Source of the DNA: Modestobacter sp. VKM Ac-2984
Lineage (GTDB): Bacteria > Actinomycetota > Actinomycetes > Mycobacteriales > Geodermatophilaceae
NCBI RefSeq assembly: GCF_026967985.1
Contig: NZ_JAPVBJ010000005.1
Span: forward strand, 144,564 to 208,563
Reading direction: 5' to 3'
DNA: 64,000 bases
Each line of letters opens with the position of its first letter. Position 1 is the first letter of the stretch. Both the position numbers and the translations under genes were made by a program. A model generated the notes under the pieces. The model was not told the DNA's origin. It ran no database searches and was given only the letters and a program-made list of their open reading frames with translations. Below are positions 1-64,000 of this stretch, piece after piece.

Positions 1-503
1 GGTTCTTCGCCAAGGTCGTCGTCGCGCTGTTCTTCTTCGTCTGGCTCCGCGGCACGCTGCCCCGGCTCCGCTACGACCAGTTCATGCGCTTCGGCTGGAA
101 GGTGCTGGTCCCGGTCGGGCTGGTCTGGATCCTCGTCGTGGCGACGCTGCGCGCCGTCGCCCGGGAGTCCGACCTGGACGCCGGTCAGGTCGCCGTCTTC
201 GTCGGGGTGCCGATCGCGCTGGTGCTGCTGGGCGGGCTGCTGCTGGCCTCCCGGATGCGCAACCGGGACACCCGGGTCGCCGCACGCGAGGCCGCCGCCG
301 GCGGGCCGGCGCCGGCCGAGCCGCAGGTGTTGGACCCCCGGGACCGGGACCGGGCCTCCGGCGGGTTCCCGGTGCCCCCGATGGACCTGGTCGTCCCGCC
401 CTCCCCGCGGCTGCGCCGCCGGGAGGCCGTCGGCGCCGGGACCGTGGTCGGCACCGGCCGGCGCAGCAGCTCGACCACGCCTGAGGAGACCGACGATGTC
501 TGA
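1..503 (+). CDS. nuoH: NADH-quinone oxidoreductase subunit H, C-terminal part (5' end outside window)
   Basis: Open from the left edge, reading frame beginning at base 3. NuoH is the membrane subunit of complex I that helps form the quinone chamber at the junction with the peripheral arm. The visible part has the conserved motif [15 protein letters not shown] followed by a transmembrane helix, and then a second hydrophobic helix. The last ~75 residues are a polar, Pro/Arg-rich cytoplasmic tail, longer than in E. coli NuoH, as is common in actinobacteria. The stop overlaps the nuoI start by 8 bp, so the two are translationally linked. Identity follows from the motif and from the nuoI-N genes downstream. 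Confidence 0.95.
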
Positions 504-1164
504 GCCCACCCCGCCGCCCCCCACCGAGCCGACGTCAGGCGCCAGCCCGGCCCGGCGGGAGGGCACGGCCATCGCCCGGCAGTCCTCCGAGGGGCAGTCC
601 AACACGGCCCCCGGCAAGCGGTCCAGCTGGCTGCCCGGGCCCGCCCAGGGGTTCGGCGTCACCTTCGCCACCATGTTCAAGAAGGTGACCACCGAGGAGT
701 ACCCGGAGGTCCCGAAGCAGACCAAGCCGCGCTACCACGGCCGGCACGTGCTCAACCGGCACCCCGACGGCCTGGAGAAGTGCGTGGGCTGCGAGCTCTG
801 CGCCTGGGCCTGCCCGGCCGACGCCATCTACGTCGAGGGCGGGGACAACACCGAGGACGCCCGCTTCTCCCCGGGTGAGCGCTACGGCGCCGTCTACCAG
901 ATCAACTACCTGCGCTGCATCTTCTGCGGGCTGTGCATCGAGGCCTGCCCCACCCGGTCGCTGACGATGAGCAACGACTTCGAGCTCGCCGACGACGACC
1001 GCCAGGCGCTTATCTACACCAAGGAACAGCTGATGGCCCCGCTGCTGCCCGGGATGGAGCAGCCCCCGCACCCGATGCGGCTGGGCGAGAACGAGCAGGA
1101 CTACTACGTGCGGGCGCCGCAGCCCGGATCGGACGCCGAGCCGGTGATCGGGGAGCGGGCATGA
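496..1164 (+). CDS. nuoI: NADH-quinone oxidoreductase subunit I (two 4Fe-4S clusters)
   Basis: A 222-residue peripheral-arm subunit of complex I that carries the N6a and N6b iron-sulfur clusters and passes electrons towards quinone. Two ferredoxin-type CxxCxxCxxxCP motifs are visible: C96/C99/C102/C106 and C141/C144/C147/C151. The first ~55 residues are a Pro/Ser/Thr-rich extension without counterpart in short NuoI proteins. ATG at 496 lies inside the 3' end of nuoH, and the stop (TGA 1162-1164) overlaps the nuoJ ATG as ATGA. All eight cysteine ligands are present, so the protein should be functional. Confidence 0.97.
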
Positions 1165-2081
1165 GTGTGCTGGCCATGGAGGTCGCGGCCTTGGAGATCG
1201 GGGCCGCCGCAGCGGACACCGGGGTGGTCATCGGCACCGGGGAGACCATCGTCTTCTGGGTGCTGGCCCCGGTCGCCCTGGCCGGGGCGCTCGGCATGGT
1301 GCTGTCCCGCAACGCCGTGCACTCCGCGCTGTGGCTGGTCGCCACGATGCTCAGCCTGGGCGTCTTCTACGTCGTCCAGGAGGCGCCGTTCCTGGGTGCG
1401 GCGCAGATCATCGTCTACACCGGCGCGATCATGATCCTCTTCCTCTTCGTGCTGATGCTGGTCGGCCGGGAGACGTCGGACTCGGTGGTCGAGACGCTGC
1501 GCGGGCAGCGGGTGGCCGCGATCCTGTTGGGCATCGGCTTCGCCGGGCTGGTCGGCGCCGGCGTCGCGCGGGCCACCGAGGACCTGCCCGTGGTCGGGCT
1601 CACGGCGGTGCAGGGCACCGTGGGCGGGCCGGCCGCCGGCAACGTCGAGGCGATCGCGGCCGTGCTCTACGGCCGGTTCGTGCTGGCCTTCGAGGTCACC
1701 GGCGCGCTGCTCATCGTGGCCGCCGTCGGGGCGTTGCTGCTCACCCACGCCGAACGGGAGCCCGGCACTGCGCGCAGCCAGAAGGAGCGCTCCCGGGCCA
1801 GGTTCCTCACCGACCGGCCGCAGACGCTGCCCGGGCCCGGCGTCTACGCGCGGGCCAACTCCATCGCCGCGCCCGGCCGGCTCCCCGACGGCAGCCCCGC
1901 GCCGAGCAGCTTCGCCACCGGGGTCGAGCCCGTGCAGGTCGACGAGCTGCCGCGCACCGGCAGCGTCGGCGCCGAGCGAGAGGGGCTGCCACACGCCGGG
2001 GGCACCGACGCGGCGCTCGGCACGATCGGCGGCGGCACCACCGGCCCGGTCCCCGGCAGCGGAGAGGGCGCTCCCCGATGA
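1161..2081 (+). CDS. nuoJ: NADH-quinone oxidoreductase subunit J
   Basis: Membrane subunit of complex I, 306 residues. It starts at the ATG that overlaps the nuoI stop (ATGA). Residues ~25-200 hold five hydrophobic helices, with the typical NuoJ stretch [19 protein letters not shown] in the third. After the last helix there is a Pro/Gly/Arg-rich soluble tail of ~110 residues, which makes the protein much longer than E. coli NuoJ (184 residues); such tails occur in other actinobacterial NuoJ proteins. The stop overlaps the nuoK start (ATGA at 2078). Confidence 0.95.
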
Positions 2082-2377
2082 CCATCACGAACTACCTGGT
2101 GCTCGCCGCGATCCTGTTCACGATCGGCGCGGTCGGTGTGCTGGTGCGGCGCAACGCGATCGTGGTCTTCATGTGCATCGAGCTGATGCTCAACTCGGTG
2201 AACCTCACCCTGATCACCTTCGCCCGGAGCACCGGGACGGTCGAGGGGCAGGTCATCGCCCTGTTCGTGATGGTCGTCGCCGCCGCGGAGGTGGTCGTCG
2301 GCCTGGCCATCATCATGTCGATCTACCGCACCCGCCGCTCGGCCTCCGTCGATGACGTCAACCTGCTGAAGTACTGA
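2078..2377 (+). CDS. nuoK: NADH-quinone oxidoreductase subunit K
   Basis: 99 residues, the usual NuoK length, with three transmembrane helices. NuoK resembles MrpC and carries glutamates of the proton path; the segment [15 protein letters not shown] in helix 2 includes the conserved Glu, and a second buried Glu lies in helix 3 ([11 protein letters not shown]). ATG at 2078 overlaps the nuoJ stop. A 19-bp gap follows before nuoL, one of the few true gaps in this operon. Confidence 0.97.
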
Positions 2378-2396
2378 GCGGAACGGGGAGCCAGGA

Positions 2397-4313
2397 GTGA
2401 ACGAGGTCGTGCCTGCGTCGGTGCCGGTCGACGGGCTGTTGTCCGTCACGTGGCTGGTGATCGTGCTGCCGCTGGCCGGCGCTGCGCTGCTGCTGCTGGG
2501 TGGGCGGCGCACCGACCGGTGGGGTCACCTGCTGGCCACCGGCACCGTGGTCGCCGCCTTCGCCCTCGCCGTGGCCTGCACCGTCGCGCTGACCGAGCGC
2601 GCCGGCCGCGCGGTGAGCCTGGACCTGTTCACCTTCATCGAGACCGGCAGCCTCGACGTCACCGCCGGGCTGCTGCTGGACCCGCTGTCAGCGGTGTTCG
2701 TCCTGCTGATCACCGGGGTCGGCGCGCTGATCCACGTCTACTCGATCGGCTACATGGCGCACGACCCCGGCCGCCGCCGGTTCTTCGCCTACCTCAACCT
2801 GTTCGTCGCGGCGATGCTGCTGCTGGTGCTGGGCAACAGCTACGTCGCCCTCTACGTCGGCTGGGAGGGCGTCGGCCTGGCGTCCTACCTGCTCATCGCG
2901 TTCTGGCACACCCGCCCGGCAGCGGCCACGGCGGCCAAGAAGGCCTTCCTGATGAACCGGGTCGGGGACGTCGGCCTGGCGCTGGCGATCTTCCTGATGT
3001 TCGCCCAGCTCGGGACGACGTCCTACGCCGGCGTCTTCGGCTCGGTCGGACTGCTCGCCGGCGGCACCGTCACCGCGATCGGGCTGCTCCTGCTGCTCGG
3101 CGCCTGCGGCAAGTCCGGCCAGTTCCCGCTGCAGGCCTGGCTGCCCGACGCGATGGAGGGCCCGACCCCGGTCTCGGCGCTGATCCACGCCGCCACGATG
3201 GTGACCGCCGGGGTCTACCTGATCGCCCGCAGCGCCCCGCTCTACGACGCCACGCCCACCGCGCGCACCGTCGTCCTGGCCGTCGGGGCGGTCACCCTGC
3301 TGATCGGGGCGATCGCCGGCTGCGCCCACGACGACATCAAGAAGGTGCTGGCCTACTCCACGGTCAGCCAGATCGGCTACATGTTCCTGGCCGTGGGGCT
3401 GGGCCCGGTCGGCTACGCGGCCGCCATCGCGCACCTGCTGGCCCACGGGTTCTTCAAGGCCGGGCTGTTCCTCGGCGCCGGCTCGGTGATGCACGCGATG
3501 GACGACTCGGTCGACATGCGCCGCTTCGGCGGCCTGGCCAGGCGGCTGCCGATCACCTTCGTCACCTTCGGGCTGGGGTACCTGGCGCTGATCGGCTTCC
3601 CGTTCCTCTCCGGCTGGTGGACCAAGGACGCGATCATCGAGGTCGCGCTGGACCGCGGCGGTTGGTCGGGCTGGGTGCTCGGCGGGGTCGCCGTCCTCGG
3701 CGCCGGGCTCACCGCCTTCTACATGACCCGGCTGATGCTGATGACCTTCTTCGGCACGCCCCGGTGGGAGGACGGGGTGCACCCGCACGAGGCGCCACCG
3801 TCGATGACGGCGCCGATGGTGCTGCTCGCCGTCGGGTCGGTCGCCGCGGGCTTCCTGCTGGTGGCGGTCTTCCCGCTCAGCGGCTGGCTGGAGCCGGTGT
3901 TCGGGGAACCGGAGGAGGCCGCGCACCTGGTGTCGCCGCTGGTGGTCAGCATCGTCGTCACCGTCGTCGTCGCCCTCGGGGCGCTCACGGCCTGGCTGTA
4001 CGTCGGTCGACGCGAGGTGCCGACGACGGCGCCGGTCCGCGTCTCACCGGTGGTCACCGCCGCCCGCCGCGGCCTCTACGCCGACACGGTCAACGAGTCG
4101 CTGGTCATGCGCCCGGGGATGTGGCTGACCCGTGCGCTGGTCTGGCTGGACGCCCGCGGGGTGGACGGCGCGGTCAACGGCGCGGCCGCGGCCCTGGGCG
4201 GCGGATCGGCCCGGCTGGGGCGGGTGCAGACCGGGTTCGTCCGCAGCTACGCCCTCGGCATCCTCGGCGGCGCGGTGCTGGTCGCCGGCGCGCTGCTCGC
4301 GGTGACGGCATGA
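2397..4313 (+). CDS. nuoL: NADH-quinone oxidoreductase subunit L (antiporter-like)
   Basis: 638-residue antiporter-like proton-pumping subunit of complex I with the long C-terminal lateral helix expected of NuoL. Visible family motifs: GWEGVGLASYLLI with the helix-5 Glu, KKAFLMNRVGDVG, and the highly conserved block GKSGQFPLQAWLPDAMEGP followed by TPVSALIHAATMVTAGVYL. The start is GTG at 2397, preceded by GGGGAGCC and directly before the first hydrophobic segment. The stop at 4311-4313 overlaps an ATG (ATGA) that opens a 15-codon mini-ORF leading to nuoM. Confidence 0.97.
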   Translation: MNEVVPASVPVDGLLSVTWLVIVLPLAGAALLLLGGRRTDRWGHLLATGTVVAAFALAVACTVALTERAGRAVSLDLFTFIETGSLDVTAGLLLDPLSAVFVLLITGVGALIHVYSIGYMAHDPGRRRFFAYLNLFVAAMLLLVLGNSYVALYVGWEGVGLASYLLIAFWHTRPAAATAAKKAFLMNRVGDVGLALAIFLMFAQLGTTSYAGVFGSVGLLAGGTVTAIGLLLLLGACGKSGQFPLQAWLPDAMEGPTPVSALIHAATMVTAGVYLIARSAPLYDATPTARTVVLAVGAVTLLIGAIAGCAHDDIKKVLAYSTVSQIGYMFLAVGLGPVGYAAAIAHLLAHGFFKAGLFLGAGSVMHAMDDSVDMRRFGGLARRLPITFVTFGLGYLALIGFPFLSGWWTKDAIIEVALDRGGWSGWVLGGVAVLGAGLTAFYMTRLMLMTFFGTPRWEDGVHPHEAPPSMTAPMVLLAVGSVAAGFLLVAVFPLSGWLEPVFGEPEEAAHLVSPLVVSIVVTVVVALGALTAWLYVGRREVPTTAPVRVSPVVTAARRGLYADTVNESLVMRPGMWLTRALVWLDARGVDGAVNGAAAALGGGSARLGRVQTGFVRSYALGILGGAVLVAGALLAVTA

Positions 4314-4357
4314 CCACCCTTGACACCCCCACCCGCGGAGAGGCGGCCCAGCCGTGA
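4310..4357 (+). CDS. candidate 15-residue bridging mini-cistron between nuoL and nuoM
   Basis: Reads MTTLDTPTRGEAAQP. Its ATG overlaps the nuoL stop as ATGA and its own stop overlaps the nuoM GTG start as GTGA, so a ribosome could pass from nuoL to nuoM without leaving the message. The likely ribosome binding site of nuoM (GGAGAGG at 4337-4343) lies inside it. No function for the peptide is implied. The same frame is open through nuoL by composition, so only the two junctions are informative. Confidence 0.35.
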   Translation: MTTLDTPTRGEAAQP

Positions 4358-6018
4358 GCGACGTCCCCTGGCTGGTCCTGATGATCGCCGTCCCGGCGGT
4401 CGGTGCGGCGGTGGTCGCGGCGCTGCCGGCCGCCCGGGAGGCGCTGGCCCGCCAGCTCGCCCTGGCGGTGAGCCTGCTCGTCCTGCTGCTCGCCGTGCTC
4501 ACCACGATCGCCTTCGACCCCGGCGGTGAGCGGTTCCAGCTGACCACCTCGGTGGCCTGGATCCCCGACTTCGGGGTCGAGTTCGCCCTCGGCGTCGACG
4601 GCATCGCGCTGTCGATGCTGCTGCTGATCGGCGTGCTGGTGCCGGTCGTCGTCGGCGCCTCGTGGCGGGACACCCCGCCGCCCCGGCCGGGCCGCCCGGC
4701 GCGGTCGATGACCGCCTTCTGGGCCTGGCTGCTGCTGCTCGAGTCGCTGATGGTCGGGGTCTTCGCCGCCACCGACGTCTTCCTGTTCTACGTCTTCTTC
4801 GAGGCGATGCTCGTCCCGATGTACTTCCTGATCGGCAGCTTCGGCGGCCCGAACCGGCAGTACGCCGCGGTGAAGTTCTTCCTGTACAGCCTGCTCGGCG
4901 GGCTGGTCATGCTCGCCTCGGTGATCGGGCTGTACGTGGTCAGCAACTCCCAGCTGGGGGAGGGCACCTTCGCCTTCGATGCGCTGCGCCAGCTGGAGAT
5001 CGACCCGAACGTGCAGAAGCTGCTGTTCGCCGGCTTCTTCCTCGCCTTCGCGATCAAGGCGCCGCTGGTGCCCTTCCACACCTGGCTGCCCGACTCCGGG
5101 GCCGAGGCGCCCATCGGCGGCGCCGTGCTCCTGGTGGGCGTGCTCGACAAGGTCGGCACCTTCGGCTTCCTCCGCTACTGCCTGCCGCTGTTCCCCGACG
5201 CCTCCCGGGACCTGGCTCCCTGGGTGCTGGTGCTCGCAGTCGCCGGGATCATCTACGCGGCGCTGCTGGCCGTCGGGCAGAGCGACATGAAGCGGCTGGT
5301 GTCCTACACCTCGATCGCCCACTTCGGCTTCATCGCGCTGGGCATCTTCGCCTTCACCACCGAGGCGGCGACCGGTGCGGTGCTCTACATGTTCAACCAC
5401 GGCATCGCGACCGGCCTGCTGTTCATCGTCGTCGGCATGGTCATCGCCCGCGGCGGCTCCCGGCAGATCCGCGACTACGGCGGGCTGGCGGCCAAGGCGC
5501 CGCTGCTGGCCGGCGTCTTCCTGCTCGCCGGCCTGGCGTCGCTGGCGCTGCCGGGCACCAACAGCTTCGTCAGCGAGTTCCTCGTGCTCATCGGGGCGTT
5601 CCCGACCCGCCCGGTCTTCACGATCATCGCCACCGTCGGCATCGTGCTGGCCGCCCTCTACGTGCTGCTGATGTACCAGCGGGTGATGCACGGACCGCCG
5701 CGCGGCGTGCTCCTGGTCGACGAGGACGACGCCGGGGACGGCGACACCGTGCGACCGGCCTCCGGCGGGACAGGCGCGACCGCGGTGCTGGAGGCGCCGG
5801 TGCGGGCCCGGGTGCTGGCGGTCCGCGACCTGTCCCGCCGGGAGATCGCCGTCGTCACGCCGCTGGTGGCCCTGATCCTGGTGCTCGGGGTGTACCCGCA
5901 ACCGCTGATCGAGCTGATCAGCCCGGCGGTCGAGGCGACCATGATCGACATCGGTGTCGACCCCGGGGGCAGCACGCCGGCTGCACCGGGCAGCACCGGG
6001 ACCGGGGGGACCGACTGA
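4354..6018 (+). CDS. nuoM: NADH-quinone oxidoreductase subunit M (antiporter-like)
   Basis: 554-residue antiporter-like subunit of the complex I membrane arm. Key features: FYVFFEAMLVPMYFLIG with the conserved helix-5 Glu, KAPLVPFHTWLPDSGAEAP with the broken-helix Lys region, and SDMKRLVSYTSIAHFGF. GTG at 4354 is chosen because it has GGAGAGG ten bases upstream and begins just before the first hydrophobic helix. A soluble insert of ~40 residues (near 5700-5830) rich in Asp/Gly/Thr separates the last two helices. The stop shares one base with the nuoN ATG (TGATG). Confidence 0.97.
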   Translation: MSDVPWLVLMIAVPAVGAAVVAALPAAREALARQLALAVSLLVLLLAVLTTIAFDPGGERFQLTTSVAWIPDFGVEFALGVDGIALSMLLLIGVLVPVVVGASWRDTPPPRPGRPARSMTAFWAWLLLLESLMVGVFAATDVFLFYVFFEAMLVPMYFLIGSFGGPNRQYAAVKFFLYSLLGGLVMLASVIGLYVVSNSQLGEGTFAFDALRQLEIDPNVQKLLFAGFFLAFAIKAPLVPFHTWLPDSGAEAPIGGAVLLVGVLDKVGTFGFLRYCLPLFPDASRDLAPWVLVLAVAGIIYAALLAVGQSDMKRLVSYTSIAHFGFIALGIFAFTTEAATGAVLYMFNHGIATGLLFIVVGMVIARGGSRQIRDYGGLAAKAPLLAGVFLLAGLASLALPGTNSFVSEFLVLIGAFPTRPVFTIIATVGIVLAALYVLLMYQRVMHGPPRGVLLVDEDDAGDGDTVRPASGGTGATAVLEAPVRARVLAVRDLSRREIAVVTPLVALILVLGVYPQPLIELISPAVEATMIDIGVDPGGSTPAAPGSTGTGGTD

Positions 6019-7562
6019 TGGGCGCCATCGAGGCACCGGAGCTGTCGTTCGCGGCGCTCGCGCCACTGCTGTTCGTCTTCGGCGCCGCGGCGGTGGGCGT
6101 CCTGGTCGAGGCGTTCGCCCCCCGGGCGGTGCGCCACCCCGTGCAGGTGGCGATCGCCCTCGTCGGCACGATCGGGGCCCTCGTCGCCACGGTGCTGCTG
6201 GCCGGCACACAGGACGTCACCGCGGCCGGGGCGCTGGCCGTCGACGGACCGGCCCTGTTCCTGCAGGGGACGATCGCCGTCCTGGGGGCGCTGTCGGTGC
6301 TGCTGTTCAGCGAGCGCGCCCTGGACCCGGCCCGGTCGGCGTTCGTCGCCGCCGCCGCGGTGCCGGCCGGCAGCGTCCGGGACCGGGAGCTGGCCACCTC
6401 CGAGCGCGTGCAGACCGAGGTCTACCCGCTGGCCACCTTCGCCATCGGCGGCATGATGCTGTTCACCGCCGCCAACGACCTGCTGATCATGTTCGTGGCG
6501 CTGGAGGTGCTCAGCCTGCCGCTGTACCTGCTGTGCGGGCTCGCCCGCCGCCGGCGGCTGCTGTCCCAGGAGGCGGCGGTCAAGTACTTCCTGCTCGGTG
6601 CCTTCGCCTCGGCGTTCTTCCTGTACGGGCTCGCCCTCGTCTACGGGGCCACCGGCAGCGTGCGGCTGTCCGACGTCCGGGTGGCCGTGGTGACCGAGGG
6701 CGGGAGCGCCCTCATGGTGCTCGGGCTGGGGCTGCTCGTCGTCGGGCTGATGTTCAAGGCCAGCGTCGCGCCGTTCCACAGCTGGACCCCCGACGTCTAC
6801 CAGGGCGCACCCACGGCGGTGACCGCCTTCATGGCCGCGGCCACCAAGGTCGCCGCCTTCGGGGCGGTGCTGCGGCTGCTCTACGTCGCCTTCGGCACCG
6901 CCGACTGGACCTGGCGGCCGCTGATCTACGGCCTGGCGATCGTCTCCATGGTCGTCGGCGCGGTGCTCGGACTGACCCAGACCGACGTCAAGCGGATGCT
7001 GGCCTACTCCTCGATCGCCCACGCCGGCTTCCTGCTCACCGGGGTCATCGGGCTCGGCCCGGACGGCACCGGCTACGGGCTGGCCGCGACGATGTTCTAC
7101 CTGCTCGCCTACGGCCTCACCACGCTCGGCGCGTTCGGGCTGATCACCCTCGTCCGGGACGGCGACGGCGAGGCAACCCACCTCTCCCAGTGGGCCGGCC
7201 TGGCCCAGCGCTCCCCGCTCGTGGCCGCCCTGATGACCTTCTTCCTGCTGGCCCTCGCCGGGATCCCGCTCACCAGCGGGTTCACCGGCAAGTTCGCCGT
7301 CTTCCGGGCCGCGATCGAGGTCGGGGCCTGGCCGCTGGTCGTCACCGCCCTGGTCGCCAGTGCGATCGCGGCGTTCTTCTACCTGCGGGTGGTCGTGCTC
7401 ATGTACTTCTCCGACCCGGCACCCGACGGCCCCACGGTCGGCGTCCCCGGGCTGCCGACGACGATCGTGCTGGCGATCACCGCGGCGGCCACGCTGGTGC
7501 TCGGCGTCCTGCCCGGGTCGGTGCTGGACCTGGCCGAGTCGGCGGCGGTCTTCGTCGGCTGA
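6018..7562 (+). CDS. nuoN: NADH-quinone oxidoreductase subunit N (antiporter-like)
   Basis: 514 residues, the third antiporter-like subunit and last gene of the complex I operon. Motifs: LLIMFVALEVLSLPLYLLCG with the conserved Glu, SVAPFHSWTPDVYQGAPT, TQTDVKRMLAYSSIAHAGF and GIPLTSGFTGKFAVF. The ATG at 6018 overlaps the nuoM stop. Only ~80 bp separate its stop from the polyprenyl synthase gene, and I see no strong terminator there, so read-through into that gene is possible. Confidence 0.97.
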   Translation: MGAIEAPELSFAALAPLLFVFGAAAVGVLVEAFAPRAVRHPVQVAIALVGTIGALVATVLLAGTQDVTAAGALAVDGPALFLQGTIAVLGALSVLLFSERALDPARSAFVAAAAVPAGSVRDRELATSERVQTEVYPLATFAIGGMMLFTAANDLLIMFVALEVLSLPLYLLCGLARRRRLLSQEAAVKYFLLGAFASAFFLYGLALVYGATGSVRLSDVRVAVVTEGGSALMVLGLGLLVVGLMFKASVAPFHSWTPDVYQGAPTAVTAFMAAATKVAAFGAVLRLLYVAFGTADWTWRPLIYGLAIVSMVVGAVLGLTQTDVKRMLAYSSIAHAGFLLTGVIGLGPDGTGYGLAATMFYLLAYGLTTLGAFGLITLVRDGDGEATHLSQWAGLAQRSPLVAALMTFFLLALAGIPLTSGFTGKFAVFRAAIEVGAWPLVVTALVASAIAAFFYLRVVVLMYFSDPAPDGPTVGVPGLPTTIVLAITAAATLVLGVLPGSVLDLAESAAVFVG

Positions 7563-7643
7563 TCGGGGCCGGTGGACCGGGCGGCTGGGGTGGAGCGGGC
7601 CGGTGGGCCGAGGCCTGTGGACGACGGCTATCTTCGTCGGTTG

Positions 7644-8720
7644 ATGACCGGAGCCGGCACCACCAGCCCCCAGGGCGGCGGACTCGACCCCCAGCGCGCG
7701 GGCCCGACCTGGCACCGGCCCGCCCGCCCGGCCTCGACGATCGGCCCCTGGCTGCCCGACGGCGAGCTGGGTGTGGCCCTGTCCGACGGGCTCGCGCGGG
7801 TGGAGGCCAGGCTGGCCTCCTCGGTCGCCAGCGAGCACGCGTTCGTGAACGAGGTCGCCGGGCACCTCATGGCCGCCGGCGGGAAGAGGTTCCGGCCGGT
7901 GCTGGCCCTGCTCGCCGCCCAGCTCGGCGACGCGGACGCCCCCGAGGTCGTCGACGCCGCCGTCGTCTGCGAGCTGACCCACCTGGCCACGCTGTACCAC
8001 GACGACGTGATGGACGAGGCCTCCGTCCGCCGGGGCGCCCCGAGCGCCAACAGCCGCTGGACCAACAGCGTCGCCATCCTGACCGGCGACTTCCTCTTCG
8101 CCCGGGCCTCGGACCTGCTGGCCGACCTCGGCCCGGAGGCGGTCCGGGTGCAGGCGCAGACCTTCGAGCGGCTGGTCACCGGCCAGCTCCGGGAGACCGT
8201 GGGCGCCCGGCCGGGCGAGGACGCCGTCGCCCACCACCTCGGGGTGCTGGCCGACAAGACCGGGTCGCTGGTCGCCACCTCCGCCCGCTTCGGCGCCTCG
8301 TTCGCCGGCGCCGCCCCCGAGCTGGTCACCGCGCTCACCGCGTTCGGTGAGGAGGTCGGGGTGGCCTTCCAGCTCTCCGACGACCTGATCGACATCGTCA
8401 GCGAGGGGGGCACGTCGGGGAAGCTGCCCGGCACCGACCTGCGCGAGGGGATCGCCACCCTGCCGGTGCTGTTCGCCCTGGCCGGCGACGACCCGGCCGA
8501 GGCCCGGCTGCGCGAGCTGGTGGCCGGCCCGGTCGTCGACGACGCCGAGCACGCCGAGGCGCTCGCCCTGCTGCGCAGCTCGACCTCGCTCGCCCGCGCG
8601 ACCGCGGTGCTCGGTGAATACGCCGACCGGGCCCGGAGCCGGTTGTCCGCGGTGCCCGACGGTCCGGTGCGGGAGGCGCTGTCCGGGCTGTGCACGTACG
8701 TGGTGACCCGCACCAGCTGA
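7644..8720 (+). CDS. polyprenyl diphosphate synthase, long-chain trans type (probable menaquinone side-chain synthase)
   Basis: 358-residue trans-prenyl chain elongation enzyme that condenses isopentenyl diphosphate onto an allylic diphosphate. Signatures in order: GGKRFRP (79-85), first Asp-rich motif DDVMD (120-124) followed by the RRG block, and second Asp-rich motif DDLID (246-250). The residues four and five before the first Asp-rich motif are small (Thr, Ala), which in this family favours long products. Location directly after nuoN, as with grcC-type genes near quinone genes in other actinobacteria, suggests a role in the menaquinone tail. ATG 7644 is the simplest start (a TTG lies 3 bases upstream); the first ~35 residues are a weakly conserved extension. 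Chain length cannot be read from sequence alone. Confidence 0.9.
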   Translation: MTGAGTTSPQGGGLDPQRAGPTWHRPARPASTIGPWLPDGELGVALSDGLARVEARLASSVASEHAFVNEVAGHLMAAGGKRFRPVLALLAAQLGDADAPEVVDAAVVCELTHLATLYHDDVMDEASVRRGAPSANSRWTNSVAILTGDFLFARASDLLADLGPEAVRVQAQTFERLVTGQLRETVGARPGEDAVAHHLGVLADKTGSLVATSARFGASFAGAAPELVTALTAFGEEVGVAFQLSDDLIDIVSEGGTSGKLPGTDLREGIATLPVLFALAGDDPAEARLRELVAGPVVDDAEHAEALALLRSSTSLARATAVLGEYADRARSRLSAVPDGPVREALSGLCTYVVTRTS

Positions 8721-8768
8721 ACCCCACCACCTGAGCCGCACGGCCGGATCGGGGGCATCCTGGGGAGG

Positions 8769-9953
8769 ATGACCCGACGCTCCTGGGTGGCCCTGCCACC
8801 GCTCCTGCTGCTCGTCGCCTGCGGTGCCACCGACAGCGGCGCCGGCGCGGCCGGTCCGGCGCCGGTGTCGGCACCCGCCGGTGCCCCCGAGCTGGACGTC
8901 GAGGTGGTCGCCGACGGGCTGGACCATCCCTGGGACGTCGCCCAGGCACCGGACGGCACCCTGCTGGTCGACGAGCGCGCCGGCGGCCTGACCGCGGTGC
9001 TGCCCGACGGCGAGGTGCGCCGGCTGGACGCGGACCTCGACGACCTGTTCGCCGACGGGGAGACCGGCCTGATGGGCCTGGCCCTGGACCCGGCCTTCGC
9101 CGACAACCGGCGCTTCTACACCTGCCAGGGCGTGCAGTCCGCCGACGGTGCCGGGGTCCAGGCACCGGAGATCCAGGTGATCGCCTGGACCGTGGACGAG
9201 GCGTGGACCACCGCCACCCGGGTCGCCGACCCGCTGCTGGGCGGCATCCCGGTCAACGCCGACAGCGGCCGGCACGGCGGCTGCCGGGTCGAGTTCGGCC
9301 CCGACGGCGCGCTCTTCGTCGGGACGGGGGACAACGCCCTCGGGACCGCCCCCCAGGACCTCGGCTCACTCGCCGGCAAGGTGCTCCGGATCGACCCGGA
9401 GACCGGGGAGGCCCTCCCCGGCAACCCGTTCGCCGACGACGCCGACGCCGCCGACCGGATCTGGACCTACGGGCACCGCAACGTCCAGGGCCTGGCCGTG
9501 CGGCCGGACTCCGACCAGGTGTACTCGGTGGAGCACGGGCCCGACCGGGACGACGAGGTGAACCTGCTCCAGCCGGGCGCCGACTTCGGCTGGGACCCGG
9601 TCGGGGCGGGCGTCTACGACGAGAGCGTGCCGATGACCGCCCCCGGCGACGTGCCCGCGGTGTGGTCCTCCGGCGAGCCGACCATCGCCCCGTCCGGGGC
9701 GACGTTCCTCGACGGCGCGGAGTGGAGTGACTACGACGGGCTGCTGCTCATCGGCGTGCAGAAGGACACCGGCGTCCTCGCGCTGCGGCTGACCGAGGAC
9801 GGCGAACTGGTCGAGTCCTTCCGGCTGCCCGAGCTCGAGGACACCTACGGCCGCATCCGCACCCCCGAGCAGGGGCAGGACGGCGCGCTGTACGTGACCA
9901 CCGACAACGGCGGCGGCGAGGACCAGGTGCTCCGGGTCACCCCGGCGAGCTGA
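8769..9953 (+). CDS. PQQ-dependent sugar dehydrogenase-family lipoprotein (GSDH beta-propeller)
   Basis: 394 residues. The first 18 form a lipoprotein signal peptide ending in the lipobox LVAC (Cys18), so the mature protein should be anchored outside the membrane. A glucose/sorbosone dehydrogenase six-bladed propeller follows: GLDHPWDVAQAPDG, GLMGLALDPAF, GHRNVQGLAVRPDS, and VYSVEHGPDRDDEVNLLQPG FGWDPV. The family oxidises soluble sugars or aldehydes with PQQ and Ca2+. The true substrate is unknown, and no PQQ biosynthesis genes lie in the window. It stands alone with a 48-bp gap from the synthase gene, and its last 17 bp overlap the convergent gene at 9937. Confidence 0.85.
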   Translation: MTRRSWVALPPLLLLVACGATDSGAGAAGPAPVSAPAGAPELDVEVVADGLDHPWDVAQAPDGTLLVDERAGGLTAVLPDGEVRRLDADLDDLFADGETGLMGLALDPAFADNRRFYTCQGVQSADGAGVQAPEIQVIAWTVDEAWTTATRVADPLLGGIPVNADSGRHGGCRVEFGPDGALFVGTGDNALGTAPQDLGSLAGKVLRIDPETGEALPGNPFADDADAADRIWTYGHRNVQGLAVRPDSDQVYSVEHGPDRDDEVNLLQPGADFGWDPVGAGVYDESVPMTAPGDVPAVWSSGEPTIAPSGATFLDGAEWSDYDGLLLIGVQKDTGVLALRLTEDGELVESFRLPELEDTYGRIRTPEQGQDGALYVTTDNGGGEDQVLRVTPAS

Positions 9954-10635
9954 GCGACCGGTCCCGCACCCGCGCCGGCACCGGCACCCCGGCCGGGAGC
10001 AGCGGGTCGGGCACCGGCTCCCCGAGCACGGTGCGCAGCGGCAGCACCCCGGCCCACACCGGTGACGGTCCGGCGTCGCCCGCGAGATCGCTCTCGTCGT
10101 CCCCGGGCGGGCCGGAGCGCACCTTCAGGCTCGCCTCGGTGAGGTCCAGCGACAGGACGGCGGTGGCGGCCAGCTCCCGGCGGTCCGGCTGCCTCGTCGC
10201 CGTCCAGGAGCCCGGCGCCAGCTGCTCGGTCAGCGCCGCGAGGGCACGGAGCCGCTCCGCGGGGTCGGTGACCAGCTGCGCGGTGCCGTGCACCACCGCG
10301 CAGCGGTAGTTCATCGAGTGGTGGAACGACGAGCGCGCGTAGACAACGCCGTCCAGGTGGGTGACGGTGAAGGCCACCGGCTGGCCGGTCGCGGCGGCGC
10401 GCAGCGTGGCCGCCCCGGTGGAGCCGTGCAGGTACAGGGTGTCGCCGACCCGGCCGTACCCGGTGGGCAGCACCACCGGCGCGCCGTCGAGCACGACGCC
10501 CAGGTGACCGACGAGCCCGGCATCCAGCACCGCGTAGAGCTCGGCCCGGTCGGTGCGGGCCCGCCGGGCTCCCCGGCGGACGGTGCTGCGGGCGGTGGGG
10601 GAGAGCGGGAGCTGGTCGGTGGGTGCGCTGGTCAC
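9937..10635 (-). CDS. pyridoxamine 5'-phosphate oxidase-like FMN-binding protein
   Basis: 232 residues, GTG start at 10635. The split-barrel core is recognisable: ELYAVLDAGLVGHLGVVLDGAPVVLPTGYGRVGDTLYLHG, then the block ending FHHSMNYRCAVVHGTAQLV. Proteins of this group (nitroimidazole-resistance / PNPOx-like) bind FMN or F420, and many have no assigned reaction. It is divergent from a MocR regulator with a 72-bp gap containing repeats that look like a shared operator, so it is a probable target of that regulator. The C-terminal ~50 residues are Pro/Asp-rich. Its 3' end overlaps the convergent sugar dehydrogenase by 17 bp. Confidence 0.8.
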   Translation of the reverse strand: MTSAPTDQLPLSPTARSTVRRGARRARTDRAELYAVLDAGLVGHLGVVLDGAPVVLPTGYGRVGDTLYLHGSTGAATLRAAATGQPVAFTVTHLDGVVYARSSFHHSMNYRCAVVHGTAQLVTDPAERLRALAALTEQLAPGSWTATRQPDRRELAATAVLSLDLTEASLKVRSGPPGDDESDLAGDAGPSPVWAGVLPLRTVLGEPVPDPLLPAGVPVPARVRDRSLSSPG

Positions 10636-10655
10636 CGGACCATCGTGCGGGCCCA

Positions 10656-10713
10656 AGTGGCCTCTCCGAAGGGCCATTCCCCTACGATCTCGGCAGGCCA
10701 CTCCCAGATGGCC
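10656..10713. promoter_or_regulatory. candidate MocR operator: two inverted GGCCA(T/C)T repeats
   Basis: The gap between the divergent FMN protein and the MocR gene holds GGCCATTCCC (10672-10681) and GGCCACTCCC (10696-10705), direct repeats 24 bp apart. Each has an inverted partner (AGTGGCC at 10656, ATGGCC at 10708). MocR/PdxR regulators commonly bind such repeats between themselves and their divergent target. The assignment is inference. Confidence 0.45.
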
Positions 10714-12096
10714 CCGAGGGGAGTGCCCGTGGTCGACATCCCGCCGCTGCCGCTGGACCGCACCTCCCGGGTGCCGTTGTCGGTGCAGCTGGCCGACGCC
10801 CTGCGCGCGGTCACCGCGCAGGGCAGCCTGCGTGCCGGGGACCGGCTGCCCTCCACCCGGGAGCTGGCGACCGTGCTGGCGGTCAGCCGCACCGTCACCG
10901 CCGCCGCCTACGACCAGCTGCTGGCCGAGGGCTGGGTCCAGGGCCGGCGCGGGGCGGGCACCTTCGTGGTCGGCGCGCCCAGCCCGCCCGCACCGGCCGC
11001 GGCCACCCCGGCGACCGTCCGCAGCCCTGCCCCGGTGGTGGTCGACCTGCGGGCGGGCCGGCCCTGCCTGGAGGTGCTCGACCGGGCCGCGTGGCGCCGG
11101 GCCTGGCGGGCGGCCGGGGACGAGGAGCCCGACGGGTGGCCCGACCCGGCCGGTGCGCCCGGCTACCGGGCCGCGGTGGTCGAGCACCTGCTCCGCCACC
11201 GCGGGCTGCCGGCCGCGGCCGAGGACGTGCTGGCCACCGCGGGCACCTCCGCCGCCGTCGGGGAGGTGGCCCGGCTGCTGCCCGCCGGGTCCCGCGTCGG
11301 GGTCGAGGACCCGGGCTACCAACGCGCCGTCGGCGCACTCCGCGACGCGCAGGTGGAGGTCGTCCCGCTGCCGGTGGACGCGGACGGCCTGGTCGTCGCC
11401 GCGGTGCCCCGGGGCCTGGCCGCGGTCTACTGCACGCCGGCCCACCAGTGGCCGCTGGGCGCCCGGCTGGCCGCTCCCCGGCGGACGGCGCTGGTGACCC
11501 GGGCCCGCGCCGAGGGCTTCTGGGTGATCGAGGACGACTACGACGGCGAGCTGCGTTACGACGTCGCGCCGCTGCCGCTGCTCGCCGCGCTCGCCCCGGA
11601 CGTCGTGGTGCACCTGGGCACCACCAGCAAGGTGCTCAGCCCGACCCTCGGCGTCGGCTGGCTGGTGGCCCCACCTGTGCTGCGGGACGGCCTGCTCGCC
11701 CGCCGGACGGCGACCGGCACCCGCCCCGCCCGGGCCGGGCAGCGGGTGGTGGCTGCGCTGGCCGCCTCCGGTGACCTCTCCCGGCACCTGCGTCGGCTTC
11801 GGCGGGAGCTGCACGCCCGTCGTGACGAGGTGCTGGCGGCCGTGACCGCCGCGGGCCGGAGCGCCCTGGGCGATGCGGCGGGGGCGCACGTCGTCGTCCC
11901 GCTGCCGGACCTGGCGACCGAGGCGGCGGTGCTCGCCGCCGCCGCGGCGCGCGGCCTCGCCCTGGACCCGCTGTCCCGGCACTGGCTCGGCCCGGCGGAG
12001 AACGGATCGGGCCTGGTGCTGGGCTGGGCTGCGCCGACCCGCGCCGAGCTCACCCGCGCGCTGCCGGAGCTGACCGAGCTGCTGCGCGGCGGGTGA
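10708..12096 (+). CDS. MocR/PdxR-type regulator (GntR winged helix fused to class I aminotransferase-like domain)
   Basis: 462 residues from ATG 10708. GTG 10729 is an attractive alternative, with GAGGGG seven bases upstream. Residues ~12-80 form a GntR winged helix (PLSVQLADALR, RLPSTRELATVLAVSRTVTAAAYDQL, GRRGAGTFV). Residues ~105-460 are a fold-type I aminotransferase domain with VIEDDYDGELRYD and the PLP lysine in GTTSKVLSPTLGVGW. Such proteins sense PLP or an amino acid adduct and do not normally transaminate. PdxR regulators usually sit beside pdxST; here the divergent neighbour is a PNPOx-like protein instead. The regulon beyond this neighbour is unknown. Confidence 0.88.
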   Translation: MAPRGVPVVDIPPLPLDRTSRVPLSVQLADALRAVTAQGSLRAGDRLPSTRELATVLAVSRTVTAAAYDQLLAEGWVQGRRGAGTFVVGAPSPPAPAAATPATVRSPAPVVVDLRAGRPCLEVLDRAAWRRAWRAAGDEEPDGWPDPAGAPGYRAAVVEHLLRHRGLPAAAEDVLATAGTSAAVGEVARLLPAGSRVGVEDPGYQRAVGALRDAQVEVVPLPVDADGLVVAAVPRGLAAVYCTPAHQWPLGARLAAPRRTALVTRARAEGFWVIEDDYDGELRYDVAPLPLLAALAPDVVVHLGTTSKVLSPTLGVGWLVAPPVLRDGLLARRTATGTRPARAGQRVVAALAASGDLSRHLRRLRRELHARRDEVLAAVTAAGRSALGDAAGAHVVVPLPDLATEAAVLAAAAARGLALDPLSRHWLGPAENGSGLVLGWAAPTRAELTRALPELTELLRGG

Positions 12097-12102
12097 ACCA
12101 CG

Positions 12103-12136
12103 GCGGACCCGCCCCCGGGGTGGGGGACGGGTCCGC
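12103..12136. terminator. bidirectional hairpin between convergent MocR gene and korB
   Basis: Fourteen base pairs in two blocks (GCGGACCCG with CGGGTCCGC, and CCCCC with GGGGG) with one bulged A and a 5-nt loop. It follows the MocR stop directly and precedes the end of korB on the other strand. There is no U-run, as is usual for high-GC actinobacteria. Confidence 0.7.
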
Positions 12137-12165
12137 TGTGGGTCTGATCCTCCAGGATCAGGACG

Positions 12166-13301
12166 TCACTGCACGGTCCAGCTGTCGCCGCCGGCCAGCA
12201 GGGCGTCGAGATCGGCGGGGTCCTGGGCCGCGGCGTCCTCGAGCTGGTCGGCCATCATCCGGTCGTAGGTGGGCTTGGCCACCGACCGGAAGACGCCCAT
12301 CGGGCTGTACCGCAGGTCCTGGGTGGACAGCCGGGACAGCGCGAAGGCGTACGACGGGTCGTCGCGGTGCGCGTCGTGCACCACGATCTGGCTGGCGTCG
12401 ACCTGGTTGGTCTCGGCGATCCGCAGGCCCCCGAAGTCGTCCCGCACGACGCAGGAGGCACCACCGGGGCCGAAGACCAGCGGCTCGCCGTGCACCAGCG
12501 GGATCGTCCACATCGGGCCGGTGTTCGGGTCCTTGAGCAGCTCGAACGCGCCGTCGTTGAAGATGTTGCAGTTCTGGTAGATCTCCACCAGCGACGTGCC
12601 CTGGTGCTCGGCGGCCTGCCGCAGGACGTCGGTGAGGCCCTTGCGGTCGGAGTCCATCGCGCGGCCGACGAAGGTCGCGTCCGCGCCCAGCGCCAGGCTC
12701 ACCGGGTTGAACGGGTGGTCCAGCGAGCCCATCGGGGTGGACTTGGTGACCTTCCCGACCTCCGAGGTCGGCGAGTACTGGCCCTTGGTGAGCCCGTAGA
12801 TCCGGTTGTTGAACAGCAGGATCGTCAGGTTCACGTTGCGGCGCAGGGTGTGGATCAGGTGGTTGCCGCCGATGGACAGCGCGTCGCCGTCGCCGGTGAC
12901 GACCCAGACCGAGAGGTCCGGGCGGGAGGCGGCCAGGCCGGTCGCGATGGCCGGGGCGCGGCCGTGGATCGAGTGCATCCCGTAGGTGTTCATGTAGTAC
13001 GGGAAGCGCGAGGAGCACCCGATGCCGGACACGATGACCATGTCCTCGCGGGCGATGCCGAGGCTGGGCAGGAAGCTCTGGACCGCGTTGAGGATGACGT
13101 AGTCACCGCACCCGGGGCACCAGCGCACCTCCTGGTCGGTCTTGAGGTCCTTGGCCTTCAGCGCCGTCTGCTTCTCACCGTTCGCGGCGATCGAGGCGTC
13201 GATGGCGCCGGAGATCGTGGTGACGTCCGGCCCCCCGGCGGGCATGCCGAGGTCGTGCACGTGGGCGTTGGTGGACTCGGTGTTGGCGGAGTGGATGGCG
13301 G

Positions 13302-13305
<4 letters not shown>
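12166..13305 (-). CDS. korB: 2-oxoglutarate:ferredoxin oxidoreductase subunit beta
   Basis: 379 residues, GTG start at 13305 overlapping the korA stop (GTGA). KorB binds thiamine diphosphate and a 4Fe-4S cluster and, with KorA, converts 2-oxoglutarate to succinyl-CoA while reducing ferredoxin. Visible: the cluster/TPP block RWCPGCGDYVILNAVQ (residues 61-76), the TPP-Mg motif VVTGDGDALSIGGNH, and LLFNNRIYGLTKGQYSPTS. It matches the mycobacterial two-subunit KorAB type. Its 3' end faces a strong hairpin shared with the convergent gene. Confidence 0.95.
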
Positions 13306-15329
<2,024 letters not shown>

Positions 15330-15487
15330 GTGTGAGGTACCTCCGACCCGCCAGGCTACGTGCGCGGCGCGCCGCTGGACCGGCTCGGACGCCGACGTGA
15401 GGCAAGCCACACAGGGTGGGCTCACCTCACCGGCTGCGCCCGGGGTGCCGGGGGAACGGGGATCGGGCCGGGGGCGTTCTACCGCTC

Positions 15488-16351
15488 GTGCAACGCTGGA
15501 ACAACGGACTGAAGACGGCTGTGCTCCTCGGCCTGATGGCCGGGGTCATCCTGCTGGTCGGCAGCTTCTTCGGCCGCGGGGGGCTGCTGATCGCCCTGGT
15601 GGTGGCGCTCGGCGTCAACGGCTGGGCGTACTTCAACTCCGACAAGCTGGCGCTGCGGGCCATGCGCGCCTTCCCGGTGACCGAGACGCAGGCCCCGCAG
15701 CTCTACGCGATCGTGCGCGAGCTCGCGACCGAGGCCCGCCAGCCCATGCCCCGGCTGTACGTGAGCCCCACGAACCAGCCCAACGCCTTCGCCACCGGTC
15801 GCAACCCGCGCAACGCCGCCGTCTGCTGCACCCAGGGGATCCTGGAACTGCTGGACCGCCGGGAGCTGCGCGGGGTGCTCGCCCACGAGCTGTCCCACGT
15901 CTACAACCGCGACATCCTGATCAGCTCGGTCGCCGGTGCGATGGCCACCGTGATCACCTACCTGGCGCACATGGCGATGTTCGCCTCGCTGTTCGGTGGC
16001 CGGTCCGAGGACCGCCAGGGCGGCGGGCTCGGTGGCCTGCTGCTGGTCTTCCTCGGCCCGGTCGCCGCCGGCCTGGTCCAGATGGCGGTCAGCCGCAGCC
16101 GGGAGTACCAGGCCGACGCCTCCGGCGCGCAGCTCAGCTCCGACCCGCTGGCGCTGGCCAGCGCCCTGTCCAAGCTCGAGCGCGGGGTCGCCGCCCGGCC
16201 GCTGCCGCAGGACGACCGGCTGGTCACCCAGAGCCACCTGATGATCGCCAACCCGTTCCGCGGCCAGGGCATGGCGTCGATGTTCGCCACCCACCCGCCG
16301 ATGGCCGAGCGCATCGCCCGGCTGCAGCAGATGGCCCGAGAGCTGGGCTGA
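15488..16351 (+). CDS. htpX: membrane zinc metalloprotease HtpX
   Basis: 287 residues from GTG 15488; this start aligns with the usual HtpX N-terminus (W-N-N-G-L-K-T-A). Two N-terminal membrane helices (about 12-28 and 31-48) are followed by the M48 active site HELSH (133-137) and a third zinc ligand at Glu206 in SREYQAD. Two further hydrophobic segments lie between. HtpX degrades damaged membrane proteins on the cytoplasmic side. Proximity to a polyprenyl synthase recalls the grcC1-htpX neighbourhood of mycobacteria. No strong SD is visible before the GTG, so it may be weakly translated or leaderless. Confidence 0.95.
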
Positions 16352-16381
16352 CGGCCCCCTCGCCGCGGCGCGGGGGCCGTC
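16350..16381. terminator. bidirectional terminator between htpX and yajQ
   Basis: A 10-bp perfect stem (GACGGCCCCC with GGGGGCCGTC) and a 12-nt loop between two convergent genes, starting within the htpX stop codon. Confidence 0.8.
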
Positions 16382-16388
16382 CCTCAGC

Positions 16389-16880
16389 TCACCGGTAGTT
16401 GTCGAACTGCAGGGCGATCTCGAAGTCCTTGCTCTTCAGCAGCTGCTGGACCGCCTGCAGGTCGTCGCGCTTCTTGCCGCTGACCCGCAGCTGGTCGCCC
16501 TGGATCTGCGCCTGCACGCCCTTGGGGCCCTCGTCACGGATGGCCTTGGCGATCTCCTTGGCCTTGTCCGAGGCGATCCCCTGCTGGATCCGGGCGGAGA
16601 TCTTGTAGACCTTCCCCGAGGACTGCGGCTCGTCGGCGTCCAGCGCCTTCATCGAGATGCCCCGCTTGACCAGCTTCTCCTTGAAGACCTCGAGCGCCGC
16701 GGCCACCCGCTCCTCGGTGTCGGCCTGCAGGGCCACCGCCTCCTCGCCGGCCCAGGCGATCGTGGCGTTGACGCCGCGGAAGTCGAACCGCTGCGACAGC
16801 TCCTTGCCCGCCTGGTTCAGGGCGTTGTCGACCTCCTGCCGGTCGACCTTGCTCACCACGTCGAAGGACGCATCGGCCAT
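16389..16880 (-). CDS. yajQ: YajQ family nucleotide-binding protein (DUF520)
   Basis: 163 residues, the family's usual length, with two ferredoxin-like folds. Recognisable blocks: [20 protein letters not shown] at the start, RFDFRGV, and the C-terminal [29 protein letters not shown]. Members bind GTP/ATP, and some proteobacterial ones bind cyclic di-GMP; the role in actinobacteria is not settled. A GGAGGA sequence precedes the ATG at 16880. It is convergent with htpX and close to tRNA-Tyr on the opposite strand. Confidence 0.92.
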
Positions 16881-16969
16881 GTCGGTTCCTCCTCAGTGGG
16901 GACGACGCGCCGCCGGGGACCCGGCGAGGACGTCGTCCCCCGTCTTGTAAGCTCTCCCGGTACCACCAC

Positions 16970-17051
16970 GGCGGGTTGCCCGAGTGGCCAATGGGAGCGG
17001 ACTGTAAATCCGTCGGCTTAGCCTACGAAGGTTCGAATCCTTCACCCGCCA
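16970..17051 (+). tRNA. tRNA-Tyr (anticodon GTA)
   Basis: 82-nt class II tRNA with a long variable arm. The acceptor arm GGCGGGT pairs with ACCCGCC and the discriminator base is A. The anticodon loop CTGTAAA gives GTA, and the T-loop is GTTCGAATC. CCA is not fully encoded. A -10-like TAAGCT lies at 16948-16953. A 14-bp terminator hairpin follows 11 bases after the 3' end. Confidence 0.97.
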
Positions 17052-17061
17052 CACCTGGTAC

Positions 17062-17093
17062 GACGGCCCCCGACCACGCGGTCGGGGGCCGTC
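17062..17093. terminator. terminator after tRNA-Tyr
   Basis: A perfect 14-bp stem (17062-17075 with 17080-17093) and a 4-nt ACGC loop. It serves the tRNA on the plus strand and probably the convergent gene ending at 17099. Confidence 0.85.
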
Positions 17094-17098
17094 CTCGT

Positions 17099-17536
17099 TC
17101 ACGCGGTCGGCGCCCGGGCGCTGGCGACCGCGGTCCGCTCCAGCGGCTCGCCGGCCAGGAACAGCCAGCCGAAGGCGATCGGCACCGAGCGGCTGCACCG
17201 CACGGTCACCTCGGCCCCGTCGGTCGCCGCCGACCACGAGTCGAGGGCGACGCCGGCGTCACCGAGCTGGTCGGCCACTGCCGCCTCGGCCGCAGCGCGG
17301 GTCAACGGCAGTTCGGTGCCCACGCCGCGGGTGTAGACGGCGGCCTCGTCGGCCTGGTTCGCCGCCGCCAGCGCCGCGCCGTCGCAGATCGACTGGACCT
17401 CCTGCTGTTCCAGGAAGGCGTCCGAGGCGGCGATCGCCCCGAAGACCATCAGCGCGCCCACCAGCCAGCAGACCAGCACGAACGGCAGGGTCGATCCGGC
17501 CTCGGGGTCGCGTGGGTCGGGCCGGCCGGTGTGCAC
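17099..17536 (-). CDS. TadE/TadG-like pilus-assembly family small membrane protein
   Basis: 145 residues from GTG 17536. The N-terminus has the pattern of TadG-like proteins: a short Arg/Asp-rich head, then E-A-G-S followed by one hydrophobic helix (LPFVLVCWLVGALMVFGAI), then an Ala-rich amphipathic stretch (QSICDGAALAAANQADEAAV) typical of these minor-pseudopilin-like proteins. The remainder is a small soluble beta-rich region. Usually such genes lie in a tad cluster with tadA/B/C and flp; none of those is nearby, so this is an orphan copy. Function is inferred only from the N-terminal signature. Confidence 0.6.
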   Translation of the reverse strand: MHTGRPDPRDPEAGSTLPFVLVCWLVGALMVFGAIAASDAFLEQQEVQSICDGAALAAANQADEAAVYTRGVGTELPLTRAAAEAAVADQLGDAGVALDSWSAATDGAEVTVRCSRSVPIAFGWLFLAGEPLERTAVASARAPTA

Positions 17537-17587
17537 GCGCGCAGCGTAGAGGTCGCCCGCACCGGTGCTCCGCCGTCGTCCACCGGT

Positions 17588-17664
17588 TGTGGACGGAGCC
17601 TGTGGACGGTGTGGACGACGGTGCCCCACCCGGCCTGCGACGCCACCGGCCCTGTGGACGACGG
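17588..17664 (+). repeat. cluster of four TGTGGACG(G/A) motifs
   Basis: Copies start at 17588, 17601, 17610 and 17653, all on the plus strand, within the 165-bp gap before the EspC-like gene. The last two share TGTGGACGACGG. They resemble, without matching, the reverse complement of the actinobacterial DnaA box (TGTGGACAA). Confidence 0.5.
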
Positions 17665-17701
17665 CTGCTGCGGACGCCGCCCGGCCGCGAGACTGCCCGG
17701 C

Positions 17702-17983
17702 ATGGTCATCGAGGTGGTCCCGGCACGGCTGTACGAGCTGGCCGGGGTGCTGGACGCCGCATCGGCCCGGGCGGCCCAGGTCGGTGCGGCCGGCGACGGT
17801 GCGGGGGTGGGTGGGCCGCTCGGCCCGGTCGTGGCCGGGTTCGGCGAGACGGTGGCGGTCGCCGGTGGCTGCCTGGCGGGCGAGCTCGCCTGGCTGCGGA
17901 GCGCCGTGACGACGGCCGCCGCTTCCTGGCAGCAGGTGGACGCCGGGCTGCTGCCCGGGTTCGGTACGGCGGTGCCCCGGTGA
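17702..17983 (+). CDS. small EspC-like (type VII secretion-associated) protein
   Basis: 93 residues from ATG 17702. The start MVIEVVPARLYELAGVLDAAS fits the ESX-1 EspC-type pattern (V-x-P-x-x-L-x-x-L-A), followed by Gly/Ala-rich sequence and a second helical segment (ELAWLRSAVTTAAASWQQVDAGL), giving a helical hairpin of about 90 residues. It overlaps the next gene as GTGA, so the two proteins are probably made together. There is no signal peptide. Assignment to the EspC/WXG100 superfamily is by pattern, not by close homology, and no ESX secretion machinery genes are in the window. Confidence 0.55.
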   Translation: MVIEVVPARLYELAGVLDAASARAAQVGAAGDGAGVGGPLGPVVAGFGETVAVAGGCLAGELAWLRSAVTTAAASWQQVDAGLLPGFGTAVPR

Positions 17984-20019
17984 GTGGGCTGCTCCCCACG
18001 CCGGTGGGGCTCCCCGACCCGCCGGGCTCCCCGGCTGCCCTGGGGGACGCCCTCGACCAGCTCGCCGCGGCCGGCTTCGCGGCGGGGACGACGGTCCACC
18101 TGCTGGGTGCGGCCACCGTCGACTCCGGCTGGCAGGGCGCCGATGCGGCGGCGCTGACCGCTGAGGTCGCCACGGCGCGGGCGGTGGCCGGGGAGCTGCA
18201 CGGTGCGCTGGCGACGGCGGCCGCCCGGCTCGGTGACCACCGCGAGCTCTGGCTGACCGTGCTGTCCCGGATCGCGGTCCTGCGCACCGATCAGCGCGAG
18301 CAGTTCGCGAGGGCCGGGTCCCGGCTCGCCGTGCTGGTGGGGCCGGCGTGGGACGGCGGTGTCCCCGGTCCGGGCCGGGACGAGGCCGCCGACCTCAGCG
18401 CCGCGGTCGCTGCCGACGACGCCGACCGGGCCGTCGAGCACCGGGCACTGCTGGACGACCTGGCCGCCGACGCCACGGCCGTCGCCGCGGTGCTCGCCGC
18501 GGTCGCCGCGCCGCTGGGTGGGCCCGCCCGCCTGGGGGACGCCGCAGGGGTCACCGCCTGGCTCGCCGGGCGGATGCCGGGGTGGGGGGACGGCGCGTTC
18601 GCCGCGCTGGGGAGGGAGGCAGCGGCGGACCTCCTCCGGCCGGGCACGGCCGAGCGGCTCGACGCTGTGGCCGCCGGTTGGTCCGGCCACGCGGCGAGCC
18701 CTGCCTTCGCAGCTGCCGTGGTGGGGCGGCTCGGCGCCGACGGCCTCCGCTGGCTGCTCACCGTGCTGGGCGCGCGGGACGGCTCCCTCGACGCGCTGGC
18801 CGACCTGCTGGCGGGAACGCTCAGCTCGGTGGCCGGTGGGGCGGCCGCAGGGAGCCCGGCCCGTCGCGCCCTGGGCGACCTGCGGCTGGCGCCGGCGGAC
18901 CCCGACGGTGCGGTCGACGTGCTGGCGGTCGGGATGGGCACGGTGCTGGGCGCCCTGGCGGGCCGGGGTGCGGCCGGGGCCTCCGCCCTCGCCGCGTCCT
19001 GGGGGCGCCAGCTCCTGGCCCGCGAGGCAGCGCAAGGGGCCGGCGCGGCGGCCCGGGTCGGCGCGTCAGCTGCCGACCCCGTGGCGGCGGCGTTGACCGT
19101 GCTGCGCCACGCCGGCGACCGGGCTGCTGCCGGCGAGCTGCTCGCCGACCCGGCCGCCTGGACGACGCTGCTGAGCCGGCCCTGGCCGGGTGGGGCCGGG
19201 GACCTGGCTGCGGTCGTCACCCTCGCCGCGGCCGGCCCGGGTGCGGCGACGGCGGCCGGGGCGGCGCTGCAGTCACTGGGCCGGGGACTGGCCCCGGACT
19301 CACCGGACAAGGTGCTCGTCGACCAGGAGACGCTCGCCCGGATCGGCACGGAGGTGAGCGGACTGGTGGCCGGACAGGTCGGCGTCGTGCTGCCGGTGCT
19401 GGAGGCGGCCGTGCGCGACGGCGGCCCGGAGGGGCACCTGGACGCGTCGACCGACGCCGCGCTGCGCGGGCTGACGCTCCTGCTCGTGGAGGAGGCCCGG
19501 AGCGAGCCGGTGGTCGCCGCCGTGCACGCCGCGCTGAGGGCCGCGGACGCACCTGTGTCGTCGTCGGCGGAGCTCGTCGGTGCCACCGTGGCGGTCCAGG
19601 AGCACGCGCAGCGGCTCCGGTACGGGCTCGCGTACAGCCAGGAGCACGAGGCGGCCATCGATCGGCAGCTGCTGTGGACGCTCGGGGTGACCGTGCCCAG
19701 CTTCTTCCTCCGCGGGCCCCGGGGGGACCCGCTCAGTGCTGGCTTGGACCTGGCAGCGATCGCGGTCGGCGCGGACGGCGAGGTGCGGATGGGACCGGAC
19801 ACCGGCCGGGTCCGCACGGCCGAGGGCGCGCAGCGGGACGCCATCGGGCTGCTGGGGGAGGAGCCGCTGGCCCCCGGCGCAGTCGGGGCGGCCGCGCGGA
19901 CCGGATTCTCACGAGTCGCCGCCGTGCTCGGCTCGCCGGGGCCTCCGGAGCCCTCGCTGTGGGACCGGCTCGACGACCTGCCCCGCGCAGAGCTCCCGGA
20001 ACCCCGTCCACCACGCTGA
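17980..20019 (+). CDS. 679-residue Ala-rich protein with WXG100-like N-terminus, possible type VII secretion substrate
   Basis: I do not recognise a named family with certainty. The first ~110 residues look like a WXG100-type helical hairpin: GSPAALGDALDQLAAAGF, then W51-Q52-G53 at the turn (DSGWQGADAAALTAEV), then a second long helix. The rest is almost entirely helical and Ala/Gly/Leu-rich, with no catalytic motif that I can name, no signal peptide and no membrane helix. GTG at 17980 overlaps the EspC-like gene stop. The pair arrangement (small helical partner plus large WXG-headed protein) resembles ESX substrate or polymorphic-toxin gene pairs, but no toxin domain or immunity gene is evident. 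Confidence 0.5.
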   Translation: MSGLLPTPVGLPDPPGSPAALGDALDQLAAAGFAAGTTVHLLGAATVDSGWQGADAAALTAEVATARAVAGELHGALATAAARLGDHRELWLTVLSRIAVLRTDQREQFARAGSRLAVLVGPAWDGGVPGPGRDEAADLSAAVAADDADRAVEHRALLDDLAADATAVAAVLAAVAAPLGGPARLGDAAGVTAWLAGRMPGWGDGAFAALGREAAADLLRPGTAERLDAVAAGWSGHAASPAFAAAVVGRLGADGLRWLLTVLGARDGSLDALADLLAGTLSSVAGGAAAGSPARRALGDLRLAPADPDGAVDVLAVGMGTVLGALAGRGAAGASALAASWGRQLLAREAAQGAGAAARVGASAADPVAAALTVLRHAGDRAAAGELLADPAAWTTLLSRPWPGGAGDLAAVVTLAAAGPGAATAAGAALQSLGRGLAPDSPDKVLVDQETLARIGTEVSGLVAGQVGVVLPVLEAAVRDGGPEGHLDASTDAALRGLTLLLVEEARSEPVVAAVHAALRAADAPVSSSAELVGATVAVQEHAQRLRYGLAYSQEHEAAIDRQLLWTLGVTVPSFFLRGPRGDPLSAGLDLAAIAVGADGEVRMGPDTGRVRTAEGAQRDAIGLLGEEPLAPGAVGAAARTGFSRVAAVLGSPGPPEPSLWDRLDDLPRAELPEPRPPR

Positions 20020-20448
20020 CACCCGTTCGGGGGCCACCCAAATGTGACTCTGAGCAGATCGTTCATCACTCAAAGTGGCGACACAACGAAGATCATTAGC
20101 CCGGTCGTGTTGCATCTTGCGCGTGTGGGTGACCGGCTGCAGTCTCTTCATTGCGGTCTGTGCCGGACGACGCTCTGCCCCCGCGTGGGCGGCTGCCGCG
20201 ATCCCCGAGTCCTTCCGTGCCCTCAGGAGACGTCATGTCCAGCACCGCCACGCCCGCTGTCGTCCGTTCCGCCGCCGCCGACCGCGGCTGGCGTTGGTCT
20301 CGCGGGTGGCGCTGGAGTCGCTGAGCGGGTGACCTGACCGGTCCGGGACTCGCCCGGGACGACGTGCTCCATCGGGTGAGCCTGCTACCCCGGGTCGGGA
20401 GCCGCTGTTACCTTCGATCGACACCGCCTCCCGACAGACGGGCTCACG
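20020..20448. other. 429-bp gap before the GGDEF-EAL gene
   Basis: The first ~120 bp (20040-20160) are visibly lower in GC than the surroundings and look regulatory. A short peptide ORF with a good SD sits at 20235. A hairpin GTCCGGG/CCCGGGAC with one bulge lies at 20341-20360, and a -10-like TACCTT at 20409-20414 lies 40 bp before the proposed start. No riboswitch family is recognisable. Confidence 0.5.
20235..20324 (+). CDS. candidate 29-residue Trp/Arg-rich peptide or leader ORF
   Basis: ATG at 20235 with SD AGGAG five bases upstream and TGA at 20322-20324. The C-terminus is RGWRWSRGWRWSR, an internal repeat with four Trp in eleven residues. Trp is rare in random high-GC frames of this kind, and the SD is among the clearest in the region. 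It could be a Trp-sensing leader peptide, a small cationic peptide, or chance. It lies 125 bp upstream of the membrane GGDEF-EAL gene on the same strand, with a hairpin between them. Confidence 0.45.
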   Translation: MSSTATPAVVRSAAADRGWRWSRGWRWSR

Positions 20449-22998
20449 TTGGCCGAGTCCTCGGTACGCCCGGCCGCGGAGATCACGCGGCCCGCACAAC
20501 TCCGACGCCCGGAGATGATCTTCGCTGTTGCTTGCGCAACGGCGATCACACTGGGTGCGTTGACGCTGCCGCATGCCTGGACGACTCCGCCGGTGTGGGC
20601 GGTTCTGGCACTCTTCGCTGCCTTCCTGCTCACCGAGTCGGTTCAGCTGGACATCGAGTTCCGGCGGCAGACCTTCTCGGTGTCCCCCTCGGAGGTCGCC
20701 CTTCTCGTGGGCTTGGTCGAGGTCGGCGGCGTCTGGACGGCCGTCGCCCGGGTCGGGGCCGTGGCGGTCGTCCTGGCGCGTCAGTCCCTGCCGTTGCCGA
20801 AGATCGGGTTCAACCTCTCCCTCGCTGTGGTGGAGGTCTGCACCGCGTTGTTGGTGCTCTCCTTGCTGCCGCAGTTGGACCTCGATGAACCACTGAGCTG
20901 GCTGTTCCTGGCGTTCGCCCTGGTGAGTGCGACGGTCGTCGGGATGCTGCTCACCTGCCTGGCGATATCCCTGGCTGGCGGCTTTCCTGGCTGGGGGCTC
21001 TTGCTGGGCATGGTGCCGGCGCTCGCCGTGGCGCCGCTGAGCGTCGTCGTCGGCGTGGTCGCGCTGTTGCTGACTCGGCAGACCCCGTGGGGGTGGGCGC
21101 TGATCGTGCCGTTGGTGCTGGGTGTGGTGGCGATCTTCCGGCAGGGGACCCGGGCGCAGCGCGACCGTCGGACGGTCCAGCAGGTCTACGACTTCGCACG
21201 GCGAGTCGAACTCGTGAGCCCGGACGAGGATGGCACCCGAGACATCGTTCGAGCGGTACGGGAGCTGCTCAACGCCAACCGGGTGGCGCTGTGGCTACCG
21301 CCGTACCTGGACGAGGGTCCCCAGTTGGTCGTCGACGCCGCCGATGGGGACGTCGCTTGGTATGACGGGCCGGGCGATCCAGACGACCTGATCCGTCGTC
21401 GCGCTCTCGCCGCCGAGGCCAGCGGCCCCCTCCTGCTGTCGGCGGTACGGGCGGACCCCCAGGAGTTGGTCGCACTCAACAGGCGCGGTGCACGTGAGGT
21501 GCTCGGCGCACCGGTGGTCACGGCAGCCGGTGAGCCCGGGTACCTCGAGGTCTGTGACCGGCGCAGCGACGTGGTGACCTTCGCCGACGGGGACCGCAGT
21601 GCGCTGGAGTCGATGTTGACCCACGTCAACGCCGCGATCCGCCAGCAACAGCTGCTCAGTCAGATCCGGCACGACGGCGACCACGACCGGCTGACCGGGC
21701 TGCCCAACCGGCAGCGCCTGGGCGGGGAGATCGACGCGCTCCTGCTGGCCGAGCCCGCCACCGCCCGCGCGGGGCTGGTGCTCGCAGCCCTGGAGGGCTA
21801 CACCGACGTCACAGACACCCTCGGGCACGCCGCCAGCGACGAGCTGCTCCTGGTCACCGCCGGGCTGCTCCGCGAGCACGCGCCGCCGCAGGCCGTCGTC
21901 GCCCGGATGGAGGGCGGCCAGTTCGCCGTCCTGCTGCCCGGTCTGTCCTTGGCCGCCACCGAGCGGGCCGCCCGCCGGCTGCGGGAGGCCGCCTCCACCC
22001 GCGCCCGGGTCGCCGGGCTCGACCTGGAGGTCGGGCTGACCATCGGGGTGGCCGCGGCGCCGGTCCACGGGTCGGAGTCCGGCACGCTGATCCAGCGGGC
22101 CGACGTCGCGCTGCTCGCGGCACAGGGCTCCGGGGGAGTGGCGACCTACCACCCGGTCCTGGACCAGCAGAGCCTGCGCCGCCTCCAGTTGGGCGCCGAG
22201 CTGGAGACCGCGATCTCCGACGGGCAGATCTCGGTGGTCTTCCAGCCGATCGTGGACACCCGCACCGCCGACATCGTCTCGGTGGAGACGCTCGTGCGCT
22301 GGGCACACCCCCGCTACGGGGACATCTCGCCGGACGACTTCATCAGCCTGGCCGAGCAGATCGGCCGCATCGGCCTGCTCACCGACCACGTGCTGGACCG
22401 TGCGCTGGACCGCTGCCGGCGGTGGTTGGACCAGGACATCGCGCTGTCGGTCGCGGTCAACCTCTCCGCCCACTGCCTCGCAGAGCCGGACATCGTCGAC
22501 CGGGTCCGTCGCGCGCTGCGCCGCCACGGTGTCCCGGGTGAACTGCTGACCCTGGAGCTCACCGAGGGCAGCGTCGTCGACGACACGGTGCGCAACAGCA
22601 CGGTGCTGGCCGACCTGCACGCGTTGGGCCTGCGGCTGTCCATGGACGACTTCGGCACCGGTTACTCCTCGCTGTCCCAGCTGCGGCTGCTGCCGATCGA
22701 CGAGCTGAAGATCGACAAGTCCTTCGTGCTGGGCATGTCGACGAGCTCGAACGAGTCCTTCATCGCCCGGTCGATCGTGGAGCTGGCGCACAACCTGGGG
22801 TTGCGCGTGGTCGCCGAGGGCGTCGAGGACGAGATGACCCGGGACCTGCTGACCCAGATGGGCTGCGACAAGCTGCAGGGCTTCCTGGTCAGCCGGCCGC
22901 TGCCCGAGGACCGGCTGGAGGGCTGGCTGCTGGCCCGCACCGGCGTCCGCGCCGCCGCGCCGGGGGCCACCCACCGGCGGCTGTTCGTCCGGACCTGA
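20449..22998 (+). CDS. membrane-bound GGDEF-EAL protein, probable cyclic-di-GMP phosphodiesterase
   Basis: 849 residues from TTG 20449; ATG 20515 is an alternative that removes 22 residues. Residues ~24-230 contain about seven hydrophobic helices (MASE-like sensor), ~245-395 a GAF-like segment, ~405-565 a GGDEF domain and ~575-830 an EAL domain. The GGDEF signature is degenerate (EGGQF at 488-492), so cyclase activity is unlikely. The EAL motif reads ETL (613-615), but the catalytic set looks intact: Glu613, Asn671 (NLSA), ELTE (703-706), MDDFGTGYSSL (732-742), KIDKSF, VAEGVE (Glu790) and Gln810. It should therefore hydrolyse cyclic di-GMP, perhaps tuned by its membrane and GAF parts. It stands alone. 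Confidence 0.88.
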   Translation: MAESSVRPAAEITRPAQLRRPEMIFAVACATAITLGALTLPHAWTTPPVWAVLALFAAFLLTESVQLDIEFRRQTFSVSPSEVALLVGLVEVGGVWTAVARVGAVAVVLARQSLPLPKIGFNLSLAVVEVCTALLVLSLLPQLDLDEPLSWLFLAFALVSATVVGMLLTCLAISLAGGFPGWGLLLGMVPALAVAPLSVVVGVVALLLTRQTPWGWALIVPLVLGVVAIFRQGTRAQRDRRTVQQVYDFARRVELVSPDEDGTRDIVRAVRELLNANRVALWLPPYLDEGPQLVVDAADGDVAWYDGPGDPDDLIRRRALAAEASGPLLLSAVRADPQELVALNRRGAREVLGAPVVTAAGEPGYLEVCDRRSDVVTFADGDRSALESMLTHVNAAIRQQQLLSQIRHDGDHDRLTGLPNRQRLGGEIDALLLAEPATARAGLVLAALEGYTDVTDTLGHAASDELLLVTAGLLREHAPPQAVVARMEGGQFAVLLPGLSLAATERAARRLREAASTRARVAGLDLEVGLTIGVAAAPVHGSESGTLIQRADVALLAAQGSGGVATYHPVLDQQSLRRLQLGAELETAISDGQISVVFQPIVDTRTADIVSVETLVRWAHPRYGDISPDDFISLAEQIGRIGLLTDHVLDRALDRCRRWLDQDIALSVAVNLSAHCLAEPDIVDRVRRALRRHGVPGELLTLELTEGSVVDDTVRNSTVLADLHALGLRLSMDDFGTGYSSLSQLRLLPIDELKIDKSFVLGMSTSSNESFIARSIVELAHNLGLRVVAEGVEDEMTRDLLTQMGCDKLQGFLVSRPLPEDRLEGWLLARTGVRAAAPGATHRRLFVRT

Positions 22999-23005
22999 GA
23001 AAGGA

Positions 23006-23056
23006 CCTCCCTGTACCCCACCGCTCGCAGGCTCGCGGCGGGCCCCTGCAGGGAGG
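23006..23056 (+). terminator. hairpin after the GGDEF-EAL gene
   Basis: CCTCCCTG (23006-23013) pairs with CAGGGAGG (23049-23056) around a GC-rich loop. It lies between the gene stop and a -10-like TACAGT (23072-23077) that probably serves tRNA-Thr. Confidence 0.5.
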
Positions 23057-23100
23057 CCGAAGGGCATCAGGTACAGTTCTGCACGGCTCTTCGGAGCAAC

Positions 23101-23173
23101 GCCCCTTTAGCTCAGTCGGCAGAGCGTCTCCATGGTAAGGAGAAGGTCTACGGTTCGATTCCGTAAAGGGGCT
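23101..23173 (+). tRNA. tRNA-Thr (anticodon GGT)
   Basis: 73 nt. The acceptor arm GCCCCTT pairs with AAGGGGC, the anticodon loop ATGGTAA gives GGT, and the T-loop is GTTCGATTC. CCA is not encoded. TACAGT at 23072 is a likely -10 element. It forms a pair with tRNA-Met ahead of rpmG, an arrangement common in actinobacteria. Confidence 0.97.
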
Positions 23174-23231
23174 CGTACGATCGAATGCCTGACCGCCGGT
23201 CCAGTCGGAAGACCGGGCCGCACGGTCGCCT

Positions 23232-23305
23232 GGCGGTGTAGCTCAGCCTGGTAGAGCAAGCGGCTCATAATCGCTGTGTCACCGGTTCAAGTCCGGTCAC
23301 CGCTA
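23232..23305 (+). tRNA. tRNA-Met (anticodon CAT), elongator type
   Basis: 74 nt. The acceptor arm GGCGGTG pairs with CACCGCT (G-U at the first pair), the anticodon loop CTCATAA gives CAT, and the T-loop is GTTCAAGTC. The anticodon stem lacks the three consecutive G-C pairs of initiator tRNA, so this is the elongator. It lies 115 bp before rpmG and is probably co-transcribed. Confidence 0.96.
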
Positions 23306-23419
23306 CCCCAGACGGACCCCGGGAACGGGGTCCGTCGTCGTGTTCGGCATCCGCCGGACGCGGGCACCACCCCGACGCGTCGAGGAACTCTCGACCACCG
23401 ACAAGGCGAGGATGCGCTC

Positions 23420-23584
23420 ATGGCAGCCACCGACGTTCGTCCGAAGATCACCCTGGCCTGCCAGGAGTGCAAGAACCGCAACTACATCACCCGCAAGAAC
23501 CGGCGGAACGACCCCGACCGGATCGAGCTGAAGAAGTACTGCCCCACCGACCGCAAGCACACGGTCCACCGCGAGACGCGCTGA
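23420..23584 (+). CDS. rpmG: 50S ribosomal protein L33
   Basis: 54 residues from ATG 23420. It matches the actinobacterial L33 pattern ([37 protein letters not shown] at the end). Zinc-type L33 proteins carry two CxxC pairs. Here C14 and C17 are present (CQEC), but the second pair is C41-P-T-D44, so the fourth ligand is replaced by Asp. The protein may bind zinc weakly or through Asp/His, or may not bind it. It is located directly before hadA-hadB as in mycobacteria. Confidence 0.95.
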
Positions 23585-23615
23585 CCGCAGCGGTCGCGAG
23601 GAGAGGGCGGGGAGC

Positions 23616-24062
23616 ATGACGCTGGACGCAGGACTGGTCGGGCGCAGCTACCCGCCCTCTGCCGTGTACGAGGTCGGGCGCGAGAAGATCGCGGAGTTCG
23701 CCACGGCGCTGGCCGACCCCGACCCGGTCTACCGCGACCCGGCCGCCGCCCGCGCCGCCGGCCACCCCGACGTCATCGCCCCGCCGACCTTCGCCATCGT
23801 GCTCTCCCTCGGTGCGGCAGACGTCGTGGTCGAGGACCCGGACGTCGGGCTCGACTACAGCCGGGTGGTCCACGGCGAGCAGCGGTTCACCCACCACCGC
23901 CCGATCCGGGCCGGCGACCGGCTGGTCGCGACCGCCACGATCGACGCGGTGAAGACGGTGGCCGGCAACGACATGCTGACCACCCGGGTCGACCTGGCCA
24001 CCGAGGACGGCGAACCGGTCTGCACCACCCGCTCCATGCTCGTCGCCCGGGGCACGGCGTGA
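23616..24062 (+). CDS. hadA: MaoC-like dehydratase, non-catalytic partner subunit
   Basis: 148 residues with a single hot-dog fold of the FAS1-type dehydratase N-terminal family. It lacks the catalytic Asp-His hydratase motif found in the next gene; the equivalent region reads ALADPDPVYRDPAAARAAG, as in HadA of mycobacteria. HadA and HadB form a heterodimer that dehydrates (3R)-hydroxyacyl-ACP in FAS-II. The gene lies 31 bp after rpmG and overlaps hadB as GTGA. No hadC follows, so mycolate-type elongation is not implied; the physiological substrate in this organism is uncertain. Confidence 0.85.
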   Translation: MTLDAGLVGRSYPPSAVYEVGREKIAEFATALADPDPVYRDPAAARAAGHPDVIAPPTFAIVLSLGAADVVVEDPDVGLDYSRVVHGEQRFTHHRPIRAGDRLVATATIDAVKTVAGNDMLTTRVDLATEDGEPVCTTRSMLVARGTA

Positions 24063-24481
24063 GCCCCCGCCCGGCCGACGTCGAGGTCGGCACCGAGCTG
24101 CCCGAGCAGACCTCCCGCGTCACCCGCGCCGATCTGGTGCGCTACGCGGGCGCCTCGGGTGACTTCAACGTCATCCACTGGAACGAGCGGGTCGCCCGCG
24201 AGGTCGGCCTCCCCGGCGTCATCGCGCACGGGATGCTCACCGCCGGGCTCGCCGTCCGCGCGGTCACCGCCTGGGCCGGCGACCCGGGTGCCGTCGTCGA
24301 CTACCAGGTGCGCTTCAGCCGGCCGGTGGTGGTCCCCGACGACGAGCTCGGTGCCGAGCTCACCGTGCGCGGCCGGGTCGCCGCGCTCCTCGAGGGCGAC
24401 CGGGTGCGCATCGACCTCACCGTGACCAGTGGTGGCGAGAAGGTCCTGTCCCTGGCCCGCGCCGTCGTCGCGCTCGGCTGA
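24059..24481 (+). CDS. hadB: MaoC-like (3R)-hydroxyacyl dehydratase, catalytic subunit
   Basis: 140 residues from GTG 24059, overlapping the hadA stop. It carries the hydratase-2 motif YAGASGDFNVIHWNERVA with catalytic Asp35 and His40 (the usual Pro after Asn is Val), followed by GVIAHGMLTAGL. It is predicted to act with HadA on acyl-ACP or acyl-CoA. It ends 15 bp before the convergent aminotransferase stop, and I see no clear terminator in that gap. Confidence 0.88.
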   Translation: MSPRPADVEVGTELPEQTSRVTRADLVRYAGASGDFNVIHWNERVAREVGLPGVIAHGMLTAGLAVRAVTAWAGDPGAVVDYQVRFSRPVVVPDDELGAELTVRGRVAALLEGDRVRIDLTVTSGGEKVLSLARAVVALG

Positions 24482-24495
24482 TCGCCCGCCGGGCC

Positions 24496-25749
24496 TCAGT
24501 CGGCAGAGCTGAGGAGCTGTTGCATCCGGCGGACGCCCTCCACCAGGTCGTCGTCCCCCAGGGCGTAGGACAGCCGGAGGTACCCCGGCGTCCCGAAGGC
24601 CTCGCCGGGGACGACGGCGACCTGGGCCTGCTCCAGCAGCAGCTCGGCCAGCTCGGCGCTCGTGGTGACGGTGCGGCCGGCGATCGACCGGCCGAGCAGT
24701 GCGGTCACCGCGGGGTAGACGTAGAAGGCGCCCAGGGGCTCGGGACAGGCGATCCCCGGGATCTCCCGGAGCATCCCCACCACGGTCCGGCGGCGCCGGT
24801 CGAGTGCGGCCCGCAGCTCCGCCACGCTGGACTGGTCGCCGGTCAGCGCGGCCACCGCGGCGGCCTGGGCGATGTTCGAGACGTGTCCGGCCGAGTGCGA
24901 CTGCAGGGCCGTCGCACCGGCCACCACGTCGGCCGGACCGATCAGCCAGCCCACCCGCCAGCCGGTCATCGCGTAAGCCTTGGCCACCCCGTTGACGACG
25001 ACGCACCGCGGCTGGATCTCCGGGACCAGGGCGGGCAGTGACGCCGCCGTCGTCCCGTCGTAGGTCAGGTGCTCGTAGATCTCGTCGGTGACCACCCAGA
25101 GGCCGGCCGCCAGCGCCCACCGGCCGATCTCGGCGACCTCCTCGGGCGGGTGGACGGCGCCCGTCGGGTTGGCCGGGGAGCTGAACAGCAGCAGCTTGGT
25201 GCGCGGGGTGCGAGCCGCCTCCAGCTGCCCGACGGAGACGAGGTACCCGCTGGCCTCGTCGGCGACCACGGGTACGGGGACGCCGCCGGCCAGCCGGATC
25301 GCCTCCGGGTAGGTCGTCCAGTGCGGCGTCGGCAGCAGGACCTCGTCGCCGGGGTCCAGCAGCGTCGCCAGCGCCTGGGCGACCGCCTGCTTGCCCCCGG
25401 CGGTGACCAGGACGTCGGTGGGCCGGGCGGTCAGTCCCGAGTCGCGCAGCGTCTTGGCGACGATCGCCTGCCGGAGTTCCGGGAGGCCCCCGACCGGGGT
25501 GTACCGGTGCATCGCGGGATCCCGGGCCGCCCGGACGGCCGCGGCGACGACGTGGTCGGCCGTGGCGTGGTCCGGCTCTCCCGCGGCCAGGTTGACCACC
25601 GGCCGCCCGTCCGCCCGCAGCGCCTTGGCGCGGGCGTCGGCGGCCATCGTCGTCGAGGAGGTGACGGCACCGACCCGCCGGGAGACCCGCCGCTCCGCCG
25701 GTGGCGCCGGCTCGGCGGGATCGGACCCGGGCGCAGGGGCGGTCAGCAT
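24496..25749 (-). CDS. PLP-dependent aminotransferase, aspartate aminotransferase type Ib
   Basis: 417 residues from ATG 25749. Fold-type I aminotransferase of the aspartate/prephenate group: [15 protein letters not shown] near residue 55, substrate-loop region [41 protein letters not shown] lysine in [16 protein letters not shown], and the C-terminal substrate-binding Arg in YLRLSYALG. It probably interconverts aspartate and oxaloacetate; prephenate activity is possible. An aspC-type gene beside secE is also seen in Streptomyces. The reverse-strand promoter would lie in the same gap as the tRNA-Trp promoter. Confidence 0.88.
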
Positions 25750-25861
25750 GATCCGATCGTGGCAGACGCGGCGGTGCGCCCGGCCCCGTCCGAGCGCCCC
25801 CGTGCGGGGGCCCCGTGTGGGGCCTCGCCTCCCGTGTTCGCTCCTGGTCGGGTGGGTCCCG

Positions 25862-25867
25862 TACACT
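25862..25867 (+). promoter_or_regulatory. candidate -10 element (TACACT) for tRNA-Trp-secE-nusG
   Basis: TACACT fits the actinobacterial TANNNT -10 pattern and lies ~110 bp upstream of tRNA-Trp. No good -35 is seen at 16-18 bp spacing; TTCGCT is 19 bp away. Confidence 0.35.
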
Positions 25868-25975
25868 CGACGACCTGGGGCCTGCGGGACCCCGCCACCG
25901 GCGTGCCCCGGAGGCCCTCTTCGGGGGGTCACGTCGAGACTCGGGCCGCGCCGCGACGCGGACCCGGCGATCCCT

Positions 25976-26051
<76 letters not shown>

Positions 26052-26065
26052 CGACCTGACGACCG

Positions 26066-26118
26066 ACCGAGATGAGCCGACCGAAGTGAGCCGGACCGAC
26101 GTGAGCGAGGCGCTGTGA
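26066..26118 (+). repeat. three imperfect ACCGA(N)3GAGC repeats before secE
   Basis: Three ~15-bp near-copies of ACCGA-NTG-AGC lie between tRNA-Trp and secE, each with an ATG or GTG followed by AGC. The GTG at 26086 opens a 10-codon ORF whose stop overlaps the secE GTG (GTGA at 26115). Confidence 0.45.
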
Positions 26119-26579
26119 GCGAGAAGGACGGCGAGCCGGACGGCGAGCAGGTCGACGCCGAGCAGCTCGACGCCGAGACGCCGGGCGTGGACGACGCGGC
26201 TGCGCTCGAGGCCGCCGAGGCCGATGTCGCCGACGATGCGGAGTCCGACGAGGACAAGGTCGTCGCCACCCCCACCCAGCGCCGGTCCCGGTCCTCCCGC
26301 CGTCCGGCCGACCGGACGCCGGACGCCGGACCCGCGGGGGAGGGCACCCGCACCCGGGCCGACGCCGAGCGGGCACGCGCCGCGGAGCTGAAGGAGAAGC
26401 GGAACCTGGGGCGGTTCCTGCGCGAGGTCGTCGCCGAGCTGCGCAAGGTCATCTGGCCCGGCCGCAAGGAGCTGATCACCTACACCACCGTGGTGATCAT
26501 CTTCGTGGCCGTCATGGTCGCGATCGTCGCCGGCCTGGACCTCCTCTTCGCCCAGGGCGTGCTCGCCGTCTTCGGCTGA
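26115..26579 (+). CDS. secE: preprotein translocase subunit SecE
   Basis: 154 residues from GTG 26115. The conserved SecE C-terminus is clear: [39 protein letters not shown] with an amphipathic helix, the WPGRKE hinge and one membrane helix. The first ~90 residues are an acidic, Asp/Glu/Pro-rich extension typical of actinobacterial SecE. SecE clamps the SecY channel. nusG follows 40 bp downstream. Confidence 0.95.
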
Positions 26580-26619
26580 CCGTCCGCGCCTGCACCGCAC
26601 CCGACAAGGAAGAGACCCT

Positions 26620-27516
26620 GTGACTGACCCCCGCGAGCCCTTCGAGACCGACAGCGCCGTCGAGGGCACCGACCTCGACGACGCGCGTGCGGACGTGCGC
26701 GGCAGCGCCGACCTCGAGACGGGCGCCGGCGAGACCGGGTCCGCCGAGGGATCGACCGACACCGCCGACCAGGACACCAGCACCGACGCCGCCGACGTCG
26801 TCCCCGACGTCGAGACCGGGGAGCCGGCCACCCTGGCCGCCGACCCGTCGCCCGAGCCGGCCCCCGACCACGACCTGCCCGTCAGCGAGGCCCTCGAGGC
26901 CGCGGCCGCAGAGGACGAGGACCCGGCGGAGGCCCTGCGCTCGACGCTGCGCGGGCAGTTCGGCGACTGGTACGTGATCCACTCCTACGCGGGCTACGAG
27001 AACAAGGTGAAGACCAACCTCGAGTCCCGGATCACGTCGCTGGACATGGAGGACTACATCTTCCAGATCGAGGTGCCCACCGAGGAGGTCACCGAGATCA
27101 AGAACGGCAAGCGGACCCAGGTCAACCGCAAGAAGCTGCCGGGCTATCTGCTGGTCCGGATGGACCTCAACGACGAGTCCTGGGGTGCCGTCCGGAACAC
27201 CCCGGGCGTCACCGGCTTCGTCGGGGCCACCTCCAAGCCCTCGCCCCTGAGCATCGACGAGGTCGTCAACCTGCTGGTCCCGGCGACGACCGCCAAGCCG
27301 GTCTCCGCGACCGAGGCCGCCCCCAGCGCCGGCCCCGCGCCGGAGGTCGAGTTCGAGGTCGGCGAGTCCGTCACCGTCATGGACGGTCCGTTCGCGACGC
27401 TGCCGGCGACCATCAACGAGATCAACCCGGAGCAGCAGAAGCTCCAGGTGCTCGTCTCCATCTTCGGCCGCGAGACGCCGGTCGAGCTGTCGTTCACCCA
27501 GGTCACCAAGATCTGA
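26620..27516 (+). CDS. nusG: transcription termination/antitermination factor NusG
   Basis: 298 residues from GTG 26620. Residues ~1-110 are an acidic low-complexity extension. The NGN domain begins at [24 protein letters not shown] and binds the RNA polymerase clamp. The KOW domain is C-terminal ([48 protein letters not shown]) and contacts Rho or S10. The long acidic head is usual in actinobacteria. The downstream gap contains a 9-bp hairpin and a TAAACT -10-like element before rplK. Confidence 0.97.
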
Positions 27517-27532
27517 TCAAGGACCCGTCGCC

Positions 27533-27573
27533 CCCCGTCGCTCGTAAACTCGCCTCGGGGCCCTGCGACGGGG
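27533..27573 (+). promoter_or_regulatory. hairpin and -10-like element between nusG and rplK
   Basis: CCCCGTCGC (27533-27541) pairs with GCGACGGGG (27565-27573). Its 23-nt loop contains TAAACT (27545-27550), a TANNNT -10 candidate for a separate rplK-rplA promoter. No convincing -35 is seen. Confidence 0.4.
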
Positions 27574-27603
27574 CCGTTCCATCCCGTTACGAAGAAGGAA
27601 GTC

Positions 27604-28032
27604 ATGCCCCCCAGGAAGCGGTTGACCGCGGTCATCAAGCTCCAGATCAACGCCGGTGCGGCCACCCCCGCGCCGCCCGTGGGCCCCGCCCTCGGTCAGC
27701 ACGGCGTCAACATCATGGAGTTCTGCAAGGCGTACAACGCCGCGACGGAGGCGCAGCGCGGCAGCGTCATCCCCGTCGAGATCTCGGTCTTCGAGGACCG
27801 GTCGTTCACCTTCGTCACCAAGACGCCCCCGGCAGCGCGCATGCTGCTGAAGGCCGCCGGTGTGGAGAAGGGCTCGGGTGAGCCGCACAAGACCAAGGTC
27901 GCGACCGTCACCCGCGACCAGGTCCGCGAGATCGCGCAGACGAAGATGGCCGATCTGAACGCCAACGACCTCGAGCAGGCCGAGAAGATCATCGCCGGTA
28001 CCGCCCGGTCGATGGGCATCACCGTCAAGTGA
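27604..28032 (+). CDS. rplK: 50S ribosomal protein L11
   Basis: 142 residues, standard length. L11 binds the GTPase-associated region of 23S rRNA and is needed for the stringent response through RelA/Rel. Visible: [34 protein letters not shown] (thiostrepton-binding N-terminal region with the conserved prolines) and the RNA-binding C-terminal domain ([30 protein letters not shown]). SD GAAGAAGGAAG precedes the ATG. The gap to rplA has two short hairpins (9 bp at 28037-28057 and 8 bp at 28067-28086). Confidence 0.98.
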
Positions 28033-28159
28033 CGGTCGCCGCCGTCTGACGGCGGCGTTGCACCACCCGGGTCCACGCGGACCCGGCCAGCACTCGTGGG
28101 AGGGCCTCGCCAGGCCCGCGCACCACGCGACCCCCGATCCGGGGGGAAGGAGAACCACC

Positions 28160-28879
28160 ATGGCAAAGCACGGCAAGAACTACCGCAAGGTCGCTGAGCT
28201 GGTCGACGCGGACGCGCTGTACAGCCCGCTGCAGGCCGCCGGTCTGGCCAAGCAGACCTCGACCACCAAGTACGACGCGACCGTCGAGGTCGCCATCCGG
28301 CTCGGGGTCGACCCCCGCAAGGCCGACCAGATGGTCCGCGGCACGGTCAACCTGCCGCACGGCACCGGCAAGACCGCGCGCGTCATCGTCTTCGCGACCG
28401 GCGACAAGGCAGCCGAGGCCGAGGCCGCCGGCGCCGACGTCGTGGGCTCCGACGACCTGATCGAGCAGATCCAGGGCGGCTTCCTGGACTTCGACGCCGC
28501 GATCGCCACCCCGGACCAGATGGCGAAGGTCGGTCGGATCGCCCGCATCCTCGGCCCCCGTGGCCTGATGCCGAACCCGAAGACGGGCACGGTGACCCCC
28601 GACGTCACCAAGGCCGTCAACGACATCAAGGGCGGGAAGATCAACTTCCGCGTCGACAAGCAGGCCAACCTGCACCTGGTGATCGGCAAGGCGTCCTTCG
28701 ACCAGGCCAAGCTGGTGGAGAACTACGCCGCCGCCCTCGACGAGGTGCTGCGGGCCAAGCCGTCGGCGGCCAAGGGTCGGTACCTGAAGAAGGTCACCGT
28801 CTCCACCACCATGGGCCCGGGCATCCAGGTCGACCCGAACCGCACCCGCAACCTCACCGTGGACGAGCCCTCCGCCTGA
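28160..28879 (+). CDS. rplA: 50S ribosomal protein L1
   Basis: 239 residues from ATG 28160, with a strong SD (GAAGGAGAA). L1 forms the mobile stalk near the E site and can repress its own operon. Visible: [55 protein letters not shown] and the C-terminal [19 protein letters not shown] 19-bp perfect hairpin 17 bp after the stop closes the rplK-rplA unit. Confidence 0.98.
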
Positions 28880-28896
28880 TCGACGGACCCCGTCTC

Positions 28897-28937
28897 CACG
28901 AGGGCCCCGCAGCGCACGGCGCTGCGGGGCCCTCGTG
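28897..28937 (+). terminator. strong terminator after rplA
   Basis: A 19-bp perfect stem (28897-28915 with 28919-28937) and a 3-nt loop, separating rplK-rplA from rplJ-rplL. Confidence 0.88.
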
Positions 28938-28959
28938 CGTCCGGGCCCGCGGTGGCGTG

Positions 28960-28965
28960 TACTCT
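28960..28965 (+). promoter_or_regulatory. candidate -10 element (TACTCT) of the rplJ-rplL promoter
   Basis: TACTCT lies directly downstream of the rplA terminator and ~20 bp before the L10-leader core. No clear -35 hexamer is visible. Confidence 0.5.
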
Positions 28966-28982
28966 TGCCGCTGTTCCCCCCA

Positions 28983-29066
28983 AGACCGCTGGTCGTCGCA
29001 CGTCCGCGTGCGATCGAAGGTCCGGAGATCACCGGACGACCCGCGCAGGTGGACGGTTCGACGAAC
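28983..29066 (+). ncRNA. candidate L10 (rplJ) leader RNA core
   Basis: Begins AGACCGCTGGT, followed by a 7-bp hairpin (TCGCACG with CGTGCGA) and TCCGG-agatca-CCGGA. This fits the conserved ribosomal protein leader that L10(L12)4 binds to repress rplJL in many bacteria. It lies in a 240-nt untranslated region before rplJ. Boundaries are approximate. Confidence 0.6.
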
Positions 29067-29207
29067 GTGTCACGGCACGGGCTCACGGCCCCTGCAGCGT
29101 GATCGTCCCTCGCCCCGTGCGCTCTGCGCCGGGGCGTTCCTCGTCTCCGGGCCCGATCTCCCCGGGCGCTCGTCGCCGGTGGTCGCCCGACAGACGAGAG
29201 GAGGCCC

Positions 29208-29840
29208 ATGCCCACGCAGGCGAAGGCCGCGGTGATCGAAGAGATCACCGAGCGGTTCCAGAAGTCCAGCGCGGCCGTGCTCACCGAGTACCGCGGGCTG
29301 ACCGTGGCGCAGCTGACCGAGCTGCGTCGTTCCCTCGGTGCGGGCAGCAGCTACGCCGTCGTCAAGAACACCCTGACGAAGCGGGCAGCGGACTCGGTCG
29401 GTCACTCCGACCTGGCCCCGCTGCTCAACGGCCCCACCGCGATCGCCTTCATCGAGGGCGACCCGGTCGAGGCCGCCAAGGCCATCCGTGACTTCGCGCG
29501 GGCCAACCCGCTGCTGGTCATCAAGGGCGGCGTGGTCGAGGGCCGCACGGTCGACGCAGCCGAGGTCACCCGCCTCGCCGACGTCGAGTCCCGTGAGGTC
29601 CTGCTGGCCAAGCTGGCCGGCGCCATGAAGGGCAACCTCACCAAGGCAGCCGGGCTGTTCCAGGCCCCGCTGTCGCAGGTCGCCCGACTGGCCGAGGCCC
29701 TCAAGGAGAAGAAGCCGGCCGAGGGCGCTCCCGCCTCGGACGACGCTGCTCCCGCCGACTCTGCTGCTGACACCACCCAGGCCGCCCCGGCCACCACCGA
29801 CGAGAGTGCTGCCGCGGACTCCGCGGCCAGCACCGACTGA
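29208..29840 (+). CDS. rplJ: 50S ribosomal protein L10
   Basis: 210 residues. L10 is the base of the L7/L12 stalk. Residues 1-~172 are the family core ([81 protein letters not shown]). The last ~38 residues form an Ala/Asp/Thr-rich acidic tail absent from short L10 proteins. SD GAGAGGAGG precedes the ATG. It should be autoregulated through the upstream leader. Confidence 0.97.
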
Positions 29841-29857
29841 CCCCCCAAGGAGACACC

Positions 29858-30247
29858 ATGGCCAAGCTTTCCACTGACGAGCTGCTCGACGCCTTCAAGG
29901 AGATGACCCTCCTGGAGCTGTCGGACTTCGTGAAGGAGTTCGAGACCACCTTCGACGTCACCGCCGCTGCCCCGGTCGCCGTTGCGCCTGCCGGTGGCGC
30001 CGGTGGCGGCGCTGCCGCCGAGGCCCCGGTCGAGCAGGACGAGTTCGACGTCGTCCTCGAGTCCGCCGGTGACAAGAAGATCCAGGTCATCAAGGAGGTG
30101 CGCGGCCTGACCTCGCTCGGCCTCAAGGAGGCCAAGGACCTGGTCGACAACGCGCCGAAGCCGGTCCTGGAGAAGGTCGCCAAGGACGCTGCGGAGAAGG
30201 CCAAGGCCGCCCTCGAGGGCGCCGGCGCCACCGTCACCGTCAAGTGA
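29858..30247 (+). CDS. rplL: 50S ribosomal protein L7/L12
   Basis: 129 residues, the usual length. It forms the flexible stalk dimers that recruit translational GTPases. An N-terminal dimerisation helix ([25 protein letters not shown]) is followed by an Ala/Gly/Pro hinge and the conserved C-terminal domain ([40 protein letters not shown]). It has an AAGGAGAC SD and lies 17 bp after rplJ. It is followed by a double hairpin region with a tandem repeat. Confidence 0.98.
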
Positions 30248-30254
30248 CCCCTCG

Positions 30255-30282
30255 CCCGGCCGCCGCCCCCGCGGCGGCCGGG
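30255..30282 (+). terminator. first hairpin after rplL
   Basis: A 12-bp perfect stem (CCCGGCCGCCGC with GCGGCGGCCGGG) and a CCCC loop, 8 bp after the rplL stop. Its right arm is repeated downstream. Confidence 0.7.
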
Positions 30283-30326
30283 TAGCACCACCCCGGCCCC
30301 CGCGGCGGCCGGGTAGCACCACCCCG
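30266..30326 (+). repeat. tandem direct repeat, 30 bp, two identical copies
   Basis: Identical copies at 30266-30295 and 30297-30326 (period 31). Each begins CCCCCGCGG and contains GGTAGCACCACCCCG. The repeat copies the loop and right arm of the terminator hairpin without the left arm. Confidence 0.9.
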
Positions 30327-30331
30327 CACTG

Positions 30332-30373
30332 ACGACAGGGGCCGATCCACTCCGGTGGGTCGGCCCCTGTCGT
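30332..30373 (+). terminator. second, stronger terminator after rplL
   Basis: A 19-bp stem with one G-U pair (30332-30350 with 30355-30373) and a TCCG loop. It probably ends the rplJL transcript. Confidence 0.82.
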
Positions 30374-30849
30374 GCGTCCAGGTCGGCCCTGGCGGGGTGG
30401 CCGGTCGCCTGCGGCCGGGTGTCCGTAGGCGCGTCGTTCACCCACAGGTCCCGGCGTGGCAGTTCCCGCTGGGCTGCCGCACTGGCATCATCGGCAGCGC
30501 ACTCGCCTCGCTCGCCCCCGATCCCGCGGCGCTGCGCTCCGCCTCCGGAGCCCAGTGCTCCCGGGCCGGGTGGGCACCGGCCACCCCTCGTGGGTGGGTC
30601 CCCGGCCGCTGCGGCGGCCCGACGTGGACACCGGCGCTGAGCAGGGGTAGGGTCTCCTGTTGCGCTGCCCTCTGACTGCCAGCCCGCCGAGACGGGTCAC
30701 GAGGGGTGCCCGGGAACGGCTCCGGGGAACCCCGTGTTGACCGTACCGACGGGGCAGGCATCCGCGGTCAGCCTCGCCGACAACGACGACGACCCAGGAC
30801 GAACTGCACCCACCGCCCGCACGTCGTGAGGTCCTCGAAAGGACGCATC
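30374..30849. other. 476-bp gap before rpoB: promoter and long leader
   Basis: No gene is apparent on either strand. It contains a good sigma-A-type promoter (30625-30653) and about 190 nt of untranslated leader. A second TTGACC at 30737 has no matching -10. Confidence 0.5.
30625..30653 (+). promoter_or_regulatory. candidate rpoBC promoter: TGGACA-N17-TAGGGT
   Basis: -35 TGGACA at 30625-30630, 17-bp spacer, -10 TAGGGT at 30648-30653. It fits the housekeeping consensus of actinobacteria and is placed between the rplL terminators and rpoB. Confidence 0.6.
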
Positions 30850-33800
30850 TTGGCAGGCTCTCGCCCCACCAGCATCACCCCCGGCACCACCGAGTCCAGC
30901 AGCACCCCGACCACCGCGGTCGACGTGCAGCCCGGTCCCCGCACCGGCGGCACCGACCACCAGAAGATCCCCGGCGCGCCGCTGCGCGTCTCGTTCGCCA
31001 AGATCCGCGAGCCGCTCGAGGTCCCGGACCTGCTCGCGCTCCAGACCGCCTCCTTCGACTGGCTGGTCGGGAGCCCGGCGTGGCGGGCCACCCTCGCTCC
31101 CGAGGACCAGGCCGGCGCGGTGGGCGGGCTGGCGGAGATCCTCGAGGAGATCTCCCCGATCGAGGACTTCAGCGGCTCGATGTCGCTGTCCTTCTCCAAC
31201 CCGCGCTTCGAGGACGTCAAGGCGTCGCTCGAGGAGTGCAAGGACAAGGACATGACCTACGCGGCGCCGCTGTTCGTCACCGCCGAGTTCATGAACAACA
31301 CCACCGGCGAGATCAAGAGCCAGACGGTGTTCATGGGCGACTTCCCGGTGATGACGAGCAAGGGCACGTTCGTCATCAACGGGACCGAGCGCGTCGTCGT
31401 CTCCCAGCTGGTCCGCAGCCCCGGCGTCTACTTCGACAAGAGCCTGGACAAGACGTCGGACAAGGACGTCTACAGCGCCAAGGTCATCCCCAGCCGCGGT
31501 GCGTGGCTGGAGTTCGACGTCGACAAGCGCGACACCGTCGGCGTCCGGATCGACCGCAAGCGCCGCCAGCCGGTCAGCGTCCTGCTCAAGGCCCTCGGCT
31601 GGACCGAGGACCGCATCCGCGAGCACTTCCAGTGGTCGCCCACGATGCTGGCCACCCTGGAGAAGGACCACCTCGCCGGCCAGGACGAGGCGCTGCTGGA
31701 CATCTACCGCAAGCTGCGTCCGGGCGAGCCGCCGACGCGTGAGTCGGCGCAGGCGCTGCTGGAGAACCTCTTCTTCAACCCGAAGCGCTACGACCTGGCG
31801 AAGGTCGGCCGCTACAAGGTGAACAAGAAGCTCGGCGTCGAGGTGCCCAAGGGCACCTCCACGCTCACCGAGGACGACATCGTCGCCACCATCGAGTACG
31901 TCGTGCGTCTGCACGCCGGCGAGCCCGACCACGGCGTCGACGACATCGACCACTTCGGCAACCGTCGCCTGCGCACGGTCGGTGAGCTGATCCAGAACCA
32001 GATCCGGGTCGGCCTCTCCCGCATGGAGCGCGTGGTCCGCGAGCGGATGACCACCCAGGACGTCGAGGCGATCACGCCGCAGACGCTGATCAACATCCGG
32101 CCGGTCGTCGCCTCCATCAAGGAGTTCTTCGGCACCAGCCAGCTCTCGCAGTTCATGGACCAGACGAACCCGCTCGCGGGCCTGACCCACAAGCGCCGCC
32201 TGTCGGCGCTGGGCCCGGGTGGTCTGTCCCGTGAGCGTGCGGGCATGGAGGTCCGCGACGTACACCCGAGCCACTACGGCCGGATGTGCCCGATCGAGAC
32301 CCCTGAGGGCCCGAACATCGGCCTGATCGGCTCGCTGTCCTCCTTCGGCCGGGTGAACCCCTTCGGCTTCATCGAGACGCCGTACCGCAAGGTCGTCAAC
32401 GGCACCGTCAGCGACCAGATCGACTACCTCACCGCCGACGAGGAGGACCGCTTCGTCGTCGCCCAGGCCAACTCGCCGCTGGACGCGTCGGGCCGGTTCG
32501 CCGAGGACCTGGTCCTCGTCCGCACCAAGGGCGGGGAGACCACCGACCTCGCCCCGGAGAACGTCGACTACATGGACGTCTCGCCACGGCAGATGACCTC
32601 GGTCGCGACGGCGATGATCCCGTTCCTCGAGCACGACGACGCGAACCGCGCCCTGATGGGCGCGAACATGCAGCGTCAGGCGGTCCCGCTGCTGCGCAGC
32701 GAGGCCCCGCTGGTCGGCACCGGCATGGAGCTGCGTGCCGCCGTCGACGCCGGTGACGTCGTGGTGGCCGAGAAGGCCGGTGTGGTCGAGGACTCCACCG
32801 CCGACTACGTCACCGTGATGGCCGACGACGGGACCCGGCAGACCTACCGGCTGCTGAAGTTCCAGCGCTCGAACCAGGGCACCTCGATCAACCAGAGCCC
32901 GGTGGTCGAAGAGGGCCAGCGGGTCGAGGTCGGTCAGGTCGTCGCCGACGGCCCGTGCACCGACGAGGGCGAGATGGCGCTGGGCAAGAACCTGCTCGTC
33001 GCCTTCATGCCCTGGGAGGGCCACAACTACGAGGACGCGATCATCCTGTCGCAGCGCCTCGTGCAGGACGACGTCCTGTCCTCGATCCACATCGAGGAGT
33101 TCGAGGTCGACGCCCGCGACACCAAGCTCGGTGCCGAGGAGATCACCCGGGACATCCCGAACGTCTCCGAGGAGGTTCTCGCCGACCTCGACGAGCGCGG
33201 GATCATCCGGATCGGTGCCGAGGTCGTCCCCGGCGACATCCTCGTCGGCAAGGTCACGCCCAAGGGCGAGACCGAGCTGACCCCCGAGGAGCGGCTGCTG
33301 CGGGCGATCTTCGGTGAGAAGGCCCGCGAGGTGCGCGACACCAGCCTCAAGGTCAAGCACGGTGAGTCCGGGAAGGTCATCGGCGTCCGGGTCTTCTCCC
33401 GCGAGGACGGCGATGAGCTCCCCGCCGGCGTGAACGAGCTCATCCGGGTCTACGTGGCCCAGATGCGCAAGATCAGCGACGGCGACAAGCTGGCCGGCCG
33501 CCACGGGAACAAGGGCGTCATCTCCAAGATCCTCCCGCAGGAGGACATGCCGTTCCTCGAGGACGGCACGCCGGTCGACATCGTGCTCAACCCGCTGGGC
33601 GTGCCCGGCCGGATGAACGTCGGCCAGGTGCTGGAGACCCACCTCGGGTGGATCGCCAAGACCGGCTGGGAGGTCGAGGGCACCCCGGAGTGGGCGGCAA
33701 AGCTGCCTGGTGCTGCGCGCCAGGCCGCCCCGGGCACCCGCACCGCGACCCCCGTCTTCGACGGCGCCAAGGAGGAGGAGATCATCGGCCTGCTGGGCTC

Positions 33801-34359
33801 GACGATCCCGAACCGCGACGGCAACCGGATGGTCAAGGAGACCGGCAAGGCGCGGCTGTTCGACGGCCGTTCCGGGGAGCCCTTCCCCGAGCCGATCTCG
33901 GTGGGCTACGTCTACATCCTGAAGCTGCTGCACCTGGTCGACGACAAGATCCACGCCCGCTCGACCGGCCCGTACTCGATGATCACGCAGCAGCCGCTGG
34001 GTGGTAAGGCGCAGTTCGGTGGTCAGCGCTTCGGTGAGATGGAGTGCTGGGCGATGCAGGCCTACGGCGCCGCCTACGCGCTGCAGGAGCTCCTCACCAT
34101 CAAGTCCGACGACATCCTCGGCCGCGTCAAGGTGTACGAGGCGATCGTCAAGGGCGAGAACATCCCGGAGCCGGGCATCCCGGAGTCCTTCAAGGTGTTG
34201 CTCAAGGAGCTCCAGTCGCTCTGCCTGAACGTGGAGGTCCTCTCCAGCGACGGCAACGCGATCGAGCTGCGTGACACCGACGACGAGGTCTTCCGGGCCG
34301 CGGAGGAGCTGGGCATCGACCTCAGCCGTCGCGAGCCGTCGTCCGTCGAAGACGTCTGA
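30850..34359 (+). CDS. rpoB: DNA-directed RNA polymerase subunit beta
   Basis: 1169 residues from TTG 30850 with SD GAAAGGA; mycobacterial rpoB also starts at TTG, and the following sequence (L-A-G-S-R, then [21 protein letters not shown]) aligns with it. The beta subunit forms half of the active-site cleft. The rifampicin-binding cluster is at about 32137-32229 ([20 protein letters not shown]), with Thr at E. coli position 518 and Ala at 522. The catalytic-region blocks [32 protein letters not shown] and the C-terminal [20 protein letters not shown] are intact. A 96-bp gap with a 12-bp hairpin precedes rpoC. Confidence 0.98.
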
Positions 34360-34365
34360 TCGGCC

Positions 34366-34400
34366 GCCGGCCGGCCCTGACCGAGTCCGGGCCGGCCGGC
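34366..34400 (+). terminator. hairpin between rpoB and rpoC
   Basis: A 12-bp perfect stem (GCCGGCCGGCCC with GGGCCGGCCGGC) and an 11-nt loop just after the rpoB stop. It may attenuate or process the rpoBC message rather than end it. Confidence 0.5.
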
Positions 34401-34455
34401 CCCACACCCTCATCGATTAGAAGCGAAGAACTAGCCCCGGAAAGGGGTACATCGA

Positions 34456-38355
<3,900 letters not shown>

Positions 38356-38371
38356 TGCGCTGAGTGAGTGA

Positions 38372-38413
38372 CAGAGAGGCCCCGCACGCCAGCCGGCGTG
38401 CGGGGCCTCTCTG
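38372..38413. terminator. terminator after rpoC
   Basis: A perfect 19-bp stem (38372-38390 with 38395-38413) and an AGCC loop, between rpoC and the convergent LLM oxidoreductase gene; likely bidirectional. Confidence 0.9.
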
Positions 38414-38467
38414 CGTCCTGCCGCGTCACGTGACGCAAGGAGCCGGGTGTCCCCGGTTCGCCAGGGT

Positions 38468-39508
38468 TCAGCCGGCCAGGCGGCGCATCGTCTCGACCGT
38501 GCGGAGTCGGCCCTCACGGCTGTCGTCGAGGGGCTGCAGGTTGATCGTGGTCACCCCCGCCTCCGCGAACGCGGCGATCCGCTCGGCCACGTAGGACTCC
38601 GACCCGATGAGGGAGGTAGCCCGCACCAGGTCCTCCGGGACGGCGGCGGCCGCCTCGTCCTTCCGTCCGGACAGGTACAGCTCCTGGATGGCCTCGGCCT
38701 CGGCCTCGTAGCCGTACCGGCGGGCCAGGTCGTTGTAGAAGTTCTTGCCCTTGGCGCCCATGCCGCCGACGTACAGCGCGATCCCCGGCCGTACCGCCTC
38801 GACCAGGTGGTCGACGTCCTCGCCGATCGCCACCGGCACGCCGACGACGACGTCGAGCTCGCCCAGCGAGGGGTCCCGCTTGGCCTTGCCCGCCTCGAGC
38901 GAGGCGCCCCAGACGTCGGCAGCGCGCTCTGGGTGGAAGAAGATCGGCTCCCACTTCTCCGCGATCTCCGCGGCGAGCTCGACGTTCTTCGGCCCGAGTG
39001 CGGCCAGCAGCACCGGGATCTGCGGCCGCACCGGGGTGTTGATCAGCTTCAGCGGCTTGCCGAGGCCGGTGCCCTGGTCGGCCGGGAGCGGCACCTGGTA
39101 CTTCTTGCCGTCGTGCTCCAGCCGTTCGCGGCGCCACACCTGGCGGCAGATCTCCACGATCTCGCGCGTCCGCTGCAGTGGGGCGTCGTACGGCAGCCCG
39201 TGCCAGCCTTCGATGACCTGCGGGCCCGAGGCGCCGAGCCCGAGGGTGAACCGGCCGCCGGACACGAAGTCCAGGCCGGCCGCGGTCATCGCGATCAGCG
39301 CGGGCGTGCGGCTGTAGATGGGCAGGATGCCGCTCATCAGCTCGACCCGGTCGGTCACGGCCGCGAGGTAGCCCAGCTGGCTGACCGCGTCGAACGTGTA
39401 CACCTCCGCGCACATCGCGACGTCGAGCCCGGCGGACTCCAGGTCGCGGATCTCCTCCGCGGTCTGCTTGAAGTCACCGGCGTAGCTGGCCTGGATCCCG
39501 ATGCGCAC
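38468..39508 (-). CDS. LLM-class F420-dependent oxidoreductase
   Basis: 346 residues from GTG 39508 with SD GAGGAGGG. It is a luciferase-like monooxygenase TIM barrel: MRIGIQASYAGDF at the start, VTDRVELMSGILPIYSRTPALIAMTAAGLDFVSGGRFTLGLGASGPQVIEGWHG in the middle, and the C-terminal ERIAAFAEAGVTTINLQPLD. Such enzymes use reduced F420 (or FMN) on varied substrates; the local pattern resembles the mycobacterial F420 LLM subgroup, but the substrate cannot be named. It is monocistronic, convergent with rpoC, and followed upstream on the same strand by two more accessory genes. Confidence 0.88.
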   Translation of the reverse strand: MRIGIQASYAGDFKQTAEEIRDLESAGLDVAMCAEVYTFDAVSQLGYLAAVTDRVELMSGILPIYSRTPALIAMTAAGLDFVSGGRFTLGLGASGPQVIEGWHGLPYDAPLQRTREIVEICRQVWRRERLEHDGKKYQVPLPADQGTGLGKPLKLINTPVRPQIPVLLAALGPKNVELAAEIAEKWEPIFFHPERAADVWGASLEAGKAKRDPSLGELDVVVGVPVAIGEDVDHLVEAVRPGIALYVGGMGAKGKNFYNDLARRYGYEAEAEAIQELYLSGRKDEAAAAVPEDLVRATSLIGSESYVAERIAAFAEAGVTTINLQPLDDSREGRLRTVETMRRLAG

Positions 39509-39596
39509 GCGCCCTCCTCGGCGTTCGCGGCACCCTCGTCGGTGCCACGTGCCGCGACGGTAACGGCCTGGCGGGGGAGCGGGGCCCCGGGGCGGC

Positions 39597-39821
39597 TCAG
39601 AGGGCGCGGACGGTGCCGATCACGTGGGTGACGACCCGTACGCCGTCGACGTCGGCCGGCACGCGGGCGCCGGCGCCCGGCTCGGTCAGGTCGACCCGCA
39701 CCACGTAGTCGGCGGCCTGCCGCGCGAGCCCGACCCCGGCGACACCGGGGTCGGAGGCGAAGCGGGAGGCCAGTGCGTTCTTGGCAGCCCGGGCGGAGGC
39801 GCGGTCGGTCATGCCACCCAT
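39597..39821 (-). CDS. small orphan protein resembling the N-terminal module of the adjacent protease
   Basis: 74 residues from ATG 39821 (GGAAGGG four bases upstream); ATG 39812 would give 71. I do not recognise a named family. After a short basic helix (SARAAKNALASRF) comes a beta-rich part: VAGVGLARQAADYVVRVDL, then VDGVRVVTHVIGTVRAL at the very end. The layout and the closing V-I-G-x-V-R-x-L match residues ~35-89 of the trypsin-like protease encoded 85 bp upstream on the same strand, where the module precedes the catalytic domain. It could be a free-standing pro-region or inhibitor, or a remnant of a duplicated protease. Confidence 0.55.
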   Translation of the reverse strand: MGGMTDRASARAAKNALASRFASDPGVAGVGLARQAADYVVRVDLTEPGAGARVPADVDGVRVVTHVIGTVRAL

Positions 39822-39905
39822 GGTGCCCTTCCCCGCAGGATCAGGACAGGGCAAGGGCCGCCGGTGCCCTCCCTCCGGGGCTCCCCGGCCCGCGGGCTCC
39901 TCGAC

Positions 39906-40886
39906 TCAGCCCGCGAACCACTCGACGTCGAGCTCGCGCAGCACGGTGGCCAGCGGGTTGGCGAACGTGACGCCACCCCCGGCGCTGCCGCCGGTGGTGG
40001 ACCCGGCGAACAGCAGCCCCAGCGGGGCGCGGTCCCGGCTGCGCCAGATCACCGACCCGCTGTCGCCGCCCGCGCTGAAGGCGCCGGTGAGGCCCTCGAT
40101 CTCGACCTGGTCGTCGAAGGTGTGCACGACGTCGTCGAACTGCACCCCGACGCCGTCCACCTCGACGGCGGTGATCCGTCCGTGGGTGTGGCCGGTCGTG
40201 CGCCCCACCTTCTCCACCAGTTCCTCGGGGTCGGTCTCGTCCGCGGCAGCGACCACGGCGGAGAGCGGGCCCCCGGGGTAGCCGGCGGGATCGACGGCCA
40301 TCCCCGGGTCCAGGGCGGCGACCGCGGCGTCGACGAGGTTCCCCGGCCGGCTCCGGAACCGGACGAAGGAGGTCAGCTCGCCGATCCGGTCGGTCTCGAG
40401 GCCGCCGTCGGCGACGCCTGGCTGGAGCACCGGGTCCCCCTCCGTGGCCGCGTCGCTGTTGGCCAGCACGTGGTTGTTGCTCACCACCAGCAGCTCGTCC
40501 CGGCCGGCGCGCCGGACGAACCCGCCGAGGGTCCCGGCGGTGACGTCCCGATGACTGATCGACGATCCTGGCCGCAACGGACGGCCGCGCCTGCGCAGCT
40601 CCTCGGAGGTGGGGGAGCTCAGTGGCCGGACCGGGCCGATGACCCGGACGTCGACCTCGTCCCGGGCGCCGGCGTCCAGCCCGGCGAGCACCACCTCGGC
40701 GTCGGCCGGCTCGATCAGCCGGATCGCCAGGTGCACCTGACCCCCGGTGACCGGGGTCAGGCCCAGGGCGACCCCGCTCCACCGACCAGGCCCGTCGACC
40801 GAGCTGGCGACGACGCTGGACGGCGGTACCTCGCTCAGCCGCTTGGACAACCGGGCCTTCAGTTCGCGGGCGTTGTCGGGGAGCAC
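39906..40886 (-). CDS. trypsin-like serine peptidase (chymotrypsin fold) without signal peptide
   Basis: 326 residues from GTG 40886 with a strong SD (GGAGGT, four bases before). A putative catalytic triad is visible: His139 in VVSNNHVLANSD, Asp186 in NLVDAAVAAL and Ser276 in SAGGDSGSVIW. The first ~90 residues form a separate module ending VRVIGPVRPL. There is no Sec signal peptide or membrane helix, so it is probably cytoplasmic, as for the bacterial relatives of plant NAL1-type proteases. Substrate unknown. A 641-bp gap separates its start from rpsL. Confidence 0.75.
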   Translation of the reverse strand: MLPDNARELKARLSKRLSEVPPSSVVASSVDGPGRWSGVALGLTPVTGGQVHLAIRLIEPADAEVVLAGLDAGARDEVDVRVIGPVRPLSSPTSEELRRRGRPLRPGSSISHRDVTAGTLGGFVRRAGRDELLVVSNNHVLANSDAATEGDPVLQPGVADGGLETDRIGELTSFVRFRSRPGNLVDAAVAALDPGMAVDPAGYPGGPLSAVVAAADETDPEELVEKVGRTTGHTHGRITAVEVDGVGVQFDDVVHTFDDQVEIEGLTGAFSAGGDSGSVIWRSRDRAPLGLLFAGSTTGGSAGGGVTFANPLATVLRELDVEWFAG

Positions 40887-41527
40887 GGCTACCTCCGGGC
40901 GGCAGGGGCACCGATGACCGGGTGCCGGATGGACTGGGTGCGGGACGTGAGCGGGTCAGCACCGACCGTAGGGCGGGAGTCCGACAGAAGCGACGCGGGA
41001 CGTGCCGCCCCACGGGTGTCGGTGCACCTGCCCGCCGCCGTCCGATTCGGGTACGTTGCCGGCACGACCCCTCGGGCAGCTGCGTGCCAGCGCCCGGGAA
41101 TGTGCCCGGTACGCCGCCAGTTGGTGCAGGACAGACCGGCTGACCCCGGTGCGCAGCCCACAAGTCGACCCGGCTTTGACCGGTCCGGCCGGGCCGGGTA
41201 CTGTGGTCAGCTGTGCCCAGGATGACTGGGCCTGCTCCCGTTCGCGGTGCACCTGGGTGTCCATCGGTCCTCGGATCGACCGGATGCTGGGGGCCACTCC
41301 CGTCACAGACGGGGCCCACTGCAAGGTGGTGTGGCCGGTGCCGAGTCGCGAGGGGCGATGAGTCCGGTTCGATCAACTGACCGGTTCTCGCGAAGGGCGA
41401 CACGCCCGAACGCGGGGGTCGGAGGGTGGGTCGCGGGCAGACTCGAAGGGCCGGGCGACCGGGCACACCACAGCAGTGCACCACATCCACAGCACGACCC
41501 AGCGCAGGCAGGAGATCCAGGCCACCC
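40887..41527. other. 641-bp gap: divergent control region and str-operon leader
   Basis: I see no convincing gene on either strand. It contains a consensus-like promoter at 41176-41204 and a ~315-nt leader before rpsL, with a small hairpin CCCAG-gatga-CTGGG at about 41217-41231. The part left of 41170 presumably holds the protease promoter, which I cannot place. Confidence 0.5.
41176..41204 (+). promoter_or_regulatory. candidate str-operon promoter: TTGACC-N17-TACTGT
   Basis: -35 TTGACC at 41176-41181, 17-bp spacer, -10 TACTGT at 41199-41204. It is the best promoter match in the window and is oriented towards rpsL. Confidence 0.7.
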
Positions 41528-41902
41528 ATGCCCACGATCCAGCAGCTGGTCCGCAAGGGCCGCGAGGACAAGGTCGAGAAGACCAAGACCCCGGCGTTGA
41601 AGGGATCCCCTCAGCGCCGCGGCGTGTGCACGCGCGTCTACACGACGACGCCGAAGAAGCCGAACTCGGCGCTGCGCAAGGTCGCTCGCGTCCGCCTCAC
41701 CAGTGGCGTCGAGGTGACCGCCTACATCCCGGGCGTCGGCCACAACCTGCAGGAGCACTCGATGGTGCTCGTGCGCGGCGGCCGGGTGAAGGACCTCCCC
41801 GGCGTCCGGTACAAGATCATTCGCGGATCGCTGGACACCCAGGGCGTCCGCGGCCGCAAGCAGGCTCGCAGCCGCTACGGCGCGAAGAAGGAGAAGAGCT
41901 AA
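41528..41902 (+). CDS. rpsL: 30S ribosomal protein S12
   Basis: 124 residues from ATG 41528. S12 sits at the decoding centre and controls fidelity. Lys43 (TPKKPNSA) and Lys88 ([12 protein letters not shown]), the positions altered in streptomycin resistance, are wild type, as is the following Asp89 that is often methylthiolated. The stop overlaps the rpsG start (TAATG). It is the first gene of the str operon. Confidence 0.98.
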
Positions 41903-42372
41903 TGCCGCGCAAGGGCCCCGCGCCGAAGCGTCCGCTCGTCGCCGACCCGGTGTACCAGTCCCAGCTGGTGACCCAGCTGGTGAACAAGGTGCTCGTCGAC
42001 GGCAAGCGCTCCATCGCCGAGGCGATCGTCTACGGCGCCCTCGAGGGCGTCCGGGCGAAGAACGACACCGACCCGGTCGTCACGCTCAAGCGTGCGCTGG
42101 ACAACGTGAAGCCCGCCCTCGAGGTGCGCAGCCGCCGCGTCGGTGGTGCCACCTACCAGGTGCCGATCGAGGTCCGCCCCTCCCGCAGCACCACCCTCGG
42201 CCTGCGCTGGCTCATCCAGTACAGCCGGGCGCGCCGCGAGAAGACGATGACCGAGCGCCTCATGAACGAGCTGCTGGACGCGAGCAACGGTCTCGGTGCC
42301 GCGGTCAAGCGCCGCGAGGACACGCACAAGATGGCCGAGTCGAACAAGGCCTTCGCGCACTACCGCTGGTGA
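41902..42372 (+). CDS. rpsG: 30S ribosomal protein S7
   Basis: 156 residues, the standard length. S7 initiates assembly of the 30S head and contacts the E-site tRNA. Visible: PRKGPAPKR at the start, [43 protein letters not shown] and [20 protein letters not shown] at the end. Its ATG shares one base with the rpsL stop, indicating tight coupling; 87 bp follow before fusA. Confidence 0.98.
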
Positions 42373-42459
42373 CGACAGTCCCTCAGCAGCCGCTGCCCGC
42401 GGTGGACCCGGGCGACCCCCGGGCGCCGCGCACGGACGAGACAGAAGAGGAGTGACGTA

Positions 42460-44559
<2,100 letters not shown>

Positions 44560-44653
44560 CGGGACGGCGGGCCCGGGTACCCCGGGCCCGCCCCCCGAGC
44601 ACGGACCACCCCAGACACGAGCACGACTGCGAAGACACGGAGAGAGGATCCCA

Positions 44654-45847
<1,194 letters not shown>

Positions 45848-45851
45848 CACC

Positions 45852-45888
45852 CTGACGGGCGGCGGCCGGATCGGCCGCCGCCCGTCAG
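45852..45888 (+). terminator. terminator after tuf
   Basis: A perfect 17-bp stem (45852-45868 with 45872-45888) and a 3-nt GAT loop, 4 bp after the stop. A -10-like TACTTT at 45930-45935 downstream may start the S10 operon. Confidence 0.9.
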
Positions 45889-45966
45889 CCGGGTCGGGGA
45901 AACCGACCCAGGGTCAGCAGACCCACTTGTACTTTCACAACCGATCGGCAGGAGCGAAGACAACCG

Positions 45967-46272
45967 ATGGCGGGACAGAAGATCCGCATCCGGCTGAAGG
46001 CCTACGACCACGAGGCCATCGATGCCTCGGCTCGGCGCATCGTGGACACGGTGACGAAGACCGGAGCGCGCGTCGTCGGCCCAGTGCCGCTGCCGACGGA
46101 GAAGAACGTGTACTGCGTCATCCGCTCGCCGCACAAGTACAAGGACTCGCGCGAGCACTTCGAGATGCGTACGCACAAGCGGCTCATCGACATCCTCGAC
46201 CCGACGCCGAAGACGGTCGACGCGCTGATGCGCATCGACCTGCCGGCCTCGGTCGACGTCAACATCCAGTAA
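45967..46272 (+). CDS. rpsJ: 30S ribosomal protein S10
   Basis: 101 residues, first gene of the S10 operon. It assembles in the 30S head and, as NusE, joins NusB/NusG in antitermination. Visible: [75 protein letters not shown] precedes the ATG. A small 7-bp hairpin (GGGTCGG/CCGACCC) lies 50-70 bp upstream. Confidence 0.98.
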
Positions 46273-46286
46273 GGGCTGTCCCAGAC

Positions 46287-46952
46287 ATGGCGAGCACATT
46301 CCGTGGTCTCCTCGGCGAGAAGCTGGGGATGACCCAGGTCTTCGACGAGAACAACCGCATCGTGCCGGTGACCGTCATCAAGGCGGGCCCGTGCGTGGTC
46401 ACCCAGGTGCGCACTCCCGAGAAGGACGGCTACTCGGCCGTCCAGCTCGGCTTCGGTGCGATCGACCCCCGCAAGGTGAACAAGCCCGAGGGCGGGCACT
46501 TCGCCAAGGCCGGGGTCACGCCCCGCCGGCACCTGGTCGAGCTGCGCACCGAGGACGCCGCTGACTACACGGTCGGTCAGGAGCTGACCGCCGAGGTCTT
46601 CTCCGACGTGGCCAAGGTCGACGTCATCGGCACCAGCAAGGGCAAGGGCACCGCCGGCGTCATGAAGCGTCACGGCTTCAAGGGCCTCGGCGCGGGTCAC
46701 GGCACCCACCGCAAGCACCGCGCCCCAGGCTCGATCGGCGGGGCCTCCACCCCGGGTCGCGTCTTCAAGGGCGTGCGCATGGCCGGACGCATGGGCGCGG
46801 TCACCACGACCACGCTGTCGCTGAAGGTCCACCAGGTCGACACGGAGAAGGGCCTGGTGCTCATCAAGGGCGCCGTTCCCGGTCCGCGCGGCGGGCTGCT
46901 GCTCGTCCGTTCCGCGGTCAAGGGTGGCCCCGTAGGGAGTGACGCGAAGTGA
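46287..46952 (+). CDS. rplC: 50S ribosomal protein L3
   Basis: 221 residues from ATG 46287. L3 nucleates 50S assembly and reaches towards the peptidyl transferase centre. Visible: [32 protein letters not shown], the glycine-rich loop [34 protein letters not shown] and [14 protein letters not shown]. The stop overlaps the rplD start (GTGA). Confidence 0.98.
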
Positions 46953-47737
46953 CCACATCGACATCCGCTGGCGTGACCGACACCCGGTCCGACCGGCAGG
47001 TCGACGTCCGGACGCCGGCGGGGGAGACCTCCGGCAGCGTCACGCTGCCCGGCGAGCTCTTCGACGCCCCGGCCAACGTCTCGCTGCTGCACCAGGTCGT
47101 CGTGGCCCAGCTGGCCGCGGCCCGCCAGGGCACGCACTCGACCAAGACGCGCGCCCAGGTCAGCGGCACCGGCGCCAAGCCGTACCGCCAGAAGGGCACC
47201 GGTCGTGCCCGTCAGGGTTCGCTGCGCTCGCCGCAGTTCACCGGCGGTGGCATCTCGCACGGCCCGCAGCCGCGCAACTACGAGCAGAAGACGCCCAAGA
47301 AGATGAAGGCCGCCGCCCTGCGCGGTGCCCTCTCCGACCGGGCTCGGGACGGCCGCGTGCACGTCGTCTCGGCGTTCGTCGAGGGGGACGCCCCCTCGAC
47401 GAAGGCCGCGCTGAAGGTCCTGGACGCGATCAGCACCGCCAAGCGCGTGCTGGTCGTCCTCGACCGGGACGACGTCCTCAACTGGGTGAGCCTGCGCAAC
47501 GTGCCGCGGGTCCACCTGATCGAGGCCGGTCAGCTCAACACCTACGACGTGCTGGTGTCCGACGAGGTCGTCTTCACCGAGACCGCGCTGGACGAGTACG
47601 TCACCGGCCCGGCCCGCGGCGGCAAGGGCGCGGCCTCCTCGGCCGAGCTCCCCGACCTGGAGACGCACGAGATCGACGGCGACGTGCCCTCGATCGCGCC
47701 GGCCACCACGACCGACACGACCGAGGAGAAGGCATGA
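46949..47737 (+). CDS. rplD: 50S ribosomal protein L4
   Basis: 262 residues from GTG 46949. L4 lines the exit tunnel and represses the S10 operon in some bacteria. Core motifs: [59 protein letters not shown] and [26 protein letters not shown]. It has an N-terminal extension of ~30 residues and an acidic C-terminal tail of ~30 residues that are not part of the E. coli protein. It overlaps rplC upstream and rplW downstream (ATGA). Confidence 0.98.
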
Positions 47738-48036
47738 GCGTCCGCGACCCCCGGGACGTGCTGCTGTCCCCGGTCATCTCGGAGAAGAGCTACGGGCTCC
47801 TGGACGAGAACAAGTACACGTTCATCGTCCGGCCCGACGCGAACAAGACCCAGATCAAGATCGCTGTGCAGCAGGTCTTCAACGTGAAGGTCCTCGCCGT
47901 CAACACGATCAACCGCCAGGGGAAGAGGAAGCGCTCCAAGGGCGCTGTGATGGGGAAGCGCAAGGACACCAAGCGCGCCATCGTCTCCGTTGCCCCCGGT
48001 GACCGCATCGAGCTCTTCGGTGGACCCGGCGCCTGA
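47734..48036 (+). CDS. rplW: 50S ribosomal protein L23
   Basis: 100 residues from ATG 47734, overlapping rplD. L23 sits at the tunnel exit and docks trigger factor and SRP. Visible: [46 protein letters not shown] followed by the basic loop [25 protein letters not shown] 54-bp gap leads to rplB. Confidence 0.98.
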
Positions 48037-48090
48037 GCGCCGGTGACCACCGATCGGACCAGAGAGAACAGACAGGGACTCTGAGGAACC

Positions 48091-48924
48091 ATGGCCATCC
48101 GTAAGTACAAGCCGACGACGCCGGGCCGCCGCGGCTCGTCCGTCGCCGACTTCGCCGAGGTCACCCGCGACCATCCCGAGAAGTCGCTGGTCCGACCGCT
48201 GCACGGTCGTGGCGGGCGCAACGTCCACGGGCGTGTGACTGCTCGTCACCAGGGCGGTGGGCACAAGCGGGCCTACCGTCTCATCGACTTCCGCCGGGCC
48301 GACAAGGACGGTGTGCCGGCCAAGGTCGCGCACATCGAGTACGACCCGAACCGCACCTCGCGCATCGCGCTGCTGCACTTCGCCGACGGGGAGAAGCGCT
48401 ACATCATCGCCCCGGCGAAGCTGAAGCAGGGCGACACGGTCGAGTGCGGCCCGGCGGCCGACATCAAGCCGGGCAACAACCTGCCGCTGCGCAACATCCC
48501 GGTCGGCACGGTCATCCACGCCATCGAGCTGCGGCCCGGTGGCGGGGCGAAGATCGCGCGCTCGGCCGGCACGAGCGTCCAGCTGGTCGCCCGTGAGGGT
48601 CGTTTCGCCCAGCTGCGGATGCCCTCGGGCGAGATCCGCAACGTCGACGTCCGCTGCCGCGCCACCATCGGTGAGGTCGGCAACGCCGAGCAGTCGAACA
48701 TCAACTGGGGCAAGGCCGGCCGGATGCGGTGGAAGGGCAAGCGCCCGACCGTCCGCGGTGTCGCCATGAACCCGGTGGACCACCCGCACGGTGGTGGTGA
48801 GGGCAAGACGTCCGGTGGCCGGCACCCGGTCAACCCGAAGGGCAAGCCGGAGGGCCGTACGCGCAAGCGCAAGGCCAGTGATGCCCTGATCGTGCGCCGC
48901 CGGCGCACGAACAAGAAGCGCTGA
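48091..48924 (+). CDS. rplB: 50S ribosomal protein L2
   Basis: 277 residues. L2 is required for subunit joining and peptidyl transfer. Visible: [48 protein letters not shown], and the C-terminal [38 protein letters not shown] with the functionally important His in the HPHGGG loop. Full length. Confidence 0.98.
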
Positions 48925-48947
48925 GCGGGTAGAGGAGTCCGACAGAC

Positions 48948-49229
48948 ATGCCACGCAGCCTCAAGAAGGGCCCGTTCGTCGACGACCACCTGCTCGCCAA
49001 GGTGGACGTCCAGAACGACAAGGGCACCAAGAACGTCATCCGCACCTGGTCGCGGCGTTCGACGATCATCCCCGACATGCTCGGGCACACGATCGCCGTG
49101 CACGACGGCCGCAAGCACGTCCCGGTGTTCGTCACCGAGGCGATGGTCGGGCACAAGCTCGGCGAGTTCGCGCCCACGCGCACCTTCCGTGGGCACGTCA
49201 AGGACGACCGCCGGTCGCGGCGCGGCTGA
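48948..49229 (+). CDS. rpsS: 30S ribosomal protein S19
   Basis: 93 residues, standard length. S19 pairs with S13 in the 30S head. Visible: [68 protein letters not shown]. It is in the conserved rplB-rpsS-rplV order and lies 28 bp before rplV. Confidence 0.98.
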
Positions 49230-49257
49230 GCGACGACCAGGTAGAGAAGAGACCCAG

Positions 49258-49725
49258 ATGACTTCCCAGTTGGGACAGGAGACGCCGGTCGCCCGGGCCA
49301 CGGCCCGGTTCGTCAGCGTCACCCCGATGAAGGCCCGCCGGGTGGTGGACATGATCCGCTACCTGCCGACCGACGAGGCCCTGGCACTGCTGCGCTTCAC
49401 GCCGCAGACCGCCAGTGAGCCGGTGGCCAAGGTCGTCGCCAGCGCGGTCGCCAACGCCGAGCACAACCTGCAGTTGGACCCCGCAGCGCTGGTCGTCAGC
49501 GCCGCGTTCGTCGACGAGGGCCCCACGCTCAAGCGGATCCGTCCGCGCGCCCAGGGCCGGGCGTTCCGCATCAACAAGCGGACCAGCCACATCACCGTCG
49601 AGGTGGCCGAGGTGAGCTCGAGCGCTGAGCTGGCCCTGCGGTCGCGCAAGGCACGTCGGGAGACCGGGCAGTCTGGCCCGGCCACTCAGCAGCAGAAGAG
49701 CAACACGAGGGGAGGGACCCGCTAG
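49258..49725 (+). CDS. rplV: 50S ribosomal protein L22
   Basis: 155 residues from ATG 49258. L22 lines the exit tunnel with its long hairpin. Visible: [79 protein letters not shown]. The final ~35 residues are a Ser/Gln/Arg-rich tail beyond the family core. The stop overlaps the rpsC GTG (TAGTG). Confidence 0.97.
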
Positions 49726-50654
49726 TGGGTCAGAAGGTCAACCCGCACGGGTTCCGGCTCGGCATCACCACCGACTACAAGTCCCGGTGGTACGCGGACA
49801 AGCTGTACGCGGACTACGTCAAGGAAGACGTGGCCATCCGGAAGCTCATGGGCAAGGGCATGGAGCGCGCCGGGATCTCGAAGGTGGAGATCGAGCGCAC
49901 CCGTGACCGGGTCCGAGTGGACATCCACACCGCCCGGCCGGGCATCGTCATCGGCCGTCGCGGCGCGGAGGCAGACCGCATCCGCGGCGAGCTCGAGAAG
50001 CTCACCGGCAAGCAGGTCCAGCTGAACATCCTCGAGGTGAAGAACCCCGAGTCCGATGCGCAGCTGGTCGCCCAGGGTGTCGCCGAGCAGCTGTCCAGCC
50101 GCGTGAGCTTCCGTCGCGCCATGCGCAAGGCGATGCAGTCGGCGCAGCGCAGCCCGCAGGTCAAGGGCATCCGGGTGCAGTGCTCCGGTCGCCTCGGCGG
50201 CACGGAGATGAGCCGCTCGGAGTTCTACCGCGAGGGTCGCGTCCCGCTGCACACGCTGCGCGCGAACATCGACTACGGCATCTACGAGGCCCGCACGACC
50301 TTCGGCCGCATCGGCGTGAAGGTCTGGATCTACAAGGGCGACGCCAGCGGCTCGCGCGCCGAGCGGGAGGCCCTCGAGGCCCTCGCCCAGCGTCAGCAGC
50401 GCCGTGAGCGGGCCCAGCGTCCCCAGCGTCGGTCCGGCTCGTCCGGCACCACCGCCGGGGGCACCGAGGCCGGCCGTGCAGCGGCCGACGCCCCGGTCTC
50501 CACCGAGCAGCCGTCCGAGGCTCCCGTCGAGGCCACCAGTGCCGTCGCCGTCGCCTCGGGTGAGGCTGCTCCCGCACAGAGCATCGGCGAGGCTGCCGGT
50601 GCTGAGGGCACCGCGGCTGCGAAGGCCGCCGGCGCCGAGAACACGGAGGGCTGA
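49725..50654 (+). CDS. rpsC: 30S ribosomal protein S3, with long C-terminal tail
   Basis: 309 residues from GTG 49725. S3 lines the mRNA entry channel and has helicase-assisting basic residues. Core: [27 protein letters not shown] domain [38 protein letters not shown], and [31 protein letters not shown]. After about residue 215 the protein continues with ~95 residues rich in Ala, Glu, Ser and Thr, which E. coli S3 (233 residues) lacks; similar tails occur in other actinobacteria. Confidence 0.97.
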
Positions 50655-50657
50655 CCA

Positions 50658-51074
50658 GTGCTCATCCCGCGTCGGGTCAAGCACCGCAAGCAGCACCACC
50701 CGGACCGCACCGGGCGGGCCAAGGGCGGCACCGCGATCAACTTCGGTGACTTCGCGATCCAGGCTCTTGAGCCTGCCTACGTGACGAACCGGCAGATCGA
50801 GTCCGCTCGTATCGCCATGACCCGTCACATCAAGCGTGGCGGCAAGGTGTGGATCTCGATCTACCCCGACCGTCCGCTGACCAAGAAGCCGGCCGAGACC
50901 CGCATGGGTTCCGGCAAGGGCTCGCCCGAGTGGTGGGTGGCGAACGTCAAGCCGGGTCGGATCATGTTCGAGCTGTCGGGTGTCGCCGAGCCGGTGGCCC
51001 GCGAGGCCATGCGCCGCGCGATCCACAAGCTCCCCATGAAGTGCCGCTTCATCACTCGCGAAGGAGAGGTGTGA
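50658..51074 (+). CDS. rplP: 50S ribosomal protein L16
   Basis: 138 residues from GTG 50658. L16 organises the A-site region of the 50S subunit. Visible: [66 protein letters not shown] and [24 protein letters not shown]. The stop overlaps the rpmC start (TGATG). Confidence 0.98.
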
Positions 51075-51307
51075 TGGCCGCCGGCCTCACTGCGCCTGAG
51101 CTGCGCGAGCTGTCCGCCGACGAGCTGGCCACCCGGCTGCGCGAGTCGCGCGAAGAGCTGTTCAACCTGCGGTTCCAGGTGGCCACCGGCCAGCTGGACA
51201 ACAACCGGCGACTGCAGACCGTCCGCCGCGACATCGCCCGGATCTACACGATCATGCGCGAGCGCGAGCTGGGTCTCTCGGTCGCCCCGAACGAGGGTGT
51301 CGCATGA
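51074..51307 (+). CDS. rpmC: 50S ribosomal protein L29
   Basis: 77 residues from ATG 51074. L29 is a two-helix protein next to L23 at the tunnel exit. Visible: [59 protein letters not shown]. It overlaps rplP upstream and rpsQ downstream (ATGA), typical of tight translational coupling. Confidence 0.97.
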
Positions 51308-51609
51308 GCGAGGTCACGAACACCAGCACCGAGACCTCGACCGGGCCCGGCCTGGCCGGGCGTGGCTACCGCAAGGTCCGCGAGGGCCTGGTCGTCAGCG
51401 ACAAGATGGACAAGACCATCGTCGTCGAGGTCGAGGACCGTGTGAAGCACGGGCTCTACGGCAAGGTCCTGCGCCGCACCAGCAAGCTGAAGGCGCACGA
51501 CGAGCAGAACACCGCCGGCATCGGCGACCGGGTGCAGATCATGGAGACGCGCCCCACCTCCGCCACCAAGCGGTGGCGTCTGGTGACGGTCGTGGAGAAG
51601 GCCAAGTAA
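51304..51609 (+). CDS. rpsQ: 30S ribosomal protein S17
   Basis: 101 residues from ATG 51304. S17 is a primary 16S rRNA binder. Visible: [79 protein letters not shown]. It is the last gene of the S10 operon; a 200-bp gap with two strong hairpins follows before rplN. Confidence 0.98.
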
Positions 51610-51662
51610 GAAGTCGACAGCCGGCCCCTCGGGGCCGGTGAGCAGGGAGTACCCTGGACGAC

Positions 51663-51740
51663 TGGCGCGCTCTTCGGAGCGCGCCACATCCCGGGACCCG
51701 TGCACGGACGCACCGGCGGCGATCGCTGCCGGTGCGTCCG
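51663..51740 (+). terminator. two hairpins between rpsQ and rplN (S10/spc boundary)
   Basis: Hairpin A is a 10-bp stem capped by a TTCG loop (51663-51686). Hairpin B has 13 perfect pairs (51705-51717 with 51728-51740), extendable inwards by three pairs. A -10-like TACCCT (51650-51655) lies just upstream. Confidence 0.6.
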
Positions 51741-51809
51741 CACGTGGGTACCGGACAGCCGGTTCACCGATCCGGTCCGGCTGTCACCACTCAGATTCAG
51801 GAGCAGGAA

Positions 51810-52178
51810 GTGATCCAGCAGGAGTCGCGGCTCAGGGTCGCCGACAACACCGGGGCCAAGGAGATCTTGTGCATCCGCGTGCTCGGTGGCTCGGGGCGTC
51901 GCTACGCGGGCATCGGTGACGTCATCGTCGCCACCGTCAAGGACGCGCTGCCGGGCGCAGGCGTCAAGAAGGGCGATGTGGTCAAGGCCGTCATCGTCCG
52001 CACGGTCAAGGAGCGCCGTCGTCCGGACGGTTCCTACATCCGCTTCGACGAGAACGCCGCGGTGATCATCCGCGACAGCGGCGACCCGCGCGGTACGCGC
52101 ATCTTCGGCCCGGTGGGCCGGGAACTGCGCGACAAGCGCTTCATGCGGATCATCTCGCTCGCTCCGGAGGTGTTGTGA
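51810..52178 (+). CDS. rplN: 50S ribosomal protein L14
   Basis: 122 residues from GTG 51810 with SD CAGGAG. L14 lies at the subunit interface beside L19 and is the binding site of RsfS. Visible: [48 protein letters not shown] and [30 protein letters not shown]. It is the first gene of the spc cluster; the stop overlaps the rplX GTG. Confidence 0.98.
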
Positions 52179-52528
52179 TCATGGCTCAGCCGACGAGCGG
52201 GAAGACCCCGTCGATGAAGGTCAAGAAGGGCGACTCCGTCGTCGTCCTGGCCGGCAAGGACAAGGGTGCCAAGGGCCGCGTCATCGCGGCGTTCCCCCGG
52301 ACCCAGAAGGTCCTGGTGGAGGGCATCGGCCGGGTGAAGAAGCACACCCGGATCAGCACCACCCAGCGCGGTGCCCAGCAGGGCGGGATCGTCACGCAGG
52401 AGGCCGCCATCCACGTGAGCAACGTGATGGTGATCGACTCCGAGGACAAGCCGACCCGGGTCGGTTACCGCAAGGACGAGGAAGGCCGCAACATCCGGGT
52501 CTCGCGGCGCACCGGTAAGGACCTCTGA
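52175..52528 (+). CDS. rplX: 50S ribosomal protein L24
   Basis: 117 residues if started at GTG 52175, which overlaps the rplN stop (GTGA) with GGAGG a few bases upstream; ATG 52181 would remove two residues. L24 starts 50S assembly. The KOW-type core [46 protein letters not shown] is clear, preceded by ~13 extra residues. Confidence 0.96.
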
Positions 52529-52533
52529 ACACC

Positions 52534-53118
52534 ATGAGCGCACCCACCCGTGAGCTGCCCCGCATGCTGGCCCGGTACCGCGAGGAGATCGCACCGGCCC
52601 TGCAGTCCGAATTCGGCTACCCCAACGTCATGCAGATCCCCGGTCTCGTGAAGATCGTGGTCAACATGGGCGTCGGCGAGGCCACCCGTGACGCCAAGCT
52701 GATGGACGGCGCGGTCCGCGACCTCACCGCCATCACCGGCCAGAAGCCCGCCGTCGTGCGGGCCCGCAAGTCGATCGCGCAGTTCAAGCTGCGCGAGGGC
52801 ATGCCGATCGGCGCGAAGGTCACCCTCCGCGGTGACCGCATGTGGGAGTTCCTGGACCGGCTGCTGTCGCTGGCCCTGCCCCGCATCCGCGACTTCCGCG
52901 GCCTGAACCCCAAGCAGTTCGACGGCCACGGCAACTACACCTTCGGTCTGACCGAGCAGTCGATGTTCCGTGAGATCGACGTCGACAAGATCGACCGGCC
53001 CCGGGGCATGGACATCACCCTGGTGACCACCGCCACCACCGACGAGGAGGGCCGGGAGCTGCTGTCGCGGCTCGGGTTCCCCTTCGCCGGCCAGACCGTC
53101 GTGAACACCACCCGCTGA
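52534..53118 (+). CDS. rplE: 50S ribosomal protein L5
   Basis: 194 residues. L5 binds 5S rRNA and contacts the P-site tRNA. Visible: [102 protein letters not shown] and [20 protein letters not shown]. It follows rplX by 5 bp and precedes the zinc-type S14. Confidence 0.98.
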
Positions 53119-53150
53119 CGCGGTCTGCGTAGAAGGTAGGAGACCAAGAG

Positions 53151-53336
53151 ATGGCCAAGAAGGCCCTTGTCAACAAGGCGGCTCGCACGCCGAAGTTCGC
53201 CGTCCGCGGCTACACCCGCTGCCAGCGGTGCGGTCGGCCGCACGCGGTCTTCCGCAAGTTCGGCCTGTGCCGGATCTGCCTGCGGGAGATGGCCCACGCC
53301 GGCGAGCTGCCCGGCGTGACCAAGTCCAGCTGGTAA
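53151..53336 (+). CDS. rpsZ: 30S ribosomal protein S14, zinc-binding type Z
   Basis: 61 residues. It is the short S14 form with a zinc ribbon: C24, C27 (TRCQRC), C40 and C43 (GLCRIC). It ends in the conserved [11 protein letters not shown]. This form is used under zinc sufficiency in organisms that also keep a zinc-free S14; no such paralogue is in the window. It has an SD-like AGGTAGGAG upstream, and a GC-rich hairpin follows 12 bp after the stop. Confidence 0.97.
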
Positions 53337-53348
53337 CAGACGCAGTAC

Positions 53349-53372
53349 GGCCCGCCCCGCACGGGGCGGGCC
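53349..53372 (+). terminator. hairpin between rpsZ and rpsH
   Basis: A 10-bp stem GGCCCGCCCC/GGGGCGGGCC with a short GCAC loop, in the 133-bp gap between S14 and S8. It may be a processing or attenuation site within the spc operon. Confidence 0.5.
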
Positions 53373-53469
53373 ACTCGCTCCCGGGCACGCCCCGGAGCAC
53401 AACCCACGTCGCCGAGAGGCCCGCGCACGACAGCGTGCGGAACCGCGGCGAGAGAGGCACGACGCACCC

Positions 53470-53880
53470 ATGACGATGACCGACCCGATCGCGGACATGC
53501 TCACGCGGATCCGCAACGCCAACCAGGCGTACCACGACGCCGCGGCCATGCCGTCGTCGAAGCTCAAGACGAAGGTCGCCGAGATCCTCCAGCAGGAGGG
53601 TTACATCGGCGGCTGGACCGTCAACGACGTCGAGGTCGAAGGCCACGTCCGCAAGGAGCTGGTGGTCTCCCTCAAGTACGGCCCCAACCGCGAGCGCAGC
53701 ATCGCCGGTGTCCGTCGGGTGTCCAAGCCCGGCCTGCGTGTCTACGCGAAGTCGACCGCCCTGCCCAAGGTCCTCGGCGGCCTCGGGGTGGCGATCATCT
53801 CCACCTCCACCGGGCTGCTGACCGACAAGCAGGCGAACAAGAAGGGCGTGGGTGGGGAAGTCCTCGCCTACGTCTGGTAA
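53470..53880 (+). CDS. rpsH: 30S ribosomal protein S8
   Basis: 136 residues from ATG 53470 (ATG 53476 would remove two residues). S8 binds the central domain of 16S rRNA and in E. coli represses the spc operon. Visible: [43 protein letters not shown] and [46 protein letters not shown]. rplF starts 15 bp after the stop. Confidence 0.98.
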
Positions 53881-53895
53881 GAGGAGCGAGCAGAC

Positions 53896-54435
53896 ATGTC
53901 ACGGATCGGACGACTCCCGATTCCGGTGCCGAGCGGGGTTGACATCGCCATCGACGGGCGAACGGTCAACGTCTCCGGGCCGAAGGGGAAGCTCAGCCAC
54001 ACGGTGGCAGCTCCCATCACCGTCGAGCGCGGTGAGGACGGGACCCTGCTGGTGCAGCGTCCCAACGACGAGCGGGAGAGCCGGGCGCTGCACGGCCTCT
54101 CGCGGACCCTCATCGCCAACATGATCACCGGCGTCACCCAGGGGTACGAGAAGACCCTGGAGATCGTCGGCGTCGGCTACCGCGTGCAGGCCCGCGGGTC
54201 GGACCTCGAGTTCGCCCTCGGCTTCAGCCACCCGGTGCTCGTCAAGGCCCCTGAGGGGATCGCCTTCACCGTCGAGGCCCCCACTCGCCTGCGGGTGAGC
54301 GGGATCGACAAGCAGCAGGTCGGCGAGGTCTCCGCCAAGATCCGCAAGATCCGTCGTCCCGACCCGTACAAGGGCAAGGGCGTGCGGTACCAGGGCGAGG
54401 TCGTCAAGCGCAAGGTCGGGAAGACGGGCAAGTGA
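53896..54435 (+). CDS. rplF: 50S ribosomal protein L6
   Basis: 179 residues. L6 lies near the factor-binding site. Visible: [68 protein letters not shown] and [30 protein letters not shown]. The stop overlaps the rplR start (TGATG). Confidence 0.98.
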
Positions 54436-54851
54436 TGGCACAGGCAGCCAAGACCGAGAAGGGTGTCCGGGTGCACAAGCCCGTCGGCACCGACGTCAGC
54501 ACTGCGCGCCGCGTCTCGCGGCTGCGCCGGCACAACCGGCTGCGCAAGCGCGTCGGCGGTACGCCGGAGCGCCCGCGCCTGGTGGTCAAGCGCAGTTCGC
54601 GGCACATCCACGTCCAGGTGGTCGACGACACGGTTGGCCGTACCCTGGCCAGTGCGTCGACCATGGACGCCAGCCTGAAGGGCGCGGAGGGCGACAAGTC
54701 CGCTCTCGCCCGTCAGGTCGGTGCCCTGGTCGCGGAGCGTGCCAAGGCCGCCGGGATCGCCGCCGTCGTCTTCGACCGCGGTGGCAACCGGTACGCCGGG
54801 CGCATCGCCGCCCTGGCGGACGGCGCCCGCGAAGGCGGGCTGGACTTCTGA
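54435..54851 (+). CDS. rplR: 50S ribosomal protein L18
   Basis: 138 residues from ATG 54435; a GTG three bases earlier is also possible. L18 binds 5S rRNA with L5. Visible: [52 protein letters not shown] and [26 protein letters not shown]. Its stop overlaps the ATG of a 12-codon mini-ORF that in turn overlaps rpsE. Confidence 0.97.
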
Positions 54852-54889
54852 TGAGCACCATCATTGAGCAGATCGAGAGGGACGTCTGA
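54851..54889 (+). CDS. candidate 12-residue bridging mini-cistron between rplR and rpsE
   Basis: Reads [12 protein letters not shown]. The rplR stop and its ATG share a base (TGATG), and its stop and the rpsE ATG share a base (TGATG). The rpsE ribosome binding site GAGAGGGA (54875-54882) lies inside it, six bases before the rpsE ATG. The same layout occurs between nuoL and nuoM. A role in coupled translation is inference; the peptide itself may have none. Confidence 0.45.
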
Positions 54890-55530
54890 TGCCAGGACCA
54901 CAGCGACGCGGCGGTGGCGCCGGCGGGACGGGTGGCCCCGGCGGTGCCGGCGGCGGCAACGACCGCCGTGACCGCCGCGACGGCGGCCGCGGCCCCGGTG
55001 GCGGTACCGCCGAGAAGAGCCAGTTCATCGAGCGCGTGGTGGCCATCAACCGCGTGTCCAAGGTCGTCAAGGGCGGTCGGCGCTTCAGCTTCACGGCGCT
55101 GGTCATCGTCGGTGACGGCAACGGCACCGTGGGTGTCGGCTACGGCAAGGCCAAGGAGGTGCCCGCGGCGATCGCCAAGGGCGTCGAGGAGGCCAAGAAG
55201 CACTTCTACAAGGTGCCTCGCATCGCCAGCACCATCCCGCACCCGGTGCAGGGTGAGGCAGCTGCCGGAGTCGTGCTGCTGAAGCCGGCCAGCCCCGGTA
55301 CCGGTGTCATCGCCGGTGGTCCGGTGCGCGCCGTGCTGGAGTGCGCCGGCATCCACGACATCCTGTCCAAGAGCCTCGGGTCCTCGAACCCGATCAACAT
55401 CGTCCACGCGACCATGCAGGCGCTGAAGGACCTCGTCCGTCCCGAGGAGATCGCGGCTCGCCGTGGTCTGCCTCTGGAGGACGTCGCCCCGGCCGCCATG
55501 CTGCGTGCGCGGGCCGGTCAGGGGGTCTGA
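54889..55530 (+). CDS. rpsE: 30S ribosomal protein S5
   Basis: 213 residues from ATG 54889. S5 acts in decoding fidelity and mRNA helicase action. The first ~40 residues are an unusual Gly/Arg-rich extension ([12 protein letters not shown] and [10 protein letters not shown] patterns). The core then starts at [51 protein letters not shown]. The extension resembles RGG-type RNA-binding tails. rpmD begins one base after its stop. Confidence 0.97.
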
Positions 55531-55531
55531 G

Positions 55532-55714
55532 ATGGCTCAGCTGAAGGTCACCCAGGTCAAGTCGGCCATCGGCACCAAGCCGAACCAGCGTCAGACGCTG
55601 CGTTCGCTCGGGCTGAAGCGGATCAACGACTCGGTCGTCCAGGAGGACCGTCCCGAGATCCGCGGGATGGTCGCGACGGTGCCGCACCTGGTCGCCGTCG
55701 AAGAGATCGTCTGA
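55532..55714 (+). CDS. rpmD: 50S ribosomal protein L30
   Basis: 60 residues, standard bacterial L30. Visible: [56 protein letters not shown]. It is in the conserved rpsE-rpmD-rplO order. Confidence 0.97.
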
Positions 55715-55739
55715 GCGTCGGGCGAGAAGGAATACTGAC

Positions 55740-56183
55740 ATGACTCTCAAGGTCCACCACCTGCGTCCGGCTCCGGGCGCCCACACCAAGAAGACCCGCG
55801 TGGGTCGTGGTGAGGGCTCCAAGGGCAAGACGGCCGGTCGCGGCACCAAGGGCTCCGGCGCTCGCGTGCAGGTCTCGGCCCGCTTCGAGGGCGGCCAGAC
55901 CCCCCTCTTCATGCGGCTGCCGAAGCTCTCTGGCTTCAAGAACAACAACAAGGTCGTCTTCCAGGTCGTCAACCTGGACCGGATCGCCTCCCTGTTCCCG
56001 CAGGGCGGGACCATCGACCCGGACACGCTGGCCGACGCCGGTGCCATCCGGCGTGGTCAGCCGGTCAAGGTCCTCGGTACCGGCGAGCTGGGCGGGGTGA
56101 AGGTCGACGTGCAGGCGCACGCCTTCTCGAAGTCCGCTCTGGAGAAGATCGGCGCTGCCGGGGGCAGCACCACCCAGATCTGA
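55740..56183 (+). CDS. rplO: 50S ribosomal protein L15
   Basis: 147 residues. L15 is a late-assembly protein of the 50S subunit. Visible: [60 protein letters not shown] and the C-terminal [20 protein letters not shown] strong hairpin follows and separates it from secY. Confidence 0.98.
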
Positions 56184-56193
56184 CCGCCGACGG

Positions 56194-56236
56194 CCCCTGG
56201 GGCGCGCACCCGAGCAGGGTGACTGCGCCCCAGGGG
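56194..56236 (+). terminator. terminator after rplO
   Basis: A 12-bp stem (CCCCTGGGGCGC, 56194-56205, with GCGCCCCAGGGG, 56225-56236), starting 11 bp after the rplO stop. TAACCT at 56349-56354 downstream is a candidate -10 for secY. Confidence 0.7.
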
Positions 56237-56379
56237 TCGTCTGCTGTCCGGTCGTGGACCGGGCTGCACCACACTCGTCCAGGTCCGCCGGACCCCGCTC
56301 ACCTCGTCCCCGTGGGACGGTGGCGGTGGGGATGTCGGCCGACGTTGATAACCTCACACGACCAACTCGGGGAGGGCAC

Positions 56380-57690
56380 GTGCTGCAGGCGTTCGCCGCG
56401 GCGTTCCGGACGCCAGATCTCCGGCGCAAGCTGCTGTTCTCCCTGGCGCTGATCGCCGTCTACCGGCTCGGCGCCAGCGTCCCAGGGCCGGGTGTGTCCA
56501 CCGAGGCGATCAACAGCTGTCTGGACCTGGCTGCGGCCTCCGACCAGCGCGACGTCTACTCGCTGGTGAACCTGTTCTCCGGCGGGGCACTGCTGCGGCT
56601 GTCGGTCTTCGCGCTCGGCATCATGCCGTACATCACCGCGAGCATCATCGTCCAGCTCCTGGTCGTGGTGATCCCACGGTTCGAGCAGCTGAAGAAGGAA
56701 GGGCAGTCGGGTCAAGCCAAGCTGACCCAGTACACCCGCTACCTGACGATCGCGCTGGCCGTGCTGCAGAGCACCGGGATCATCGCCCTGGCCCGGAGTG
56801 GCCAGCTCTTCCCGAACTGCCCGCAGGACATCATCCCGTCGGACTCGGTGTGGACCACGGTCATCCTGGTCATCACGCTGACCGCGGGCACCGCCGTGAT
56901 CATGTGGCTGGGCGAGCTCCTCACGGAGAAGGGGATCGGCAACGGCATGTCCGTGCTGATCTTCACCTCGATCGCCGCCCGGATCCCGGCCGAGGGCGGC
57001 GCGATCCTGCAGACCCGCGGGGCCTTCATCTTCGCCGTCGTCTGCGTCTTCGCCCTGGTGGTCATCGCCTCGGTGGTCTACGTCGAACAGGCGCAACGCC
57101 GCATCCCGGTGCAGTACGCCAAGCGGATGGTCGGGCGCCGGATGTACGGCGGGACGTCGACCTACCTGCCGCTGAAGGTGAACCAGGCCGGCGTCATCCC
57201 GGTCATCTTCGCCTCGTCGCTGCTCTACCTGCCGCAGCTGCTCAGCCAGCTGCAGAGCGACTCGAGCGGCCCGGTCCGTCGGTTCTTCGAGAACTACGTG
57301 ATCAACCAGAGCAGCCCGGTGCACATCGCCATCTACTTCGGGCTGATCATCTTCTTCACGTACTTCTACGTGTCGATCACGTTCAACCCCGAAGAGCGGG
57401 CCGACGACATGAAGCGCTACGGCGGCTTCATCCCGGGCATCCGTCCCGGCCGGCCCACAGCCGAGTACCTGCAGTACGTGCTGTCGCGGATCACCCTGCC
57501 GGGGTCGATCTACCTCGGGTTGGTGGCCGTGCTGCCCAACCTGTTCCTCTCGATCACCCAAGAGGGGCAGAACCAGAACTTCCCGTTCGGCGGGACCGCG
57601 GTGCTGATCATGGTGGGAGTGGGCTTGGAGACGGTGAAGCAGATCGAGACGCAGCTCAACCAGCGCAGCTACGAAGGGTTCCTCCGCTAG
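56380..57690 (+). CDS. secY: preprotein translocase subunit SecY
   Basis: 436 residues from GTG 56380 with SD GGGGAGGG. It forms the protein-conducting channel, with ten membrane helices. Visible: [31 protein letters not shown] (N-terminus and helix 1), plug/helix-2 region [29 protein letters not shown], and [30 protein letters not shown] (cytosolic loop contacting SecA and the ribosome). The stop overlaps the adk GTG (TAGTG). Confidence 0.98.
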
Positions 57691-58322
57691 TGCGCATCGT
57701 GCTGTTGGGCCCTCCCGGAGCCGGCAAGGGGACCCAGGCCCAGATCATCGCCGCGCGACTCGGCGTGCCCGCGATCTCCACCGGGGAGATCTTCCGCGCG
57801 AACGTGGGCGGCGACACCGAGCTCGGCAAGCAGGCGAAGGTCTACATGGACGCCGGCGACCTGGTGCCCGATGCGATCACGGTCGCGATGGTCTCCGATC
57901 GCCTGGCCGAGCCCGACGCGAAGGCCGGCTTCCTGCTCGACGGCTTCCCGCGCACGATCGCCCAGGCCGAGCAGCTGCGTGACTCGCTCGCGGAGATGGG
58001 CCACGCGCTGGACCGTTGCCTGGAGCTCGTCGTGGACGAGGACGAGCTCGTGCGCCGGCTGTCCGGCCGGCGGATGCTGGTCGACGGCGAGTGGGTCCAG
58101 CGCGAGGACGACAAGCCCGAGACGGTCCGGCACCGGCTCGAGGTCTACCGGGAACAGACGGCGCCGCTGGCCGGGTTCTACGAGAAGGTCGGGTTGCTCA
58201 GCCAGATCGACGCGATCGGTGAGATCGACGAGGTGACCCGGCGCGCCCTGGAGGCGCTCGGCGCCGACGAGGCGCTGGCCGACGAGTCCGGCGACGAGTC
58301 CGGCGACGAGTCCGGGCGCTGA
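57690..58322 (+). CDS. adk: adenylate kinase
   Basis: 210 residues from GTG 57690. It interconverts ATP + AMP and 2 ADP. P-loop GPPGAGKGT (7-15), AMP-binding STGEIFR and LLDGFPRT, then a short LID without zinc cysteines ([25 protein letters not shown]), as in mycobacterial Adk. The C-terminus ends in three DESG repeats encoded by a 12-bp tandem repeat (58281-58316), which is not part of the enzyme core. It is coupled to secY and lies 81 bp before map. Confidence 0.97.
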
Positions 58323-58403
58323 CCTTGCGAGGCCGTGGTGCACGGTGACCGCGGTGTCGGATGGGCGTCCTGGTTGCCGCTGGTGGCGAAGTGGAGTGGA
58401 CGC

Positions 58404-59207
58404 ATGATCCAGATCAAGACCGCGCACGAGATCGAGCTCATGCGCGCCTCCGGGTTGGTCACCGCCGGTGCCCTCAAGGCCGTGCGCGCCGCCGTCCGGC
58501 CCGGGGTGACCACCGGTGAGCTCGACGCGATCGCCGAGGACCACATCCGCTCGGCCGGCGCGGTGCCGAACTTCCTGGGCTACCACGGGTTCACCGGGAC
58601 CATATGTGCGTCGATCAACGACGAGGTGGTCCACGGCATCCCGAACCCCGACCGGACGCTGGCCGAGGGCGACAACATCTCGATCGACTGCGGCGCCATC
58701 CTCCAGGGCTGGCACAGCGACTCGGCGATCACCGTCTCCGTCGGCACGCCGTCCGCAGCGGACGTGGCCCTCCTGGAGGTCACCGAACGCTCGATGTGGG
58801 CCGGGCTGGCCAAGGCCGTCGCGGGTGGGCGGCTGACCGACATCAGCCACGCCGTGGAGGAGTCGATCACTGCGCACGAGCACCGGTACGGCATCGTCGA
58901 CCACTACGGCGGGCACGGCATCGGCACCGAGATGCACCAGGACCCGCACGTCCTGAACTACGGGCGTCAAGGCCGTGGCCCCAAGCTCGTCCCCGGCCTG
59001 GCCCTGGCGATCGAGCCGATGGTGACGGTCGGCGACCCGGCCACCGTCGAGCTGGACGACGGCTGGACGGTCGTCACCAAGGACGGCTCTCGCGCCGCGC
59101 ACTTCGAGCACAGCGTCGCGATTACGCCGGAGGGACCGTGGGTCCTGACGGCGGAGGACGGGGGCCTGGCCGGCCTCGCGCCCTTCGGGGTCACCCCTCG
59201 CTCCTGA
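58404..59207 (+). CDS. map: methionine aminopeptidase, type I
   Basis: 267 residues from ATG 58404. It removes the initiator Met from nascent proteins. The five metal ligands are visible: Asp95 (SIDCGA), Asp106 (WHSDSA), His171 (YGGHGIG), Glu204 (AIEPM) and Glu235 (HFEHSV); His77 (VVHGIP) is the catalytic His. There is no N-terminal zinc-finger extension, so it is a type Ia/c core enzyme. A 281-bp gap to infA follows. Confidence 0.96.
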   Translation: MIQIKTAHEIELMRASGLVTAGALKAVRAAVRPGVTTGELDAIAEDHIRSAGAVPNFLGYHGFTGTICASINDEVVHGIPNPDRTLAEGDNISIDCGAILQGWHSDSAITVSVGTPSAADVALLEVTERSMWAGLAKAVAGGRLTDISHAVEESITAHEHRYGIVDHYGGHGIGTEMHQDPHVLNYGRQGRGPKLVPGLALAIEPMVTVGDPATVELDDGWTVVTKDGSRAAHFEHSVAITPEGPWVLTAEDGGLAGLAPFGVTPRS

Positions 59208-59273
59208 CCGGCTGCCCTCGGGTGCCCCCGCGTGCGGTTGGAGGGGGCGAGGGGACCGTCACCACGGGCCGGG

Positions 59274-59303
59274 TTGGAGCCCTGGTGCTGTGGGGAGTAC
59301 AGT
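59274..59303 (+). promoter_or_regulatory. candidate infA-operon promoter: TTGGAG-N18-TACAGT
   Basis: -35 TTGGAG at 59274-59279, 18-bp spacer, -10 TACAGT at 59298-59303, in the 281-bp gap after map. It implies a ~180-nt leader before infA. Confidence 0.5.
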
Positions 59304-59488
59304 GGCCGATGGCGTTCGCGCCGTCCGTCGTCGTGCTGTGGCCGTACGCCGTCGGACGCCCTCAGCGAGATCGCCCGCACCACGGCACCTGAGTCATCGG
59401 GTGCATCCAGCAAGGAACCCCGCACCACCGCCCGTGTCATCCCGGCATGGGCGCATGCAGTCTGATCGAACGAGGAGGCCGTGTAGGC

Positions 59489-59710
59489 GTGGCAAAGAAG
59501 GACGGGGCCATCGAGGTCGAGGGTCGTGTCGTCGAGCCGCTGCCCAACGCGATGTTCCGGGTCGAACTGCAGAACGGGCACCGGGTGCTCGCCCACATCA
59601 GCGGCAAGATGCGGCAGCACTACATCCGGATCCTGCCCGAGGACCGCGTGGTCGTGGAGCTCTCGCCCTACGACCTGACCCGCGGCCGCATCGTCTACCG
59701 CTACAAGTAA
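59489..59710 (+). CDS. infA: translation initiation factor IF-1
   Basis: 73 residues from GTG 59489, with SD GAGGAGG ten bases upstream. It is an OB-fold protein that blocks the A site during initiation. Visible: [71 protein letters not shown], full length. It is the first gene of the infA-rpmJ-rpsM-rpsK-rpsD-rpoA-rplQ cluster. Confidence 0.98.
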
Positions 59711-59783
59711 CCCGCTGCCGGTCCGGGTCCCACGCGTGGGTCCGGGGGTCGGCGCACGATCTACAGGAATGAGGGCGGCACCG

Positions 59784-59897
59784 GTGAAGGTCCAGCCGTC
59801 GGTGAAGAAGATCTGTGACAAGTGCAAGGTGATCCGCCGGCACGGCCGGGTCATGGTCATCTGCGAGAACGCCCGGCACAAGCAGCGCCAGGGCTGA
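59784..59897 (+). CDS. rpmJ: 50S ribosomal protein L36
   Basis: 37 residues from GTG 59784, the family length, with GAGGG eight bases upstream; an in-frame ATG at 59769 would add five residues. Visible: [20 protein letters not shown] and [15 protein letters not shown]. The zinc ligands C11, C14, C27 and His32 are all present. It is in the conserved infA-rpmJ-rpsM order, 14 bp before rpsM. Confidence 0.96.
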
Positions 59898-59911
59898 GGG
59901 AGTACCTGACA

Positions 59912-60286
59912 ATGGCACGACTTGCTGGCGTCGACCTTCCCCGCGAGAAGCGGATGGAGATCGCGCTCACCTACATCTACGGGATCGGGCCCACGTCGGC
60001 CAAGGCGACCCTGGCCGCAACGGGCGTCAGCCCGGACCTGCGGGCCAAGGACCTGACCGACGAGGACCTGCTCAAGCTGCGCGACTACATCGACGAGCAC
60101 TTCCGCGTCGAGGGTGACCTGCGCCGTGAGGTGGCTGCCGACATCCGCCGCAAGGTGGAGATCGGTTGCTACCAGGGTCTGCGGCACCGCCGCGGCCTGC
60201 CGGTGCACGGGCAGCGCACCAAGACGAACGCGCGCTCGAGCAAGGGCCCGCGCAAGACCATCGCGGGCAAGAAGAAGGCCCGCTGA
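59912..60286 (+). CDS. rpsM: 30S ribosomal protein S13
   Basis: 124 residues. S13 forms inter-subunit bridges in the 30S head. Visible: [94 protein letters not shown] 128-bp gap with a hairpin separates it from rpsK. Confidence 0.98.
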
Positions 60287-60298
60287 TCTCAGCACGTC

Positions 60299-60341
60299 GG
60301 CGCACCGTCGAGGGTCCGTAGGGCCGGACCGGCGGTGCGCC
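60299..60341 (+). promoter_or_regulatory. nested hairpin between rpsM and rpsK
   Basis: GGCGCACCG (60299-60307) pairs with CGGTGCGCC (60333-60341), and a smaller GGTCC/GGACC hairpin sits inside. It could be a regulatory target, for example for S4 as in other alpha-type operons, or a processing site; this is inference. Confidence 0.35.
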
Positions 60342-60414
60342 TGAGCAGGACCGTCCACTCGGCTAGGACCGGGTGGGCGACCAGGCCACGAACACAGACT
60401 CAGACCGGAGAGAG

Positions 60415-60822
60415 ATGCCTCCCAGGGCTCGCGCGGCAGCTGGCACCAAGAAGGTGCGCCGCAAGGAGAAGAAGAACGTCGCTCACGGCGCGGCGCACAT
60501 CAAGAGCACCTTCAACAACACGATCGTGTCGATCACCGACCCCACGGGCAACGTGATCAGCTGGGCCTCGGCCGGGCACGTCGGGTTCAAGGGCTCCCGC
60601 AAGTCCACGCCGTTCGCGGCGCAGATGGCTGCGGAGAACGCCGCCCGCAAGGCGCAGGAGCACGGCATGCGCAAGGTCGACGTCTTCGTCAAGGGCCCGG
60701 GCTCCGGTCGGGAGACCGCGATCCGCTCGCTGCAGGCCACCGGCCTCGAAGTGGGTCAGATCCAGGACGTGACGCCTCAGCCGCACAACGGCTGCCGCCC
60801 CAAGAAGCGCCGCCGGGTCTGA
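60415..60822 (+). CDS. rpsK: 30S ribosomal protein S11
   Basis: 135 residues from ATG 60415 (GGAGAGAG SD). An upstream in-frame GTG at 60373 would add 14 non-conserved residues. S11 lines the platform near the E-site mRNA. Visible: [59 protein letters not shown] and the C-terminal [16 protein letters not shown]. Confidence 0.97.
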
Positions 60823-60857
60823 CCGGTCACTGACGAGACGAACTAGGAGTACCTGAC

Positions 60858-61484
60858 GTGGCCCGTTACACCGGAGCCGACTGCCGTTTGTGCAGGCGCG
60901 AGAAGATGAAGCTGTTCCTCAAGGGCAGCAAGTGCGAGTCCCCCAAGTGCCCGATCGAGATCCGGCCTTACCCGCCGGGCGAGCACGGCCGGGGTCGCAG
61001 CAAGGACAGCGAGTACCTGCTCCAGCTTCGTGAGAAGCAGAAGGCCCGCCGCATCTACGGCGTGCTGGAGAAGCAGTTCCGCGGTTACTACGAAGAGGCG
61101 AACAAGAAGTCGGGCAAGACCGGTGAGGTCCTGCTGCAGATCCTCGAGTCCCGCCTCGACAACGTGGTCTACCGGGCCGGCTTCGCCGAGTCCCGCGACA
61201 TGGCCCGCCAGCTGGTGCGCCACGGCCACATCAAGGTCAACGGTCGCAAGGTCGACATCCCGTCCTACCGGGTGAGCGCCAACGACATCCTCGAGGTGGC
61301 TGCGAAGTCCGCCGAGATGGTGCCGTTCCAGCTCGCCCAGGCCAAGGCCGGCTCTCGTCCGGTGCCGCCGTGGCTGGAGGTCATCTCCTCGCAGCTGAAG
61401 GTGTTGGTCCACAACATCCCGGCGCGCCAGGTGATCGACACCCCGGTCCAGGAGCAGCTGATCGTCGAGCTCTACTCGAAGTGA
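60858..61484 (+). CDS. rpsD: 30S ribosomal protein S4 (zinc-binding form)
   Basis: 208 residues from GTG 60858. S4 is a primary assembly protein of the 30S body. The N-terminus carries zinc ligands C9, C12, C26 and C31 (DCRLC, SKCESPKC). The S4 RNA-binding domain is ESRLDNVVYRAGFAESRDMARQLVRHGHIKVNGRKVDIPSYRV. It may repress its own operon, as S4 does elsewhere. An 11-bp hairpin lies between it and rpoA. Confidence 0.98.
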   Translation: MARYTGADCRLCRREKMKLFLKGSKCESPKCPIEIRPYPPGEHGRGRSKDSEYLLQLREKQKARRIYGVLEKQFRGYYEEANKKSGKTGEVLLQILESRLDNVVYRAGFAESRDMARQLVRHGHIKVNGRKVDIPSYRVSANDILEVAAKSAEMVPFQLAQAKAGSRPVPPWLEVISSQLKVLVHNIPARQVIDTPVQEQLIVELYSK

Positions 61485-61522
61485 TCGGCCGGTAGGACAG
61501 CACGACTGCAGGACCAGCACGG

Positions 61523-61556
61523 CGGCGGGACGGGCGGACCGATGTCCGTCCCGCCG
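61523..61556 (+). terminator. hairpin between rpsD and rpoA
   Basis: An 11-bp stem (61523-61533 with 61546-61556) and a 12-nt loop in a 127-bp gap. It may attenuate transcription into rpoA or mark an mRNA end. Confidence 0.5.
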
Positions 61557-61611
61557 GCACCACCCCCTCACGGCGTCATATGGCGGGTGCCGGAGGACCT
61601 GAAGGAGAACC

Positions 61612-62679
61612 ATGCTCATCGCACAGCGTCCGACCCTCGCCGAGGAGACCATCGACGCCCAGCGCTCTCGGTTCGTCATCGAGCCGCTCGAGCCGGGTTT
61701 CGGTTACACCCTCGGCAACTCGCTGCGTCGCACCCTGCTGTCCTCGATCCCCGGCGCTGCTGTCACCAGCATCCGGATCGAGGGCACCCTGCACGAGTTC
61801 ACCACCGTGCCGGGCGTCAAGGAGGACGTCACCGAGATGATCCTGAACCTCAAGGGTCTCGTGGTCAGCTCCGACTCCGACGAGCCGGTGACCATGTACC
61901 TGCGCAAGCAGGGGCCGGGTGAGGTCACGGCGGCCGACATCGCACCGCCGGCCGGTGTCGAGGTGCACAACCCCGACATGCACATCGCCACGCTGAACGC
62001 GAAGGGCCGGCTCGAGATCGAGCTGGTCGTCGAGCGTGGCCGCGGCTACGTGCCGGCCACCCAGAACAAGCAGCCCGGCCAGGAGATCGGTCGCATCCCC
62101 GTCGACTCCATCTACTCGCCGGTGCTCAAGGTGACCTACGCGGTCGAGGCGACCCGTGTCGAGCAGCGCACCGACTTCGACCGCCTGGTGGTCGACGTCG
62201 AGACGAAGCCGTCGATGGAGCCCCGCGACGCCATCGCCAGCGCCGGCTCGACGCTGGTCGAGCTCTTCGGGCTGCTGCGCGAGCTGAACATCGACGCCGA
62301 GGGCATCGAGGTCGGGCCCAGCCCGGCCGAGGCCGCCGACATCGCCAACTTCTCGATGCCCATCGAGGACATGGACCTCACCGTCCGGTCCTACAACTGC
62401 CTCAAGCGCGAGGGCGTGCACACCGTCGGTGAGCTCGTCACCCGCTCCGAGGCGGACCTCCTCGACATCCGCAACTTCGGTGCCAAGTCGATCGACGAGG
62501 TCAAGCTCAAGCTCGCCGCGATGGGCCTGGCACTGAAGGACAGCCCGCCCGGGTTCGTCCCCACCTCGGTCGAGAGCTACGACGAGGGCTACGAGACCGA
62601 CGCCTACCAGGGCGACGCTGCCTTCGGCGATCCGGCCACGCTGGACGAGGGCACCTACCAGGAGACCGAGCAGCTCTGA
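61612..62679 (+). CDS. rpoA: DNA-directed RNA polymerase subunit alpha
   Basis: 355 residues with SD GAAGGAGAA. The N-terminal dimerisation domain ([34 protein letters not shown], then [20 protein letters not shown]) assembles beta and beta'. A short linker follows, then the C-terminal domain SFNCL-like [47 protein letters not shown], which binds UP elements and activators. The last ~35 residues are acidic (Asp/Glu/Tyr-rich), as in other actinobacteria. Confidence 0.98.
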
Positions 62680-62695
62680 CAGGCTGTTCGTGATC

Positions 62696-62737
62696 CGGGG
62701 CGCGGCCGGCGGGGGAGACCCTGTCGGCCGAGCCCCG
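62696..62737 (+). terminator. hairpin between rpoA and rplQ
   Basis: CGGGGC-CGGCCG pairs with CGGCCG-GCCCCG across one internal mismatch, with a 15-nt loop. It lies in the 169-bp rpoA-rplQ gap, which also holds a TGTGGACGACG motif at 62795. Confidence 0.5.
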
Positions 62738-62848
62738 CACCGAGCACTGAGCACTGGCCATCCCACGGTGGCCCAGCAGCACGCAGCACTGCGATGTGGA
62801 CGACGCAGCCGGCACACGCCCCGCCCGGCCGCCTGAGGAAGGACCGAC

Positions 62849-63568
62849 ATGCCCACCCCCACAAAGGGCCCCCGTCTCGGCGGCTCCCCCGCGCACGAGC
62901 GGCTGATGCTGGCCAACATGGCCACCTCGCTGTTCGAGCACGGGCGGATCACCACCACCGAGGCCAAGGCCAAGCGGCTGCGGCCGCTGGCCGAGAAGCT
63001 GGTCACCTTCGCCAAGCGCGGTGACCTGCACGCCCGTCGGCAGGTGCTGACGACGATCCGGGACAAGGACGTCGTGCACCACCTGTTCGCCGAGATCGGC
63101 CCGCGCTTCGCGGACCGTCCCGGTGGCTACACGCGCATCGTCAAGGTCGGTCCCCGCAAGGGCGACAACGCACCGATGGCGATCATCGAGCTGGTCGAAG
63201 GCCAGACGGTGGCGCAGCAGGCCGTCGGCGAGGCCGAGCGTGCTCGCGGCACCCGGTTCGCGGCCGGCGCTGGCGCGTCGGCAGCCGCCGGCGAGGTGAC
63301 CGCGGACGCGGTCGCCACGGACACCGACGAGTCCGCCGAGGCCGAGGAGGTCGTCACCGACGTCTTCGTGCCCGACGGCGAGCGCCAGGACGACGGCGAC
63401 GTCACCCCGGAGCCGACATCGGAGAACCTCGCCGTCGTCGACGACCCGACACTCAGCCCCGACGTGGCCGCTGCGGCCGCTGCCGAGGTCGAGGCCGCCG
63501 AGACCACGGATGCGGCAACCGCGGGCGCCCAGGCCCCCGGTGGCGAGCCGGCCACCGACCCGAAGTGA
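62849..63568 (+). CDS. rplQ: 50S ribosomal protein L17, with long acidic C-terminal tail
   Basis: 239 residues. The L17 core is residues 1-~120: [65 protein letters not shown] and [28 protein letters not shown]. The following ~120 residues are Ala/Glu/Asp/Thr-rich and probably disordered, doubling the usual bacterial length. Similar tails are seen in other actinobacterial L17 proteins. SD GAGGAAGGA precedes the ATG. truA starts 28 bp downstream. Confidence 0.97.
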
Positions 63569-63596
63569 GTTGAGACCGTCCCCGACGGTCCACCCC

Positions 63597-64000
63597 ATGC
63601 AGGACATGCGCGCTGACGAGCCCGCCACCGACCTCGGTGGCGGGCTCGTCCGCGTCCGGCTGGGCATCGCCTACGACGGGACCTCGCTGCACGGATGGGC
63701 CCGTCAGCCCGGCCTGCGCACCGTGCAGGGAGAGCTGGAGCTGGCCCTGGCCACCGTGCTGCGGGCCGACGTGGACCTGACCGTGGCAGGCCGCACGGAC
63801 GCCGGCGTGCACGCCACCGGCCAGGTGGCCCACACCGACCTGCCGCGAGAGCTCTTCGCTGCTCATCAGGACCGGCTGCTGCGACGGCTGCGGGGCGTGC
63901 TCGCACCGGACATCGCCGTGACCTCAGCCGTGGCGGTCACGCGCGACTTCGACGCGCGTTTCTCCGCGTTGGCCCGCCACTACGTGTACCGGCTCACCGA
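63597..64000 (+). CDS. truA: tRNA pseudouridine synthase A, N-terminal part (runs off window)
   Basis: Open from ATG 63597 to the end of the window, ~134 codons visible; ATG 63606 is an alternative start. TruA makes pseudouridine at positions 38-40 of tRNA. Visible: [32 protein letters not shown] and the catalytic motif [16 protein letters not shown] with its essential Asp, then [16 protein letters not shown]. The gene order rpoA-rplQ-truA is standard. Confidence 0.95.

Follow-up and report, generated by a model that had tools for sequence, protein, structure and literature searches.

A hypervariable hexapeptide-repeat gene beside a GAF-GGDEF-EAL membrane protein in Modestobacter: a possible pheromone precursor and its putative S-component-like receptor

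In Trp-operon leaders, a short Trp-rich open reading frame (ORF) lies ahead of a hairpin, and in fungal pheromone precursors of the alpha-factor type a short peptide is repeated in several similar copies. For the staphylococcal agr system, a hypervariable region in agrB, agrD and agrC has been described, together with allelic groups (PMC10482373). Receptors with S-component-like domains are known, and such domains have been reported with GAF, GGDEF and EAL domains; the 5TMR/LytS kinases are described as almost restricted, among Gram-positive bacteria, to Bacillota (PMC11109136). In the main text of a review on c-di-GMP sensors, the word "peptide" occurs once, for a possible ligand of periplasmic-binding domains (PMC8846402).

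The locus described here lies in a 64,000-nucleotide stretch of DNA from Modestobacter sp. VKM Ac-2984, analysed as a whole and referred to as the window, and it can be compared with each of these systems. Similarly to Trp-operon leaders, it has a short Trp-rich ORF before a hairpin; however, there is no Trp gene downstream, a -10-like motif lies behind the ORF, and the non-Trp residues of the repeated units are identical too. As in alpha-factor precursors, like copies within one precursor change together between species, although here in bacteria and in main-clade peptides lacking a signal-peptide-like stretch. The likeness to agr (PMC10482373) is that a small peptide gene adjoins a membrane protein, that a single hypervariable region spans the peptide and the sensor half, and that there are allelic groups; here, too, a peptide gene and a membrane domain, the latter a putative receptor, share one hypervariable, exchanged region. 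In contrast to agr, the partner is a GAF-GGDEF-EAL protein with no histidine kinase according to Pfam, and the peptide is a tandem repeat. A search for AgrB (PF04647) gave no match in the strain's own genome, with a control that matched 1 of 14 genomes, below the cut-off. Finally, a predicted S-component-like domain fused to GAF, GGDEF and EAL domains recalls the S-component-fold receptors of the 5TMR/LytS group (PF07694; PMC11109136), but PF07694 (5TMR_LYT) was absent from the Pfam matches of the enzyme at E<=1, and the domain is hypervariable and adjoins a peptide gene.

The small ORF (positions 20235 to 20324, forward strand) encodes the 29-residue peptide MSSTATPAVVRSAAADRGWRWSRGWRWSR, followed by a stop codon. 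A preliminary description of this DNA had pointed to a Shine-Dalgarno (SD) sequence and to a cluster of Trp codons arranged as a duplicated W-R-W-S-R unit. Indeed, AGGAG ends five bases 5' of the ATG, and four Trp stand among the last eleven residues of the 29-codon ORF. The Trp-rich duplication is likewise present, but comparison with relatives gives RGWRWS as the recurring unit, found twice and followed by an Arg, and not WRWSR. The repeat array thus read occupies positions 20283 to 20321, with unit 1 at 20283-20300, unit 2 at 20301-20318 and the trailing Arg at 20319-20321.

A search with the first 397 residues of the downstream enzyme covered 57 family genomes, of which 47 orthologous loci were used; ten genomes with no match or a distant one were left out (G019, G027, G029, G031, G037, G038, G044, G045, G050 and G051). 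In all 47 loci, a small ORF with an SD sequence stands 5' of the orthologous GGDEF-EAL gene (46 ATG and one GTG start codons), the SD count being partly circular, as starts were chosen using the SD as a criterion. Since these loci were picked by orthology of the next gene, the presence of the small ORF in every one of them goes beyond chance; its proposed link to the GGDEF-EAL gene is borne out in 47/47 orthologous loci, and the ORF at 20235-20324 is confirmed as a genuine peptide gene. At least two tandem hexapeptides, mostly of the form R-x-x-[K/R]-W-x, are encoded in 46/47 loci, and 46 of the 47 small ORFs have at least two Trp near the C-terminus, the exception (G030) having one degenerate unit. 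Every listed unit of the 47 loci contains Trp, apart from the first unit of G013. Outside Modestobacter, arrays are mostly longer (RGASWS and RGAKWA five times, RTNKWT and RGNRWS four times, RGHKWS three times), two-unit arrays also occur, and Trp is found only at every sixth residue in most arrays. We also assembled a set of 64 ORFs, composed of the 47 loci and 17 more that were drawn from 30 loci with a conserved 5' element (see below), provided that they contained two R...W units and did not duplicate an ORF included before. Among the last units of these 64 ORFs, 63 have Arg at position 1 and 60 have Lys or Arg at position 4, Trp at position 5 being given by construction, as the units were located by their Trp. 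The peptides are 20 to 42 residues long, with 43 different last units; no signal-peptide-like stretch was found among the 64 main-clade peptides, and the peptides submitted to Pfam and NCBIfam had no match above the curated cut-off.

We then analyzed how the units differ within arrays. In 120 comparisons of neighbouring units, taken from 63 arrays, the protein sequence was identical in 110 and the DNA sequence in 16. Codon differences amounted to 191 synonymous versus 12 nonsynonymous, the neutral site ratio for this comparison being 3.36 nonsynonymous per synonymous. Eight of the 12 nonsynonymous differences fall at position 1, namely in seven first units at the array edge that lack Arg and in G013, whose units were read in the wrong register (SGRPWK in place of RPWKWG), a shift that inflates the nonsynonymous count and depresses match scores. 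This phase error touches the unit-selection, species-pair, distance and identity-bin comparisons, and the unit was entered by hand for the parsimony counts. The frame and Ka/Ks-type constraint that the preliminary description had asked about favours translation; by this computation, the synonymous excess between adjacent units shows that the small-ORF peptide is translated and under selection. Between related species, counts were made over 340 species pairs that have like units and are not independent of one another: residue changes extended to every unit at 548 positions and to a subset of units at 76, and synonymous-only differences extended to every unit at 156 positions and to a subset at 453. 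Moreover, the position-6 Ser codons of the window are TCT and AGT, which belong to different codon families; G016 likewise pairs a TCT unit with an AGT/AGC unit, and the families are mixed in G040 and in locus L134 too. With such mixed Ser codons, copying of one unit over another is not an easy source of the likeness, while selection for like units is.

Upstream of the small ORF, the 47-locus alignment revealed a family-specific conserved 5' element (20153-20200, forward strand; GCGGTC...GCTCTGCCCCCGCG...), situated between the likely promoter and the ORF. Its exact pattern was present in 54/63 family genomes and in 2/285 other genomes sampled within the order, with the backward-read control matching 7 of the same 285 genomes. 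A scan of named genomes gave, among the matches listed, 80 loci of 118 stretches, many in Geodermatophilaceae (Modestobacter, Blastococcus, Geodermatophilus, Klenkia) and others in scattered unrelated taxa. Two loci hold a second copy of the element: in L140 (G334), at reverse-complement position 1719, it precedes a different small ORF (MPKKTRQSS...) with a hydrophobic segment, and in L141 (G330), at reverse-complement position 1845, no repeat ORF was found. In G018 and G030, the leader query gave additional weak matches, set aside as low-complexity sequence. Rfam had no match in the leader, and the whole window yielded tRNAs only. The RNAalifold consensus of 63 leaders contained a single short helix, which is nearly invariant and consequently offers no evidence of covariation; a pairing drawn by eye between GACGC in the element and GCGUC before the start codon was dropped, as the changes seen in the 47-locus alignment are not compensated.

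The spacer behind the ORF (20325-20390, forward strand) holds a terminator-like hairpin in many relatives and a weak one in the window, according to hairpin scans. A hairpin can be formed near 20341-20360, where a bulged one was previously proposed; however, the strongest local hairpin behind the ORF of the window does not exceed dinucleotide shuffles (z 0.2). In relatives, the hairpin 3' of the ORF has a median z of -3.7 and beats all 40 shuffles in 30/47 loci; a strong hairpin is also absent in G005, G007, G010, G012, G049 and some other relatives. Closer to the GGDEF-EAL gene, alignment and a pattern count identified an extended -10-like motif, TGTTACCTT (20406-20414, forward strand). The pattern TG[TC]TANNNT occurs within 75 bases of the aligned enzyme start in 47/47 loci and in 0/562 control windows within the gene, a lenient control, as it consists of GC-rich coding DNA. 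Given the 5' element ahead of it, the frequent hairpin behind it and the -10-like motif before the enzyme gene, the small ORF is likely transcribed as a gene of its own, with a separate promoter predicted for the enzyme gene; from the -10-like motifs, transcript starts are predicted near 20152 and 20421. In addition, 37 bases 3' of the ORF (20349-20385) are 86% identical to positions 47459-47495, within DNA that we take to be rplD; the match recurs in several relatives at that gene's place and may be due to chance.

The gene that follows (20449-22998, forward strand) encodes, by Pfam and alignment, a GAF-GGDEF-EAL protein with an N-terminal membrane domain, and the GAF, GGDEF and EAL domains all match Pfam over the cut-off. 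The window protein has RMEGGQF as a degenerate GGDEF motif and ETLVRW as a retained EAL motif; the GGDEF motif is likewise degenerate in 46/46 aligned proteins, and the EAL motif reads ETL in all 29 of the 46 that reach it, the other 17 stretches stopping earlier. This combination of a degenerate GGDEF motif with a retained EAL motif indicates that the protein is probably a c-di-GMP phosphodiesterase. The hypervariable membrane domain (20488-21183, forward strand) has a predicted S-component-like fold, as judged by AlphaFold2, Foldseek and VIA-align. The AlphaFold2 model, based on 45 sequences, has a mean pLDDT of 83.7 over the first 250 residues. Foldseek ranks 1-11 were ECF transporter entries, which we take, partly from knowledge of the entries, to be ten S-components and one CbiM; TmRibU came first (probability 1.00, E 0.0086), and no match at E<=0.001 was obtained for the membrane-domain model. 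VIA-align ranks 1-22 were also ECF entries (Z 12.7 to 8.8), followed by Lnt at 8.8 and below, and such Foldseek and VIA-align values can arise by chance for helical membrane proteins and helical bundles. The domain is thus predicted to resemble ECF S-components, with weak E-values.

Identity, dS and trees together delimit a hypervariable block (20250-21640, forward strand) that comprises the small ORF, the spacer and the membrane domain, and fades through the GAF domain. In the upstream M48 peptidase gene (HtpX-like), the window is close to G001, G008, G013, G018 and G021 (99%) and further from G016 (96%). Yet, over the first 397 residues of the enzyme, G016 is the closer one at 85% identity, with 77-78% for G018 and G021 and only 61-63% for G001, G008 and G013; the window and G016 also carry the same repeat. 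When compared to G001, identity is about 92% in the upstream gene and 87% in the promoter and element, falls sharply at the ORF (68% and 59.5% in its two parts), remains low in the spacer (54%) and membrane domain (63%), and recovers within the GAF domain (77%) to reach 95.6% in GGDEF and 96.7% in EAL; the rpmG-like gene is 99% identical. In the same comparison, dS is 0.83 in the membrane domain, 0.77 in GAF, 0.14 in GGDEF and 0.12 in EAL, with the divergent block DNA being hard to align and its dS near saturation. The raised dS is what replacement by old alleles would produce; fast protein change alone would come without such a rise. In 16 close Modestobacter pairs whose membrane domains diverge, nucleotide identity averages 0.87 over the promoter and 5' element and 0.95 over GGDEF, against 0.65 for the ORF, 0.56 for the spacer and 0.64 for the membrane domain. 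These belong to 20 Modestobacter pairs with a GGDEF nucleotide identity of at least 0.93: the 16 have a membrane-domain identity below 0.75 and a shared unit in 0/16, two pairs lie at 0.75-0.85 without a shared unit, and the two at 0.85 or above both share one. Moreover, dS was higher in the membrane domain than in GGDEF in 210/210 Modestobacter pairs and in 38/39 within-genus pairs of five other genera, and the median membrane-domain dN within Modestobacter was 0.36.

Trees were built for 13 species of one genus, Modestobacter. For the membrane domain, the window and G016 form a clade (support 100/99); AU tests reject this clade in the catalytic part (p-AU 0.0008) and in the downstream genes (3.6e-6), and the membrane domain in turn rejects a clade uniting the six close species (2.4e-5). 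The tested groups were picked after viewing the data. As the membrane-domain tree conflicts with the catalytic and downstream trees, these computations show that the small ORF and the membrane domain form, in Modestobacter, one hypervariable block that appears to have been exchanged between species. Two further features were observed in the DNA upstream. An 835-residue ORF (17512-20019) without a Pfam match is, in its last third, 90% identical in G001 and less than 55% identical in many other Modestobacter loci. A DUF520 (YajQ) gene lies a few kb upstream on the minus strand (16389-16880); this family is said to bind c-di-GMP.

The type of repeat was then placed on the same trees. Seven repeat types call for at least six changes, and six suffice on the membrane-domain tree; the catalytic, downstream and upstream trees each need nine. 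By position, the membrane-domain and the other trees require 2 versus 3 changes at position 2, 1 versus 4 at position 4 and 3 versus 6 at position 6, where the N/S versus G/T class changes 1 versus 5 times. Hence, the repeat type follows the membrane-domain tree more closely than it does the trees of the flanking genes. Among within-genus pairs with a GGDEF identity of at least 0.93, the same unit was found in 0/87 pairs with a membrane-domain identity below 0.65, 2/13 at 0.65-0.75, 1/3 at 0.75-0.85 and 4/4 at 0.85 or above, so that the match is graded and not strictly one to one. In partial Mantel tests, which correct for shared ancestry only partly, unit distance correlated with membrane-domain distance once catalytic and GAF distances were removed (r 0.22, p 0.0005; 46 species, after G011 was dropped), and p was 0.62 for GAF and 0.17 for catalytic distance with the others removed. 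No recombinant separating the ORF from the membrane domain was seen among the loci compared.

Trp repeats also occur beside more distant relatives of the enzyme. In G044, MSRNGRWGRNGRWGRNGRWGRS, with RNGRWG three times, stands 5' of its relative of the GGDEF-EAL gene, and in L300 (G031) and L298 (G038), from two divergent genera, a longer protein with a hydrophobic N-terminus and GVSWG/GVSWN repeats is encoded upstream of the GGDEF-EAL gene. AAWNG/TAWNG repeats were found at contig ends in G045 and G051. The G031 repeat protein had a third, weaker match in G003, and that of G038 a sub-cut-off match to PhrC_PhrF (E 0.1), to which no weight was given. The loci of G044, G031 and G038 hint that Trp repeats adjoining the enzyme may be old and that repeats may be exported. 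No repeat small ORF was present in the upstream stretches of G050 and G029, one of which has only 123 bases. As for repeats elsewhere, a three-unit DNA pattern, which misses two-unit arrays such as that of the window, matched 48/396 genomes of the phylum, and its backward control also matched many genomes. The matches listed were read as low-complexity repeats, and two readable as R..[RS]W are situated in long open frames. A two-unit pattern in 112 family genomes gave, among the matches listed, about as many as its control, and is therefore uninformative. Around relatives of the GGDEF-EAL gene in other families, 15 upstream stretches lacked such a small ORF under a Trp-spacing filter; a long frame in G081 that passed the filter was taken as noise.

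Different explanations can be considered for this arrangement, the chief rivals to a peptide-receptor pair being hitch-hiking of the ORF and a peptide that binds c-di-GMP. The membrane domain alone might be diversifying, in response to phage, bacteriocin or an unrelated ligand, with the ORF as an independent neighbour carried along. Linkage by itself would make the ORF and membrane-domain trees agree, so the same match is expected here, and the high membrane-domain dN is in agreement with this possibility. Nevertheless, the block starts, in the pairs scanned, at the ORF instead of in the spacer, which lies closer to the membrane domain; the repeat diversifies as a coordinated unit, and a Trp-repeat protein stands at the same place in divergent genera; on average, identity is also restored in the promoter and 5' element, although their own constraint may hold that region up. 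Overall, we regard hitch-hiking as unlikely, while giving it appreciable weight. Another explanation would be that an Arg/Trp peptide in the cytoplasm buffers the signal of its neighbour by binding c-di-GMP or a different nucleotide. Binding of c-di-GMP has been described for designed peptides that combine several cationic and aromatic residues (PMC9062693), and the units found here have Arg, usually Lys or Arg at a further position, and Trp, in peptides whose main-clade members are devoid of a signal-peptide-like stretch. A general binder, however, would need neither species-specific residues that are identical across units nor exchange together with a membrane domain, which makes this explanation improbable.

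Similarly low weight is given to a RiPP multi-core precursor or a bacteriocin, with the membrane domain as an immunity or sensor partner. Repeated cores, a cationic and Trp-rich sequence, and alleles paired with a membrane protein are what such a system would display; yet no modification enzyme was found among the four neighbouring proteins examined, database matches above the cut-offs are lacking for the submitted peptides, and the fused GGDEF-EAL output points to signalling. The preliminary description had raised the possibility of a leader that senses Trp, in which the GGDEF-EAL gene would be controlled by attenuation through the hairpin 3' of the ORF (an Arg-sensing version can be envisaged as well). 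The nearly universal Trp of the units and the strong hairpin of many relatives would suit it. The analysis does not support it: the conserved extended -10 motif lies between the ORF and the gene, and the residues flanking the Trp, needless for Trp sensing, are kept identical between units, which renders a Trp attenuator unlikely. Moreover, the window hairpin is not significant, no antiterminator was noticed incidentally in the hairpin scans, the nine folded leaders or the alignment of 63 leaders, the Trp spacing of most arrays outside Modestobacter is wide, the downstream gene is not one of Trp metabolism, and the exchange together with the membrane domain would be left unexplained. Hence, we consider attenuation very improbable.

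Based on these results, we give about even chances to the adjacent ORF and membrane domain being a cognate peptide-receptor pair that controls the probable c-di-GMP phosphodiesterase. The small gene, likely from its own transcript, would give rise to a cationic peptide of near-identical repeats, (R-x-x-[K/R]-W-x)n, and this peptide, or a hexapeptide cut from it, would be the ligand of the adjacent GAF-GGDEF-EAL membrane protein. The S-component-like N-terminal domain would act as the receptor, and ligand binding would set the c-di-GMP phosphodiesterase activity. Peptide and receptor domain would diversify jointly and be swapped as a single allelic cassette, with little change in the catalytic half. 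The interaction between peptide and membrane domain, together with processing, export and signalling via c-di-GMP, are inferred steps of this proposal, and neither an exporter nor a processing enzyme was identified among the four neighbouring proteins examined. More tentatively, the small gene could encode a multi-copy hexapeptide pheromone precursor, with an S-component-fold receptor fused to a c-di-GMP phosphodiesterase and dozens of exchanged allelic specificities. In the literature, judged mainly by abstract openings, no publication was recognised as describing such a peptide pherotype system in Actinomycetota.

Apart from any role in signalling, the small ORF is a clear case of repeats that stay alike in protein while their DNA drifts. 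Actinobacteria of the Geodermatophilaceae type are known from soil and rock. If the proposed pair is real, peptide signalling in actinobacteria would be tied to c-di-GMP in one step, without a kinase, and S-component-fold receptors would gain a class of ligands. Moreover, the variety of last units among the 64 ORFs would then represent a natural set of matched peptide-receptor alleles with which specificity could be studied.
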